Below, piece by piece: positions 1 to 64,000 of a stretch of DNA of 64,000 nucleotides. The DNA lies in contig JAAETJ010001012.1 of the NCBI GenBank assembly GCA_024228495.1, forward strand, positions 1 to 64,000. The letters are read 5' to 3'. Both the position numbers and the translations under genes were made by a program. How positions within the stretch are numbered: position 1 is the stretch's first letter; every line of letters starts with the position of its first letter. A model generated the notes under the pieces. That model was not told where the DNA came from. It ran no database searches and saw only the letters and a list, made by a program, of their open reading frames with translations. The stretch comes from a bacterium. GTDB lineage: Bacteria; Pseudomonadota; Alphaproteobacteria; Rhizobiales; JAKIUO01.

Positions 1-200
1 AAATTATTGTTTATTCTCGCTTTTTTTGTAAAATTTACACAGAAACACAATGTGAATTTGTAAAATTGTAAAGCCGTGCTATTATGCTGGAAATTCAACA
101 AGATAATAATGTGCCTTCAACCAATGGAAGGCAAATCAAGGGTTACAATCCGGTTGTGCCGATTTTACGCGGACACTGCACACTGCTCGTACCAAAACAC

Positions 201-353
201 TCAACCCGACGCAGCAATGCCACGTTCAAAAGATATGAGCCTCTTCATGTTGCAGACCAGATTCATCATGCCGATGCGGACGCTGGCGCTCGACGCCTCA
301 TAGGTGTGGATAAATTTATGACGCCTGTCCACATTGATGTGGTTCTTGTAACC
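201..353 (-). pseudogene. IS5-family transposase remnant, internally deleted
   Basis: Minus-strand reading GYKNHINVDRRHKFIHTYEASSASVRIGMMNLVCNMKRLISFERGIAASG*: the IS5 'GYKNHxxVDRRHKxI' motif is joined directly to the C-terminal 'MNLVxNMKRL' motif, so the intervening DDE region is missing. Confidence 0.7.
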
Positions 354-455
354 AATCGCTAACGATTGATGGGTTTACCCTGGGATTTTTAGAGGTTCCC
401 TTGAGTTGAGATCCTGTTCTATTTCGAATTGGGATTTAAGAACGTTACGCGAGTC

Positions 456-980
456 TCAACTTTCCAGAAACCTTGTAGAGCCGTGGAATTGCAGGGCGAA
501 CATATATGAGAGGAGTTTTCTGTATATTTTGTTCGACAATCTCCAAATATCCCTTGCCTTGTTATCGACCAGCGTGAACTGCTCGACCAGCTTGCCTATG
601 ATGGTTTCGATATAACGCCGCTTGTCCATGATCAATTTGACTATCTCAGGCGACCTTTCATCCCGCATATTGTCCCTCAGAGGTGTATGCATGATGATAC
701 CCTTATTGGCCATTTGCTGCGTAAAATCAGCTCCCAGATAGCCCTTATCGGCCAGCATGTCGCCCCATAAATCATCAACCATATCAAGAGCGGCTTCTCG
801 TTCGCCGCCATTGGCCGCACTCAGGCTGAACTCCCGTATTTCACCATTTGTCGCAACAATCAGATGGCCTTCAAATCCGTAATAGGTTTGTTTTTTTGCT
901 GCACAATGACCGAAACTTGCAACGGTTTGAAATAGCTTGCATCTTCTGGCTCGTGCAAATTTGCAAATCTGCATTGGAAG
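456..980 (-). pseudogene. IS982-family transposase C-terminal portion, fused in frame to an IS630-type N-terminus
   Basis: ICKFARARRCKLFQTVASFGHCAAKKQTYYGFEGHLI...ADKGYLGADF...KRRYIETIIGKLVEQF resembles IS982 DDE transposases; the N-terminal part of the same ORF is of another type. Confidence 0.7.
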
Positions 981-1331
981 GCCGGGGACATAATCGGCCG
1001 GTGCTTTTTCAACAATTTGCGCAAGTTCTCTTCGGTGTTCTGCTGTTAGTTTCGAGGGACGCCCCGACGGTTTCTTGTTGATCAGCCCCTTGGGACCTTG
1101 CTCATTGAAACGAATGACCCAGTCACGCAATGTCTACCGGTCCATCAAACCGACAGCTGCCGCTTGCGTCCGGTTCTTGCCATCGTATATTGCCGCCAGC
1201 GCCATCAGACGACGGCTCTGCCAACCATCACACGCTATTGCTGCCAAACGCCGTAACTCCTCACAACTATAGTCATCCCGCAATTTGATCGCCCCTGACA
1301 TTGCACCTCTCCCAATCAGTTGAAACAACAA
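981..1331 (-). pseudogene. IS630-family transposase N-terminal HTH portion with internal stop, truncated at about 980
   Basis: MSGAIKLRDDYSCEELRRLAAIACDGWQSRRLMALAAIYDGKNRTQAAAVGLMDR*TLRDWVIRFNEQGPKGLINKKPSGRPSKLTAEHRRELAQIVEKAPADYVPG; the TAG lies where IS630 relatives read on in frame (likely CAG to TAG). Confidence 0.75.
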
Positions 1332-1438
1332 TTATAGAGAATAACAATTTAGTCCTGATGGGAATCCATCAATTGTGAGTCGGCACTTTCTCAAGCTGGT
1401 ATAAGTCATCGCCATGCCTTTGAGATTTCGTCAATGGT

Positions 1439-3052
1439 TCATAGCTTGCCGTCATAAGCTTTGCGACCAATAGGGGTTGCGATAATTGTGAAACGATCCC
1501 CGTCTAATGCTTGCTGCAGTTCTATTTCCAGATCAGTTTCGCTGGCCGCGATTACCCCATTGCCGCCCATGGCAATGGCGACCTTTGCGAAATCTGTCTT
1601 GCCAAAATCGACGCCGAGGTTTTGCCGCCTGGTGCCTCTTTGTTTCAGTTCAATCAACGCAAGAGAGGCGTCTACAAAAACGATAACCACCAAAGGGATT
1701 TTGAGATCGCGCATGGTGGCCAGTTCGCCCAGCACCATTTCAAGACCTGCATCACCGGTGAAGACGATCATCGGTGCGTCAGGTTTGACGAGCTTATAGC
1801 CCAAGGCGAGCGGCAAGGCACATCCCATCGTGCAAAGACCGGTGGATTGCAGCAAGGAGCGTGGCTTATGACATTGCCAAATTTGCGATAGCAAAATCCG
1901 GTGGGCACCGGTATCTGCCGTGGCGATGGTGTCGAGGGGCGCAATCCGGCGCACTGTTTCAATGACCGTTGCTGGTCCCCAGCTTTCGTCAAAACGAAAA
2001 CGCTCGCTCAATTGTTGTTGCGCTTGCGCCATTTTACCGCCGGGCCAGCTTGTCTCCTTGGGTTCCAGACCATAGCTTAACGCCTTTAGCCCTTCTTTTA
2101 TGGAGCAGATAAACGAAAGATCAGCGTGATGGACATAGTGAGTATTTTCGATCAAACAGATCTCAATCGCCTTGGCCGGGTCCCACGGATTGATCCAGCC
2201 ATCACGCATTTCGATGGGATCATAGCCAACGGCCAGCACCATGTCAGCGCTCTCTAATAATGGCAGCACCACTTTATCAGAGCGCTGCGACAGGCCATGT
2301 CCGCCAAGCGCCAATGGATGGTTTTCTGGTAATATACCTTTGGCCTTGTAGGTAGTGACAAGGGGGATCTGGAACCGCTCAACGAACTGCTTGAGCTCAT
2401 CAGTCGCGCCGTCATCATACAGCACATCAAGCCCAGCGACCATAATCGGCTTTTTGCTGGCGGCAAGTTTGGCGCGCGCCTCTTGCAACTGGGTGGATGG
2501 CGCAGGAGTGATTGCGGCGAGGGGTTTGCGCAAGTGTTTGTTAGCAGTTGCATGGAAAGCGGTTGCTACGCGGATCGGAATATCGATATAGACCGGCCCC
2601 GCTCGTCCATCTGTTGCGATCGTAATGGCCTTGTCGATCATCAGATCACTAGCGCCCTCAACGGCAGTGAAGGTCGCCTTGGTGATGGGTGCCATAACGG
2701 CTTTATGATTAAAAACCTGATGGGTGAAGGAGAGCTGGGTGTCCTCATCAATACAACCGGACAACACGATCAATGGCACGCGGTCCTGCTGGGCATTTGC
2801 AATGACATTGAACGCATTGGCAATGCCGGGACCGACCGTTGCCAGCAAAATACCCGGTGCGCCGTTGGCATGATGAGTGCCCTCGGCCATGAAGCCAGCG
2901 GCGTTCTCGTGTTTGGTCAGGGTAAAGCGAATGCCCGCACGAGCCAGTGCTTCCATCATGGCCAGCACCTCTCCGCCGGGAATGCCAAAGGCATGGCGGC
3001 ATCCTGCCTCAAAAAGCCTCTGGGCAATGATATCAACTGTCGTAAGGGTCAT
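1439..3052 (-). CDS. ThDP-dependent enzyme, acetolactate-synthase-like large subunit family
   Basis: AFGIPGGEVLAMMEAL, HENAAGFMAEG (catalytic Glu) and GDAGLEMVLGELATM; internal Met (MTLTTVDII) chosen as start. Confidence 0.85.
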   Translation of the reverse strand: MTLTTVDIIAQRLFEAGCRHAFGIPGGEVLAMMEALARAGIRFTLTKHENAAGFMAEGTHHANGAPGILLATVGPGIANAFNVIANAQQDRVPLIVLSGCIDEDTQLSFTHQVFNHKAVMAPITKATFTAVEGASDLMIDKAITIATDGRAGPVYIDIPIRVATAFHATANKHLRKPLAAITPAPSTQLQEARAKLAASKKPIMVAGLDVLYDDGATDELKQFVERFQIPLVTTYKAKGILPENHPLALGGHGLSQRSDKVVLPLLESADMVLAVGYDPIEMRDGWINPWDPAKAIEICLIENTHYVHHADLSFICSIKEGLKALSYGLEPKETSWPGGKMAQAQQQLSERFRFDESWGPATVIETVRRIAPLDTIATADTGAHRILLSQIWQCHKPRSLLQSTGLCTMGCALPLALGYKLVKPDAPMIVFTGDAGLEMVLGELATMRDLKIPLVVIVFVDASLALIELKQRGTRRQNLGVDFGKTDFAKVAIAMGGNGVIAASETDLEIELQQALDGDRFTIIATPIGRKAYDGKL

Positions 3053-3093
3053 TCCTGCCTCTTTATACCTTCGTCTAAACCCTCGGAACACAG

Positions 3094-4296
3094 CTATTTT
3101 TCCAGATAGCCATCGCGGGTTTGGGGAAATTTTCGTCCAAATAATTGTGTTGCCAGTACGGTTTTTAGTATTTGCGCGGTGCCGCCGCCAATAGTGAACA
3201 TGCGCGCGTCCCGCACCATGCGCTCCAAGGGTCGGTTGCGCGAATAGCCGGCAGCGCCAAATATTTGTAAGGCGTCATTGCTGACTTTAATCGCGGTCTC
3301 AGAGGCCAGTAATTTGGCCTGTGCGGCCATGGCAATATCAGGAAATCCGCTTTCTCCTGCTGATGCCGCCGCGCGCCAGATCATCAGCCGTGCCGCATCA
3401 AGAGCGGATGCCATATCGCTTATCATCCATTGCAAGCCCTGAAATTCGCAAATTGGTCGGTCGAACTGCTCGCGCGTTTTGGCATAGCCCAGGGCCAGCT
3501 CATATGCCCCAGTAGCAATGCCAAGCGCCACTGTTCCGGCACCAACACGCTGGCCATTATAGGCATTCATTAGTCCGGCAAAGCCGCGCTCCACACCCTT
3601 TGGTGGGGCCACTAGCATATCGTTATCAATCACAAGATCGTTGAAATGGATCTCCGTTTCGGGGATGCCGCGCATTCCCATGGCTGGTTCCCTTGTACCG
3701 ATGGTCAGCCCTTGCGGTGTGCCGCAGTCCGGGTCATGCACCGCGATAAAACCACAGATTCCCAGTTCAATACCGCTCTCATCAAAGGCGCGGGCAAAAA
3801 TGAAATACAATTTCGAGACACCGCCACCAGTGATCCAGTGCTTGGTGCCGTTTAAAATCCATTTATCACCCTTTTTGTCGGCCCGCGTTGTCATGTGTGT
3901 GGCGGCCGACCCGGCATTTGGCTCCGTGATGCAGATCGCTGGCTTGTCTCCCGACAGCACGAGTGCAGCCGTCAACTGCTTTTGCTTTTCGCTGCCATAT
4001 TTCATGATCGCCCCGACGGCACCCATATTGCCTTCGACGACAATCCTTGCCGTGACACCGCAGGTCTTGGCGATCTCTTCGACGACCAGCACAGCTTCGA
4101 GATAGGAAAACCCTTGCCCACCATATTGCCTGGGAATGATCATGCCCATATAGCTGTGTTTAACCAGCGCCTTGACATTGTCCCATGGATATTCTTCCGT
4201 TTTGTCGATCTGCGCCGCTCTTGGTGCGAACTCGGTCTGCGCCAGTTTTTGCGCCGCTTGCTTGATCCTTAATTGCTGCTCGTTCAATGCGAACAT
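3094..4296 (-). CDS. Acyl-CoA dehydrogenase superfamily protein lacking the catalytic Glu; candidate 3-sulfinopropionyl-CoA desulfinase-like
   Basis: ACAD fold motifs (ITEPNAGSAATHM, GTKHWITGG, ALQIFGAAGYSRNRPLERMVRDARMF). Canonical YEGTAQI is GGGTAQI, the alternative IVD-type Glu site is Gln (NGQRVGAG), and residue 84 is Arg. Confidence 0.85.
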   Translation of the reverse strand: MFALNEQQLRIKQAAQKLAQTEFAPRAAQIDKTEEYPWDNVKALVKHSYMGMIIPRQYGGQGFSYLEAVLVVEEIAKTCGVTARIVVEGNMGAVGAIMKYGSEKQKQLTAALVLSGDKPAICITEPNAGSAATHMTTRADKKGDKWILNGTKHWITGGGVSKLYFIFARAFDESGIELGICGFIAVHDPDCGTPQGLTIGTREPAMGMRGIPETEIHFNDLVIDNDMLVAPPKGVERGFAGLMNAYNGQRVGAGTVALGIATGAYELALGYAKTREQFDRPICEFQGLQWMISDMASALDAARLMIWRAAASAGESGFPDIAMAAQAKLLASETAIKVSNDALQIFGAAGYSRNRPLERMVRDARMFTIGGGTAQILKTVLATQLFGRKFPQTRDGYLEK

Positions 4297-5549
4297 TATA
4301 TATGCTCCTTGTTAACTTGGGCGACTTCAATCATATTTAGCTTGTTGAGCTGATCTATTGCCCGATCATCCAGTCCCAGCTGCTCTTTGAGAATTTCTCT
4401 TGTATGCTCGCCGCGCCTTGGCGGAAAAGTGCGATAGCTGACCGGGGTTTTTTCAAATTTTAGGGGATTGGCAATGAGCGCCACCTCTTCGTCGATCATC
4501 TCATGGCTCATATTGATCACCATATCGCGGGCTTTGGTATGTTCATGGCCAAGGCTTTGATCGATAGTTTGTACCGGCCCGCAGGGGACGCCATTTCGCT
4601 CCAGCTCATGGAGCCAGAACTCACTGGTTTGCTGACGGGTTAACTCCTCGATAAGCGCCACGAGTTCATCGCGATGGATGATGCGCGCCGGGTTGGTGGC
4701 AAATTTTTCGTCTTGCGCCAGTTGCGGGGCGTCAGCACAAGCGCAAAATTTCTCAAACTGCGTGTCATTGCCGACCGCCAGCATGAAATAGCCGTCACTG
4801 CTGGCAAACACCTGATAAGGCACAATATTGGGGTGAGCGGTGCCACGGCGCATGGGTACCTCGTTTGAGACCAGATAATTCGTGCCCTCATTGATCAGCC
4901 AAGCCAGCTGGGTGTCATAAAGGCTGACATCAATAAATTGACCTTCTCCGGTTTGATTGCGGTAGTGCAAGGCGGCCAACACGGCCTGGCTCGCATACAT
5001 GCCGCACATGACATCGGCAATGCCAACGCCGACCTTCACAGGGGGCCCATCTGGTGCGCCCGTAATGCTCATAATGCCCCCCATGGCCTGGATCATCGCA
5101 TCATAACCTGGCCGGTGAGCGAGGGGACCGGTTTGACCAAAACCGGTAATGGAACAATAGATCAAATGCGGATTGACCGATGCCAGCGAAGCGTAATCTA
5201 GATGATATTTTTGCAATCCACCGACCTTGTAATTTTCCACCAGAATGTCGGTTTTGGTGGCGAGTTTCGTGACGAGTTCTTGCCCTTTTTTTTGCGAGAG
5301 ATCAATTGCCACTGAACGTTTGTTGCGATTGGCGCACAAATAATAACTTGACCACCCTTCAAGGGATGGATCGTTCGCCTCAATATTGGGAGGTCCCCAT
5401 TTGCGAGTGTCATCGCCATTACCGGGACGCTCAACCTTGATCACATCAGCGCCCATATCTCCCAGATTCTGGGTGAGCGAGGGGCCCGCAAGGATACGGC
5501 TCAGATCAAGAACCTTGATGCCGCTTAAGGGGCCGTTATGAGGAGGCAT
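4296..5549 (-). CDS. Family III CoA-transferase (CaiB/BaiF; SUGCT / Act-like)
   Basis: LSGIKVLDLSRILAGPSLTQNLGDMGADVIKVERPGNGDDTRKWGPP and GYDAMIQAMGGIMSITG; stop shares its last A with the downstream ATG (TAATG). Start taken at MPPHNGPLSG. Confidence 0.9.
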   Translation of the reverse strand: MPPHNGPLSGIKVLDLSRILAGPSLTQNLGDMGADVIKVERPGNGDDTRKWGPPNIEANDPSLEGWSSYYLCANRNKRSVAIDLSQKKGQELVTKLATKTDILVENYKVGGLQKYHLDYASLASVNPHLIYCSITGFGQTGPLAHRPGYDAMIQAMGGIMSITGAPDGPPVKVGVGIADVMCGMYASQAVLAALHYRNQTGEGQFIDVSLYDTQLAWLINEGTNYLVSNEVPMRRGTAHPNIVPYQVFASSDGYFMLAVGNDTQFEKFCACADAPQLAQDEKFATNPARIIHRDELVALIEELTRQQTSEFWLHELERNGVPCGPVQTIDQSLGHEHTKARDMVINMSHEMIDEEVALIANPLKFEKTPVSYRTFPPRRGEHTREILKEQLGLDDRAIDQLNKLNMIEVAQVNKEHI

Positions 5550-5733
5550 GAAAACATACTTTTTAAACGTTGCCGGTCTGTTGGGATCAGCATACGAGGA
5601 TATCACATAAAATAAAAGCAAGTTTATATGGAATTAATTATTGACATCTAACCAAAGAATTTGGTGGTTCGGACAATAACAAATTCAACCAGATAACCAT
5701 TAATCAGGCAGTCAATTGCCTTTGACTGCTGGT

Positions 5734-7011
5734 CTAAATATAATCCTTGCCTCGCAGCGAATTGAAGAACCGCTTCAATATCCCCCCGCGATTGCCCCCA
5801 TAAGTGTGATGCTGCGAGATGCTATCACCATTCAATATTGTGGCTGCTGGTATGGCCGCTGCCATTTCCGGCTGCGTTTCAACGTGCTCGCTAGCTTCTG
5901 GAACGCTTGGAAATGACTGTTTTTCATGTGCCTCACCGATCTCGTCCGAGGGCTGTTCCACCAGCTTAACCTCTTGCGGAGCGGTTTCCTCATCCTGCAT
6001 GACAATGCCCGCCGTACCGATTGCAGCAGCCGCTGCTCCAGCGGCAACTACGGCTTGCGTATCCACATCAACGTCAGAGAGCAGATCGGCGATCTGTGCA
6101 CTTTCATCTGGAGCAGGTATATCGGGAATGGCGGCTATTTCGACTTCCGGTATCACGGTTTCCTCTGGAACGACTTCGATCACTGCCTCGGGGATCTCTT
6201 CAACCACAAGTTCAACCGGTTCTGGCGCAACCTCGGGAATAGCCGCGATTTCAACAGCCTCCGACACCTCAGCAATCTCCACCACAGGCTCAATTTCCGG
6301 CACAGCGATTGTCTCGATATCCGGCTCTTCGATTTTGGGTGCAGCTTCGAGAACCACCTCGGACATCTCAACTTCTGCCACGTCAGATAAATCTATCTCC
6401 GGCTCAATGGCCTCAATATTGATCGCTGGCAGTGCCGCATCGACCGGTTCAATTTCAACTTCCGGGATTTCAATCAATTCAATTTCTTCGGCAATTTCGC
6501 CGGTCTCAGCGGTTTCAGACGAAAGCTGATCCGCGACCATCGCAGCAGCGACACCCGTTACCGCCGCACCTGTCGCCACGCTTGTCAGATCCAGTCCACT
6601 TTCTTCGACATTTTCTACAACACTTTCTGGGGCGCTTTCTGAAACGGTCTCTATTTCAGATTCGATAGCTGGCTGTACGGCCTCAAGCTCACCTTCCACG
6701 CAACCGACCTCTCTATCCTTCCACCAGTTCGGAAGGACCTGCTGGGCGTTCGGATTGATATTTTGAGTATCCAAAGCTTGCGCAACCGGCTCTTTTGTAG
6801 CAGCAACGGGCGCTTCACCACCATCACCACGTAGCACTTCGCTCACAGCACTCAGTTCTGCGCTCGACATGTCTCGCTCTTGAACCGCTTCGGCAATTTC
6901 ATCAAGCTTTTGAATTGCCATATAGTGTCGATTACCTATCAGTTTCTCATCAGCTTCTTTTCTTAACTCGCGGATTGTATCCAGGAAATTATCTTTTTCC
7001 GGCGTATCCAT
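5734..7011 (-). CDS. Hypothetical acidic Glu/Val/Ile/Pro-rich low-complexity protein with two Ala/Gly-rich hydrophobic segments
   Basis: Long ORF; repeats of the type VEIAAIPEV/EIEPVVEIAEV; segments TGAAVTGVAAAMVADQL and AVVAAGAAAAAIGTAGIVM; start at MDTPEKDNF. Confidence 0.6.
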   Translation of the reverse strand: MDTPEKDNFLDTIRELRKEADEKLIGNRHYMAIQKLDEIAEAVQERDMSSAELSAVSEVLRGDGGEAPVAATKEPVAQALDTQNINPNAQQVLPNWWKDREVGCVEGELEAVQPAIESEIETVSESAPESVVENVEESGLDLTSVATGAAVTGVAAAMVADQLSSETAETGEIAEEIELIEIPEVEIEPVDAALPAINIEAIEPEIDLSDVAEVEMSEVVLEAAPKIEEPDIETIAVPEIEPVVEIAEVSEAVEIAAIPEVAPEPVELVVEEIPEAVIEVVPEETVIPEVEIAAIPDIPAPDESAQIADLLSDVDVDTQAVVAAGAAAAAIGTAGIVMQDEETAPQEVKLVEQPSDEIGEAHEKQSFPSVPEASEHVETQPEMAAAIPAATILNGDSISQHHTYGGNRGGILKRFFNSLRGKDYI

Positions 7012-7223
7012 ATTATCATCTCCCAATCGTTCCCAGTTCGGCCTGTGGGTTCATTGCTGATCCACGGCTCCTCTTCGCAATTATTAGCTAAGCCACGGAT
7101 TCCTCTTTTTTGTCATCCGTGTGTTTATTTCAATCCCTATCCTTTTTAGCGGGTTAAACGGGATTTGTATATGGAAGAAGAGGAAAGCTCAACATCAGCA
7201 TTTCGCAAGGATCGACAACACAA

Positions 7224-7265
7224 AACAAGAGGCGCATTGTTCAGACGCCTCTTGTTCGGTTTTTT
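7224..7265. terminator. Stem-loop, putative (bidirectional) terminator
   Basis: aacaagaggcg (7224-7234) pairs with cgcctcttgtt (7246-7256), followed by a T run. Confidence 0.55.
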
Positions 7266-7300
7266 AGACCCGTTTCCAGTGAGAGAGGAAAAAAACGAGA

Positions 7301-8122
7301 CTACCAGTCATTCATTTCAACGGCCGCGACTATCGGGCCGCCATCTCCATCTTGCAAAAGAATAACACAACCATCTATGTTACCCTGCGAAATATGTTTT
7401 TTCGGCAATTTGACAGTCATTTTTTCGCCGTTCCAATGACCGATAGGCGTCAGGTTGCGGACCACATTATGATAGGTCAACAGCTTGCCGCGATTTTCGC
7501 CGCGGCGGATTTCGACACTTTCCTTCTTTGAAACAAGCGCCATCCAAAGGGTAGCCTTTTTTTGCGGGCGTTTATTTTGCATATCGCCAACGGTGATAAT
7601 AAGCGTGCCATCCTTGCTCCCAACACCAAGATCCACGGGAGGGTTTTTGGCCCGTGCCGCACGGCGTTTTTCAATCATTTCTTGAATGGCGCTCTCGTCG
7701 GCCCCATTATGATGCGAGAGACCATCGACAACCACTTGTGGCGTATAAACATGACCGACGCGAAATTGTCTGGCATAGGAATGCTGGCGCTTGGTGAATT
7801 TTGCATGGCCAAACGTATCACGCCAGCCAAGATAGTCCCAATAGTCAACGGACATGGAAAGAGCAATAATGTCTTCTTGAGCAATGAAAGTGGGAAGTAG
7901 AGCATCGGCGCTGGGGCATGAGGAACAACCCTGCGAGGTATATAGCTCAAGCAATATCTTGGAGGTACCATGGCGGAATTTCAGCATTGGGTCACCAGGA
8001 GCACTCATAGCTGGTAGCGTCATGAACAGTGATACCAACAATGCTAGGCCGTAAGCGCCTAACCTTGATAGAAAACATTGCGAATACTGGCTTATCTTCA
8101 CGATTTGGCGTAATTTAAGCAT
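7301..8122 (-). CDS. DUF1223 domain-containing secreted protein
   Basis: LLELYTSQGCSSCPSADALLPTF...LSMSVDYWDYLGWRDTF...YTPQVVVDG, typical of DUF1223. Confidence 0.85.
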   Translation of the reverse strand: MLKLRQIVKISQYSQCFLSRLGAYGLALLVSLFMTLPAMSAPGDPMLKFRHGTSKILLELYTSQGCSSCPSADALLPTFIAQEDIIALSMSVDYWDYLGWRDTFGHAKFTKRQHSYARQFRVGHVYTPQVVVDGLSHHNGADESAIQEMIEKRRAARAKNPPVDLGVGSKDGTLIITVGDMQNKRPQKKATLWMALVSKKESVEIRRGENRGKLLTYHNVVRNLTPIGHWNGEKMTVKLPKKHISQGNIDGCVILLQDGDGGPIVAAVEMNDW

Positions 8123-8455
8123 CGTCTCCTCAAAGCTCCCTATATATTTCTCAAGCCCTCAATTCTATTCGTGCAGGTTCGTTCACATCAATGTCAGAAA
8201 TCTTTGGCAAAGCTCCCAGCAGAAGAACAGTATCCTAAAACCGAGGATCAATTGCCAGTAACAAGTGGGTGAAGAGCCTTGTTTCAAGGGGATATCTGCC
8301 AAAAAGTGCCCCGCAGGTCGCTATTATTAGGGGGGTTGCATTGCCCATTTGGAAGCACCATACTATAATCGAGTTAATGCGTTAGCATTTTTGAGAACCC
8401 CGCAATCACCTATATTGACGGGTTTAACACACAAATAAAGAGGTTTTTAGTCACC

Positions 8456-9232
8456 ATGGCGGAATTTGACAATCAGGGATATGCGCAATCAGAAGCTGGT
8501 TCGCGCACTTCGTACGATGCGGGCCTGCGCGCCTATATGTTCAGTGTCTATAATTATATGGCCATTGGCATCGCCCTCACCGGCGTTATTGCCTATGCGT
8601 TTTTCAGCATGGCAACTACCCAGGACCCTTCATTGGCAGTGGCATCGTTGGGCAATGGCACCATGCTTACTGAACTTGGTCGCACAATTTATATCTCTCC
8701 CCTGAAATGGGTCTTGATGTTTGCACCACTTGGAATGGTCATGCTGTTCGCTGCCACCGCCCATAAAATGAGCCCTTCTATGGCTCAGATGGTCTTTTGG
8801 GGCTTTGCAGTGCTGATGGGAATGTCACTATCCTCCATCTTTATTCGCTATACTGGCACCTCAATCTCACGCGTGTTCTTTGTCACTGCGGCTTCTTTTG
8901 GGGCGCTTAGTCTTTATGGCTATACCACCAAGAAAAACCTGTCTGGCTGGGGCACCTTCTTGTTTATGGGCGTGATCGGCGTGATTATCGCTTCCATTGT
9001 TAACATCTGGCTGCAGAGCTCGGCTCTGCAATTTGCCGTTTCGACGATCGGTGTTCTGGTGTTTGCTGGCCTCACCGCCTACGACACACAGCGTATCCGC
9101 GAAACATACCAATATGTTGCTCATGATGCAGCTGCCGTCAAAAGCGCCGCCATCAACGGGGCTCTGTCGCTCTATCTGGACTTCATCAACATGTTCTTGA
9201 TGATGCTGTCATTATTCGGCGGCGACGAATAG
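8456..9232 (+). CDS. Bax inhibitor-1 / YccA family membrane protein
   Basis: DAGLRAYMFSVYNYMAIGIALTGVIAY...FAGLTAYDTQRIRE...GALSLYLDFINMFLMMLSLFG. Confidence 0.92.
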   Translation: MAEFDNQGYAQSEAGSRTSYDAGLRAYMFSVYNYMAIGIALTGVIAYAFFSMATTQDPSLAVASLGNGTMLTELGRTIYISPLKWVLMFAPLGMVMLFAATAHKMSPSMAQMVFWGFAVLMGMSLSSIFIRYTGTSISRVFFVTAASFGALSLYGYTTKKNLSGWGTFLFMGVIGVIIASIVNIWLQSSALQFAVSTIGVLVFAGLTAYDTQRIRETYQYVAHDAAAVKSAAINGALSLYLDFINMFLMMLSLFGGDE

Positions 9233-9252
9233 CACAAGTCACAAGTGATATA

Positions 9253-9290
9253 AAAAGAGCCCCGGTCAGTCATCTGGCCGGGGCTCTTTT
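9253..9290 (+). terminator. Rho-independent terminator of the Bax inhibitor-1 family gene
   Basis: aaaagagccccgg...ccggggctctttt. Confidence 0.85.
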
Positions 9291-9343
9291 GTTTGGGTGT
9301 TAGCTGTTAGGCGTGTCAAGCAACCGCCTATATCGCAAATCGG

Positions 9344-9718
9344 CTAGACCATTGCCAGGCGGGGTTTTGGTTCGAGGATCCGTAGCACCATCTCCAGATC
9401 GCGGCCACGCTTCAATATTTGGCCTCCCGGAGCGATCACACTATAAACGCCTTGACGTCGCGCCAATTTAGGATTTTTTTCGACCCGATAAAGCGGCACT
9501 TCGCTGGCATGGCGAAAGATCGAGAACACCGCCCGTTCCTTCAGCATATCGATCGCGTAGTCGCGCCATTCACCCGCCCCTACCTGCAGCCCATAGAGCC
9601 CCAGGATCAAGTCAAGCTCGGTCCGATTAAAGGAAACCACCTGCTCCTCATGTGAGCACCTGGTGCCGCTCACATGGCCGGTGCTCAGCTTTATTATTAT
9701 TGGGTCACCTTCGCTCAC
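9344..9718 (-). CDS. DUF2794 domain-containing protein
   Basis: VSFNRTELDLILGLYGLQVGAGEWRDYAIDMLKERAVFSIFRHASEVPLYRVEKNPKLARRQGVYSV. Confidence 0.8.
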   Translation of the reverse strand: MSEGDPIIIKLSTGHVSGTRCSHEEQVVSFNRTELDLILGLYGLQVGAGEWRDYAIDMLKERAVFSIFRHASEVPLYRVEKNPKLARRQGVYSVIAPGGQILKRGRDLEMVLRILEPKPRLAMV

Positions 9719-9879
9719 AACGCCTCCTGCTGAATTGCAATACTCTACCTGTAAGAGTGCGCCCCAATGATCCGCGGGTCAAGCGCACAAGCTCTAAGGG
9801 CCGCTTCTCAATTGGGTAAATATTAACAAGGCCGTAAAACCTACGCGAAATCATCACGAAACTGCCCTATTAAAGTCTT

Positions 9880-10036
9880 TAGGGAGCCGCAATGTAATGA
9901 TCTCTTGATGATGTTGCAGATGTTCGGCTTCCGGGACTAAAGACGATTTTGGAAAATAGCCCCCAAGCCCCTTTCCAAGGCCTGACCTGGAAGTCGAACC
10001 GCAACAGATCTTTTAAAGAGCGCTCCACTCCCTTTT
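9880..10036 (+). ncRNA. Candidate structured RNA (6S/SsrS-like rod)
   Basis: Long-range complementarity: agggag (9881-9886)/ctccct (10028-10033), gttgc (9913-9917)/gcaac (10001-10005), gttcggcttccgg (9922-9934)/ctggaagtcgaac (9987-9999, with 2 G-U pairs). No ORF; terminator about 25 nt downstream. Confidence 0.4.
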
Positions 10037-10060
10037 TGTGATCCCGATGTAGAGTTACTC

Positions 10061-10087
10061 AAGCTGGCGTCCCCAACGCCAGCTTTT
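10061..10087 (+). terminator. Rho-independent terminator
   Basis: aagctggcg tccccaa cgccagctt followed by tt. Confidence 0.65.
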
Positions 10088-10375
10088 GTGTTATTAGGGC
10101 AACGGTCTGGTAAATCGCGCCCAATATTACAAACTGGTAAGTATTACCACAGTCTCGCCCTATTTTTTCCGCCGTTCCGCCCCATTCCATTGCCAAAAAA
10201 CAGATGTTGCCTGGCTCGGTTTATCCTACAGGTTTCGGATTTAAAGCCCCCCAGCCCCTCCGAACCATCAAGATGAACCGGGCCTTCAACGCTCCCCCCC
10301 TTTTTCATTGTGATTTGCTCTCAACTCACCTAAAACCTTGTGAAATATTTTATTGAACAAGGGAATTGAACGGCC

Positions 10376-12358
10376 ATGACATCATCAGACGAACAGAGCG
10401 AAACAAACAACGAAACAATCAATGAAACATCTTATGAGTTTCAAGCCGAAGTCGCGCGACTACTGGAGCTGATGGTGCATTCGGTCTATTCCGAACGCGA
10501 GGTGTTTTTGCGCGAGTTGATCAGCAATAGTGCCGATGCCCTCGATAAATTGCGCTATAAAGCGCTCACCGATGAAACCATGATGCCCGATGATCTTAAA
10601 CTGGCCATCACACTTGTTGCCGACAAGGAGACCAAGACGCTCACCATCATCGATAATGGCATCGGTATGAGCAAGTCTGAACTGGTGGAAAATCTTGGCA
10701 CCATCGCGCGCTCTGGTACCAAGGCCTTCATTGATCAAATCAAGCAAGGTGATGACAGCAATAAGGCAAGCCCTGACCTCATCGGTCAGTTTGGCGTTGG
10801 CTTCTATGCCGCTTTCATGGTGGCTGACCGCGTTGATGTTATTTCCAGGAGAGCTGGATCAGATGAAAGCTTTCAGTGGACCTCGGATGGGAAAGGGATG
10901 TTTGACATCACCGCCCTTGAACAAGAACAAGCTTTTGGCACCAGCATCACCCTACATTTGAAGGACGATGCTGTGGAATTTCTTGAAGAAAGCGAAATCC
11001 AGCGCATCGTGCATACCTATTCTGATCACATTTCCTTCCCTATCTTCCTCAAAGGCGAGGAAAAGGCACCGACGGATAATGATGAGAAGAGCGAGACGGA
11101 GGATGCACAGCAACAGCTCAACGCCGCCAATGCTCTTTGGACCCGCTCCAAAAACGACATTACCCCTGAGCAGTACAAAGAATTTTATCACCATACGGCC
11201 AGCGCCTTTGATGATCCGGCCTTGACCATTCACTACACCGCCGAGGGGCGCCAGCTTTATACCAGCTTGTTATTCGTGCCCTCCATGCCGCCTTTTGATC
11301 TTTATGACGCCCAGCGCAGCGCCCATATCAAACTGTTTGTAAAACGCATTTTCATTACCGATGATGCCGAAATCCTACCCCCTTATCTGCGCTTTGTGCG
11401 CGGCATCGTCGATAGCGAAGACATCCCCCTCAACTTGTCGCGCGAAATGCTGCAAAATAATCCGCTGCTCGCATCCATCCGCAAAGCAGTGACTAACAAA
11501 GTATTGTCTGAGCTGACCAAGCTGGCCGACAATGAAGCGGAAAAATATTTGCAGGTCTGGGAGCATTTTGGGGCCGTCATGAAAGAAGGCCTCTATGAGG
11601 ACGTCGAGCGCCGCGACACGCTTTACAAACTGACGCGCTTCAAATCGACCCTTAACGAACTCGACACCAGGGTTGAGAGCGACAAGTCCGATGACACTGG
11701 TTGGCGCTCCCTTGACGACTATATCAAAGACATGCCCGAAGGCCAGACCGCCATCTATTATCTGGCGGGCGACAATATGGATCAGTTGAAAGCCAGCCCG
11801 CAGCTTGAAGGATATATGGCCCGCGGCCTTGAGGTATTATTGCTTGCCGATCCGGTCGACAGCTTCTGGGTGTCAACCGCGGCCGGGTTTGAGGGCAAAC
11901 CCTTCACCTCGATTACACAAGGGTCTGCAGCTCTTGATGACTTGCCCGTACAAGAGGGTGACGAAACTGAAAAATCTGATGATAGTGATAGCGACGCTCT
12001 GCTAGATCGCATGAAAACGGCGCTCGTAGAAGATGTCGCCGATGTGCAAAAATCATCCCGCCTTGTCGCCAGCCCCGCCTGCCTGATCGCCTCGGCGCAA
12101 GCTCCCGACCGGCAGCTGGAAAAAATGCTGGCCCAGCAAAAAGGCGGTTCCATACCAAGCGTCAAACCAATCCTTGAGATCAATGCCTCGCACGCGATGG
12201 TCAAAGCGCTCAACAGCGCCATTATTGATAATAAGGAAAAGCGTTTTAGCGACCTTGCCTTTTTGCTGCTTGATGAGGCTCGTATTCTGGAAGGCAATGC
12301 ACCAAAAGATCCTGCGAAATTTACGGAGCGTTTGAACAGGCTGTTGCTGGAGGGGTAG
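10376..12358 (+). CDS. htpG: Molecular chaperone HtpG (Hsp90)
   Basis: YEFQAEVARLLELMVHSVYSEREVFLRELISNSADALDKLRY, DNGIGMSKSELVENLGTIARSGTKAF, GQFGVGFYAAFMVADRV. Confidence 0.98.
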   Translation: MTSSDEQSETNNETINETSYEFQAEVARLLELMVHSVYSEREVFLRELISNSADALDKLRYKALTDETMMPDDLKLAITLVADKETKTLTIIDNGIGMSKSELVENLGTIARSGTKAFIDQIKQGDDSNKASPDLIGQFGVGFYAAFMVADRVDVISRRAGSDESFQWTSDGKGMFDITALEQEQAFGTSITLHLKDDAVEFLEESEIQRIVHTYSDHISFPIFLKGEEKAPTDNDEKSETEDAQQQLNAANALWTRSKNDITPEQYKEFYHHTASAFDDPALTIHYTAEGRQLYTSLLFVPSMPPFDLYDAQRSAHIKLFVKRIFITDDAEILPPYLRFVRGIVDSEDIPLNLSREMLQNNPLLASIRKAVTNKVLSELTKLADNEAEKYLQVWEHFGAVMKEGLYEDVERRDTLYKLTRFKSTLNELDTRVESDKSDDTGWRSLDDYIKDMPEGQTAIYYLAGDNMDQLKASPQLEGYMARGLEVLLLADPVDSFWVSTAAGFEGKPFTSITQGSAALDDLPVQEGDETEKSDDSDSDALLDRMKTALVEDVADVQKSSRLVASPACLIASAQAPDRQLEKMLAQQKGGSIPSVKPILEINASHAMVKALNSAIIDNKEKRFSDLAFLLLDEARILEGNAPKDPAKFTERLNRLLLEG

Positions 12359-12512
12359 ACAAAATCTCCTGCGCGGTGAGCAGAAAAGGGCTAACCCCTT
12401 TCAACCCCGTTTTAAGTGATGGGGATTGGGGACAAGTCCCCAACACTATCCGTGAGGATTTTTCCTAATCGCAATGAGTGCAAGGTTGCGATTAAGTGTT
12501 AGGAATTCTGGT

Positions 12513-13355
12513 ATGAGGTTTTTGATAAAGGGGTTTTTTCTAACCGCTGTGCTTGTCATGGGCGCAACTATTGCGCTGCCATTGCTACCCGGTGGTCAGC
12601 ATTTTCTTGATCGTGTTGAGCGCAAGGCCCGCATGGGATTGCATCAGGTGTTTTATCGTTGGAACAGACCCCTGCCTACAACCCCTCGCTTGAAAAAACT
12701 AAAAGCACGATTGAACTATCAGGGGCTCGAACTTGGCGCACCGATCTTCATGCGCATTTTCAAAAAAGAAGCCAGGCTGGAAATCTGGATCAAGGATAAA
12801 AAAAGCTTCAAGCGGTTTGCCAGCTATCCGATCTGCTATTATTCGGGGCGCCTTGGTCCCAAACAAAAACAAGGCGACCGGCAAGCGCCCGAAGGCTTTT
12901 ATAGCGTCTCCAAGCACCAGCTCAATCCCAATTCGCGCTGGCATCGCTCCTTCAATCTTGGCTATCCCAATCTGTTTGATCGCTCGCACAAACGCACCGG
13001 CAATTATTTGATGGTGCATGGTGGCTGCTCGTCAATTGGATGCTATGCCATGACCAATGATGTCATTGACGAAATCTGGACCATCATCACGCAAGCCCTC
13101 AGGCACAGCCAGCCGCGCTTTGCAGTGCATGTCTATCCGTTCAAAATGAGCCAGCACAATATGAAGCGTTATCGCAAAAACAAATGGCATTCGTTCTGGA
13201 AAGACTTGCAAAAAGGCTATGATCTGTTCGAGCAGACCAAAGTGCCTCCCAAAGTCAGCGTCTGCAAGGGCCGCTATCAAACAAGCCCGGGGCGCAAGGG
13301 ATCAACTGGCAACGCCGCCCTTCGCAAACAATGTGTGCGAGAAGTAAGGCTATAA
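12513..13355 (+). CDS. L,D-transpeptidase family (YafK-like)
   Basis: FMRIFKKEARLEIWI...GPKQKQGDRQAPEGFYSV...LMVHGGCSSIGCYAMT; start at MRFLIKGFF (signal/TM). Confidence 0.85.
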   Translation: MRFLIKGFFLTAVLVMGATIALPLLPGGQHFLDRVERKARMGLHQVFYRWNRPLPTTPRLKKLKARLNYQGLELGAPIFMRIFKKEARLEIWIKDKKSFKRFASYPICYYSGRLGPKQKQGDRQAPEGFYSVSKHQLNPNSRWHRSFNLGYPNLFDRSHKRTGNYLMVHGGCSSIGCYAMTNDVIDEIWTIITQALRHSQPRFAVHVYPFKMSQHNMKRYRKNKWHSFWKDLQKGYDLFEQTKVPPKVSVCKGRYQTSPGRKGSTGNAALRKQCVREVRL

Positions 13356-13558
13356 AGACATACCACTGAATATTGAAAACGATTTCAAAGTTAAATATAC
13401 GATAGCACCGGCTCCTTGAAACATTGATGATATCAATCCATAACAGACCCACTTCGGATACAATTTCACTGGCATTATTTGGACGAATTGTCCTACATAT
13501 CTTCAGCATCTTACGTTCAATACGTCTGGCAGCTGAACGCCCTGCGTCAAAAGCCTCC

Positions 13559-14287
13559 CTACCCCACAGCAAGACCTTGCAGATCCGTCAACTCCTTGAC
13601 GCCCTTTTTGGCGAGCACCATCAACTTACCGAAATCATCTTCGGAAAACGGTTCAGCTTCGGCGGTACCTTGAATTTCGACGATGCCGCCTTTGCCGGTC
13701 ATGACGAAATTTGTGTCGGCTTCCGCGTTACTGTCTTCGGGGTAATCGAGATCAAGCACGGCTTCGCCCTTGTAGATGCCGCATGAAACGGCAGCTACAC
13801 TGTCGCGCAACACGTCGGACACCTGTTTATCGCCAAACATGTCGCGAGCGGCCATCCAGTGCAGAGCATCATTGAGCGCTACCCAGGCGCCGGTGATGGA
13901 TGCACATCTGGTGCCGCCATCAGCCTGCAAGACATCGCAATCCACCATGATCATGCGTTCGCCAAGGACTTTCATATCGACCACGGCGCGCAAGGAGCGG
14001 CCAACGAGACGGGTGATTTCCTGGGTACGACCTCCGACCTTGCCCATTGTGCTTTCGCGGCGCATGCGCTCAGATGTGGAGCGTGGCAGCATGGAATATT
14101 CAGCCGATACCCAGCCCTTGCCGCGACCCTTCAGCCACGGCGGCACGCGCTCTTCAACGCTGGCCATACACAAAACATGGGTATTGCCGCATTTTGTCAG
14201 GCACGAACCCTCGGCATGCATGGAGACACCGCGCTCGAAACTAACGGGGCGCATTTCATCATTTTGGCGTTTGCTTGGTCTATTCAA
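13559..14287 (-). CDS. rph: Ribonuclease PH
   Basis: [72 protein letters not shown] start at 14287 with upstream gaggg RBS preferred over the ORF-track Met at 14380. Confidence 0.95.
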
Positions 14288-14411
14288 CTTTAAATTTCCC
14301 TCTATAAGGTTTATGTATGCATTGGTCGGCACCATAATCGCGGCTGTCGTGAAAAGTCCATTCATTTGACGCTTTTTCATGCAATCTGATAGGAATGCTC
14401 AAAAATAAACA

Positions 14412-15479
14412 ATGAGGCCCCCCATCAAGAGACTTGAAGATATTGACGAACGATCACGGGAGATTTTCCGACAGGTTGTGGAGGCCTATCTGGAAACCGG
14501 CGAACCCGTGGGTTCGCGACTGATTTCTCGGGCGCTGCCCATGCAGCTGTCTCCGGCATCTGTACGCAATGTCATGACGGATCTGGAAGAGATCGGCTTG
14601 ATCTTTGCCCCGCACACCTCAGCCGGACGCATGCCGACCCAAACAGGCCTGCGCATGTTTGTGGATGGTCTGTTAGAAGTCGGCAATATCTCGCAGACTG
14701 AACGCAATCAAATCAAGAAGCAGATCGGACCGGGGGAAGGGGAAAGCGAGCGGTTGATGGAAGATGTTTTATCTGAAGCATCCGAGCTGCTGTCCGGCCT
14801 TTCGCAATGTGCTGGATTGGTGCTGGCCGACAAAAAAATGGCCCAAATCCGCCATATTGAATTTGTGCCGCTGGAGCCGACCAAAGCGCTGGTGGTACTG
14901 GTTGGAGAAGATGGTGAAGTGGAAAATCGGGTCATTGATTTGCCTAATGGGTTGCCACCCGCCAGCCTCATCAAGGCCAGTAATTTTCTCAATGCCCATA
15001 TAAAAGGGCGCTCAATCATGGAGTCACGCGCCGATTTACAAGTCGAGCTTAAAGCGGCTGGAGCAGAATTGGATTTACTGACGGCGCGCGTTGTGGAATC
15101 CGGGATCGCCGTATGGTCGGGAGGCAATGCGGATGCAAAAAGCCTTATTGTACGCGGCCGCTCGCACCTCATCCGCGACCTCAATGCCGATAAGGATCTC
15201 ACCCGTATTCAGCAATTATTTGATGATATGGAGAGTAAAAAAGACCTTATTGAAATCCTCCAATCTGCGGAAGATGGGTCGGGTGTGCGGATTTTTATCG
15301 GTTCGGAAAATAAAAGATTTTCTTTATCGGGATCTTCGATTATTGTATCGCCCTTCAAGGATAAACAAAAAAAGGTCATTGGCGTGCTCGGCGTAATCGG
15401 TCCAACCAGATTGAATTATGCGCGTATTATTCCTGTCGTCGATTATACAGCCCGCCTGATGGGCCGATTGCTGACTTGA
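14412..15479 (+). CDS. hrcA: Heat-inducible transcription repressor HrcA
   Basis: RSREIFRQVVEAYLETGEPVGSRLISR...LSPASVRNVMTDLEEIGL...HTSAGRMPTQTGLRMFVD. Confidence 0.96.
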   Translation: MRPPIKRLEDIDERSREIFRQVVEAYLETGEPVGSRLISRALPMQLSPASVRNVMTDLEEIGLIFAPHTSAGRMPTQTGLRMFVDGLLEVGNISQTERNQIKKQIGPGEGESERLMEDVLSEASELLSGLSQCAGLVLADKKMAQIRHIEFVPLEPTKALVVLVGEDGEVENRVIDLPNGLPPASLIKASNFLNAHIKGRSIMESRADLQVELKAAGAELDLLTARVVESGIAVWSGGNADAKSLIVRGRSHLIRDLNADKDLTRIQQLFDDMESKKDLIEILQSAEDGSGVRIFIGSENKRFSLSGSSIIVSPFKDKQKKVIGVLGVIGPTRLNYARIIPVVDYTARLMGRLLT

Positions 15480-15551
15480 TTTCACCAGACCTTTTTCGTA
15501 TCCGGCAGAACAATTAGTGTAAAATTCATCATCACGGAGCCATCAAGCTTA

Positions 15552-16247
15552 ATGACAAACGACAAAAAACAAGACGCCCCGAAATCGGCTGATGTGCCAG
15601 CGCAAAACGATGAAGTCGAAATTCTCATCGATGAGGATGGTGAGCTTTTGCCCGGGCCCATGGAACTGCTGGAAATCGAGATCGCCGATCTTAAAGATCG
15701 CTATTTGCGCCAGGCCGCGGACATGGAAAACCTGCGTAAACGCACAGAACGCGAGCGTACTGATATCAAAAAATATGCAGTGAGCGAATTTGCTCGCGAT
15801 ATTTTACCACTTTCCGACAATTTCCAGCGCGCTATTGATGCGGTGCCAGCAGGTGCTGCCGCACAGGACGAGGCGCTCAAAAGCTTTCTTGATGGCGTTA
15901 AAATGAACGAACGCGAACTGCAAAAAGTGCTGGAGCGCCACGGGGTCACACAATTGGATCCCAAGGGTGAAAAATTCGACCCCAATCAGCATCAAGCGGT
16001 GCAGCAGATCGAGAATACCGAGCTGCCCAACAATACCGTCGTTGAGGTATTTCAAGTCGGCTATGTGATCGCCGAACGGGTTTTGCGCCCGGCTGTTGTT
16101 TCCGTCGCCAAGGGTGGTACCAAAGCGGTCAGCACTCACAAGGAACCACCATTTAGCATGCCAGGTACTGACGCAGAACCTGATACACAAAAAACCGACA
16201 GCGAAGATGGCGACGAACTTGGATCAAACGTCGATAAAAGCGCTTGA
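15552..16247 (+). CDS. grpE: Nucleotide exchange factor GrpE
   Basis: ADMENLRKRTERERTDIKKYAVSEFARDILPLSDNFQRAI; downstream of hrcA. Confidence 0.95.
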   Translation: MTNDKKQDAPKSADVPAQNDEVEILIDEDGELLPGPMELLEIEIADLKDRYLRQAADMENLRKRTERERTDIKKYAVSEFARDILPLSDNFQRAIDAVPAGAAAQDEALKSFLDGVKMNERELQKVLERHGVTQLDPKGEKFDPNQHQAVQQIENTELPNNTVVEVFQVGYVIAERVLRPAVVSVAKGGTKAVSTHKEPPFSMPGTDAEPDTQKTDSEDGDELGSNVDKSA

Positions 16248-16303
16248 TCAAGCGGCATTTACGCCAACAAGTGATACAAAGTTTGAAGAAAGAACGGTTG
16301 AAT

Positions 16304-16684
16304 ATGAGTGGAAATGAAAAAGAGTATATCGTCGCATTTGACGATAGCAGTGCTTATTGTACACGCCCGGACGCCAGCACCGAGCACGTCAACTGGAACG
16401 ATATAGTCAAGGTGACGATCGAGGCCACCGGTGGCGAAAACGAGGAAGCGCCCGCCCATGTCTGGATTATATGGGGCCGCGAAAACGCATCGGGCTGCGT
16501 TTATCCAGGCGGTGCCACCGGTGCGGAACTGATGCTTTTGGAGCTTAGAAACCGCTTGGACAAATTCGATGTGGGCGCCGTTGGTGAAGCCATGAAATCA
16601 GACAAAAACCAAACCTGGCTGTTATGGCAAGAACCTGACACTGGCACCAACATACCAGAAGATGAAGACCGCGTCGTCAACTAG
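16304..16684 (+). CDS. Hypothetical protein
   Basis: Coherent ORF MSGNEKEYIVAFDDSSAYCTRPDAST..., between grpE and ggt. Confidence 0.65.
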   Translation: MSGNEKEYIVAFDDSSAYCTRPDASTEHVNWNDIVKVTIEATGGENEEAPAHVWIIWGRENASGCVYPGGATGAELMLLELRNRLDKFDVGAVGEAMKSDKNQTWLLWQEPDTGTNIPEDEDRVVN

Positions 16685-16702
16685 GCGGCATATACAGCCA
16701 AA

Positions 16703-18256
16703 TTGAAAGAACCGGTCATGGAAGTTGTCGTCGCGGCGGGACATGAAAGCACGGCCAAGGCCTGCGCCGATATGTTACACGCTGGCGGCAATGCTTTTGA
16801 TGCCGCAATGGCGGGCATGGCTGCGTCCTGCATCCCTGAAACCATCCTTTCATCGCTAGGTGGTGGCGGGTTCATGATGGCCTATCGGGCTGACAGGGAT
16901 GAAACCGTCTTGTATGATTTCTTTGCCCAGACGCCTCGACGAAAACGCCCCACCAGCGAACTTGATTTTCAGGCCATTCACGCCGATTTTGGTCCCGCTA
17001 CCCAGGAATTCCATATTGGTGCCGGTGCGAGCGCCACACCGGGGGCCATTCCGGGCCTGTTTGCCATTCACCGTGATCTGTGTACCCTGCCGCTTGCGCA
17101 AATTCTTGAACCAGCTATCGATCTGGCCCGCAATGGCGTCAAGGTCAACGATTTTCATGCCTATCTGTTTGAGGTCATAGAGCCGATCTTGACCGGCGAT
17201 GCTGCCGTTAAAGCGCTGTTTGCACCCGGCAACTCCCTGCTCAAAAAAAACGATCTGTTCCGCAACGAGGCTCTTGCCCACACCCTTGAAGCGTTGATCG
17301 CACAAGGGGAGCCATTCTTTCGGACAGGCGATCTGGCGAAGGCCATTATTGCGCAATCAGCTCAACAGGGCGGACATCTATGTGCTGCAGACCTTACATC
17401 ATACAAGGTCGAGCGACGCCAGCCGCTTACCCAAACATATCGCGATCAGCAGTTTTTTCTGAACCCAGCCCCTTGTGCAGGTGGCCCGATGATCGGCTTT
17501 GCCCTTGGTATGCTGGCACACCTTTGTCCAGATCGTGTCCCCGACCTTTGCGACCTTGTACAAACCATGTCGCTGACCAATCATGCCCGAAGCGCCAAAA
17601 CCGCTCCCCTTGAACATTTTGCAAATGACAAGCATATCGCGCAACATCTAGCAGAAGCGCAAGACCATCACCCCTCGCACAAAGGCACCACCCATATCAG
17701 CATAATCGACTCAACTGGCAATGCGGCAGCGCTGACCATCAGCAATGGAGAAGGCAATGGGCTGATGCTGGGAGACACCGGCATTATGCTCAATAATATG
17801 CTGGGAGAAGAGGATTTGCATGATGAGGGATTTCATCGCTGGCAAGAGGACCAGCGCCTCTCCAGCATGATGGCTCCGACCATCATCAAGTCGCCCGATA
17901 ACAGTCTGACAGCTCTTGGTTCAGGGGGCTCAAACCGCATTCGTAGCGCCATATTACAGGTCGCCAGCGGTCTTATTGATCATGGCTATTCCCTTGAGAA
18001 TGCCATAGATGCCCCCAGACTGCATTGCGAACAAGGCGGTCTGGTCAGTTTTGAAAATACTCCCGAAACCGCGTCATTTACCCCTATTGCCAAGCAAGAA
18101 CTACTGGCAGCTTACCCCGATGCACATGGCTGGCCGGGTCAGAACATGTTTTTTGGAGGCGTGCACGGCGTGCGCAAAATGCCCAGCGGCGAATGCGAGG
18201 GGAAAGGAGACCTGCGCCGTGCCGGTATTGCCATCAAAATCGACTCCAGCTTATGA
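16703..18256 (+). CDS. ggt: Gamma-glutamyltransferase family protein
   Basis: HAGGNAFDAAMAGMAASCIPETILSSLGGGGFMM...GTTHISIIDSTGNAAALTISNGEGNGLMLGDTGIMLNNMLGEEDL. Confidence 0.92.
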   Translation: MKEPVMEVVVAAGHESTAKACADMLHAGGNAFDAAMAGMAASCIPETILSSLGGGGFMMAYRADRDETVLYDFFAQTPRRKRPTSELDFQAIHADFGPATQEFHIGAGASATPGAIPGLFAIHRDLCTLPLAQILEPAIDLARNGVKVNDFHAYLFEVIEPILTGDAAVKALFAPGNSLLKKNDLFRNEALAHTLEALIAQGEPFFRTGDLAKAIIAQSAQQGGHLCAADLTSYKVERRQPLTQTYRDQQFFLNPAPCAGGPMIGFALGMLAHLCPDRVPDLCDLVQTMSLTNHARSAKTAPLEHFANDKHIAQHLAEAQDHHPSHKGTTHISIIDSTGNAAALTISNGEGNGLMLGDTGIMLNNMLGEEDLHDEGFHRWQEDQRLSSMMAPTIIKSPDNSLTALGSGGSNRIRSAILQVASGLIDHGYSLENAIDAPRLHCEQGGLVSFENTPETASFTPIAKQELLAAYPDAHGWPGQNMFFGGVHGVRKMPSGECEGKGDLRRAGIAIKIDSSL

Positions 18257-18489
18257 CTATGCAACAAACCCTCCTCATTATAGGACTTGTTCAGATCTAT
18301 AACTCCTCAATTCCTAGGGACTGGACACCTAAGGAACTGATCAATTGTAGAAAAAGGGAGCATAGACATCTCAATCTACGCCCCCTCTCGCGCGGAGTAA
18401 AAGTTGCTTTTAAAGGCAATTTTCGTTGGCTGCACAATCTAATAACAGATCAACCGCAACAATCCCGTTTTCTTGAAAACCAACAGTAA

Positions 18490-18981
18490 TTAGTTGGCTT
18501 TTGGTGCCGGAGCAGGTGCCGGAGCAGGTGCTGCAGCTGCAGGAGGAGCGACTGGTGCAGGTGCGCCATAGCCGTAAGGAGCATAACCATAAGGTGCGCC
18601 ATAGCCATAAGGTGCGCCATAGCCATTGTAGCCATTGTAGCCATTGTAGCCATTGTAGCCATTGTAGCCATTGTAACCGTTATAGCCAGAGCCAGAGCCA
18701 TAACCACGATAGCCATTGTAGCCGTTGCCTGCACCGCGTGCATTACCATTGCCCGAGAAGCCAAAGCTGAAGCCTCCATTTGCATTTCCTGAACCGTTGC
18801 CAGTACCCCAACCAGAACCATCGCCAGCACCATAGCCACGACCGTTGCCCCAGCCATTGTTGTAACCATTGTTGTAACCATTGTTACCCCAACCCCAAGC
18901 ACTTGCGCCACTAGTTACAAGAACAGTGCTACCAAGTGCGAGTACACTGGCAACCAGTGCAGATTTCATAATATTTTTCAT
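18490..18981 (-). CDS. Secreted Gly/Asn/Tyr-rich repeat protein, candidate sulfur globule protein
   Basis: MKNIMKSALVASVLALGSTVLVTSGASA signal peptide, then WGWGNNGYNNGYNNGWGNGRGYGAGDGSG...FSFGFSGNGNARGAGNGYNGYRGYG...(YNG)7...GAPYGYGAPYGYAPYGYGAPAPVAPP; gaggag RBS before ATG at 18981. Confidence 0.65.
   Translation of the reverse strand: MKNIMKSALVASVLALGSTVLVTSGASAWGWGNNGYNNGYNNGWGNGRGYGAGDGSGWGTGNGSGNANGGFSFGFSGNGNARGAGNGYNGYRGYGSGSGYNGYNGYNGYNGYNGYNGYNGYGAPYGYGAPYGYAPYGYGAPAPVAPPAAAAPAPAPAPAPKAN
18622..18684. repeat. 9-bp tandem repeat (gccattgta x6 plus one degenerate unit) encoding YNG
   Basis: Six perfect consecutive gccattgta units followed by accgttata. Confidence 0.95.
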
Positions 18982-19264
18982 TGTCTTTGATCTCCTCATA
19001 CTATTGTTCCATAGATGCATGGGACATCTTTTCACGGAACGATTACTACTGAGATAAATTCTATACTTATATAGCAGAATATTCAAACGTTATGTTATAC
19101 TGCGACAATAAGTGACATTATAACGGCTTTTTCTCATGTACATGTTTTTCGAATATAAGAATTAAGGCATCCCGTAAAAAACGTTTTACAAATCACAGAA
19201 ATTACGGAAAAAACAGTGACAGTAACCGAATTAATCGCAATTTGTCAAGCATGGGTATAGTCTC

Positions 19265-19342
19265 ATGTTTATGGCCAGACTTGCTCGCATTGTTGTTCCT
19301 GAGCTTCCGCATCATGTCACGCCGCGGGGTATAACACAGTAG
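19265..19342 (+). pseudogene. REP-associated tyrosine transposase (RAYT / Y1_Tnp) N-terminal remnant
   Basis: M F M A R L A R I V V P E L P H H V T P R G I T Q stop, matching the canonical MARLARIVVPGLPHHVTQRG start of RAYTs. Confidence 0.75.
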
Positions 19343-19384
19343 CTGCACACTGTCTCAAGCACTGCCATGACATATTATCTGACC

Positions 19385-20044
19385 ACCGAATAGCGCGGCG
19401 ACATCCCTGTCTTTTTGCAAGAGAGCAAGGGCGGCGTGATAGTTCATGATCATTTCAGGCCCTATTATAAATAGTTCGAGGAAATGTTGCACGCTTTGTG
19501 TAACGCCCATCATCTGCGCGAACTCAAGGCCTTGATAAAACATGATAAAGAAACCTAGGCGAGCGAGATATATCAGTTGCTGATATCGGCAAATATGTTC
19601 ATAAGACAGGCCAAAGAGAAGGGTTTGCATGCGCTTTATCCGCCAATTTCGCGGTGTATTTTTGAGCTTTACGATAATATCATGCAGACCGGCCTTGTTT
19701 TTCATCGGTCATTGCCGCCGCTTGAGAAAAGCAAAAGGGGCGGAAGAGAAAAGCGCCGCCCCGGTCATAATTTGCTGCGCCGTTTGCGCGATTTCAATAT
19801 GGACGTGCTGCGCTTTGCCGAGGATTTTGCCGTGCCATTTACCAATAATCTGGCTGAGCAGGATATTCGCATGATGAAGGTGCGGATGAAAATATCCGGC
19901 AGCTTTCGATCCGCAAAAGAGGCGCAGATTTTCGCCACCGTGCGTTCGATAATCTCCACCACCATAAAACAGGCCTGGAATATCCTTGCAACCCTGTCAG
20001 CAAAACCGGATGGTCTCATTCAGGAACTGAGAACTGCGGGCTAG
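19385..20044 (+). pseudogene. IS66-family transposase remnant (C-terminal)
   Basis: LLQESKGGVIVHDHFRPYYK*FEEMLHALCNAHHLRELKALIKHDKET*... then FAVPFTNNLAEQDIRMMKVRMKISGSFRSAKEAQIFATVRSIISTTIKQAWNILATL. Confidence 0.8.
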
Positions 20045-20142
20045 CTTGGGAGTTGCGAAAAAATAGCCAACCTTTATGGCAAACTGCGTAGCGTCTTTGA
20101 AATCTACGCCCTGCGCGGAGATCTTGTCGGGCGCTTGTTGCG

Positions 20143-21783
20143 TTAATCCACATCCAGCTGCCAGCCACGGTCTTTGGCGAGCAAGATCATGGCGCGTTCA
20201 GCCAGAGCCGTGACGGTCATCAAGGGGTTGGCTCCCAGCGAACTTGGCACAACGGACCCATCGCAAATATACAGCCCCTCATGCACCCCTTTGCTGTCGC
20301 CATCAAACACCTCACATTTGTGATTGACGACGCCGCTTGATTTATCATCGCCCATGACACATCCGCCTAAAGGATGAGCGGTAGCGTGGGTGTTACCCAT
20401 CATGCTTTCGGCCAGTGGATTCTTGATATATTTGCCGCCAATCGAGCCAGCGACCTTGGTCAACATTTCATCGACGCGCTTGTAAACTGGTTCGTCATTG
20501 ACATTGGGCCAGTCGATAACAACCTTTTCTTTTTCAAGGCGTATCTTGCCCTCACCGCTATCATGAGATACGGCAAAATAAGTCTGGGTGCGGGCCAGAG
20601 GCCCCGCATAAACGCCGCGCAACAAGGCTTTGAGCGCGCCAGCCAGTCGCCCACCGGGGATGAACATCACCGGCATCAAGGGACCCAATGCCGAAGGCAT
20701 GACGCCTTCTTCCACCATCAGCTGATTTTCGAGTACCTCGTCATCTTCATAGGTGATATGGCCAGAAACAGACGCGCCCACAGGCTCAACTTCCACCTTG
20801 GCGGGATAACCAACACCAATCGCGTTTATCGAAATATCAGCATCATAATTAAAGGCAATGATATCGCCATTGGCGGTGAAATTTTCGCCCAATCGCTCTG
20901 ATACAGACAGGCCCTTTTCCCTTGAGCGCAATAAAATAGCAGTGGTGCCAAGCGTTCCAGCTGATAGCACGACATTTTTGGCCGCAACTTTTTGAACATC
21001 ATCGAGCGGTCTGCCCTTTACGTCGAAGCTGTGATAATAAACCAGCCAATCACCGCCGATCTTTTCGATATGAGTGACTTTGGTTTGCGTAAAGATCTGC
21101 GCGCCAAAGCGGACCGCATCTGGCAGATAGGTCAAATCAACGGTGTTTTTAGCGCCCACATTACAACCAGAACAACAATCGCCACACTGGGTACAAGCGG
21201 CCTGGTCAACACCTGCTGGATTGGTCTGATCTTTAAAGCTGATGACCACGGGGGAGTGCTGCATCTTGCCACCGGTCACCTCGGCACCCTTTTTGAGCGC
21301 TTGATATTTGATATAACTACTGGCGTTTTCATCTGTTGCGGGGCGTAGCATGTTATCGGCGCGTTTAAAGCCCTCATCGAGTTCTTCGCCCTCACGTACT
21401 TCATCTGGCCATTGGCTCTTTTCGAACACCCGCTGGTCGGGGCGTAGAGCAACAGCTGCATTAATCAAAGATCCCCCGCCTAGACCCGTGCCGGTCAGCA
21501 CATGCATATGCTTGCCATGACAAAAATCAAACAAGGACGTTTCAGAGCCAGCCGCATGCTTTTTGCCATGAATATAGAGCTCGTTTTTCATATCGGGAAA
21601 ACGGGCGGGAAAGTCGCCAATCAAGAATTCACGCCCGCGCTCGAGTACACAAACGCTTTGCCCGGCTCGGGCCATGCGTGAAGCGGCAACGCCGCCACCA
21701 TATCCAGACCCGATAATAACGGTATCATAGCAGGTTTTCATTTCTTCGAGCGGAAGAGCCAATGGGGCGTTCGGGCGGGTCAT
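20143..21783 (-). CDS. GMC family / cholesterol-oxidase-like FAD oxidoreductase with Cys cluster
   Basis: YDTVIIGSGYGGGVAASRMARAGQSVCVLERG; CTQCGDCCSGCNVGAKNT; C-terminal ATAHPLGGCVMGDD...YICDGSVVPSSLGANPLMTVTALAERA. Confidence 0.88.
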   Translation of the reverse strand: MTRPNAPLALPLEEMKTCYDTVIIGSGYGGGVAASRMARAGQSVCVLERGREFLIGDFPARFPDMKNELYIHGKKHAAGSETSLFDFCHGKHMHVLTGTGLGGGSLINAAVALRPDQRVFEKSQWPDEVREGEELDEGFKRADNMLRPATDENASSYIKYQALKKGAEVTGGKMQHSPVVISFKDQTNPAGVDQAACTQCGDCCSGCNVGAKNTVDLTYLPDAVRFGAQIFTQTKVTHIEKIGGDWLVYYHSFDVKGRPLDDVQKVAAKNVVLSAGTLGTTAILLRSREKGLSVSERLGENFTANGDIIAFNYDADISINAIGVGYPAKVEVEPVGASVSGHITYEDDEVLENQLMVEEGVMPSALGPLMPVMFIPGGRLAGALKALLRGVYAGPLARTQTYFAVSHDSGEGKIRLEKEKVVIDWPNVNDEPVYKRVDEMLTKVAGSIGGKYIKNPLAESMMGNTHATAHPLGGCVMGDDKSSGVVNHKCEVFDGDSKGVHEGLYICDGSVVPSSLGANPLMTVTALAERAMILLAKDRGWQLDVD

Positions 21784-21892
21784 GACTAAATACTTTCTGC
21801 TTACTTTGAACTATTTGCGTATACCAGCCCCTCTTTACCGGCAAGCCGTTGGTGGATCAAATCATTCTCGCCAAAAGCACTAATATGCCGCG

Positions 21893-22960
21893 CTATTGGA
21901 ACGTGCGCATCTTTTTCCGCGATCCCAGGGCAAACGGATCTATGACCGCAATGATCTCGCTCTTTGCATCCGACAAGACGAGACGTCTTTGCATTTTGGG
22001 CGTCATATAGAGCCCGCCGTTCTTGTCAACGAGCAAGATTTGCGCAAGTCCCATATTGCGGGCAGTCTCGACCCATGCGGTTGGCCCGGCAACACTGAGC
22101 GCCGTCGCGCCAGCATCAGCCAATGCGCTATTTTTATGGATCACAGTCGCCGAGATGATGTGATCAACCGGCCAGCCGGTGCGCGGGTCGAGGATATGAG
22201 AGTAGCGCTTGCCTTCATGTTCCTTGAAGCGAAAATAGTTACCGGACGTATAAAGCGCCTCTCCTGGCTGCAGATCGACCGTGGCGATCACGCCCCAATG
22301 CCTGGGATGGCGAATGCCTGCGCGCCACAAGCGCGACCCGTAACGGCCAATGATATTGAGATCCCCTCCAGCGTTCAGAACAGCGTTTTTTATACCATGG
22401 CGCTGCAATAGCTGCGCCGCCCAATCAAGGGCCACGCCCTTGGCAAAACCACCAAAATCAAGTTGCACGGCTTTATTCCGCGAGCTAACTACGCCGCTCT
22501 TGATAGTGAGATCTTGCATGGACGGACGGGCTTTGATCAGCTCTCTAATCAGCTGCTTGTCTGGCGGAGGACCCTCTGGCTTGTCGCTTGAATGAAATCC
22601 CCACAGCGCAATCAGCTTGCTAATCGCCGGGTTAAACAATCCGTGGCTCATACGCTCAAAATCTCGTGCCTGATCCAGCAGTGCCGCCATGTCATTGTCG
22701 ATTTTGTGGGGAACACCATTAGCAATTGCCGTATTGAGTGTTCCCAGCTTGCCGGCCTTCCAGGCATGCCAGTCCTTATGGCGTTGTTGAAAGCCATGTG
22801 AGATCAGTGCAACCGACTTATCGCTCATTTCTTTGCTCACGCCATAGAGCGTCAACTCCACCAGCGTGCCAAAAACATAAAGCGTATATTTATGCTCGGC
22901 TGGCCGGGCGCATGAGGAAACAAGGGTGGCAAGCAACAACAAGGCAACGAGCACTCTCAT
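21893..22960 (-). CDS. apbE: FAD:protein FMN transferase
   Basis: Lipoprotein start; LNTAIANG, LDFGGFAKGVALDWAAQLL, NAGGDLNIIGRYG, YSHILDPRTGWPVDH, ADAGATALSVAGPT. Confidence 0.9.
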   Translation of the reverse strand: MRVLVALLLLATLVSSCARPAEHKYTLYVFGTLVELTLYGVSKEMSDKSVALISHGFQQRHKDWHAWKAGKLGTLNTAIANGVPHKIDNDMAALLDQARDFERMSHGLFNPAISKLIALWGFHSSDKPEGPPPDKQLIRELIKARPSMQDLTIKSGVVSSRNKAVQLDFGGFAKGVALDWAAQLLQRHGIKNAVLNAGGDLNIIGRYGSRLWRAGIRHPRHWGVIATVDLQPGEALYTSGNYFRFKEHEGKRYSHILDPRTGWPVDHIISATVIHKNSALADAGATALSVAGPTAWVETARNMGLAQILLVDKNGGLYMTPKMQRRLVLSDAKSEIIAVIDPFALGSRKKMRTFQ

Positions 22961-23430
22961 GTACCGCAGGCCTTTGACGCAAATTCAAATGGGGTGCGAC
23001 GCAAATAAACGGGCACAAAGCGTTGCCCGGCATTTCTGGTGAGGTGCCCGGCAAAAACCAGTCCCCCGGCAAGCCCGACCATCGCGCCAAGCCCTGCAAC
23101 ACCATCACCAAAACCAAGGGCCAAAGCGATCAGTGACAAACCAATCATGGCTAGAAGCGGCAGCATATAAACAGCCAACGAGGCCAGCACCAGATCGCTT
23201 TCTGGCATACCGATAATCACCTGTTCGCCGGTCACCGCATTAAAATCATTTTTGATATGCAACAGATTGCGCTTGCGGCCAAGAAAAATGACCAGCACCG
23301 AGATGCCACAGCCTTTTGCCGCGCCGCAATCATTGCAGGCACTGGTGCGTTTTGCTTCCAGCACAGCCATATCCCCTTCAAGGGCGACAACCGTAGCCGT
23401 AGCCTCGATCAATTCATGTTCACTACTCAT
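22957..23430 (-). CDS. rseC: SoxR-reducing system / RseC family membrane protein
   Basis: ATVVALEGDMAVLEAKRTSACNDCGAAKGCG...VGAGLAGGLVF-type membrane segments; ATGA overlap with apbE. Confidence 0.85.
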   Translation of the reverse strand: MSSEHELIEATATVVALEGDMAVLEAKRTSACNDCGAAKGCGISVLVIFLGRKRNLLHIKNDFNAVTGEQVIIGMPESDLVLASLAVYMLPLLAMIGLSLIALALGFGDGVAGLGAMVGLAGGLVFAGHLTRNAGQRFVPVYLRRTPFEFASKACGT

Positions 23431-23439
23431 GGGCTCAGT

Positions 23440-24315
23440 TTAGAGTATCAAGGGTGGCAGTTGCAAACAAAGTTCCGCAGCGCTGATCCCCATCGCCCGA
23501 ATGGTCTTGAGGCTGGTCTCACCATCGCTCTTTGACAGCTTGCGACCCGTCATATCGACCAGCAGGGGATGGTGGAAATAAAGCGGCTCGGGAAGGTCCA
23601 ACAAGATTTGCAGCAGTCGCTGCATACTGGTGGCATAATAGAGATCTTCGCCGCGCGTTACATGCGTCACCCCTTGCAACGCATCATCCACCACTACCGC
23701 GAGATTATAACTTGTGGGCATTTCACGGCGTGCCAGAATCATGTCTCCCCAGTCCAGAGGCGATACGTCGATCACTTGATAGCTGCCATCTTTCTGGCGC
23801 TCACGAAAGCTGATCACATCGGTTTTTTGCAAGGCTAAATCCACCGCTTTTTTCATATTGAGGCGCAAAGTATGAGGCTCCCCGGCCGCAATGCGCGCAA
23901 CCGCTTCTTTTGATGAAATGTCACGATAAATGCCGGGATAGATGGGGAAGCCATCTGGCGTATCCGGCATGGTTGGGGTGAGTTCGTGCTCGGCAATTTC
24001 TCGGCGGCTGGCAAAACAGGGGAACAAAAGACCAAGCTGCTCAAGCTTTTCGAGTGCCTTGGCGTAATTCTCCATATGCTGCGATTGTTTCCAGACCGGC
24101 GTCTCCCAGTCAAGACCAAGCCATGTGAGATCGTCATAAATCTGATCGATAAACTCGTCGCGCGCCCTGCCCCCGTCCACGTCTTCAATACGCAGCAAAA
24201 GCCGCCCCCGCTCCTGTTTGACCAAATGGTCTGTGACCAGCGCCGAATAGGCATGCCCCAGATGCAGCTCGCCATTTGGACTTGGTGCGAAACGAAAAAC
24301 CGGTGATTTACTCAT
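23440..24315 (-). CDS. gluQ: Glutamyl-Q tRNA(Asp) synthetase
   Basis: VFRFAPSPNGELHLGHAYSALVT...LLRIEDVDGGR...GRKLSKSDGETSLKTIR. Confidence 0.93.
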   Translation of the reverse strand: MSKSPVFRFAPSPNGELHLGHAYSALVTDHLVKQERGRLLLRIEDVDGGRARDEFIDQIYDDLTWLGLDWETPVWKQSQHMENYAKALEKLEQLGLLFPCFASRREIAEHELTPTMPDTPDGFPIYPGIYRDISSKEAVARIAAGEPHTLRLNMKKAVDLALQKTDVISFRERQKDGSYQVIDVSPLDWGDMILARREMPTSYNLAVVVDDALQGVTHVTRGEDLYYATSMQRLLQILLDLPEPLYFHHPLLVDMTGRKLSKSDGETSLKTIRAMGISAAELCLQLPPLIL

Positions 24316-24350
24316 TGTGCTTTTAAAGTGCTCCTCTTAAGAATTGATCC

Positions 24351-25001
24351 ATGTCCTATCACATTATCAAAACCAACGAAGATATTGCGCGAGCTGTGCA
24401 AAATTTGACCGCCTCGTGCCCGTTAATGAGCGAGGCTCATAAAATCGCCGGTCTGCCACCTTTGCGGCACCATCAAAACAGCTACTCATCTGTTGCACGT
24501 ATCGTCACCGGGCAATTATTGTCAGTTGCCAGTGCGCGCGCCATCTGGATGCGAGTGGAAGCGCTGGCACAGCCGTTTGATCCCCAAAACGTTCTTGCAC
24601 TTGATCATCAGCTGCTCAAAAAAGCGGGACTTTCGAACGCCAAAATTCGCACGCTCAAGGCGCTGGCAAGCGCCATACAACAAGGCGCTGTTGATTTCGC
24701 GCACTTGGCGACACAAGAGAATGGCCTAGTCCGAGAACAGATGATGGCGGTGCATGGCATCGGCCCCTGGACAACCGATATCTACATCATGTTCTGTCTG
24801 GGGCGAGCTGATGGTTTTGCGCCAGGAGATATCGCCTTGGCAAATGCTGTTGGCCTGTTGAAAAAAAGCAATAAACGGCCTACACCAGCTCAGTTGCAAA
24901 AGATGGCAAAAAAATGGAGCCCGTGGCGCGGCGTAGCAGCCAGATTGCTCTGGCACTATTATGGTGCGATCAAAAACACCAAAACTGAAACCAGCGAATA
25001 A
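24351..25001 (+). CDS. DNA-3-methyladenine glycosylase II (AlkA-like HhH-GPD)
   Basis: SVARIVTGQLLSVASARAIWMRV...LSNAKIRTLKALASAI...GIGPWTTDIYIMFCLGRADGFAPGDIAL. Confidence 0.9.
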   Translation: MSYHIIKTNEDIARAVQNLTASCPLMSEAHKIAGLPPLRHHQNSYSSVARIVTGQLLSVASARAIWMRVEALAQPFDPQNVLALDHQLLKKAGLSNAKIRTLKALASAIQQGAVDFAHLATQENGLVREQMMAVHGIGPWTTDIYIMFCLGRADGFAPGDIALANAVGLLKKSNKRPTPAQLQKMAKKWSPWRGVAARLLWHYYGAIKNTKTETSE

Positions 25002-25019
25002 AAAGGTTGATCAACTCGA

Positions 25020-25688
25020 ATGGACATACAACGCCTTGACGGCCCGCACATCAGCTCCTTATCCGGGACGACCAAACAATTAGTCATTATTCTCCATGGA
25101 TATGGGGCCGACGGGAACGATTTAATCCCACTTGGCCGACAATGGCAGCAAATGTTGCCCAATGCGGAGTTCGTGGCGCCCAATGCCCCACAATTTTGTC
25201 AAAACCCGCCCATGGGCTATCAGTGGTTTCCTTTGAACGTCACCATACAGGGGGTAGTCTCGACACCCCAGGAGCGCTGGGACGGGGCACTGGCTGCCAC
25301 GCCATCGCTTGATGCCTTTATCGATGCGGAACTGGCGCGTACAAAGCTTGACCCGTCAAATCTGGCTCTGGTTGGTTTCTCGCAAGGGGCCATGATGGCG
25401 CTACATGTTGGTTTGCGCCGCACCCCCTCACCGGCAGCTATTGTCAGCTATTCAGGTATGCTGCTGGGGCCGGATCATCTGGACACCATCACCGCTAAAT
25501 CGCCCGTTTTTCTGGCCCACGGATCTGTGGATGAAATCGTCCCTTTTGAGGCCATGTCGTTGAGCAAGCAGGCCCTCACAAGCATCGATATAGACGTCAC
25601 GTCCTATGTCGAAGAGGGCATGGGGCATGGCATTGATGGCGAAGCGACCTGGCTAGCAGGCGAGTTTCTGGTCAAAAGTTTTATCTGA
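25020..25688 (+). CDS. Phospholipase/carboxylesterase family alpha/beta hydrolase
   Basis: LVIILHGYGADGNDLI...LVGFSQGAMMALHVGLR...VFLAHGSVDEIVPF. Confidence 0.88.
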   Translation: MDIQRLDGPHISSLSGTTKQLVIILHGYGADGNDLIPLGRQWQQMLPNAEFVAPNAPQFCQNPPMGYQWFPLNVTIQGVVSTPQERWDGALAATPSLDAFIDAELARTKLDPSNLALVGFSQGAMMALHVGLRRTPSPAAIVSYSGMLLGPDHLDTITAKSPVFLAHGSVDEIVPFEAMSLSKQALTSIDIDVTSYVEEGMGHGIDGEATWLAGEFLVKSFI

Positions 25689-26193
25689 TCACGCGATTGC
25701 CGCAATAGTTTTCGTGAGCTTGGCGGGCTGCCAGAACCAGCGGTTTATAAGCCAGTCCCAAACGGCTCACGCCCCGGCAAACACTATTGTCGAGGCTGGC
25801 CATGAAGCAGCTATGGCTCGTTTTGTCGATTACATCGTCTAAATGATAATCGGTCATCTGGTAGATGCCTTTGAGCCTATTTTTTTTCATGGTTTTCGAT
25901 AAATTTCCCGTAAATTCCAGATAGATGGCAGGTTCTTCCTGTCGTAGAGCTTTGGCGTATTTTTTGTGCGCCGATCCCATTCGTTGTTCGATTTCGGTGC
26001 AATCAGGAGAAGACGAGCTGCTCGATCGACCAAAACCAAATGAAGGAAATGAGTACGTCGACAGGCTGGTACAGCCAGAAAGGCCAATGGCAAGAACCAT
26101 CAAGGGTGCGAACAAGGAACGCCGATCACGCGCCAAGCACAAAAATGTTTTTTGGCATCTAATTAAATAATAATAAAACAAAAACAAATACAT
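25681..26193 (-). CDS. Putative lipoprotein, hypothetical (start uncertain)
   Basis: Lipobox LSGCTSLS; no family recognised. Confidence 0.6.
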   Translation of the reverse strand: MYLFLFYYYLIRCQKTFLCLARDRRSLFAPLMVLAIGLSGCTSLSTYSFPSFGFGRSSSSSSPDCTEIEQRMGSAHKKYAKALRQEEPAIYLEFTGNLSKTMKKNRLKGIYQMTDYHLDDVIDKTSHSCFMASLDNSVCRGVSRLGLAYKPLVLAARQAHENYCGNRVIR

Positions 26194-26312
26194 GAAAGCC
26201 CCCCAGCCCTTACATTATCTGTACCCTGCTTTATAGGACCAATGCAAGTCTATGTACCCGGCGGCACCACGGTGATCGCCAACTATACTTTGCTGATCTG
26301 ACGAGATGTGCT

Positions 26313-26906
26313 ATGACCTCGCTAAATAAGGAGCTTGATGTGAAAATGATCGCCAAGGGCACTCCGCCGGAAAATTGGCCGGCTTTGGTACTGAACGCCG
26401 ACTATCGGCCGCTTAGCTACTATCCCTTGTCCTTGTGGAACTGGCAGGCAACCGTAAAAGCGGTATTTCTCGATCGTGTCAACATTGTCGACAGCTATGA
26501 TCGTAAAATCCACAGCCCGAGCTTTGAAATCCAGCTGCCAAGCGTCGTGGCGCTTAAAACCTATGTGCGCCCTGCCCTGTATCCAGCCTTTACCCGCTTC
26601 AATGTATTTTTGCGCGATCGTTTTTCCTGCCAATATTGTGGCGATCTTGACGATCTGACCTTTGATCACCTGATCCCGCGCTCAAAGGGTGGCCGCACCC
26701 GCTGGGATAATGTGGTCACCGCCTGCTCGCCATGCAATCTAAAAAAAGGCGCACGCGATGCGAGAACCATAGGCATGTTGCCCATGCAAACGCCTTATCG
26801 CCCCACAGTCTATGAATTGCACCGCAATGGCCGCTCATTTCCTCCCAATTTCCTGCACCAAAGCTGGATCGATTATCTTTATTGGGATACTGAACTGGAT
26901 GAGTAG
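26313..26906 (+). CDS. HNH endonuclease
   Basis: RFSCQYCGDLDDLTFDHLIPRSKGGRTRWDNVVTACSPCNLKKG. Confidence 0.93.
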   Translation: MTSLNKELDVKMIAKGTPPENWPALVLNADYRPLSYYPLSLWNWQATVKAVFLDRVNIVDSYDRKIHSPSFEIQLPSVVALKTYVRPALYPAFTRFNVFLRDRFSCQYCGDLDDLTFDHLIPRSKGGRTRWDNVVTACSPCNLKKGARDARTIGMLPMQTPYRPTVYELHRNGRSFPPNFLHQSWIDYLYWDTELDE

Positions 26907-27035
26907 GATTGGCGCGGATATCACAATCTATCCACATGATGTGATGCTGCCTTGTGTAAACATTTTTGCTCTCATTGACCTTACTGAATGAACCACGCAT
27001 AGATGGCCTCTCATTAGGTTCCAAAGGTCGAACAT

Positions 27036-28373
27036 ATGGTAAGCGACAAGCAAATCAGCCCAAACAGCAAGCGACAGGAACGCCAGTTGCAGGTGGCTCG
27101 GAAACTGTTTGCAGAGATTGGCGAACAACTCGATGTCGATCTTTGTGTGAAGCTGTGGGATGGCTCGATTGTACCGCTTGGCGAGGATGTGACCAGCGAT
27201 TTGATGATCATCATCAAACATCCCGGCGTCATCACTTCGCTTATGCGCCGTCCCAGACTAGATGTCATTATTCGACATTTTATCAAAGGCATGATCGATT
27301 TTGAGGGTGGCACTTTGCTGGATGTCGGCGTGCGTCTGGCCTTTAAACATACCAGAGGCCGCCTAAAAAAAATTCCCCGGCGTGACATCTTTAATTTCGC
27401 CAAGGCCTTCATGTTTGCGCCAACCCTCAAACCCGGTGAAAGCCGCAGTTTTGGCGGCGATCAAACGGGCAAACCACAAACGCGTACCAAGCAGAGCGAC
27501 AAGGCATTTATTGAGTTTCACTATGATCTTTCCAACGAATTTTATGAGCTGTTTCTGGGCGAGCACATGGTCTATACCTGCGCCTATTTTACCGATTGGG
27601 AAAACACCTTGGACAAGGCCCAGCTTGACAAGCTGGACATGATTTGCCGCAAGCTGCGCCTCGTCCAAGGCGAGCGGTTTTTGGATATTGGCTGCGGCTG
27701 GGGTGGCCTCATTTGTCATGCCGCCAAGCATTATGGAGTCAAGGCCCACGGGGTCACCCTGTCAAGCGAACAATATGATTACGCGGTCAAAAAAATAACC
27801 AATATGGGACTGCAAGACCTTGTCACCATTGAGCTCAAAGACTATCGAGCACTGGACGAGAAATTCGACAAGATCGCCTCGATTGGCATGGCCGAAGCAA
27901 TTGGCGTTGCCAACACAGATGAATATTTTGCCACCGTCAATAGATTGCTTGTCGACAAGGGCCTGTTTCTCAATCATGCCATCGCCCGCAAGGCCAAAAA
28001 GAAAAATAACACATTTTCAAGCCGTCCGGAGCAACGCGCACTGCAAAAATATATCTTTCCTGGCGGTGAACTCGATGATCTGGGCCATACAATTGCGGCT
28101 CTTGAACAGCACAAATTCGAAATTATGGATGTGGAAGGCTGGCGCGAACATTATCAATTGACCACCCAACTATGGTGTGATCGCCTAACCCAGAACAAGG
28201 AGCAGGCCGTCGCGCTGGTTGGAGAGGAAACCTATCGCATATGGGTCGCCTATCTTGGCGGCGCGTCCCTGGCGTTTTTGCGCGGCTCCGCGCGGCTTTA
28301 TCAAACCCTGGTGAGCAAAAACCCGAAGGGGCCAACCAAACTGCCTCCCAGCCGCCACGATTTGTATAAATAG
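27036..28373 (+). CDS. cfa: Cyclopropane-fatty-acyl-phospholipid synthase
   Basis: HYDLSNEFYELFLGEHMVYTCAYF...FLDIGCGWGGLICHAAKHYGVKAHGVTLSSEQ...YIFPGGELDDL. Confidence 0.94.
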   Translation: MVSDKQISPNSKRQERQLQVARKLFAEIGEQLDVDLCVKLWDGSIVPLGEDVTSDLMIIIKHPGVITSLMRRPRLDVIIRHFIKGMIDFEGGTLLDVGVRLAFKHTRGRLKKIPRRDIFNFAKAFMFAPTLKPGESRSFGGDQTGKPQTRTKQSDKAFIEFHYDLSNEFYELFLGEHMVYTCAYFTDWENTLDKAQLDKLDMICRKLRLVQGERFLDIGCGWGGLICHAAKHYGVKAHGVTLSSEQYDYAVKKITNMGLQDLVTIELKDYRALDEKFDKIASIGMAEAIGVANTDEYFATVNRLLVDKGLFLNHAIARKAKKKNNTFSSRPEQRALQKYIFPGGELDDLGHTIAALEQHKFEIMDVEGWREHYQLTTQLWCDRLTQNKEQAVALVGEETYRIWVAYLGGASLAFLRGSARLYQTLVSKNPKGPTKLPPSRHDLYK

Positions 28374-28480
28374 CCGCCATGGTCACGACTCTCCTTACAC
28401 CCCCTACATTGACGCTAACGCGCGCATACACGTTAGCACTTTAATTATTTTTTAGGGTTATACTGGGGACAGAGAGGACT

Positions 28481-28993
28481 TTGATCATGTTACCCTGCAA
28501 ACCACTCACCTTTTTTGCCCTGTTCTGGGTATTTTTAATTCCCGGCGCAATCCCCGCGATGAGCGCAAAGGTGACGACTGTAAATGATTGTGAGAAATCA
28601 CCCTTCAGCGGCTCATGGGTCTCAACTGATAAAACTGTGCCATTTTTGTCTAAACTAGAGATTACGGACCTTTGCAAACACATCACAACCAAGCCCGTGG
28701 CGACCAATACTCCATGGGCGGGCGTCCTTGGACAGGAGCGAAACTATTTCTATCGCGAATACAGACTTCGCCCCTCCAGCACCTGTTATCCTCTTGATTG
28801 CGTGTGGGGTCGCTCCAAGGGCCAGGTCGATAGCAATGGGGCGCTGGTCGCAAACTTTCACCTGTTCTTTTCTCGAAGATATTTGAAGTTAACGTGGAAA
28901 AAACAGGCACTCCATATCAATTGGCGAATTCAGTATCTCAGTGGCAAGAAGCCAGACCAGATCGGTGAAACGCTACTGGTACGTACCAACTAG
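28481..28993 (+). CDS. Hypothetical secreted protein
   Basis: Signal-peptide-like N-terminus (FFALFWVFLIPGAIPAMSA) with several Cys. Confidence 0.55.
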   Translation: MIMLPCKPLTFFALFWVFLIPGAIPAMSAKVTTVNDCEKSPFSGSWVSTDKTVPFLSKLEITDLCKHITTKPVATNTPWAGVLGQERNYFYREYRLRPSSTCYPLDCVWGRSKGQVDSNGALVANFHLFFSRRYLKLTWKKQALHINWRIQYLSGKKPDQIGETLLVRTN

Positions 28994-29187
28994 TCCTCTG
29001 GCACATTAATTCAGGTCATTAAAACGAGCCAGGATCGCTACATACTCGAACGCATGAATATGTAAAAAACCCATGAAACAATCGTTTATTTTAACGATCT
29101 GGCTAACTTAATACCGTTATTTCCTTGTTATTTCAAACCCTTTTCACTATTCTCATCTCTCTTATTAAATGTGAGGACTGATCCCGC

Positions 29188-31026
29188 ATGGACCTGATCA
29201 GAAAGCGGCAAGCCAATAATATTCGGGCGCGGTATAACTGTGCCGGACTTCTCACTGCTTATTGTCTGTTTGCCCTGTTCACCTCGCTTCCCTCACAATC
29301 TGCCAACCGCGCACAAAATGCCCTGTCCCAGCAGACCGCAAACTTGCCGGCGCTGGACCAATCACCAAAAATTCAGACAAAAAATACCGGCAAGTGGTGG
29401 CAACAGCATCAAGAATTAGCTTTTTTGCATGAAAAGTGGTGGCGGCGCCATTATCCGGTCAAAATGAACGAGACTGCAAAAGCGCCCGCTCAAAAGGACA
29501 AGGCCCAGTTCAAACTGGCCGCTGCCTCAAAGATTGAGCCAACACCCAAACCAGCGAACAAACCTGCAAGCGCCGAAAAACAAACAGCACCACGCACCAA
29601 AGCACCGATAAACACAAAGGTCAAAGCGCCCATCAAGGCCAAGGCCAAACCAGCCGCCCCCGTAAAACTTGCCGCAAACAAACCAAAGCGTGACGTCATC
29701 GCGTCCCCGGCTCTATTGCCAAGCACTGACACGGCCTTGCCCTCGCAAAAACCCCTCATATTGGCAAAAGTGCGACCGCCTGCCAAAATCGCGTTAGCCA
29801 ACCTCTCTCCCCTACCCGCTTCCCTCCTTGGCAATATCGCAGTTAATATCGCCAAACAACCGAACAGCGATTACGAATCTTTGCTGCCTGCCTTCATCAA
29901 AAAAGCCATCAACTCTCATGATAAGCGTGCCGCCATTAAACCCGAAGCAGCTCATTGCGTCGCTGACAATATTGCAGGCTGGTCCGGTATAAAGCTGTTG
30001 CCGCATCACGTGGAATTACTCAAAAAAACCAGCTCCACACCCTCGCAGGTTTCGCTCGCGCTCTCAGCTCGTTTGAACATGGGTGGATTTACGGCCGGCT
30101 CAGAGATTTTCATGCGGATCTTCAAGGACCGTTCAGAACTTGAAGTCTGGTTAAAAAAGGGCGAGCGCTATGCGCTTTACCACACCTATAAAATTTGCCG
30201 CTGGTCAGGATCGTTTGGACCCAAGCTCTACGAAGGAGACAAGCAGAGTCCCGAAGGTTTCTATATCGTCAACCGGCAATTGTTCAAGCGCCCCAGCTGG
30301 AAATGGAAAGGCAGTTTTTCTCTGGGCTATCCCAATGCCTATGACAAGCTGCACGGTCGTACCGGTTCGCTGATCCTCGTGCATGGCGGCTGCACCTCTT
30401 CTGGATGTTTCGCCATGACCGACCCAGTGATCAATGAGGTTTACGAGCTGGCACAACTGGCCCGTGACAATGGCCAAAAGAAATTCAGCGTCCATGTTTA
30501 TCCGTTCAAGCTCACCACTGCCAATCTTGCCAAACACAAACACAGCCCATGGAAGCCATTCTGGAACAATCTCAAAGAAGGCTATGATCTATTTGAAAAA
30601 ACGGGCTTGCCGCCAAGAGTGCGTGTTTGCGACAAGCGCTATGTCTTCGCGCCAAATGGAGTTGATCGGGTCGGTGCTGGCTGGTCAGGCAAAGGATGTT
30701 ATGGGTTGGCGGCCTATATTCAGGGCTGGAAACCCGCCAGCCGTTACGCAAGCAAAAACATGGGCAAACGAGCCAGGCGTGCCGCCCGCAAAACCCGCAG
30801 AGCCGGAGTCCGGTCTCGCTGCAATCTCAATCGGGCCAGTTGCCGTAAATTTGTCGCTCTTAAACGCAATAAATCAAGAAAACGCCGCGCCAAATCGAGC
30901 AAGAGAAAGCGCCTCAGCAAAAAACTGCGCCTGGCTGCCAAGCGTCGCGCTACCATGCAACGCGCCAGAACCATCGGTCGCATGCAAAAAAAACGAGCGT
31001 TCAAATCGAATGGCGGCAATTCTTAA
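29188..31026 (+). CDS. L,D-transpeptidase (YafK-like) with Ala/Lys/Pro-rich linker and strongly basic C-terminal tail
   Basis: FMRIFKDRSELEVWL...GPKLYEGDKQSPEGFYIV...LILVHGGCTSSGCFAMT; tail RARRAARKTRRAGVRSRC...KRNKSRKRRAKSSKRKRLSKKLRLAAKRRA. Confidence 0.85.
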   Translation: MDLIRKRQANNIRARYNCAGLLTAYCLFALFTSLPSQSANRAQNALSQQTANLPALDQSPKIQTKNTGKWWQQHQELAFLHEKWWRRHYPVKMNETAKAPAQKDKAQFKLAAASKIEPTPKPANKPASAEKQTAPRTKAPINTKVKAPIKAKAKPAAPVKLAANKPKRDVIASPALLPSTDTALPSQKPLILAKVRPPAKIALANLSPLPASLLGNIAVNIAKQPNSDYESLLPAFIKKAINSHDKRAAIKPEAAHCVADNIAGWSGIKLLPHHVELLKKTSSTPSQVSLALSARLNMGGFTAGSEIFMRIFKDRSELEVWLKKGERYALYHTYKICRWSGSFGPKLYEGDKQSPEGFYIVNRQLFKRPSWKWKGSFSLGYPNAYDKLHGRTGSLILVHGGCTSSGCFAMTDPVINEVYELAQLARDNGQKKFSVHVYPFKLTTANLAKHKHSPWKPFWNNLKEGYDLFEKTGLPPRVRVCDKRYVFAPNGVDRVGAGWSGKGCYGLAAYIQGWKPASRYASKNMGKRARRAARKTRRAGVRSRCNLNRASCRKFVALKRNKSRKRRAKSSKRKRLSKKLRLAAKRRATMQRARTIGRMQKKRAFKSNGGNS

Positions 31027-31035
31027 TTGGGATGC

Positions 31036-32046
31036 TTATTTCGTTTTAATTGGGCGATCAGGTTGAAAGGCGTGGAACGCAAAAGCGAATGTCACTTCAT
31101 AAGCGACATCTGTTAGTTTGCCATCTATCTTGCGTTGCGCGACGACATTGCCCACATCCCGACCTTTCTTAATGACAGAATTCTCCAGCGCCGAATTTTG
31201 CCCGGCCTGCCAGCCAAGGCTGACATCACCGATTTTTAGTGATCCTTGCTTACGCAACAGCTCCAATGCCACAGCGTGTTTTTTACCATCGCTTTTTATA
31301 ATCACCACGCGCGCCATAGGCGAAATGCCTTTTGGCATATCCCCTTTATACAAAAACGGCGTCGCGGCCCGGTCATAATTGGCGTAGGGGTTGCGGCCAT
31401 AGTCACGCCTTGCTGCGGGGTCACCGCGCAGCACTTTACTGTTTGGAAAACGCTTTTTGAAATTTTCAAATGATTCAAGACGCGAGGGCACAGTCACAAG
31501 TTTAGTGCCCAGCAGTTTGCCGACAATGGCTTCACCTGAAAACTGTTGCCACCAGCTTTCACTCTGACGGTCATACATAACGAGGTCGGAATAGCGCAGT
31601 TTGCCAGTCGTACCAAAATCATATAGCTTGTCGCCAATTTTACGCTCAAAAACGATGGAGGTATTGCACAAGGGGCAATAGGTGACGGTCACTGGCACAC
31701 CGCCGATCACATCATTGACGATCTCGTGCCATATGAGGATACGCAGAGGGTAAGCACGCGCCTCACCATTGATCGACAGGCCGATCACCGGTTCTTGTGG
31801 ACCCAGTTTGGTCTCTTTGTCGATCGCATGAAACAAAGGCCTGTCAATGGAGGGGATGCCATCTTTTGGTGGTCCCCCGGACATGATATCAGCAAAATCA
31901 ATGGAGCTTTTGGAAAAATCAGTTTGCTTCCATTCCTTTTGCCACCATTCCACATTAGATTGTGCACCACTTTGCGCAGCACCAGCAAGTATCCCGATTG
32001 GCACCAGGGCAACCTGCAACAAAATTTTTGAAAATACTGACATCAT
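31036..32046 (-). CDS. DUF3179 domain-containing protein
   Basis: GEARAYPLRILIWHEIVNDVIGGVPVTVTYCPLCNTSIVFERKIGDKLYDFGTTGKLRYSDLVMYDRQSESWWQQFSGEAIVG. Confidence 0.93.
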   Translation of the reverse strand: MMSVFSKILLQVALVPIGILAGAAQSGAQSNVEWWQKEWKQTDFSKSSIDFADIMSGGPPKDGIPSIDRPLFHAIDKETKLGPQEPVIGLSINGEARAYPLRILIWHEIVNDVIGGVPVTVTYCPLCNTSIVFERKIGDKLYDFGTTGKLRYSDLVMYDRQSESWWQQFSGEAIVGKLLGTKLVTVPSRLESFENFKKRFPNSKVLRGDPAARRDYGRNPYANYDRAATPFLYKGDMPKGISPMARVVIIKSDGKKHAVALELLRKQGSLKIGDVSLGWQAGQNSALENSVIKKGRDVGNVVAQRKIDGKLTDVAYEVTFAFAFHAFQPDRPIKTK

Positions 32047-32135
32047 TTAATGACTATAAAGATTTGCACTGATATTTACCAATCACAAGACATAATTTAC
32101 TTGTGATGTTGACATTGGGAACTTTAATCCTGACG

Positions 32136-33650
32136 ATGCAACCCATGTATGACATTGCGATCATCGGTGGGGGCATAAACGGTTGCGGAATTGCCCGCGA
32201 TGCTACTGGTCGTGGTCTGAAAACCTTGCTTGTGGAAATGAACGACCTGGCCAGCGGCACCTCTTCTCGTTCCACCAAGCTCATTCATGGCGGCCTGCGC
32301 TATCTCGAACATTATGAATTCGCGCTGGTACGCAAATCACTGATTGAGCGAGAAGTGCTCTGTAAAATAGCCCCGCATATTATCGAACCCTTGCGCTTCA
32401 TATTTCCGCACCACCAGCAAATGCGGCCCATCTGGCTAATGCGCCTTGGCCTGTTCTTGTATGATCATATTGGTGGCCGCAAAGTTCTCCCCTCCAGTAA
32501 AGCGCTTGACCTGACCCGCAACGAGGCGGGAGAAGCTCTGCAAAATTCGTTCACAACAGGTTTTGAATATTCGGACTGCCGGGTAGATGATGCAAGATTA
32601 GTCATTCTCAATGCGATGGATGCGTTTGAGAGAGGAGCCGACATTCTTGTTGGCACAAAGCTTATGAGCGCCCAGCGCGATGATCGCCATTGGAGCCTTC
32701 AACTGCGCGATAAGGAAAACGGAGAACAACATGTGCTTAAAGCCCGCACGCTGATCAATGCGGCGGGCCCCTGGGTCGATGAAGTCGTTGCCAATCGTCT
32801 TCAAATCCGATCCAACAGCGTGGTGCGACAGGTCAAGGGCAGCCATATTCTCGTGCCCCGACTATTTTCCCACAATCGGGCTTATATCTTCCAGAACCCC
32901 GATCAGCGTATAATTTTTGCCATTCCCTATGAGGGCGAGTTCACGCTGATCGGCACCACCGATGTTGATTTCACTGGTGACCCCGGTGATGTTGAGATTT
33001 CGAGCGATGAAACCAGCTACCTGTGCGAGGCTGCCAGTGAATATTTTAAAGAAATTGTTGCTCCGGCTAATGTCGTTTGGAGCTTTGCGGGCGTGCGGCC
33101 CCTGTTTGGCAATGAGAAAACGTCCGCCAGCAAACTGACCCGGGATTATGTGCTAGATCGTCACGGCGAACAAGGAGAACCAGCGCTGCTTAGCATCTTT
33201 GGCGGCAAGATCACGACCTATCGCAAGCTCGCCGAAAAGGTACTGGCCAAGCTTGAAGATCAGCTTCCAGCAAATGTTGGCAAACCGTGGACCAGCAATT
33301 ACCCCCTGCCCGGCGGCGATTTTGAGATCTGTGAGTTCGATAGGCTGGTTGAAAAACTAATGCTTTTGTGCCCGCACATCACGCTGCCACAAGCCAACCG
33401 CCTGATGCGCGCCTATGGCACCCGCGCCTTTAGGATTTTTGCGCCGCACAAAAAATATCTGGCCGTTGGCGAAGATTTTGGCGGCGGGCTGACACAGATC
33501 GAAGTGGAGCATCTCATTGAACATGAATGGGCAACAAACGCCGAAGATATTTTGTGGCGGCGCAGCAAGCTTGGACTGACCCTGTCGCGCCAGCAGCAAA
33601 AACATCTGGATCAATGGCTGCAAGAATATCAAAAGGTGCGTGAGATATGA
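32136..33650 (+). CDS. glpD: Glycerol-3-phosphate dehydrogenase
   Basis: [58 protein letters not shown]. Confidence 0.95.
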
Positions 33651-35134
33651 GAAATTATGTGTTGGCCATCGATCAGGGAACCACTTCCAGCCGGGCCATT
33701 TTATTCGATCAAAATTTGCAGATCGCTGCCACTGCGCAGCAAGAGTTCAAACAGATATTCCCACGTTCCGGCTGGGTTGAACATGATCCAGAAGAAATCT
33801 GGGATAGCGTATTATCAACTTGCCGCGAGGTCATGAAAAGCCAAAATGTGCAAGCCAAACAGATCAACTCAATCGGTATCACCAACCAGCGTGAAACGGT
33901 TGTTTTATGGGACAAACAAAGCGGCAAATGCCTGCATAACGCGCTGGTCTGGCAGGACCGGCGCACTGGCGATCTGTGCGCCAAACTAAAAGCGCAGGGT
34001 CATGAAAAGCTGGTCTCCAGAAAAACCGGATTATTGCTCGATCCCTATTTCTCGGCTACCAAGATCGCATGGTTGCTGGATCATGTTACGGGAGCTCGCC
34101 AGGCCGCTGAAGAGGGGCGTGTCGCCTTTGGCACCATTGACAGCTTCTTGCTGTGGCGCTTGAGCGGCGGAAGGGAGCATGCAACAGACGCAACCAATGC
34201 CAGCCGCACCCTGCTCTATGATATCTGCAAAGGTGGCTGGAGCGATGAATTGTGCGAGCTGTTCAACACCCCCGCGTCCCTACTGCCGCAGGTCAAAGAT
34301 TGCGCCGCTGACTTTGGTGTTTGCGAGCCTGAGCTGTTTGGCGCTGAAATCCCCATCAACGGCATCGCCGGGGATCAACAAGCAGCCACAATTGGACAGG
34401 CCTGCTTTGCCCCCGGCATGGTCAAATCAACCTATGGCACCGGCTGTTTTGCCATGCTCAACACGGGCGGCACACCGGTGCATTCCAACAACCGATTGCT
34501 CACCACCATTGCCTATCAATTGGGCGGCACTCCCACCTATGCACTTGAAGGCTCGATCTTTATCGCCGGTGCCGCCGTGCAATGGCTGCGCGATGGCTTG
34601 GGCGTGATCGAAAAAGCCGATGAAACCGGTGAGTTGGCCGCGAAGGCTGATCCTCATCAGTCAGTTTATCTGGTACCAGCCTTTGTAGGCCTTGGCGCCC
34701 CGCATTGGGATGCAGATGCACGTGGCGCCATTTACGGCTTGACGCGCAACACAGGACCTGCAGAGTTGGCTCGTGCAGCGCTTGAAAGCGTTTGCTATCA
34801 AACAAAGGATCTGCTGGACGCCATGCAAGCTGACTGGCCGGATATGGATCAAACAATCCTGCGTGTCGATGGCGGCATGGCTGCTTCCTACTGGACCATG
34901 CAGACGCTTGCCGATATTCTCGATATGCCGGTTGATCGAGCGAGCATTACGGAAACAACGGCTCTGGGGGTCGCTTATCTGGCTGGTATGTACACAGGGT
35001 TTTATCCCCCGATTGATGAGTTCAAGCAAAGCTGGTCGTTCGATCGGCGTTTCGAACCCTCGATTGAAGCGGGCGAACGCATCCAAAAAATCAGCGGCTG
35101 GAATAATGCTATAAAAAGAACACTAACGAATTAA
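33647..35134 (+). CDS. glpK: Glycerol kinase
   Basis: [19 protein letters not shown]...[13 protein letters not shown]...[19 protein letters not shown] overlap with glpD. Confidence 0.97.
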
Positions 35135-35174
35135 AAGGAACGGCTGGTTTTTGGTGAACCTGACGATCCTCAAC

Positions 35175-35260
35175 CCATTTTACATCCACCGCTCTCACCT
35201 TAGCCCTCTGCACTTGGGAGAGGGTCGGTGTAAGGGGGGGTGGAACCTGCAATTCCGGGA
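35175..35260. repeat. Degenerate GC-rich palindromic intergenic repeat
   Basis: ctcaccttagccctctgcacttgggagagggtcggtgtaaggggggg: imperfect palindrome of a common bacterial intergenic repeat type. Confidence 0.4.
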
Positions 35261-35281
35261 AAACTAGCAGCGCTCAAACTC

Positions 35282-37831
35282 TTACGCCTCTCGTAAATAC
35301 ATTGTGCTTTTTTGGCCCAAGATGCGCCAGATGCCAAGCAGGCCCAGCGGCAGGATCAGCACCAGAACGAGGCCGAGAATTTCCACTAACACCCACCAGG
35401 AAAAGATGAAGGGCAGCTCCATCGCATATGTGACGATGAGATAAGCGGCCAGGCCTCCAAACAAGAAGGCAATCAAGGCGCTCAATAAAGCAATCACCAG
35501 ATATTCCATGAAATGGACGCTCAAGATACGTTGTCTCGTCGCCCCCAATACCTTGAAAATTACCGTCTCGCGCAGTCTCGTATTATGGGTCGCAGCCATA
35601 GCTCCAGCCAGCGCCACAACGCCCACCAACAGCAAAACGAAATTGGCGGCTTTCACTGCCACCAAAAGGCCCTGCAACACCCGATCAATGCTGGCCAGCA
35701 CCTCACGCACGGCAATAGGTGTTATATCCGGCAAAGCGGTGATGAGATTGTGGATCAAGCGCCCCTCTAGCTCCACATCATCCTTGTTTGGCAAAGAAAG
35801 GGTTGCTAATATTTTATAGGGAGCGCTTTGCAACGTATTGGGGGAAAAAATCATCACAAAATTTAACGACAGGTTATTCCAGTCGACACGGCGCAGATTA
35901 GCGATTTTTGCTTTGATATCCCGGCCCAGCACATTGACGATAACATCATCGCCAAGTTTTAGACCAAGACCTTTTGCAGTGCCTTCTTCGAACGACACGA
36001 GCGGTGGTCCTTCATAGGTTTTTGACCACCATTTACCCTTGGTAATGACAGAACCTTTGGGTATCTCATGCGCAAATGTCAGACCACGATCACCGCGCAA
36101 AACCCATCCTGTTCCAGGCGCTGGTTTGATCTTTTCCGCCGGAATGCCTGCAAGTGTGGCGAGGCGGCCGCGCAGCATCGGGGCGTCATTGACCCTTATC
36201 CCTGGGGCGCTCGCACTGGCAATCTTTTTGAACCGGGCCAGGTCCGCTTTATCAATATCCAGCACAAAGAAATTTGGCGCATCCCGAGGCAAACCGTTTT
36301 GTAACTCCGTCACCATGGAGTTTTGCACAAGCGATACGGTGGACAACAAGCTAAGACCAATGCCAAGCGATAACATGGTCGTTGTCAGCAATGGCGTGGG
36401 GCCCGCAAGGCTGGCGCGCACCATGGCAAGGTGCGGATTTTTGGGGCGCGGCATAGCGCCAAAGTTTCGTTTCAACAAAGCAGCGATGGCCTTAAATAGA
36501 AAATAGATAACGACAAATCCCCCGCACACAAACAGCGAGACAAGTTTCATATCCGAAAAGACAATCACCAACGTACCAAGCCCTAGAAGCAATGATAAAA
36601 TCAAAGCGATCACGACCCAGCCGGGACCCTTTTTAGAGGAAGTGATTTGCGAGCGATAAAGCTCGGCAGCACGGATTTTACGCGCCTCGCCAAGTGGCCA
36701 CAACATAAAGATCAACGCTACCAAAAACCCGTAAAGGGTCGATAATATCAAGGCCTCCATCGGCAAGCCAAAATACAGTTTGACCGGCAGCATGGAAGCA
36801 ATAAACATGTTGAGTATTGGTGGTAGCGCAATGCCCAGCAACAGACCAAGCCCGATGCCAAGCCCGGCCAGCATCAAAATCTGCAACAGATAAATCAAGA
36901 AAATAACTTCCCCCGACGCGCCAAGGGATTTGAACGTGGCGATGACGTCTCGCTTGCGAGCGATGTGAGAGGTCACCGCATTGGCTACCCCCACCCCGCC
37001 GATAAACAAAGCGGCAAGAGAAATGAGCTCAAGAAATTTCGTGAACCTGTTGATAGCGCGCGAAATGCCAGGCGTTGGATTGGCGCGATCGAGAACAATG
37101 AACCCGGCTTGTGGGAATTTTTCGATCACTTGATCCTTTATTTCATGCACCTGCTTGATCGAACTCGCCCTGTCATGCAGAGCAAGACGCACCGAATAAC
37201 GAATGAGGCTTCCTGGTTGCACCAGCCCTGTGCGCAACAAGGTTTTTTGAGAGATCAACACGCGGGGGCCAAAGTTCAGACGCCCCGACAAGGCATCAGG
37301 CTCCAAAACTATCGTACCAGCAACTGTGATTTTAGCGTCTCCAAGCATAAAGGAACCACCACGTTTAATCGACAATCGCTCAAGCAAGAGCTTGTCTACA
37401 AACGCTGTATTCCCCTGCAGAAGGCTTTGGTCAAATTTGCCATTATTAACAGTAAAACTGCCGGTCATGGGATAGGCTTCGTCCACCGCTTTGATATCTA
37501 CAAGCACCACGCGATCCGGCGTATTGGAGCACGCCTTCTTGCGGGCCATGGACCGCAAAGTGGCGATCAGGCTCGTATCTCCAAAACTGGCGATAAAATC
37601 ACGTTGACGGGCCGTTGGTTCCTTATGCACCAAGGCAAAAGACAGATCGCCACCAAGCAAGACCCGCCCCTGCTCACCAAGCCCGCTCCGCATAGCGCTT
37701 GACAGCACGCCCACCGTGGTGATGGCTGTGACCCCCAGCATGATGCAAACTACCAGTACATAAAAACCAGAGAGCCCGCCGCGCAATTCACGAACCGCCA
37801 GTTTGCCCGCAAGAGATAGATTGCTGATCAT
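35282..37831 (-). CDS. ABC transporter permease, FtsX/YbbP-like
   Basis: 849 aa with multiple TM segments, two FtsX-like halves (ALFIGGVGVANAVTSHIARKRDVIATFKSLGAS; GAMAATHNTRLRETVIFKVLGATR). Confidence 0.9.
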   Translation of the reverse strand: MISNLSLAGKLAVRELRGGLSGFYVLVVCIMLGVTAITTVGVLSSAMRSGLGEQGRVLLGGDLSFALVHKEPTARQRDFIASFGDTSLIATLRSMARKKACSNTPDRVVLVDIKAVDEAYPMTGSFTVNNGKFDQSLLQGNTAFVDKLLLERLSIKRGGSFMLGDAKITVAGTIVLEPDALSGRLNFGPRVLISQKTLLRTGLVQPGSLIRYSVRLALHDRASSIKQVHEIKDQVIEKFPQAGFIVLDRANPTPGISRAINRFTKFLELISLAALFIGGVGVANAVTSHIARKRDVIATFKSLGASGEVIFLIYLLQILMLAGLGIGLGLLLGIALPPILNMFIASMLPVKLYFGLPMEALILSTLYGFLVALIFMLWPLGEARKIRAAELYRSQITSSKKGPGWVVIALILSLLLGLGTLVIVFSDMKLVSLFVCGGFVVIYFLFKAIAALLKRNFGAMPRPKNPHLAMVRASLAGPTPLLTTTMLSLGIGLSLLSTVSLVQNSMVTELQNGLPRDAPNFFVLDIDKADLARFKKIASASAPGIRVNDAPMLRGRLATLAGIPAEKIKPAPGTGWVLRGDRGLTFAHEIPKGSVITKGKWWSKTYEGPPLVSFEEGTAKGLGLKLGDDVIVNVLGRDIKAKIANLRRVDWNNLSLNFVMIFSPNTLQSAPYKILATLSLPNKDDVELEGRLIHNLITALPDITPIAVREVLASIDRVLQGLLVAVKAANFVLLLVGVVALAGAMAATHNTRLRETVIFKVLGATRQRILSVHFMEYLVIALLSALIAFLFGGLAAYLIVTYAMELPFIFSWWVLVEILGLVLVLILPLGLLGIWRILGQKSTMYLREA

Positions 37832-38541
37832 CCGACCTCCGCGATGGTTGGGTTATACGTAGATTTTACGCACCCGTCTTCAATTTTGATTTGCCGTTGG
37901 CAGCGGCCCGCCAGAGTTTCATCATGGGTCACAAGCACCAGCGTCGTGTTATGCGTCTTATGCAGATCAAAAATGAGATCAATAACCTCGCCGCCGGTCT
38001 GGCCATCAAGATTGCCAGTTGGCTCATCGGCCAGCAGCAGGCTTGGCTTTGACGCCAGTGCCCGTGCCAGCGCTACCCGTTGTCGTTCTCCTCCCGATAA
38101 CTGCGCTGGAAAATGATCATTACGGTGCTCAAGGCCGACATCCTCAAGCAAGGCACGCGCCCGCTCAAATGGTTCCGTAGCCCCCGCAAACTCTAGCGGC
38201 AAAGCAGTGTTTTCCAGCGCCGTCATGGTGGGCACCAGATTGAAGGACTGAAACACAATGCCGATATGTTCGCCGCGGATCAGTGCCAGCTGGTCCTCGT
38301 CAAGCGCCGACATCTCATGATCGGCAAACATCACACGACCGCTCGTAACCTGTTCAAGCCCCGCCATCACCATCAATAAGGACGTTTTACCCGATCCCGA
38401 TGGCCCGACAATGCCCACCGTTTCTCCAGTATGGATGGCAAGATTGATATCTCGCAAAATATCAACCGCCCCCGCCCGACTTGAAAGGGTCAAATTGGTA
38501 TCCGATATGTCGATCAGCACTGATTCTCTTGTGGAAGTCAT
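37828..38541 (-). CDS. ABC transporter ATP-binding protein, YbbA/LolD-like
   Basis: GIVGPSGSGKTSLLMVMAGLEQ...LSGGERQRVALARALASKPSLLLADEPTGNLD; ATGA overlap with the permease. Confidence 0.95.
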   Translation of the reverse strand: MTSTRESVLIDISDTNLTLSSRAGAVDILRDINLAIHTGETVGIVGPSGSGKTSLLMVMAGLEQVTSGRVMFADHEMSALDEDQLALIRGEHIGIVFQSFNLVPTMTALENTALPLEFAGATEPFERARALLEDVGLEHRNDHFPAQLSGGERQRVALARALASKPSLLLADEPTGNLDGQTGGEVIDLIFDLHKTHNTTLVLVTHDETLAGRCQRQIKIEDGCVKSTYNPTIAEVG

Positions 38542-38622
38542 AAAACCTGTCTCTTGTTTTTGACGCTGTGATAAGGTTCACTGGTTTGTCACTTAGCCCA
38601 TCGCCCCTATATAGGTCATAGC

Positions 38623-39291
38623 ATGTCTATTTTAAGCCTCTATATTCGAAGCACACAAATATTCGCCCTCGCCTTGTTCGGTTCGCTGTTACAATCGATT
38701 GGCTCACCAAGCTTTGCTGGCGCGGTCAAGCTCGTGGTGCTCGGCGATAGTCTGTCGGCTGGCTATCATTTACCGCAAGGGTCAGGCTTTCCAAAACAAT
38801 TACAATGGCGGCTCAACAAAGATGGCTATCAGGTCAAGATCACCAATGCCGGGATCTCTGGAGACACAACGGCTGGAGGATTGGCACGTCTTTCATGGTC
38901 TGTTCCCAAAGGTACCCATGCGGTGATCGTGGAATTGGGGGCAAATGATGCCCTGCGCGGGGTCAATCCGAAACAAACCTATAAAAATCTCGATAAATTG
39001 ATCGGCAAACTGCGCAAACGCGGCATTAAAGTGCTGTTGGCAGGGATGGAAGCGCCGCGCAATCTTGGCGCTCCTTATGTCAAGACGTTTGGCGCTATCT
39101 ACCCAGCTCTTGCCAAAAAATACCACATCAGCCTTTACCCGTTTTTTCTAAAAGGCGTCGCCCTCCAAAAACGTCTCTTGCTTTCAGATGGTTTGCATCC
39201 CAATGAAAAGGGAGTTGCTATGATAGTTAAAAACATCAAACCGTATGTGGAACGCCTCATCAGACAGGCCGAGCGATCCGCCACCCGTTAA
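38623..39291 (+). CDS. Arylesterase / lysophospholipase L1 (TesA-like SGNH hydrolase)
   Basis: LVVLGDSLSAGYHLPQGSGFP...NAGISGDTTAGGLARL...ELGANDALRG...LLSDGLHPNEKG. Confidence 0.93.
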   Translation: MSILSLYIRSTQIFALALFGSLLQSIGSPSFAGAVKLVVLGDSLSAGYHLPQGSGFPKQLQWRLNKDGYQVKITNAGISGDTTAGGLARLSWSVPKGTHAVIVELGANDALRGVNPKQTYKNLDKLIGKLRKRGIKVLLAGMEAPRNLGAPYVKTFGAIYPALAKKYHISLYPFFLKGVALQKRLLLSDGLHPNEKGVAMIVKNIKPYVERLIRQAERSATR

Positions 39292-39426
39292 ACGCTCCCG
39301 CGTGATCTACTGTCCCTTTCTTCCTACCCACTTTTTGGTATCAAACATACGCTTTTTTTTGCATGACGATGCACTCTGGATTTGTTAGTTTACCAGCAAA
39401 TAACGTTACCTCACGGGAGCTGATAG

Positions 39427-41805
39427 ATGATCAGGCACATAATCTGGTTCGACAAGCTGGGCATGGGCGATGTCCCGCTGGTGGGAGGCAAAAACGCCTC
39501 GCTTGGCGAAATGGTCAGCGGCCTGAAAAGCAAGGGAGTGCGCGTGCCGTTTGGCTTCGCTACCACGGCAGACGCCTATCGCGAATTTATTGCCCATAAT
39601 GATCTCGCCGCCAAGATCGATCGTGAACTTGACGAGCTTGACGTTGATGACATAAAAGCCCTGCAAAAAGCCGGGACGGCGATCCGCGCAATGATCCTTG
39701 CCGCAACCTTTCCGCAAGAGTTTGAATCAGAGCTGGCCAGCGCCTATGAACGGCTGCATGAGCTCGGCGGTTCGCAAAGCTCGGTCGCCGTTCGCTCCTC
39801 GGCAACCGCAGAAGATTTACCCAACGCCTCGTTCGCCGGGCAACAAGAAAGCTATCTCAATGTAGTCGGCCTCAATGATGTACGCCTTGCCGTGCATGAA
39901 GTCTTTGCCTCACTCTATAATGACCGGGCCATCGCCTACCGCGTCCATCAAGGCTTTGATCACAAGCTCGTCGCCCTGTCGGCGGGTGTGCAGCATATGG
40001 TACGCAGTGATCTGGGTAGCTCGGGAGTGATGTTTACGCTTGATACAGAATCAGGATTTCGAAAGGCAGTGTTTATAACGGCGGCTTACGGGCTGGGCGA
40101 AACCGTTGTGCAAGGAGCCGTCAACCCGGATGAGTTTTATGTTTTCAAGCCCAATCTGCAAGCCAATCGCCCCGCCATCCTCAAACGGGTACTGGGCAAA
40201 AAAGCCATTAAAATGATCTATGCCGACAAGGATAGCGCGGACAAGGTGCTGACCATTGACGTGCCAATGGATGAACGTCAGCGTTTTTCCTTAAGCGATG
40301 AGCATGTTGAAGAGCTGGCTCGCTACGCGGTACTGATCGAGCAACATTATGGCCGCCCCATGGATATAGAATGGGTGCTGGATGGCACGGATCAAAAGCT
40401 TTATATCGTGCAGGCGCGTCCCGAAACCGTGGAGAGCCGCACCGATAGTGCGGTCAGTGTCACCTATAAACTGAGAGGCAGCAGCGATGTGCTCGCAACC
40501 GGCCGTGCCATTGGACAGCGGATAGGGGCTGGTACCGTGCGCGTGCTCAGTAATCTTGAAGAGATGGACAAGGTCAAGCCAGGGGATATTCTGGTGACCG
40601 ACATGACCGACCCTGATTGGGAACCCATCATGAAACGGGCGAGCGGCATTGTCACCAATCGCGGCGGACGCACCTGTCACGCTGCGATCATCGCCAGAGA
40701 ACTTGGCGTCCCCGCTATTGTCGGCTGCGATAACGCCACAAGCACCATTTCTGATGGCATTGAGGCAACCGTTTCATGTGCGCAAGGCGAAGAGGGCCGC
40801 GTCTACGCCGATAAACTCGACTTTGAAATCTTGCGTGCCGATGCTGGCGAGATGCCCAAACTGCCCGTCAAAATCATGATGAATGTTGGCAATCCAAGCC
40901 GCGCTTTCACCTTTTCCCAAATGCCCAATGAGGGTATTGGTCTGGCCCGTCTTGAATTTATGGTGAGCAATACGATTGGCGTGCATCCGCGTGCCTTGAT
41001 CGAATATGATCAACAGGACGAAGACTTAAAGCGCCAGATCGACGCAAAGATCTCAGGGTATGATGGGCCTGTTTCCTTTTACGTTGAGAAACTCGTCGAA
41101 GGCATCTCGACCCTCGCCGCCGCCTTTGCTGGTAAACCGGTGATCGTGCGCCTGTCGGATTTCAAATCCAACGAATATGCCAACCTGCTGGGTGGCAAAG
41201 GTTTTGAACCCGATGAAGAAAATCCCATGATCGGTTTTCGTGGCGCCTCGCGCTATATAGCCTCAAGCTTTCGCCCCTGTTTCGAGTTGGAATGTCGGGC
41301 CGTCAAACAGGTGCGAAACGAGATGGGGCTGACCAATCTGGAAATTATGATCCCGTTTGTACGTACACTTGATGAGGCCAGACAAGTAGTTGATCTGCTC
41401 GCGGAAAATGGTTTGAAGCGCGGAGAAAATGACTTACGCCTTATCATGATGTGCGAGATCCCCTCAAACGCTTTACTGGCCAATGAATTCCTCGATTATT
41501 TCGATGGGTTTTCCATCGGCTCCAATGATTTGACCCAGTTAACGCTGGGGCTGGATCGCGACAGTGCACTGGTGGCCGATAGCTTTGATGAACGCAATGG
41601 AGCCGTCAAGGCACTGATGGTCATGGCCATAGAGGCTTGCCAGAAACAGGGTAAATATATCGGCATCTGCGGGCAAGGCCCCTCGGACTATCCAGACCTC
41701 GCCGAATGGCTAGCTAATCTTAACATTAGTAGTTTGTCGCTGAACCCTGATACCGTCACCGACACCTGGCTGCATCTGGCAAAGCACCTGAAAATCGAAG
41801 CCTGA
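39427..41805 (+). CDS. ppsA: Phosphoenolpyruvate synthase
   Basis: [73 protein letters not shown]. Confidence 0.96.
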
Positions 41806-41878
41806 GGTTTTTGCTTGATCGCTTGGGGTAAATCTCAATATTATTCCTAAACTCTCTCACTTGCCCGAACCGGTATCC

Positions 41879-42541
41879 CTACCCCACCACAATCACGTGC
41901 AGGTGGCACGGGCCATGGGCACCGGTGATGAGGGTTTGCTCGATATCGGCGGTACGCGAGGGACCAGAGATAAAATTGACGGTGCGGGGCATTTGCGGGC
42001 CGCGCGTGCCCCAGGGTAATTTCAGCCAGGCATCTTCATAAGAACCGACAATATCGCGCACACGGATCAGCACAATATTGGTCTCTGGAAGAAAACTAAG
42101 GGTCACAGGATTTTCGGGACCAGAGGCGACAAACAGGGTGCCAGTTTCAGACACACCGGCAAACGCGTGTGTCAAGGAGAGGACATCTTCTCCAGTTGCC
42201 GGTCCCGACATTATTACGAGATCAGATTGCTCGCTCCAGTCAATTTCGCCAATCAGTTTATCCGCGCCGCATTTAAGCTGATGGGCCAAATCGTTGACAA
42301 TCATATATCGAGCTACTTCGCTGGCAACGTCCGCCAATTCTGACAGGTGAGCCACTGTCGCCTCGACGCTTTCAAGCATTTTGATAAAGTTATCAACCAG
42401 CTCTGGATGAGAGCGCAATGCTCTTTCGGGGATCAGATTGCGCGCATGGTCATCAAGATGTTTGCGCACCACTTCAAGGCGTTCGGGATCACTTGCCGTA
42501 ACACCAAGAGCGCGGCGAATATTTTTAACAAAACCGTTCAC
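41879..42541 (-). CDS. lutC: Lactate utilization protein C (LUD domain)
   Basis: LUD-domain C-terminus VRDIVGSYEDAW...GPSRTADIEQTLITGAHGPCHLHVIVVG; ATGA overlap with lutB. Confidence 0.9.
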   Translation of the reverse strand: MNGFVKNIRRALGVTASDPERLEVVRKHLDDHARNLIPERALRSHPELVDNFIKMLESVEATVAHLSELADVASEVARYMIVNDLAHQLKCGADKLIGEIDWSEQSDLVIMSGPATGEDVLSLTHAFAGVSETGTLFVASGPENPVTLSFLPETNIVLIRVRDIVGSYEDAWLKLPWGTRGPQMPRTVNFISGPSRTADIEQTLITGAHGPCHLHVIVVG

Positions 42542-43965
42542 AAGCGCCCCTCCCTTTGATGTTTTTTCAGCAAGGACATGAAGGTTTTACCACTGGGGGC
42601 TGGCAGGTCTCGGCTATTCGTCCAGCCAGTGGCCAATGGTAACCAGCGAAAGTTTCGCTTGCACCCTGCAAGTTTTGCAAGCAACGGCATCACTATGCCG
42701 GTCATAAATTGATAGAGTCTTGGTCGTTTGGCGACAATGACCCAAGCGGTTAGAGAGCTTCGCACCAAAACGGGTAGTCCCCCCCCTTGATGATGTTTTT
42801 CGCGCCATTTGCGCATCAGATCCGGCAGCTTGATCCCCATGGGACATACCTGTTCACAGCGCCCACATAAACTCGAAGCGTTCGGCAAATCAGCAGCTTC
42901 ATCAAGACCCAGAAACGAGGGGGTCAAAACAGCACCAATGGGGCCTGGATAAACCCAGCCATAGGCATGCCCACCGATTGATTGATAGACCGGGCAGTGG
43001 TTCATGCAGGCCCCGCAACGAATACAGCGCAGCGCCTCAGAAAACTCACCAGCCAGCTGTTCTGTCCGGCCATTATCCAGTAAGACCACATGATATTCTT
43101 GTGGCCCATCCAGATCTTGCGAGCGTCTCGGCCCTGTCGAAAAGGTCGTGTAAGTGGTGATGGATTGCCCCGTTGCGGAGCGTGCCAGCACGCGTACCAA
43201 CGTGCTCGTATCGTTTAAGGTTGGCACCAGCTTGTCGATGCTGGTGATGACGATATGAACGGGGGCCAGCGATTGCGTCAGGTCGCCATTGCCCTCATTG
43301 GTAACAATCACCGATGAGCCAGTTTGAGCGATAAGGAAATTGGCACCGGTGATGCCAATGTCAGCATTGATAAATTCACTGCGCAACATGTTACGCGCTT
43401 CAAACACAAGCGCGGCCGGGTCGCTAAGATCGCGCCCCGCAGGCAGCTCCTTGTGCACCCGGCGAAAATCCGCTTCGACCTGATCGGCACCCACATGCAC
43501 AGCAGGGGCAACGATATGACTGGGGGGTTCGTTGCGCAACTGGATAATATATTCTCCAAGATCGGTTTCAAGAACCCGCAATCCCGCTTCTTCGAGATGG
43601 TCATTGAGACCGATTTCCTCGGCCACCATGCTCTTGCCCTTGGTAATCAGTCGGGCATTTTTATCGCGGCAAATCTGTAATATCTGCTCGCAGGCATCCG
43701 CTGCCGTATGCGCCAAATGCAAATGCCCACCGCTGGCGACAAGCTGTTTTTCATAGACCTCCAAATAAAGATCCAGATGCTTCAGCGTATGCGTTTTTAT
43801 GGCTTGGCCCTGCTGACAAAGCTCATCAAATTCCGGCAATGCAGCTCGCGCTTTTGCTCGTTTTTCGACGAAGCCACGGCCCAATACTTTCAGAGATTTT
43901 TGCAAGCGCTGGTTTTTGAGGGCATCTTGAGCATTTTCTTTAAAGGAGCCAGCGGTAGATTTCAT
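42538..43965 (-). CDS. lutB: Lactate utilization iron-sulfur protein B
   Basis: ALRCIRCGACMNHCPVYQSIGGHAYGWVYPGPIGAVLTP...ASSLCGRCEQVCPMGIKLPDLM. Confidence 0.95.
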   Translation of the reverse strand: MKSTAGSFKENAQDALKNQRLQKSLKVLGRGFVEKRAKARAALPEFDELCQQGQAIKTHTLKHLDLYLEVYEKQLVASGGHLHLAHTAADACEQILQICRDKNARLITKGKSMVAEEIGLNDHLEEAGLRVLETDLGEYIIQLRNEPPSHIVAPAVHVGADQVEADFRRVHKELPAGRDLSDPAALVFEARNMLRSEFINADIGITGANFLIAQTGSSVIVTNEGNGDLTQSLAPVHIVITSIDKLVPTLNDTSTLVRVLARSATGQSITTYTTFSTGPRRSQDLDGPQEYHVVLLDNGRTEQLAGEFSEALRCIRCGACMNHCPVYQSIGGHAYGWVYPGPIGAVLTPSFLGLDEAADLPNASSLCGRCEQVCPMGIKLPDLMRKWREKHHQGGGLPVLVRSSLTAWVIVAKRPRLYQFMTGIVMPLLAKLAGCKRNFRWLPLATGWTNSRDLPAPSGKTFMSLLKKHQREGRL

Positions 43966-44777
43966 TTCTGCTTCCCCTGCTTTGGCCCCTTCATCCCGGC
44001 AATTGGCGGCTCATCACTCATACCTGCCAATATTTCTGCCACATGACGCACCTCGATAGAGCTGCCATCGCGGGATAGTTTTCCCGCCATATTCATCAAA
44101 CAACCCATATCGCCGCCTAGTAGCATCTGCGTATTCGCAGCTTCTATATTAGCACATTTCTTACTGACCATCGCATCCGAAATTTCGGGATATTTAACGC
44201 AGAACATACCGCCAAACCCGCAACAGGCCTCCCCGTCTGACAACTCCGATAACTCAAGGCCGCGCAAGGAGTTGAGCAATGCCCGCGGCTGCTGTTTGAC
44301 GTTGAGCTCGCGTAATCCAGCACACGCATCGTGATAGGTGATGCGCCCGGCAAAACCCCGGTCAACGCTTTGCAAGCCGCATTTATCGACCAAAAAACTT
44401 GTGAGCTCGAAAACCTTGTCTGCAAATGAGATTGCCCGCTCATACTGGTCGGTGTCTTTTAGCAATTCTGGATAATGGGTTTTCAGCATACCGGCGCAGG
44501 ACCCGGACGGGGCGACAACATAATCAAAACTCTCAAAATTCTTGATGACCTCAATGGCAAGCTCTTGGGCGGCCTGGCGATCACCAGAATTATAGGCGGG
44601 CTGACCGCAACAGGTCTGGGTCAGTGGCACCGACACTTCACAACCCGCTTCTTGCAGCAGTTTCATGGCCGCAAACCCAACCACCGGGCGAAATAGATCC
44701 ACAAGGCAAGTGACATACAAGGCAACTCTTGGCAAACCAACTTGCGGGACGTGGAGGGAGTTGATATTTTCGGCCAA
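43962..44777 (-). CDS. lutA: Lactate utilization protein A (CCG-domain Fe-S oxidoreductase)
   Basis: VALYVTCLVDLFRPVVGFAAMKLLQEAGCEVSVPLTQTCCGQPAYNSGD...CCGFGGMFCVKYPEIS. Confidence 0.94.
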   Translation of the reverse strand: MAENINSLHVPQVGLPRVALYVTCLVDLFRPVVGFAAMKLLQEAGCEVSVPLTQTCCGQPAYNSGDRQAAQELAIEVIKNFESFDYVVAPSGSCAGMLKTHYPELLKDTDQYERAISFADKVFELTSFLVDKCGLQSVDRGFAGRITYHDACAGLRELNVKQQPRALLNSLRGLELSELSDGEACCGFGGMFCVKYPEISDAMVSKKCANIEAANTQMLLGGDMGCLMNMAGKLSRDGSSIEVRHVAEILAGMSDEPPIAGMKGPKQGKQK

Positions 44778-44888
44778 GACGTAAAGCTCCTTTTGTAACC
44801 TTCCCCTCGCACGATAGTTGAGCTACATCTTACAAACAATCGATTTATAAGCAAAATTCAAAGTCCCTGTCAGTTTTCAGAAAATTTT

Positions 44889-45080
44889 ATGTTTGAAGGA
44901 CCCTATGTGCGGGGCGAGCACAATAGGATTTGCGACCATTACCTATTCACTTTTACGCAATGGTTGGAGGCCGATAGCGTCGATCCCGACTTGCTGCTAA
45001 AAATCAGAGATCACCGGCAAATGATGTTGCAAAGACAAAGCGTTCAAACAGCATTGGAAGTGCAACTGCAATCCCATTAG
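44889..45080 (+). CDS. Hypothetical small protein
   Basis: 63-aa ORF MFEGPYVRGEHNRICDHYLFTFTQWLEADSVDPD...; no family recognised. Confidence 0.35.
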   Translation: MFEGPYVRGEHNRICDHYLFTFTQWLEADSVDPDLLLKIRDHRQMMLQRQSVQTALEVQLQSH

Positions 45081-45178
45081 TGATTTGTTAAGGTCGTTAG
45101 CAATCTTTACCTCCAATTGTCGCTCCATTAGTTTTTAGACGCTATAGTTTCAAGCAAGAAAAACGTGGTGGTAATTCA

Positions 45179-46612
45179 ATGAGTTCTAAAAATAAACAAT
45201 CTATACATCCCTATATTTTGTCAGGGGGTTCAGGCACACGCCTTTGGCCGCTGTCACGAAAATCCTATCCCAAGCAGTTTTTGAAACTTGTTGGTGAAGA
45301 CAGTCTGCTGCAACAAACAGCCAAACGCCTGCGCGGCCCGAATTTTCGCGATCCATCGGTGCTGGCGAACAATGATCACCGCTTTATCATTGCCGAGCAA
45401 ATGCAGCTGGTGGGTGTCAAACCCAAAGACATTATTCTTGAGCCGGTTGGTCGCAACACTGCCCCTGCCGCCCTGGTCGCCGCCCTTCGCAGCGCGCAGC
45501 CCGATGAGGATGCCCTTATCTTGCTGCTACCATCCGATCACATCATCAAGGACGTAGAAAAATTTCAGGAAACCATATTGTCCGGCATCGCTGATGCCAA
45601 CAAGGGGCATCTCGTGACCTTTGGCATCAAGCCAACGGCTCCCGAAACCGGCTATGGTTATATCGAAACAAGCGGCGATCCCCAAATGGCGCTCGACGTG
45701 GAACGCTTTGTCGAAAAACCAGTGCGCGCCAAGGCGAAAGGATATCTGGCGGCTGGTAATTTCTTCTGGAACGCCGGTATCTTCATGTATCGCGCCGGAT
45801 CAATGATCGAGGCTTTTGCCAATCATGCCCCGCAGATCCTCAGGCATTGCCGAGCGGCCCTTGAAAAAGCACAAAGTGATCTTGATTTTTTGCGCCTTGA
45901 TAAACCATCCTATGCGCAATGCGAAAGCATATCCCTTGACTATGCCATCATGGAAAAAGCCAATGGTATCAAATGCATTCCCCTTGAAACTGACTGGAGT
46001 GATCTTGGTGCCTGGTCGGCCATCTGGGATGCCATGGACAAAGATAAAAATGGCAATGTCATCAAGGGTGACGTGGTTATTCATAATACAAAAAACAGTT
46101 TTATCCAAAGTGCCCACGGCACCTGCCTGTCTCTGGTTGGACTGGACAATGTGCTGGCCATCGCCACCAAGGATGCGATCTTGCTGGCCAACAAAGATAA
46201 TGCCCAGGATGTTAAAGCTATCGTTGATAAGCTGCAGGCGTCAGGACGCACAGAAGCGGTGGAACACCGGCGCGTCTATCGACCGTGGGGCTGGTATGAG
46301 CAATTGAGTGCGGGCAACCGCTTTCAGGTCAAAGTACTGATGGTCAATCCAGGAGCACAACTTTCCTTGCAAAGTCATTACCATCGCGCCGAACATTGGG
46401 TCGTGGTCTCTGGTACAGCAGAAGTGCGGGTCGGCGACAAGATCTCCTTATTATCCGAAAATGAAAGCACCTATATCCCCATCGGCACCCTTCATCGCCT
46501 CGGCAATCCGGGTAAACTACCGGCTATGTTGATCGAAGTACAATCAGGCTCATATCTTGGCGAAGATGATATCGAGCGCTATGAAGATGATTTTGGCCGC
46601 GGCGACAGCTAG
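45179..46612 (+). CDS. manC: Mannose-1-phosphate guanylyltransferase / mannose-6-phosphate isomerase
   Basis: YILSGGSGTRLWPLSRKSYPKQFLKL...FVEKP...RPWGWYEQLSAGNRFQVKVLMVNPGAQLSLQSHYHRAEHWVVVSGTAEV. Confidence 0.95.
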   Translation: MSSKNKQSIHPYILSGGSGTRLWPLSRKSYPKQFLKLVGEDSLLQQTAKRLRGPNFRDPSVLANNDHRFIIAEQMQLVGVKPKDIILEPVGRNTAPAALVAALRSAQPDEDALILLLPSDHIIKDVEKFQETILSGIADANKGHLVTFGIKPTAPETGYGYIETSGDPQMALDVERFVEKPVRAKAKGYLAAGNFFWNAGIFMYRAGSMIEAFANHAPQILRHCRAALEKAQSDLDFLRLDKPSYAQCESISLDYAIMEKANGIKCIPLETDWSDLGAWSAIWDAMDKDKNGNVIKGDVVIHNTKNSFIQSAHGTCLSLVGLDNVLAIATKDAILLANKDNAQDVKAIVDKLQASGRTEAVEHRRVYRPWGWYEQLSAGNRFQVKVLMVNPGAQLSLQSHYHRAEHWVVVSGTAEVRVGDKISLLSENESTYIPIGTLHRLGNPGKLPAMLIEVQSGSYLGEDDIERYEDDFGRGDS

Positions 46613-46744
46613 CTGCAATTGTGACTGACAAACCGGCCATCTTCTAGGGGAACAATCACCCTCATGAAATTCTCTGTCATGCCCGCTTTCAGCACTGATC
46701 TATCACCATTCAACTAGTAGCTTGTATAACAACCCGGCGCATCA

Positions 46745-46909
46745 TTAGCCGTATAAAATAAGGTGATTTACGTCCTCGCTGGTCATTTCGTGCATCTGTT
46801 CATAGATTTGTCGGTTCGCCAAAAAGTCTTGTTTGAATTTATTGAGATCAACAGAAGCACTACAATCAGATAACGCTAAAAACAAAACAATCAAAACGAG
46901 GATTTTTAT
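46745..46909 (-). CDS. Putative small lipoprotein-like ORF without ATG/GTG/TTG at its N-terminus (possible pseudogene)
   Basis: Frame IKILVLIVLFLALSDCSASVDLNKFKQDFLANRQIYEQMHEMTSEDVNHLILYG*: signal-like core plus Cys; TAG immediately before the ATA codon. Confidence 0.35.
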   Translation of the reverse strand: MKILVLIVLFLALSDCSASVDLNKFKQDFLANRQIYEQMHEMTSEDVNHLILYG

Positions 46910-47143
46910 CTACCTGCTCTCGCGCATATTTATAGGTGAGCAATATCATCCATTATGAGGTACCTAGCTGTCACGCTGGCGAACAACACGCCGAACCGTT
47001 TGCACCAGATTACCACCGAGGGATAATCGCCAGCTATAATCGTTTATGAAAGAACATAATTCTGGTCGCCAATAGTACTCCAAAGAGGGCCGAGCAATAC
47101 GAATTTGCTATTTGTCACATTGCTTGATTGTTTGACGTCACCG

Positions 47144-48763
47144 TTACATATTGACATAGTTTGGCCCCTCACCACCATTTGGTGTCACCCAATTAATATT
47201 TTGCCCGGGGTCCTTGATGTCACAGCACTTGCAATGAATACAGTTCTGCGCATGGATCAGTAGTTTTTTCTGACCGCGTTGATCGGCCTCAACATATTCA
47301 TATACGCCAGCCGGGCAATAGCGCACTTCAGGGCCGTCATAGCGAGCCAGATTGACAGTGAGTGGTGCCTGTTCATCTTTAAGCTGCAAATGGCAGGGCT
47401 GATCCTCTTCATGGCTGACTGCCGCAAAGGACAAATTGGTCGCCTTGTCAAAACTGATGACACCATCAGCTTTGAGATAGAAAATTTCTCGCATGGCAGC
47501 AGCTGATTTCAAAGTTTCATGGTCACCATGATGGTGCAGCGTCCATGGTGCACTGCCCAAAAACATATAAGTATCGAGCGCCGCATGGGCAAGACCGCCC
47601 CACAGGCCTCCTTTTGCAAAACCGGGGCGAATATTACGCGCTTTAGTCAGTTCGCGCCAGATCCATGAGCTTTCGACCCTTTGTTGCAGATCCAGTTCGA
47701 GCGGTGGCTGGTCGCAAGCGATTGCAACAAAAGCCGCCTCTGCTGCCAACATGCCCGATTTCATGGCCGTATGCGTGCCTTTGATCTTTGCCACATTGAG
47801 AAATCCGGCTTCACAACCGATCAGGCAACCACCAGGAAAGCTCATCTTGGGAATGGACTGTAATCCACCTTCGTTCAAGGCACGCGCGCCATAAGTGATG
47901 CGCCGCCCCCCTTCGAGGATTGGTTTGATCGAGGGATGGAACTTAAAGCGTTGCAGCTCTTCATAGGGCGATAAATGTGGATTAGGGTAGTCAAGGCCAA
48001 CGATCAAGCCCAGCGACAGCACGTTGTTTTCCTGATGATAAAGAAAGGAGCCCCCATACGTATCTGATTTCAAGGGCCAGCCAATCGTATGCAGAACCTC
48101 TCCAAGCCGGTGGTTTTCCGGTTTGATTTCCCACAGTTCTTTAATACCGATGCCATAGATTTGCGGATCGCAATTGGCGCGCAGGTCAAACTTTTCCATC
48201 AATTGCTTGCCAAGATGGCCGCGACAGCCCTCCGCGAAAAAGGTGTAGCTGGCGCGCAGCTCCATACCCCGTTGAAAACTGGGGCCTTTGCTTCCGTCGC
48301 GCAAGAGACCCATATCACCGGTGGCGACGCCTTTGACCGCGCCACCATCATGATAGATAATCGAAGCGGCCGCAAAACCCGGGTAGATCTCAACTCCCAG
48401 CGCTTCTGCCTCGATGGCTAGCCAGCGACAAAATTCCCCAAGGCTGATAATATAATTGCCTGCATTTCTCATTGATGCTGCAACCGGCAAGGGGAGCGCT
48501 TGAGTTTTGGACAGCATCAGAAACTGGTCTTTAGTGACCTGTGTCTTGAGCGGCGCGTTTCGTTGCTGCCAGTCAGGCATTAGTTCATCAAGCGCCCGTG
48601 TTTCAAGGATGGCGCCAGACAAAATATGTGCGCCTACCTGCGCTCCCTTCTCGACCACACAAACAGAAATCTCGCGCCCATGTTGCAAAGCCAATTGCTT
48701 CAATTGGATGGCGGCGGACAGTCCCGCCGGGCCAGCGCCAACGATCACAATATCAAATTGCAT
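47144..48763 (-). CDS. Electron transfer flavoprotein-ubiquinone oxidoreductase
   Basis: FDIVIVGAGPAGLSAAIQLKQ...FLNVAKIKGTHTAMKSGMLAAE...CIHCKCCDIKDPGQNINWVTPNGGEGPNYVNM. Confidence 0.95.
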   Translation of the reverse strand: MQFDIVIVGAGPAGLSAAIQLKQLALQHGREISVCVVEKGAQVGAHILSGAILETRALDELMPDWQQRNAPLKTQVTKDQFLMLSKTQALPLPVAASMRNAGNYIISLGEFCRWLAIEAEALGVEIYPGFAAASIIYHDGGAVKGVATGDMGLLRDGSKGPSFQRGMELRASYTFFAEGCRGHLGKQLMEKFDLRANCDPQIYGIGIKELWEIKPENHRLGEVLHTIGWPLKSDTYGGSFLYHQENNVLSLGLIVGLDYPNPHLSPYEELQRFKFHPSIKPILEGGRRITYGARALNEGGLQSIPKMSFPGGCLIGCEAGFLNVAKIKGTHTAMKSGMLAAEAAFVAIACDQPPLELDLQQRVESSWIWRELTKARNIRPGFAKGGLWGGLAHAALDTYMFLGSAPWTLHHHGDHETLKSAAAMREIFYLKADGVISFDKATNLSFAAVSHEEDQPCHLQLKDEQAPLTVNLARYDGPEVRYCPAGVYEYVEADQRGQKKLLIHAQNCIHCKCCDIKDPGQNINWVTPNGGEGPNYVNM

Positions 48764-49034
48764 ACTCTCGCGACCTGTCATTGTCCAAACGATCCTTCGT
48801 CAAATGATGACTAACCGAAATACCCGCAGCTCACTCATCTTCTTATACAAAAATCTGGAGGATTTCAGATCTTAAATAGAGACCATTATGGATTCAAGCA
48901 TGATAACCGTTAGACGGTGATAAAATAGCTATCGATGACCCTTCAAGCTCGAAATATCTAGATGAGTTATAGGAATGTCGCTACAAGATCCCTTCGCATG
49001 ATTTTGCGTAGCGAGACAATAGAGTGGAACAGAT

Positions 49035-49439
49035 ATGGATAATTGTATTTTTTGTAAAATAATCAAGGGCGAGGTGTCTGATTTAATCATCAACGAGACC
49101 GACGATATTATCACCATCTTGTCGCTGGAAGGGCACCCGTTGATTATCCCCAAACAACATATTGAGAATATTTACGGCTTAGAGCCAGACATTGCCTCGC
49201 AAATCATGCGTGAAGCCGTGACCATGGCCAAAGCGGTCCGCGAGACCACCGGGTGCACCGGTCTCAACCTCATTCAATCAAATGGACATGATGCGGGACA
49301 GGAAGTTTTTCACTTTCATCTGCATGTCAGACCGCGCTGGAAAAATGACGGTATCGAAGCGACCTGGAATACCGCGGAACTAGACCGGAAAAAAAGACAG
49401 GTGTTATCAGATAAGCTTCTTGAATATTTTGAAAGCTGA
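49035..49439 (+). CDS. HIT family protein
   Basis: NCIFCKIIKGEV...LIIPKQHIENI...NGHDAGQEVFHFHLHVRPRWKND. Confidence 0.93.
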   Translation: MDNCIFCKIIKGEVSDLIINETDDIITILSLEGHPLIIPKQHIENIYGLEPDIASQIMREAVTMAKAVRETTGCTGLNLIQSNGHDAGQEVFHFHLHVRPRWKNDGIEATWNTAELDRKKRQVLSDKLLEYFES

Positions 49440-49479
49440 TGGAGGGGGCAGGCTAACATAACTCCAATGCCATTGATTT

Positions 49480-49676
49480 GGACAATCTGCGGTTCGGTCA
49501 CACATTCATCACAGGCAACAAGGCGTATGACGTGCTGGTCGGCGAGCGCGATGTCAAGCTATCGGGTGGTCAACGCCAGCGCATCGCCATTGATTGTCCG
49601 CATATTCCTCAAAGACGCGCCCATCTTGTTGCTGAATGAAGCAACACCGTCGCTCGACAGCGAGGTCGAGAGATGA
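49480..49676 (+). pseudogene. ABC exporter ATPase fragment (MsbA-like), frameshifted and truncated
   Basis: FITGNKAYDVLVGERDVKLSGGQRQRIAID then frameshift to FLKDAPILLLNEATPSLDSEVER*: signature and Walker B motifs in different frames. Confidence 0.8.
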
Positions 49677-49797
49677 GCGGACAAAACGAAAATGACCCCA
49701 CAAGGGGGGCAGAACCAATTAAGAAATTTTGAATGGAAGCTGATGAATCTTCAATTTTGACGCCAGCATGTTTCGGCAGTATTATGCGTGCCGTGCC

Positions 49798-50307
49798 TTA
49801 AACAGGAACCTTGCGAGCACCTTTGATATCTGGCGGTGCAATGATCGCCCCACCGGCTTCGAATTCTTCATCGGTTGGCTCACGCACTGTCAATATCTCC
49901 AGTGTAAAAATGGCTTCTCTGCCGCAAAGCGGGTTATTGCCATCAACAGTCAGTGACTTGTCATTCATCCTTGTCACGATAAAATTCTTGGACTCACCCT
50001 TTTCATTTTGCGTAACAATAGTAGCGCCGATCTCATGGAATTCCTTTGGAACATTGTCAATGTGATCGGTGAACACCAGCGACTCATCCCTAGGGCCATA
50101 GATTTTACTGCAATCAATTGGTACGTCAATGATATCGCCAGCAGATTTGCCTACGAGCTCGGTAAGGATAGCTGGCAACAAGACGTCATTGTGGCCATGC
50201 ACATAACTCAGCGGAAATTCAACCTCACTGAGTATTTGGCCTGTTTTTTGATCGACCACCTTGAAGGCAAGTTCGACAAATTTGTTGTCTTGTATCGTTT
50301 CGCTCAT
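49798..50307 (-). CDS. FKBP-type peptidyl-prolyl isomerase, SlyD-like
   Basis: MSETIQDNKFVELAFKVVDQKTGQILSEVEFPLSYVHGHNDVLLPAILTELVGKSAGDIIDV...NPLCGREAIFTLEIL. Confidence 0.85.
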   Translation of the reverse strand: MSETIQDNKFVELAFKVVDQKTGQILSEVEFPLSYVHGHNDVLLPAILTELVGKSAGDIIDVPIDCSKIYGPRDESLVFTDHIDNVPKEFHEIGATIVTQNEKGESKNFIVTRMNDKSLTVDGNNPLCGREAIFTLEILTVREPTDEEFEAGGAIIAPPDIKGARKVPV

Positions 50308-50403
50308 ATCAAATTCGCAACTAGGTCCATCTGGATGATGTCGACGGGGATTTTGCGGCCACGCGAACAAAAAGATCGCGTGGCCGTATCATATCAAGCT
50401 TAC

Positions 50404-50562
50404 TTATGGTTTTTTTGGTGTTTGGTATTTTTGTTCTTTCTGGAAGGGTTCCCAGATAAGATCGTACCCAACATAACCCTTTTCATTTGGCTTCATCTGA
50501 CGGGTTGTCAGGAAGCGAGACTTGCCATCAGGAACTTTTGCTTTGGGGTCTACGTTACCCAT
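50404..50562 (-). CDS. Hypothetical 52-aa protein in the apr locus (not in the supplied ORF track)
   Basis: ATG at 50562 with gaaagaggtgat RBS; MGNVDPKAKVPDGKSRFLTTRQMKPNEKGYVGYDLIWEPFQKEQKYQTPKKP*; co-oriented between aprA and the PPIase gene. Confidence 0.65.
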   Translation of the reverse strand: MGNVDPKAKVPDGKSRFLTTRQMKPNEKGYVGYDLIWEPFQKEQKYQTPKKP

Positions 50563-50678
50563 ATATCACCTCTTTCATTTTAGCCGGGACAGCCGCTGCA
50601 AGATACATGCAGCTGAAAACAAACCCGACATCTTAAATTCATTGTCTTTCGAAGTCGAAATACTTGGTTCAGGGGCAG

Positions 50679-51029
50679 TTAGAAAATGGATGCACCGAAA
50701 ATCTTGATGTCGTCTTCTTCATAGCCAAGAACCAACCTGCCAAGCCATTCGCCTTCTTTTTTGGTGCTGCGCTGTCTATACAAAACAGTGACATGCTCAC
50801 CGCGACGAATAAGGCCGATATAGTCCATCTCTTCTGACAGGCTCCTCGTAAGCTCACTTTTTGCGAACTGCTTGCCTACCTCAACCTGATCAAGGCCATG
50901 CGCAAGCCCACGGGAAAAGTTCTTAACGAAATCACCGTATTTGCCCGCATTAGACTGCTTGACAAGATCATTCCATAAGGGATGAGCGATCTCAAGTATC
51001 TCATCATCGGTTTTTTCAAGAATGTTCAT
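50679..51029 (-). CDS. Hypothetical 116-aa protein in the apr locus
   Basis: MNILEKTDDEILEIAHPLWNDLVKQSNAGKYGDFVKNFSRGLAHGLDQVEV...; same strand as aprMBA; no family recognised. Confidence 0.8.
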   Translation of the reverse strand: MNILEKTDDEILEIAHPLWNDLVKQSNAGKYGDFVKNFSRGLAHGLDQVEVGKQFAKSELTRSLSEEMDYIGLIRRGEHVTVLYRQRSTKKEGEWLGRLVLGYEEDDIKIFGASIF

Positions 51030-51116
51030 CTAAGACTCTTTACTGCAGTTACACCAAGGAGCTTCAATACTGGTGCTCTCTGGTGCAAAAGACTTTATCT
51101 GTCACGTTACCAAAAA

Positions 51117-51139
51117 GATCAACATTTAACATGTTGATC
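51117..51139. promoter_or_regulatory. Perfect hairpin downstream of aprA
   Basis: gatcaacat ttaac atgttgatc. Confidence 0.7.
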
Positions 51140-51152
51140 TTCTTGATTGTTC

Positions 51153-51180
51153 AAACAGACGCTTACATAAGCGTCTGTTT
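51153..51180. terminator. Perfect hairpin immediately downstream of aprA (terminator or mRNA stabiliser)
   Basis: aaacagacgctta ca taagcgtctgttt, 13-bp arms, within 40 nt of the aprA stop. Confidence 0.65.
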
Positions 51181-51188
51181 GTGATTTT

Positions 51189-53108
51189 TTACTTTTTGGC
51201 TTCTTTGGCCTTGATGTCTTTGAGGCCTTTATCTTCCATTTCGTCTTTTTCACCGACGAGATGATACAAAGGTGCTTTTTCCATCGTGTATTCACCTGTT
51301 TTGGGATCTCGGCGAGAAACGGTCAGCACATGCCAATCTTCATCGTCCAACTTCATGTGGTCTCCACGATAATAGTAGCCAGGCCAACGAGTTTCCTTGC
51401 GGAACAGCGTATGCTGGAAGACAGATTCGGATGTCAAGAAGCGATGCTTCAATTCCCAAACACGCAACAACTCATGAATATCCTTGGCAGCCAGATTTTC
51501 AAAATCTTCTTCCATGATCTTCATTTTTTTGAGGCCAATGTTCAGCAGCTTCTCGTTGGTCATGTAGTTAACAGTCACGCCAGCACAATACTCATCCATA
51601 CACTTCTGCAAACGGTCAAGACCCTGCCTTGGATTAATGTAGTGTGGATTGACATCACCAGCGACAATTTCATTACGATAGATTTTATAATGTTCCATCG
51701 GCTTGAAGATCTCTTCACCTCGATTTCTGATCTGATCATCGGAGACTACGATACCGTCTCCTTTACCATCATCGATATACCTGCAAGCAGCTTTGGCAGC
51801 AAGACGGCCTTCTGTAAATGATCCAGATGAAAACGCATGAGGCGTTCCACCGACAGCATCACCAGCACCAAACAGACCTTCAACCGTCATCATGCGGTTA
51901 TAACCCCAGAAATATTCTGGTGGTGAAAGATCTTCTGGTCCACTGGCCCAGCCGCCACAACCTGTTGCATGGGAGCCCATGACATAAGGTTCTGATGTTG
52001 TCAGTTCAGGGTTTTCATATTTGGGGTCCACGTCTGTAGCAGCCCACAATACGGCCTGACCAACAGTCATGCCAAGGAAATTTTCCCAACCGACTTCCTC
52101 CAAATGCGGATCCTGGAACGAATGCATGGTGATCATGTGAATAGGACCGCGACCAGCCGCTACTTCGTTGATAAAGGCATGGTTACGCAAGCAGGTTGGA
52201 ATTGGCTTATGCGATACATGCTGCCCTTCCGTATCCAGATAGGCCTTGCCGACCATTTTGGAGAGTTCAGGGAACCATTTGGATTCATACTCTTCACCAT
52301 TACAGTTTTGAGTATAAGTTTTAAGATGCAGGAAGTAAGCTCCAACAGGGCCGTAACCGTCTTTAAAACGTGCAAGCACGATACGGTTTTCCATCTGAGT
52401 CATCTTGGCGCCAGCGCCAATCATAAGCCCGTAAGCTGAGCCTGACGACCAGGGAGCATACCAGACGCGACCAGCGCCCTCACCAACAGAACGTGGCTTA
52501 AAGATATTGGAAGCACCACCAGCACCACAAATAACGGTTTTGGATTTAAAAACGTGATAGTCACCGGTACGGACATTGAAGCCCACAGCACCCGCGACGC
52601 GGTTTTCTTTGGCATCATCCATTAGAAGATGAGTGACACAGATACGGTTGAAAACTTTGTCGGCTGATTTTTTTGCAGCTTCGGCAACAATCGGCTTGTA
52701 TGACTCACCATGAATCATGATCTGCCAACGCCCTTCACGCATGTAGTTACCCGTGTCAGGGTCTTTCATGATGGGTAAGCCCCACTCTTCGAACTGATGC
52801 ACGGCACTATCAACGTGACGGGCCATATCAAAGGCCAGATCTTCACGAACCATGCCCATGAGATCCATACGAGCATAGCGTACATGGTCTTCCGGGTTGT
52901 TCTCACCCCAGCGTGTACCCATATAGCAGTTGATCGCGTAAAGCCCCTGAGCAACCGCACCAGAGCGATCCATATTCGCTTTTTCAGCAATGACGATTTT
53001 CTTGTCTTTACCCCAGAACCTGGCTTCCCAGGCGGCACCTGTACCACCAAGACCGGCACCAGCGACCAGAATATCAATATCGTCTTCAATAATCGTTTTA
53101 TAAGCCAT
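51189..53108 (-). CDS. aprA: Adenylylsulfate reductase alpha subunit
   Basis: ILVAGAGLGGTGAAWEARFWGKDKKIVIAEKANMDRSGAVAQGLYAINCYMGTRWGENNPEDHVRYARMDLMGMVREDLAFDMARHVDSAVHQFEEWGLPI... is characteristic of dissimilatory AprA. Confidence 0.98.
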   Translation of the reverse strand: MAYKTIIEDDIDILVAGAGLGGTGAAWEARFWGKDKKIVIAEKANMDRSGAVAQGLYAINCYMGTRWGENNPEDHVRYARMDLMGMVREDLAFDMARHVDSAVHQFEEWGLPIMKDPDTGNYMREGRWQIMIHGESYKPIVAEAAKKSADKVFNRICVTHLLMDDAKENRVAGAVGFNVRTGDYHVFKSKTVICGAGGASNIFKPRSVGEGAGRVWYAPWSSGSAYGLMIGAGAKMTQMENRIVLARFKDGYGPVGAYFLHLKTYTQNCNGEEYESKWFPELSKMVGKAYLDTEGQHVSHKPIPTCLRNHAFINEVAAGRGPIHMITMHSFQDPHLEEVGWENFLGMTVGQAVLWAATDVDPKYENPELTTSEPYVMGSHATGCGGWASGPEDLSPPEYFWGYNRMMTVEGLFGAGDAVGGTPHAFSSGSFTEGRLAAKAACRYIDDGKGDGIVVSDDQIRNRGEEIFKPMEHYKIYRNEIVAGDVNPHYINPRQGLDRLQKCMDEYCAGVTVNYMTNEKLLNIGLKKMKIMEEDFENLAAKDIHELLRVWELKHRFLTSESVFQHTLFRKETRWPGYYYRGDHMKLDDEDWHVLTVSRRDPKTGEYTMEKAPLYHLVGEKDEMEDKGLKDIKAKEAKK

Positions 53109-53587
53109 TAGTAATACACGCCTTCCTTCAATGTCAGTCCATTTGACTCCAAAGTATGTAGTCCACCTTCATCCAGGCGAATATATTTGGGTTCATTAAA
53201 AAGCAACTCGCCATCTCGCATATCCTTACTTGGTGAAGTAGCATCAGCAAGTTGGGGAATATATTTCCCCCATGGCTTTGTTGTAATCGGTGAAAGGAAG
53301 TTCTTTTCAGTACCATTTCTGAATTTGATTTTCCAGGCGATCGTACCTTTTTCTTCATCGCGAATTACGCGGACACTGCTGCCAAGCGGAGCAAAGTCAG
53401 CATACCCACGCACATTAATGGCGTTATGCGGGCAGGCCTTCACGCAGGAATAGCACTCCCAGCACATATTAGGTTCAATATTATATGCACGACGATAGGT
53501 CTTGTCGATATGCATAATATCCGAGGGGCAGATGTCGACGCAATGACCGCATCCGTCACATCTTGTCATATAAACGAAAGTAGGCAT
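53108..53587 (-). CDS. aprB: Adenylylsulfate reductase beta subunit (2 x 4Fe-4S)
   Basis: PTFVYMTRCDGCGHCVDICPSDIMHID and MCWECYSCVKACPHNAINVRGYADFAPLG; TAATG coupling to aprA. Confidence 0.98.
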   Translation of the reverse strand: MPTFVYMTRCDGCGHCVDICPSDIMHIDKTYRRAYNIEPNMCWECYSCVKACPHNAINVRGYADFAPLGSSVRVIRDEEKGTIAWKIKFRNGTEKNFLSPITTKPWGKYIPQLADATSPSKDMRDGELLFNEPKYIRLDEGGLHTLESNGLTLKEGVYY

Positions 53588-53649
53588 ATTCGTTTCCTTA
53601 AAATGTTTGATCGAAACTAACTGGTTTCCAGAAGTTTTCGGGTTGATTT

Positions 53650-54492
53650 CTAGTAGTGGTTTGGCCGTTCGCGCTTTATACCAAGTCCCATATTCATTGG
53701 GGCATCTTTCAACAGCTCCATAGAATGGCGCTCTCGTTGCTTGGGATCATCACGGGTAATCGTAGGCAGATCTTCCGCAGATCCGTCAGCTTTGGTAATG
53801 CGTTTTTGATAGGCCGCGGCGGGTTTGAAAAACATATGAGCGAATTTCGACCACAGGACACCACCGAACAAAATCGTTGAAGAAAGGATAAACAAGGCAA
53901 GGACCAAGAGTTCCCATCCAGCTACGTTCGCCGATTGCATATAAGACCAGATCAGCCCGAAGGTTACCGTCGCCAAAAGGGAGAGGATAAACATGTCAGC
54001 TTTAACCAGATGATACCATGTGCGACCCTCAGCCGCGACATCTACCCTGATAAAGAACCAGAACCAATAGCCACCAAATGCGAGCATGAGCGCTCCAAGG
54101 TGCCAAAGTATTGGCCAGATCGTTGGAGTTGAAGCTTTGGCGCCGGGATAGAGGAATACCATGATAGCGGTTGTGGCTACAAAAAGCACAAAACCGTACA
54201 TGCTAAACAGATGAGAAAGTCTGCGCCGCTTGCTCGAGAACTCGGAGGAAGTCAGAACTTCACTCATGCCTGTCTGCGCGGCAATAACCAGTTTTTCGGA
54301 ACTCTCGACTTTCCGGGTAGCGTTTTTCTGCGCGTCCTTGGCATTTTGAAAGAACCATTTGGCACTTTTCTTGTGAAGCGTATCAATCACTGTACCGCCG
54401 ATAACAAGAATCGCCATAGCGATGACGTAGCCCTGCTGGATATAGGCAGGTATTAACTCCGAAAGCTCGGAGAAGGGGTTGATCGTAAACAT
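53650..54492 (-). CDS. aprM: AprM-type membrane protein (putative APS reductase anchor)
   Basis: Multi-TM 280-aa protein directly upstream of aprB, the position of aprM in lineages lacking qmoABC. Confidence 0.75.
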   Translation of the reverse strand: MFTINPFSELSELIPAYIQQGYVIAMAILVIGGTVIDTLHKKSAKWFFQNAKDAQKNATRKVESSEKLVIAAQTGMSEVLTSSEFSSKRRRLSHLFSMYGFVLFVATTAIMVFLYPGAKASTPTIWPILWHLGALMLAFGGYWFWFFIRVDVAAEGRTWYHLVKADMFILSLLATVTFGLIWSYMQSANVAGWELLVLALFILSSTILFGGVLWSKFAHMFFKPAAAYQKRITKADGSAEDLPTITRDDPKQRERHSMELLKDAPMNMGLGIKRERPNHY

Positions 54493-55316
54493 GAACTCAA
54501 GGTTCCTTCTTCTGTGGTTATTTCAATGGCTACGCCAGTTGGCGATAGTTCAAGTGCCATGAAAAAAACTTTTTTGCAAGTCCACGATTTGGACATACAA
54601 GATTCCATTAATTCAGCTTTGTTTGTCCGATTTGTCAGCAATTCCAGGTTAGCATCTCAGCAGATTTCTAATGTCTCCAGAAAAATGCAAACACCACCCT
54701 CCCTGGCAAGCCAGATACAAATACAAATGCAAATGCGCATATATTCTGAAATTCGAATGCACAAAGCAAAAGTACACCTAGCAAACAAACAAGCATATTA
54801 CAAACCTGAAAATGATCAATATTGCAATTTATATTGTCTACTCAATAAATATGGTTTCTAACAAAATATTTTTCTACGTATTATTCAATGGTATATGTGA
54901 GTAGAGGCATTATCTTTACTTTACCAAACGCCAATAACGCTATCTTAAAACTATAATAACGAAGCAATCTCACGCACGCATATATTCGCTCGTTGCGACA
55001 GTATGTCATATACAATGAAGTTATGAGCGGGCACAAAGCAATGCGCAAATGTTCCCCAGTCAGGAGAAGTCAACGCTCGAACACTTATCTGACGACGATT
55101 TTTCAACCCTGGCTTTAGAACCCACGGGCGGATAACGCCAGGCACTCTGGGAGACCTTGTGCGCATCTGCTTTTGACGCACGCCAAGTATCGGCGGCGCA
55201 TGTACATGCTTTTGCGCGTGCTACGGGAGCCTGGCCAAAACCGATCCAATTAATGCTTGCTTGATTGATTACCCGCTTCATCTCTATCTACCGGAAAAAT
55301 GAGCTTAGCGCACGCC

Positions 55317-56357
55317 CTATTCCTCGAACAGACCAAACTGGCCTTTGCCGCCAGATGGCGGGGTGAGTCCCATATGTTTGAAGGCGTGACCTGTGAGCAC
55401 GCGGCCACGAGGGGTGCGGACGACGAAACCTTGCTGGATCAAATAGGGTTCGATGATTTCTTCGAGCGCATCGCGGGGTTCGGACAGTGCAGCCGCTATG
55501 GTCTCGATGCCTACCGGGCCGCCGCCATAATTTTTGGCGATGCAAGTCAAATAGCGATGATCAAGTGCATCCAGCCCGCGTGTATCAACTTCCAGTTTCG
55601 ACAATGCACCATCCGCCACAGCTTTGTCGATCTTGCCAGCCTTTTCAACCAGTGCAAAATCTCGTACGCGGCGCAACAAGCGACCGGCGATGCGGGGGGT
55701 GCCACGAGCGCGGCGGGCAATTTCCAGTGCCCCATCCTTACTCATATCGACGCCCAGAACGCGGGCACCGCGCGAGACGATAAATTCCAACTCATGCTCT
55801 TCATAAAAATTGAGCCGCACCGGAATACCAAAGCGATCCCGCAAGGGGGTCGTCAGCAAACCAGCTCTGGTGGTCGCGCCAACCAGCGTGAATTTGGCCA
55901 AATCTATACGAACTGAGCGCGCCGCTGGCCCCTCGCCAATAATCAAATCAAGTTCAAAATCTTCCATGGCCGGATAGAGGATTTCTTCAACTGCCGGGTT
56001 AAGCCGATGGATCTCGTCAATGAACAGGACATCGCGGTCTTCCAGATTGGTGAGCAAGGCGGCAAGGTCGCCAGCCTTTTGAATGACCGGCCCCGAAGTC
56101 GCCCGGAAATTCACGCCAAGTTCTCGCGACATAATTTGCGCCAGCGTCGTCTTCCCAAGCCCTGGTGGGCCATGAAACAAGACATGGTCCAGCGCATCCT
56201 TGCGCTGTTTGGCACTTTCGATAAACACCCGCAAATTGGCCCGTGCCAGCTCCTGACCGACAAAATCATCGAGCACTTGCGGCCGCAATGATGCTTCGAG
56301 CTCATCCTCCAGCGAGCGCTCACCATCCAGCAATTGTCTATCTGTTTCTTCCACCAA
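55317..56357 (-). CDS. ruvB: Holliday junction DNA helicase RuvB
   Basis: [68 protein letters not shown]. Confidence 0.97.
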
Positions 56358-56625
56358 AACGAATCACCTTTTCACTCTTTGTTCTTTTTACACTATGGCA
56401 GCGACAAGTTAAAGGGATGTTGCATTTCATTCCGAGGTTCACTGTTCTTTATCCAGAAAAAAGCAATGAACTTTTTTAGAAATAGCAGCACAGAACTTCC
56501 GAAAATGCCCCGCCAATGCCCTAAAAGAGTAATGACCAGAAAGCTGATGATGGCCTGCTTTGGATAGCGTCTGTTATACTCACTCTTATTTCTCGTCTAA
56601 AACCTTCCCGAAAGAAGAATATCTG

Positions 56626-57069
56626 CTACGCCATAACGCATTTTGAGCGGTAAATATCGCGCAGCCGAGGTACCAGATAAAGCGAACAAACAAGCATGAT
56701 GGCAACCAGTTCTGCTACATAAAACCACTGGTTATGCGGAATGGTATTGAAAATTTCAAAAGACCAGATCGCGACCGGGACCACCAAAGCCAAGCCCAGA
56801 AAAATCGTAAATCCGCGCGAGGACAACGTCTTGTTGGAGCCCACAAAAAATATCGCCAGCACCCCGGCTGCCACCGCCACCATAAGCAAAGCAAGTGTCG
56901 ATATGATGCCAACAAGGATGATCTGCTCGTTAAGCAACGCAAATCCCGCCACCACAAGCAATACAAAAAATAACAGGTTGACCGGGTTCGCCAAGCTCAT
57001 GACGACCGCCCCTCCTGCTGACAGGGCTCCGATGATGCGATTATTGGGTAAGTTAGATTTTCCAGACAT
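56626..57069 (-). CDS. Hypothetical membrane protein between ruvA and ruvB
   Basis: 147 aa, about four hydrophobic segments; no family recognised. Confidence 0.7.
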   Translation of the reverse strand: MSGKSNLPNNRIIGALSAGGAVVMSLANPVNLLFFVLLVVAGFALLNEQIILVGIISTLALLMVAVAAGVLAIFFVGSNKTLSSRGFTIFLGLALVVPVAIWSFEIFNTIPHNQWFYVAELVAIMLVCSLYLVPRLRDIYRSKCVMA

Positions 57070-57169
57070 GTCGACCCTTGCAAACTTTGAACGAGATTTT
57101 TAGTACAAGGTCAGGACCTTAGCATACTCTCCCGCAGCTTTCCAATTTCGCAGTTCTACCCTACGTTTT

Positions 57170-57778
57170 CTATCTCGCCAGCACCTTCAGGCCAAGGCGG
57201 ATCAGCTCGCTTGCGGTGGCTTTGTCGCCAGCTTCACGGGCTGCCGTAGCAATGGCGTCTGACGCCTGTATGGGCGCATAACCCAGATTGGTGAGCGCAG
57301 AGACGGCGTCCGCTGCGGCCATGCCCTCCACTGGACCCGCGCCAACTTCTGATGGTCCCGATCCAATTGGTCCCAATGATGGCACCTTGTCTTTCAGTTC
57401 AATCAACAAGCGCTGTGCGACTTTGGGACCAACGCCGGGTGTCTTGGTAATCGCCGCCTTGTCGCGCATGGCGATGGCGTTAGCGAGATCATGAGGGCTC
57501 ATAGTGCCAAGTACGGCCAGCGCCACCTTGGCACCAACGCCTTGCACGGTTTGCAGCAAGCGGAACCATTCCCTTTCCATCTTGCTGGTGAAGGCAAACA
57601 GCTTCATTTCCGTTTCGCGCACATGGGTTTCGATATGAATTTCAACAGCCTCACCCTTGGCAGGCAGCGCAGCCAGCGTGCGCGGCGAACAATGCACCTC
57701 ATAGCCAACGCCGTTCACATCGATAATAGCCCAGTCCATGCCGGTATCATCTACAAGACCTTTGAGTTTTCCGATCAT
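57170..57778 (-). CDS. ruvA: Holliday junction DNA helicase subunit RuvA
   Basis: [35 protein letters not shown]...[18 protein letters not shown]; start at 57778. Confidence 0.96.
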
Positions 57779-57799
57779 GATAAAGATATGCCTCCAGGT

Positions 57800-57924
57800 G
57801 TCATCCCCGCAAAGGCGGGGATCCATACTCCCTGCCCTCTCAATTTATAATAAAGAGCCAGCCGCAAATTCCCTTCTCAATTTTCAGGGCCTGTGGTTAT
57901 GGATCCCCGCCTTCGCGGGGATGA
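57800..57924. repeat. Inverted pair of palindromic REP-like repeat units
   Basis: gtcatccccgcaaaggcggggatccata (57800-57826) and tatggatccccgccttcgcggggatgac (57898-57924). Confidence 0.85.
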
Positions 57925-58017
57925 CAACCTGGGAAGTACTCTCACCTGACAGAAACCGGTTTCCAAAGGCTCGCCTTTTGTGCCAGCTGCACAAGATGCT
58001 CGCACGGCGAGCGTATT

Positions 58018-58524
58018 CTATGCACACACCCGCATTTTGAGGTCCTGTATTTTGCGGTGATGCGCATGCGTGATGGCGATGGCCAGCGCGTCGGCGGCGT
58101 CTTCGCTGTCGGGTTTGGCCTTGGGCAATAGAAACGAGATCATAGCGCCGATCTGGTTCTTGTCACCCCGCCCCGTGCCAATCACCGTTTTCTTGACCTG
58201 CGTCGCCGAATATTCCGCAACTTTTAACCCGCACCTAGCCGGCACCACCATGGCGACACCGCGTGCTTGTCCCAGTTTCAAGGTGCTTTGTCCGTTCTTG
58301 TTGACGAAAGTCTGCTCAACGGCGGCTTCCGATGGTTTCCAGTCGGCAAGTGGAATGGCGAGCCCCTTATAGACGCACATCAAGCGGTCCGAGAGATCTT
58401 GCGAAGCATCAGAACGAATGGTACCACAGGCCAGATAGGTCAAGCGAATACCATCTGTTTCAATGATGCCCCAGCCGGTTTTTCGTAAACCGGGATCAAT
58501 ACCAATAATGCGCACAACTGCCAT
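58018..58524 (-). CDS. ruvC: Crossover junction endodeoxyribonuclease RuvC
   Basis: [19 protein letters not shown]...[26 protein letters not shown]...[17 protein letters not shown]. Confidence 0.96.
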
Positions 58525-58657
58525 CGTAAAAAGCTCCCGCCTTTTTAAAGTTAGATATTTAATGCTTAAGGTTGAATGCGAAGAAAGCGCGGCTCTCTTC
58601 TTCTCACTAAAAATTCAACATTAAACATACAAAATTGGCAAGCGAAGCACCGCTAAA

Positions 58658-59404
58658 CTAGCCGCTCATTTTTTCAATCAGTGAATCTGACACTTCGAAA
58701 TTGGCATAGACATTTTGCACGTCTTCGCTTTCTTCCAAAGCATCGAGTAGCAGCAAAAGCTTCTCACCCTTTTCGTCGTCCAGTTCAATATTGTTTTGTG
58801 GCCGCCAGATAATCTTGATTTCATCCGCCTCGCCAAATTTTTCTTCCAGCGCCTGAGCGGTTTCATGCAGATGGTCGACCTCGCAATAAAGCGCATGCCC
58901 TTCATCTGTTGATTCGCAGTCTTCGGCACCCGCTTCAATGGCTGCTTCAAACATATCGTCAGCCGATGCGGTATCCGCTGGATAGGTCACGCATCCAAGG
59001 CGATCAAAACCAAACGAGACGGCACCGGTTTCCCCCAGATTGCCACCTGCTTTGGCAAATGTGGCGCGCACATCAGAGGCGGTGCGATTGCGATTATCGG
59101 TCAGAGCTTCAACAATGACGCCAACGCCGCCAATACCAAATCCCTCATAACGTACTTCTTCGAAATTATCGCCACCCGCTTCTTGAGATTTTTTTACCGC
59201 CCGCTCAATATTATCCTTTGGCATGGACTGGGAGCGTGCCGCCTTGATAGCGAGGCGCAAACGCGCATTAGCGTCAGGGTCAGGAACCCCCATCTTGGCA
59301 GCGGTGGTAATTTCACGCGCCAGTTTGGAAAAGAGTTTTGAACGCTTTTTATCCTGAGCGCCCTTGCGATGCATGATATTTTTGAATTTTGAATGGCCTG
59401 CCAT
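58658..59404 (-). CDS. YebC/PmpR family DNA-binding protein
   Basis: [53 protein letters not shown]. Confidence 0.97.
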
Positions 59405-59686
59405 GATAGATCTTCATCCCGTTCTTACTATTTGAACTCTACGTGTGAGAAGGCTCTGGCACCATTTCGTACGTTCTTTGTTCTTATTTAGACGCAGCCG
59501 GGTTACCAGAAGGTTAACTGTCTGTGCTTTATAGCAGAACGGAAGTCAATGTCTGCCGCAGCGCAAAATACACCTTATGTCATTTCGAGACGCCAATTAA
59601 CTTGTCCTTAAACTTGCAAGACTAGGTTGATTGAAATGCAAGCGAGCCCCGCTTTGTTAATGACAATGTAAATGGAGGTCCACTCA

Positions 59687-59926
59687 ATGGCTCACAATGA
59701 TAATATGATGCCCGGCGAAAATGTCCGTATCAGCATGGAAGAACTTTCCGAGCTGCGCAAAAGCGCCGAAGCCCATCTCGACAAAGCCGAGACCGCTTTG
59801 TTTGATGACAGCATCACCGACGAAGATGCCCTGTCGCATCTTGATGCAGCTCTCGCCTGCCTCAACACAATGATTTCTGATCCAGAACATGGCATGGAAG
59901 CCGTGGCCTCAGTCAATATTGCATAA
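59687..59926 (+). CDS. Hypothetical small acidic protein
   Basis: MAHNDNMMPGENVRISMEELSELRKSAEAHLDKAETALFDDSITDEDALSHLDAALACLNTMI; terminator downstream. Confidence 0.7.
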   Translation: MAHNDNMMPGENVRISMEELSELRKSAEAHLDKAETALFDDSITDEDALSHLDAALACLNTMISDPEHGMEAVASVNIA

Positions 59927-60033
59927 ACATATAAGCAATAGCTAATCCCTCGTAGAGCGTAGTAAATCCCTCAAAACGAGTTGTAAGACGAGCGTAAAAT
60001 ACCTCTTTACAAAAGAGACCTGGAAAATGAAGA

Positions 60034-60065
60034 AGGTGGAACGACAAGCTCGTTTCACCTTTTTT
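60034..60065 (+). terminator. Rho-independent terminator
   Basis: aggtggaacga caagc tcgtttcacct followed by ttttt. Confidence 0.8.
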
Positions 60066-60120
60066 ATTTGTCGGACAGATGTTAGATTACGGAAAATCGT
60101 TTTGTAACAAGGTTGGAAAC

Positions 60121-60597
60121 ATGTCCGTTCGTCACTTCTTACTGCTCGCGCCTCTTGTCGTCCTGCTTGCAACACCAATACACGCAGCCAACAGTCCACC
60201 AGACCTTGTTGCTCGGCAGGTGATCGCGCAATGCAAACAAAATAGCGGCGAGAACCGATTTCATCTTCATCGCTGCCTGTTGCAACAATATGAAATTCTG
60301 CTAAAACGAGCTGATATTCTCGTCGACAAACTATTGGGCATGGTGGGTGGTCACAAAAGCTATAGCCGTTACAAAAAAATCCGCTGGAGTGAATCCATCG
60401 CCAAGAGCCATTCTTTGTGGCAAAAACTCATACCCAAGGACTGCGAATGGGAGGCACACATCCTGCCCTCCTTGAAAGGCGCCTCCACAGCCATTGACCG
60501 TTGCGGCATCAAACGAGCCGCTGCACGCGTACAACTACTTGAAAAACGCGTAAAAACACTCGATAATGTCCTGATCAACGATAAGTACAAGGGATAA
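60121..60597 (+). CDS. Hypothetical secreted protein (possibly LprI/DUF1311-like)
   Basis: Signal peptide [23 protein letters not shown]; conserved-looking Cys spacing. Confidence 0.55.
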
Positions 60598-60602
60598 GTA
60601 AC

Positions 60603-61919
60603 TTGACGCAAGACATCCCCCAGGCACCACAAGTTGCCGCGCACAGCCAAACGAGCGAGGACGATATTGCCGCGCTCATGCTTGATGTAGGGCGCAAGGC
60701 GCGCGCGGCCGCCAATACGCTGGCCATTACCACAACGCAAAAAAAAAATGACGCGTTGCTGGCCGCAGCTACCGCGATCCATGATCAGGCTGATATCATA
60801 CTTGCGGCCAATACCAAGGATCTCGAAACGGCTGCCTCGAACAATATGTCTGATGCACTGAAAGATCGCTTGATGCTCGATCACGATCGCATCAACGCGA
60901 TGGCCACCGGTCTTGAAGCCATCGCAGCATTGGCCGATCCGGTTGGCGAGCTGATCGCCGAATGGCGCCGCCCCAACGGACTTGAAATTTCGCGCGTACG
61001 CACCCCGCTCGGCGTCATCGGCATTATTTATGAAAGCCGTCCCAATGTCACCGCCGACGCCGGCGCTTTGTGCCTGAAAGCTGGCAATGCCAGTATCTTG
61101 CGTGGTGGCTCGGACAGTTTTCATTCCAGCAATGCCATTCATCAATGTTTGCTTGCCGGTCTGCAACATGCCGCCCTGCCCAGCGTCGCCATCCAGATGG
61201 TGCCAACCATTGATCGGGCCGCCGTCGGCGCAATGCTCACCGGCCTTGAAGGCAATATGGATGTCATCGTGCCCCGTGGCGGTAAAAGCCTCGTGAGCCG
61301 TGTCCAGCAAGACGCGCGTGTGCCCGTATTCGCTCATCTCGAGGGTCTGGTCCACACCTATATCGATGTCTCCGCAGATCCTGACATGGCCCTTGCTATC
61401 GTCCTCAATGCCAAGATGCGCCGCACGGGCGTCTGCGGTGCCACCGAAACGTTGCTGATAGACCGTAATGGTGCCAAGGAACGACTGCTGCCCATCGTGA
61501 CAGCTTTGCTCGATGCAGGATGCGAAGTGCGCGGCGATGAAACCGTCGGGCTCATAGATCAGCGGATCATCCCGGTTAAATTAAATGATTGGTCAACCGA
61601 GTATCTCGATGCGATCATTTCCATCAAATGCGTCGATGGCGTTGCGGGGGCCATAGCCCATATCGAGCGCTATAGCTCGCATCACACCGAATGTATCATT
61701 GCCGAGAACCCTGTCGCGGTGGCCACCTTCCTCAATGAAGTCGACAGCGCCATCGTCATGCATAACGCCTCGACCCAGTTCGCCGATGGCGGAGAATTTG
61801 GCATGGGCGCCGAAATCGGCATCGCCACAGGACGCATGCACGCACGAGGCCCCATCGGCGTCGAACAGCTGACCTCGTTTAAATATGTGGTGCATGGTTC
61901 TGGGCAGGTAAGGCCATAG
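60603..61919 (+). CDS. proA: Glutamate-5-semialdehyde dehydrogenase (gamma-glutamyl phosphate reductase)
   Basis: [45 protein letters not shown]...[53 protein letters not shown] start. Confidence 0.96.
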
Positions 61920-61947
61920 CTTTAAGAACAACTGGAAGGCTACCAGA

Positions 61948-62379
61948 TTGGGCAAGCAAGATAATCTTGAAGGTGGCTGTTTGTGCGGCGCTGTGCGATA
62001 TGAAGTTGCAGAGCCGTTTAGCAATGTCGAAGTTTGCCATTGCTCGCAATGCGCGCGCTGGACGGGGCATTTGCTTTCCTCTTTCACAGTACAAAAGAAC
62101 AAATTGACACTCGATGGAGACGAAAATATCGGCTGGTATCAATCAAGCGAACTGGCCAGACGGGGGTTTTGTAAAACCTGCGGATCAAGCCTGTTTTGGG
62201 AGCGTAACAACGCAACCAAAACCGATATTCTGGTCGGCTCACTGGACCGATCCTCCGACCAACCCACCGGCCTTAAAACAACGCGCCATATCTACGTCGC
62301 TGACAAGGGAGACTATTACGATATCGGTGATGGTGTCGTTCAGTTCCCGCAATATGGCAAGGACCCGGAGGAGGGGTAG
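61948..62379 (+). CDS. GFA (glutathione-dependent formaldehyde-activating / CENP-V) family protein
   Basis: GGCLCGAVRYEV...VCHCSQCARWTGH...RGFCKTCGSSLFW; TTG start. Confidence 0.9.
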   Translation: MGKQDNLEGGCLCGAVRYEVAEPFSNVEVCHCSQCARWTGHLLSSFTVQKNKLTLDGDENIGWYQSSELARRGFCKTCGSSLFWERNNATKTDILVGSLDRSSDQPTGLKTTRHIYVADKGDYYDIGDGVVQFPQYGKDPEEG

Positions 62380-62685
62380 TCAGGATGTACGCTCACGCAG
62401 CCATTGCGCAAATGTTTTCTCGTTCATTTCGTTGGCCCCAAGGGTGATCACCATGCTGGTCGCTTCGACTTCGCTTCGACTTCGCTTGCGGTCAGATTGA
62501 GTCCATTTATGCCCAGAAAAGAATAAGCGGCCAAAAACCCTGTTCTCTTGTTGCCATCAACAAACGGATGATTTCAGACAATAGCTATCGTATAGGCCGC
62601 CGCCAGTGCGCACAAATCTGGTGCGGGATCTTCATAAGCAAATAATTGCTGCGGACGGTCATCAGCCACCACCAGCAATCCCTCA
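62380..62685 (-). pseudogene. Doc/Fic-family toxin remnant
   Basis: [61 protein letters not shown] then an 11-bp tandem duplication frameshift, then [26 protein letters not shown]. Confidence 0.85.
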
Positions 62686-62752
62686 TCCCACCCCTCTCCC
62701 CCATTTTTATTTTGGAGGGGAACGGGAACAAAATGTGCCTCGATTGAGGCCG

Positions 62753-64000
62753 TTATGCGCTTTCTTCCATCGCCTCAAGCTCGTCTATCAAGCCTTCGAT
62801 CATGGCGAGGCCCTTGCCCCAAAAGGCGGGATTGGACGCATCCAGCCCGAAGGGGGCGAGCAGTTCTTTGTGATGTTTGGAGCCACCGGCGCGCAGCATG
62901 TCGAAATATTTTTCGGCGAAGCCGTCTTCAGCGTTTTGATAGACCGCATAAAGGGAGTTCACGAGGCAATCGCCAAACGCGTAGGCGTAGACGTAAAAGG
63001 GCGAGTGGATAAAATGCGGGATATAGGACCAGTAGTTTTCATAGCCCTCATGCAGGCGAATATTGGGACCAAGGCTTTCTTCTTGCACGCTCATCCAAAG
63101 TTCGCCAATGCGCTCTGAGGTCAGTTCGCCTGACTTGCGCTCCGTGTGCAATTTCCGCTCGAACGTATAAAATGCGATCTGGCGCACTACCGTATTGATC
63201 ATATCCTCCACCTTACCAGCGATCATCACCTTGCGCTCGGTCGGTGATTTGGCCTTGTCGAGCAGGGCACGGAAGGTCAGCATTTCGCCAAACACAGAAG
63301 CGGTTTCTGCCAGGGTCAACGGTGTTTGGGCCATCAGCGGTCCCTGCCCGGCAGCCAGCACCTGATGGACGCCATGGCCAAGCTCATGGGCGAGGGTCAT
63401 CACATCACGTGGCTTGCCAAGATAGTTCAGCAAGATATAGGGATGTGCGCTGGGCACCGTGGGGTGCGAGAATGCACCCGGGGTCTTGCCTTTGCGCACC
63501 GGTGCATCGATCCAACCCTTGTCGAAAAACGGTTCCGCAATCTGCGCCATTTCGGAAGCAAAACCGTCATATGCACCAAGCACCGTTTCGCGCGCCTCCA
63601 CCCAACTATAGACGCGGTTGCTATCCATTGGCAGCGGCGCATTGCGATCCCAGAAATCCAGTTTTTCCTCACCAAACCATTTGGCTTTCAAGGCATAATA
63701 GCGATGGCTTAGTCGCGGATAAGCATCCACCACAGCGCTTTCGAGGGCATCCACCACTTCTTTTTCGACGCGATTCCCCAGATGGCGGCTATCAGCAATA
63801 TCCTTGAAACCGCGCCAACGATTGGAAATCTCTACATCTTTAGACAGCGTATTGGTGATAAGCGAAAACAGGCGGATATTTTCGCCCAGCACCTTAGAAA
63901 TAGCAGCGGCTCCCTTGCAGCGTTTGTCACCGTCCGGGTCAGATAAAAGATTCAAAGCCGCCTCAAGTGCCAGCTGTTTACCATCTACTTCAAAGCGAAG
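62753..64000 (-). CDS. pepF: M3 family oligoendopeptidase F (partial, 5' end beyond window)
   Basis: DVMTLAHELGHGVHQVLA (HEXXH) and M3 motifs; the frame stays open to the window edge. Confidence 0.93.
   Translation of the reverse strand, partial: LRFEVDGKQLALEAALNLLSDPDGDKRCKGAAAISKVLGENIRLFSLITNTLSKDVEISNRWRGFKDIADSRHLGNRVEKEVVDALESAVVDAYPRLSHRYYALKAKWFGEEKLDFWDRNAPLPMDSNRVYSWVEARETVLGAYDGFASEMAQIAEPFFDKGWIDAPVRKGKTPGAFSHPTVPSAHPYILLNYLGKPRDVMTLAHELGHGVHQVLAAGQGPLMAQTPLTLAETASVFGEMLTFRALLDKAKSPTERKVMIAGKVEDMINTVVRQIAFYTFERKLHTERKSGELTSERIGELWMSVQEESLGPNIRLHEGYENYWSYIPHFIHSPFYVYAYAFGDCLVNSLYAVYQNAEDGFAEKYFDMLRAGGSKHHKELLAPFGLDASNPAFWGKGLAMIEGLIDELEAMEESA

Follow-up and report, generated by a model that had tools for sequence, protein, structure and literature searches.

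The question raised by this locus is whether a small, probably secreted repeat protein, encoded in a 64,000-nucleotide stretch of an alphaproteobacterial draft genome (the window, meaning that whole stretch), forms the envelope of stored sulfur globules. An earlier note made from the letters alone had proposed a sulfur globule envelope protein (Sgp) here, and with it extracytoplasmic sulfur storage. The gene, its family, the sulfur-oxidation genes of the genome and the neighbourhoods of related genes were compared.

The sgp-like gene and its surroundings

The sgp-like open reading frame is intact and runs on the minus strand from an ATG at 18981 to a stop at 18490 over 163 codons. The earlier note had described a signal peptide followed by Trp/Gly/Asn/Tyr repeats, and both the reading frame and every repeat string quoted were recovered at this place. 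The N-terminus of the 163-aa protein, MKNIMKSALVASVLALGSTVLVTSGASA, looks by eye like a typical signal peptide, and the signal peptide layout is the same in all aligned homologues. It is followed by the W/G/N/Y repeats, the GGFSFGFSGN core, an (NGY)n array and the Pro/Ala tail, in this order. Gly accounts for 31% of the mature protein, followed by Asn, Tyr, and Ala with 16, 15, and 14%, respectively. The DNA holds in-frame tandem repeats with 12- and 18-bp units besides a 9-bp unit. The features are as follows:

18490..18981, minus strand: sgp-like gene, 163 aa, with signal peptide, W/G/N/Y repeats, F-x-F/M-x-F-S-G core and Pro/Ala tail
18898..18981, minus strand: predicted Sec signal peptide, residues 1-28 (...SGASA/WGWG), by eye
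18748..18777, minus strand: conserved core GGFSFGFSGN (residues 69-78), which corresponds to G-D/N-F-S-M-N-F-S-G-R/N of other Sgps
18620..18688, minus strand: NGY repeat array, 9-bp DNA unit repeated 7.7 times
18493..18564, minus strand: Pro/Ala-rich C-terminal tail ending in KAN, including a 12-bp repeat at 18503-18531
18992..18996, minus strand: AGGAG, 10 nt upstream of the ATG and likely the ribosome-binding site
19577-20044, plus strand: IS66 transposase fragment (C-terminal part), ending about 0.6 kb upstream of the sgp-like gene

The next downstream neighbour is a gamma-glutamyltransferase gene on the plus strand, convergent with the sgp-like gene. Since this gene and the IS66 fragment are both unrelated to sulfur, the sgp-like gene stands alone, and it lies away from the Sgp cluster found on contig C587. 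Expression is not assured given this solitary position beside an IS66 remnant, and a promoter and terminator scan around the gene gave nothing clearly above chance. Elsewhere in the window, a second transposase-like frame was seen by eye at 456-1130. Two related-looking proteins at 12474-13355 and 29188-31026 (both plus strand) resemble L,D-transpeptidases of the YkuD type by eye, the latter with a long Lys/Ala/Pro-rich insert and a basic tail.

Sgp family membership and rival readings

The Pfam SGP model (PF17228) matched the window protein with 29.3 bits, a narrow pass over the cut-off of 26.7 in which no individual stretch was significant by itself. Eight local-composition shuffles and the reversed mature sequence served as controls, and 0 of 9 matched. 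The family search proposed in the earlier note gave a positive, marginal answer. NCBIfam returned no match for the protein, and a six-frame SGP search of the genome (E<=0.01) recovered two related genes and missed the window gene.

Because the Pfam match was marginal, a separate out-of-genus model was built. Its 12 Sgps came from eight genomes that do not belong to the genus, three of which fall in a different class of the phylum. Against this model the window protein scored 47.6 bits, a value reached by 0 of 2000 block shuffles that preserved composition and kept the signal peptide (means 2-8 bits, SD about 9, maximum 41.7). Its paralogues on C587 and C422 scored 53.1 and 60.4 bits, respectively, both above all of their own shuffles. 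The F-x-F/M-x-F-S-G core reappears in some form in the homologues. The likeness to Sgps exceeds amino-acid composition and, judged by these scores, the window protein genuinely belongs to the family, though as a divergent member.

The two clear paralogues are 78% (C587, over the matched part) and 60% (C422) identical to the window protein, and the C422 protein reached 40.6 bits against PF17228. Given several copies in the genome, the window copy would be one of several Sgps and probably overlaps with the others in function. A larger secreted Gly/Gln-rich protein apparently lies in two parts on C212 and C587, the assembly having broken at a repeat, and the suggested join of the two contigs is backed by the genomes G002 and G004. 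Two further matches were weak: one on C1186 was discarded as antisense inside a transposase-like frame, and one on C586 (E 0.25) contains a stop.

Low complexity leaves room for convergence, and a Gly/Asn/Tyr-rich secreted protein might resemble Sgps by composition only; the marginal Pfam score, spread over no single significant stretch, and the miss in the six-frame search fit such a case. It is nevertheless very improbable and largely refuted by the far lower scores of shuffles with the same local composition; moreover, the C422 paralogue of the same layout passes Pfam clearly, and the occurrence of the family tracks dsr. Just as improbable is a decayed or silent copy disrupted by upstream transposition, to which the nearby IS66 fragment (19577-20044, about 0.6 kb upstream) and the chance-level number of promoter-like sites would point, but the frame is intact, the ribosome-binding site is good and the repeats stay in frame throughout.

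Slightly better placed, though still unlikely, is a paralogue derived from Sgps that has taken on a different structural role outside the cytoplasm (in a surface coat, a sheath or adhesion) and leaves the globules to the C587 and C422 copies. The position outside the conserved Sgp cluster and beside the IS66 remnant, the strongly NGY-repetitive protein with slippage-type DNA repeats, and a poorer PF17228 match than that of C422 all speak for this role, whereas the signal peptide, core motif and Pro/Ala tail have all been retained and the score on the out-of-genus model is good. The reading of the window gene as encoding a sulfur globule envelope protein is preferred, with a probability of about 0.85.

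Sulfur-oxidation genes and distribution of Sgps

The draft genome holding the window (G000) comprises 5.1 Mb in 1254 contigs and is 99% complete with 4.5% contamination. As the assembly is fragmented, contaminated and oversized, some contigs may be misbinned. Its congeners range from 2.7 to 3.8 Mb, and repeats, insertion elements or mixed strains may cause the excess. The aprBA genes lie on the same contig as the sgp-like gene:

51189..53108, minus strand: aprA, APS reductase alpha subunit, 1058 bits to TIGR02061
53108..53587, minus strand: aprB, APS reductase beta subunit, 203 bits to TIGR02060
53650..54492, minus strand: aprM-like membrane protein, weak similarity to QmoC/TcuB

The last of these, which we take to be aprM from its position and general knowledge, is likely the electron partner of AprBA. 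On C240, dsrA, B, E, F, H, C, M, K, a dsrL-like gene and dsrJ form a single run (dsrABEFHCMKLJ), with two C-terminal cysteines spaced C-x10-C in DsrC. The joint presence of dsrEFH and dsrL marks the oxidative type of dsr, and by its gene content the operon on C240 is of this type. The soxX, soxA, and soxB genes were found on C216, and soxC was not detected in the genome, an absence from a draft assembly. SoxXA and SoxB without SoxCD, together with rDsr, are the usual gene set for passage through stored sulfur. Both dsr and sox genes, for which the earlier note had suggested looking, are present besides aprMBA, and Sgp, aprMBA, dsrABEFHCMKLJ and soxXAB together lend good genomic support to the inferred storage of sulfur outside the cytoplasm. 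A gutless-worm symbiont origin, suggested by the apr genes and the many contigs, was supported by nothing tested.

Stored sulfur globules in this organism we infer from its genes. The window Sgp would be exported to the periplasm, where sulfide or thiosulfate would be oxidised, and SoxXA and SoxB lacking the sulfane dehydrogenase SoxC would leave sulfane sulfur that gathers in globules. The Sgp repeats, flexible and rich in aromatic residues, Gly and Asn, may pack as a thin hydrophobic shell that keeps the sulfur accessible. Stored sulfur would later be activated, taken into the cytoplasm and oxidised to sulfite by DsrEFH/DsrC/DsrAB, and then by AprBA to APS and sulfate.

Among 61 relatives, PF17228 matched nine genomes, namely all five of the genus and those of four other families. 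A tenth Sgp genome, G052, carries a tandem Sgp pair (L119 2511-3590, minus strand) absent from the Pfam SGP results and located through a neighbouring gene for a DUF4412-like protein. DsrA or DsrB occurred in 16 of the 61 relatives (G001 and G004 being counted on DsrB only), and all 10 Sgp genomes are among those 16. The hypergeometric probability of this co-occurrence is 9e-8 when genomes are counted singly and 3e-5 when the genus is collapsed. The soxC gene was found in 0 of 10 Sgp genomes compared with 2 of 6 dsr-positive genomes without Sgp, a contrast too small for weight. The nearest homologues of the window protein are Sgp-type proteins in dsr-bearing genomes and not the Gly-rich surface proteins of non-sulfur bacteria that had been considered against the proposal.

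Across 386 genomes of the class, PF17228 matched the own genome only, and across 399 genomes of the phylum it matched seven, three of which belong to a single family in a different class and carry 3-4 copies apiece. The model is specific and not promiscuous. A weak SGP match in G612 was not accepted as an Sgp, as it sits in a 506-aa frame. A degenerate Sgp pattern searched across 85,000 named genomes was found only in two congeners, the uncultured MAGs JALXEI010000226.1 and JAJRQA010000195.1. At least six families of Alphaproteobacteria have Sgps together with rDsr, or seven counting G646 on Sgp alone. Sgps are best characterised in Gammaproteobacteria, and none from Alphaproteobacteria were described in the open-access papers found. 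Their occurrence with rDsr in Alphaproteobacteria allows genomes to be screened for periplasmic sulfur storage.

Sgp neighbourhoods and comparison with Allochromatium vinosum

The gene that comes 112 bp after the C587 Sgp gene encodes a secreted protein of about 240 aa. Its homologues, 24-87% identical, were found near Sgp genes in G002, G012, G015, G017, G051, G052, and G646 and in three genomes of another class (G448, G451, G454). The gap between the two genes is 72-641 bp in the Alphaproteobacteria and about 1.7-1.8 kb in the other class. Similarity to DUF4412 is weak and was detected in 5 of 11 family members (best 7.7e-6), and a single-sequence structure prediction was too poor to use (pLDDT 46). 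Exactly seven of the 61 relatives carry the DUF4412-like family, each time adjoining an Sgp gene. This link is partly circular because six of the seven genomes seeded the alignment; its non-circular part consists of the absence from the 54 other relatives and the new case of G052. The window's own copy lies outside this neighbourhood. The DUF4412-like gene was not found in three Sgp-bearing congeners (G001, G003, and G004), and therefore it is either not obligatory or missed by the drafts.

In G015, G052, G646, G448, G451, and G454, an RND exporter carrying a long basic tail is encoded upstream, and in G000, G004, and G012 the exporter instead adjoins a secreted Gly/Gln- or Gly/Asn-rich repeat protein. 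A ParA/MinD-type ATPase is encoded just downstream in G017, G646, G448, G451, and G454, followed in several genomes by a membrane protein. Instances of the locus are:

L013 1493-2876 and L016 634-3324, minus strand: RND exporter, Pro/Gly-rich proteins, Sgp, DUF4412-like protein
L060, L095, L097, L103, L104, L107, L108, L109, and L119: further instances, with a ParA-like ATPase in some lineages

The exporter at L016 634-3324 (minus strand) has a long tail rich in Lys and Ala, with a helix-hairpin-helix motif at its end, which is odd for an exporter. Small membrane proteins mark the downstream end of Sgp loci at L095 9462-10136 (plus), L108 4593-5189 (plus), and L119 291-881 (minus). The membrane proteins of the Sgp loci are of two apparently unrelated types, coiled-coil proteins in one class and look-alikes of 196-198 aa in G017 and G052.

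These neighbourhoods raise the possibility, which we put at a little under even odds, of a dedicated globule-building locus common to two classes of Pseudomonadota. It would comprise the RND exporter, one or more Pro/Gly-rich secreted proteins, Sgp and the DUF4412-like protein, joined in some lineages by the ParA/MinD-like ATPase and a membrane protein. Gene context suggests that the exporter and the DUF4412-like protein may deal with hydrophobic cargo or with assembly of the envelope in the periplasm, and that the ATPase and its membrane partner may place globules or share them between daughter cells. An open-access literature search gave no paper linking sulfur globules with ParA, and nothing relevant came up for globules combined with RND or gene-cluster terms. 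The neighbourhood yields named candidate genes for globule building, amenable to deletion in a tractable globule former, and the DUF4412-like protein predicts Sgp genes missed by Pfam, as in one genome here. The shared locus would be the novel, testable part, the window protein being a new Sgp within an already known family.

In A. vinosum, Sgp proteins form the coat of periplasmic globules whose sulfur is oxidised by rDsr (PMC10386293). Like SgpA, SgpB, and SgpC of that organism, the window protein is a small repeat protein, predicted to be exported, with several copies per genome, rDsr alongside and a PF17228 match, a likeness drawn by way of the Pfam model and of unnamed Sgps from a different class. 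It differs in being alphaproteobacterial and 163 aa long, with a long NGY array, high Asn and a low Pfam score. The gene for A. vinosum SgpD (Alvin_2515), a protein with regularly spaced prolines that is almost confined to Chromatiaceae, adjoins a gene for a hydrophobic/amphiphilic exporter (PMC10386293), which matches the RND exporter in the Sgp loci described here. Unlike SgpD, the window gene is of the PF17228 type. A counterpart to SgpD, compared by gene context and proline pattern alone, is the arrangement on C212/C587, where an RND exporter is followed by the secreted Gly/Gln-rich protein with P-x-W-x-K-K-P-type repeats.
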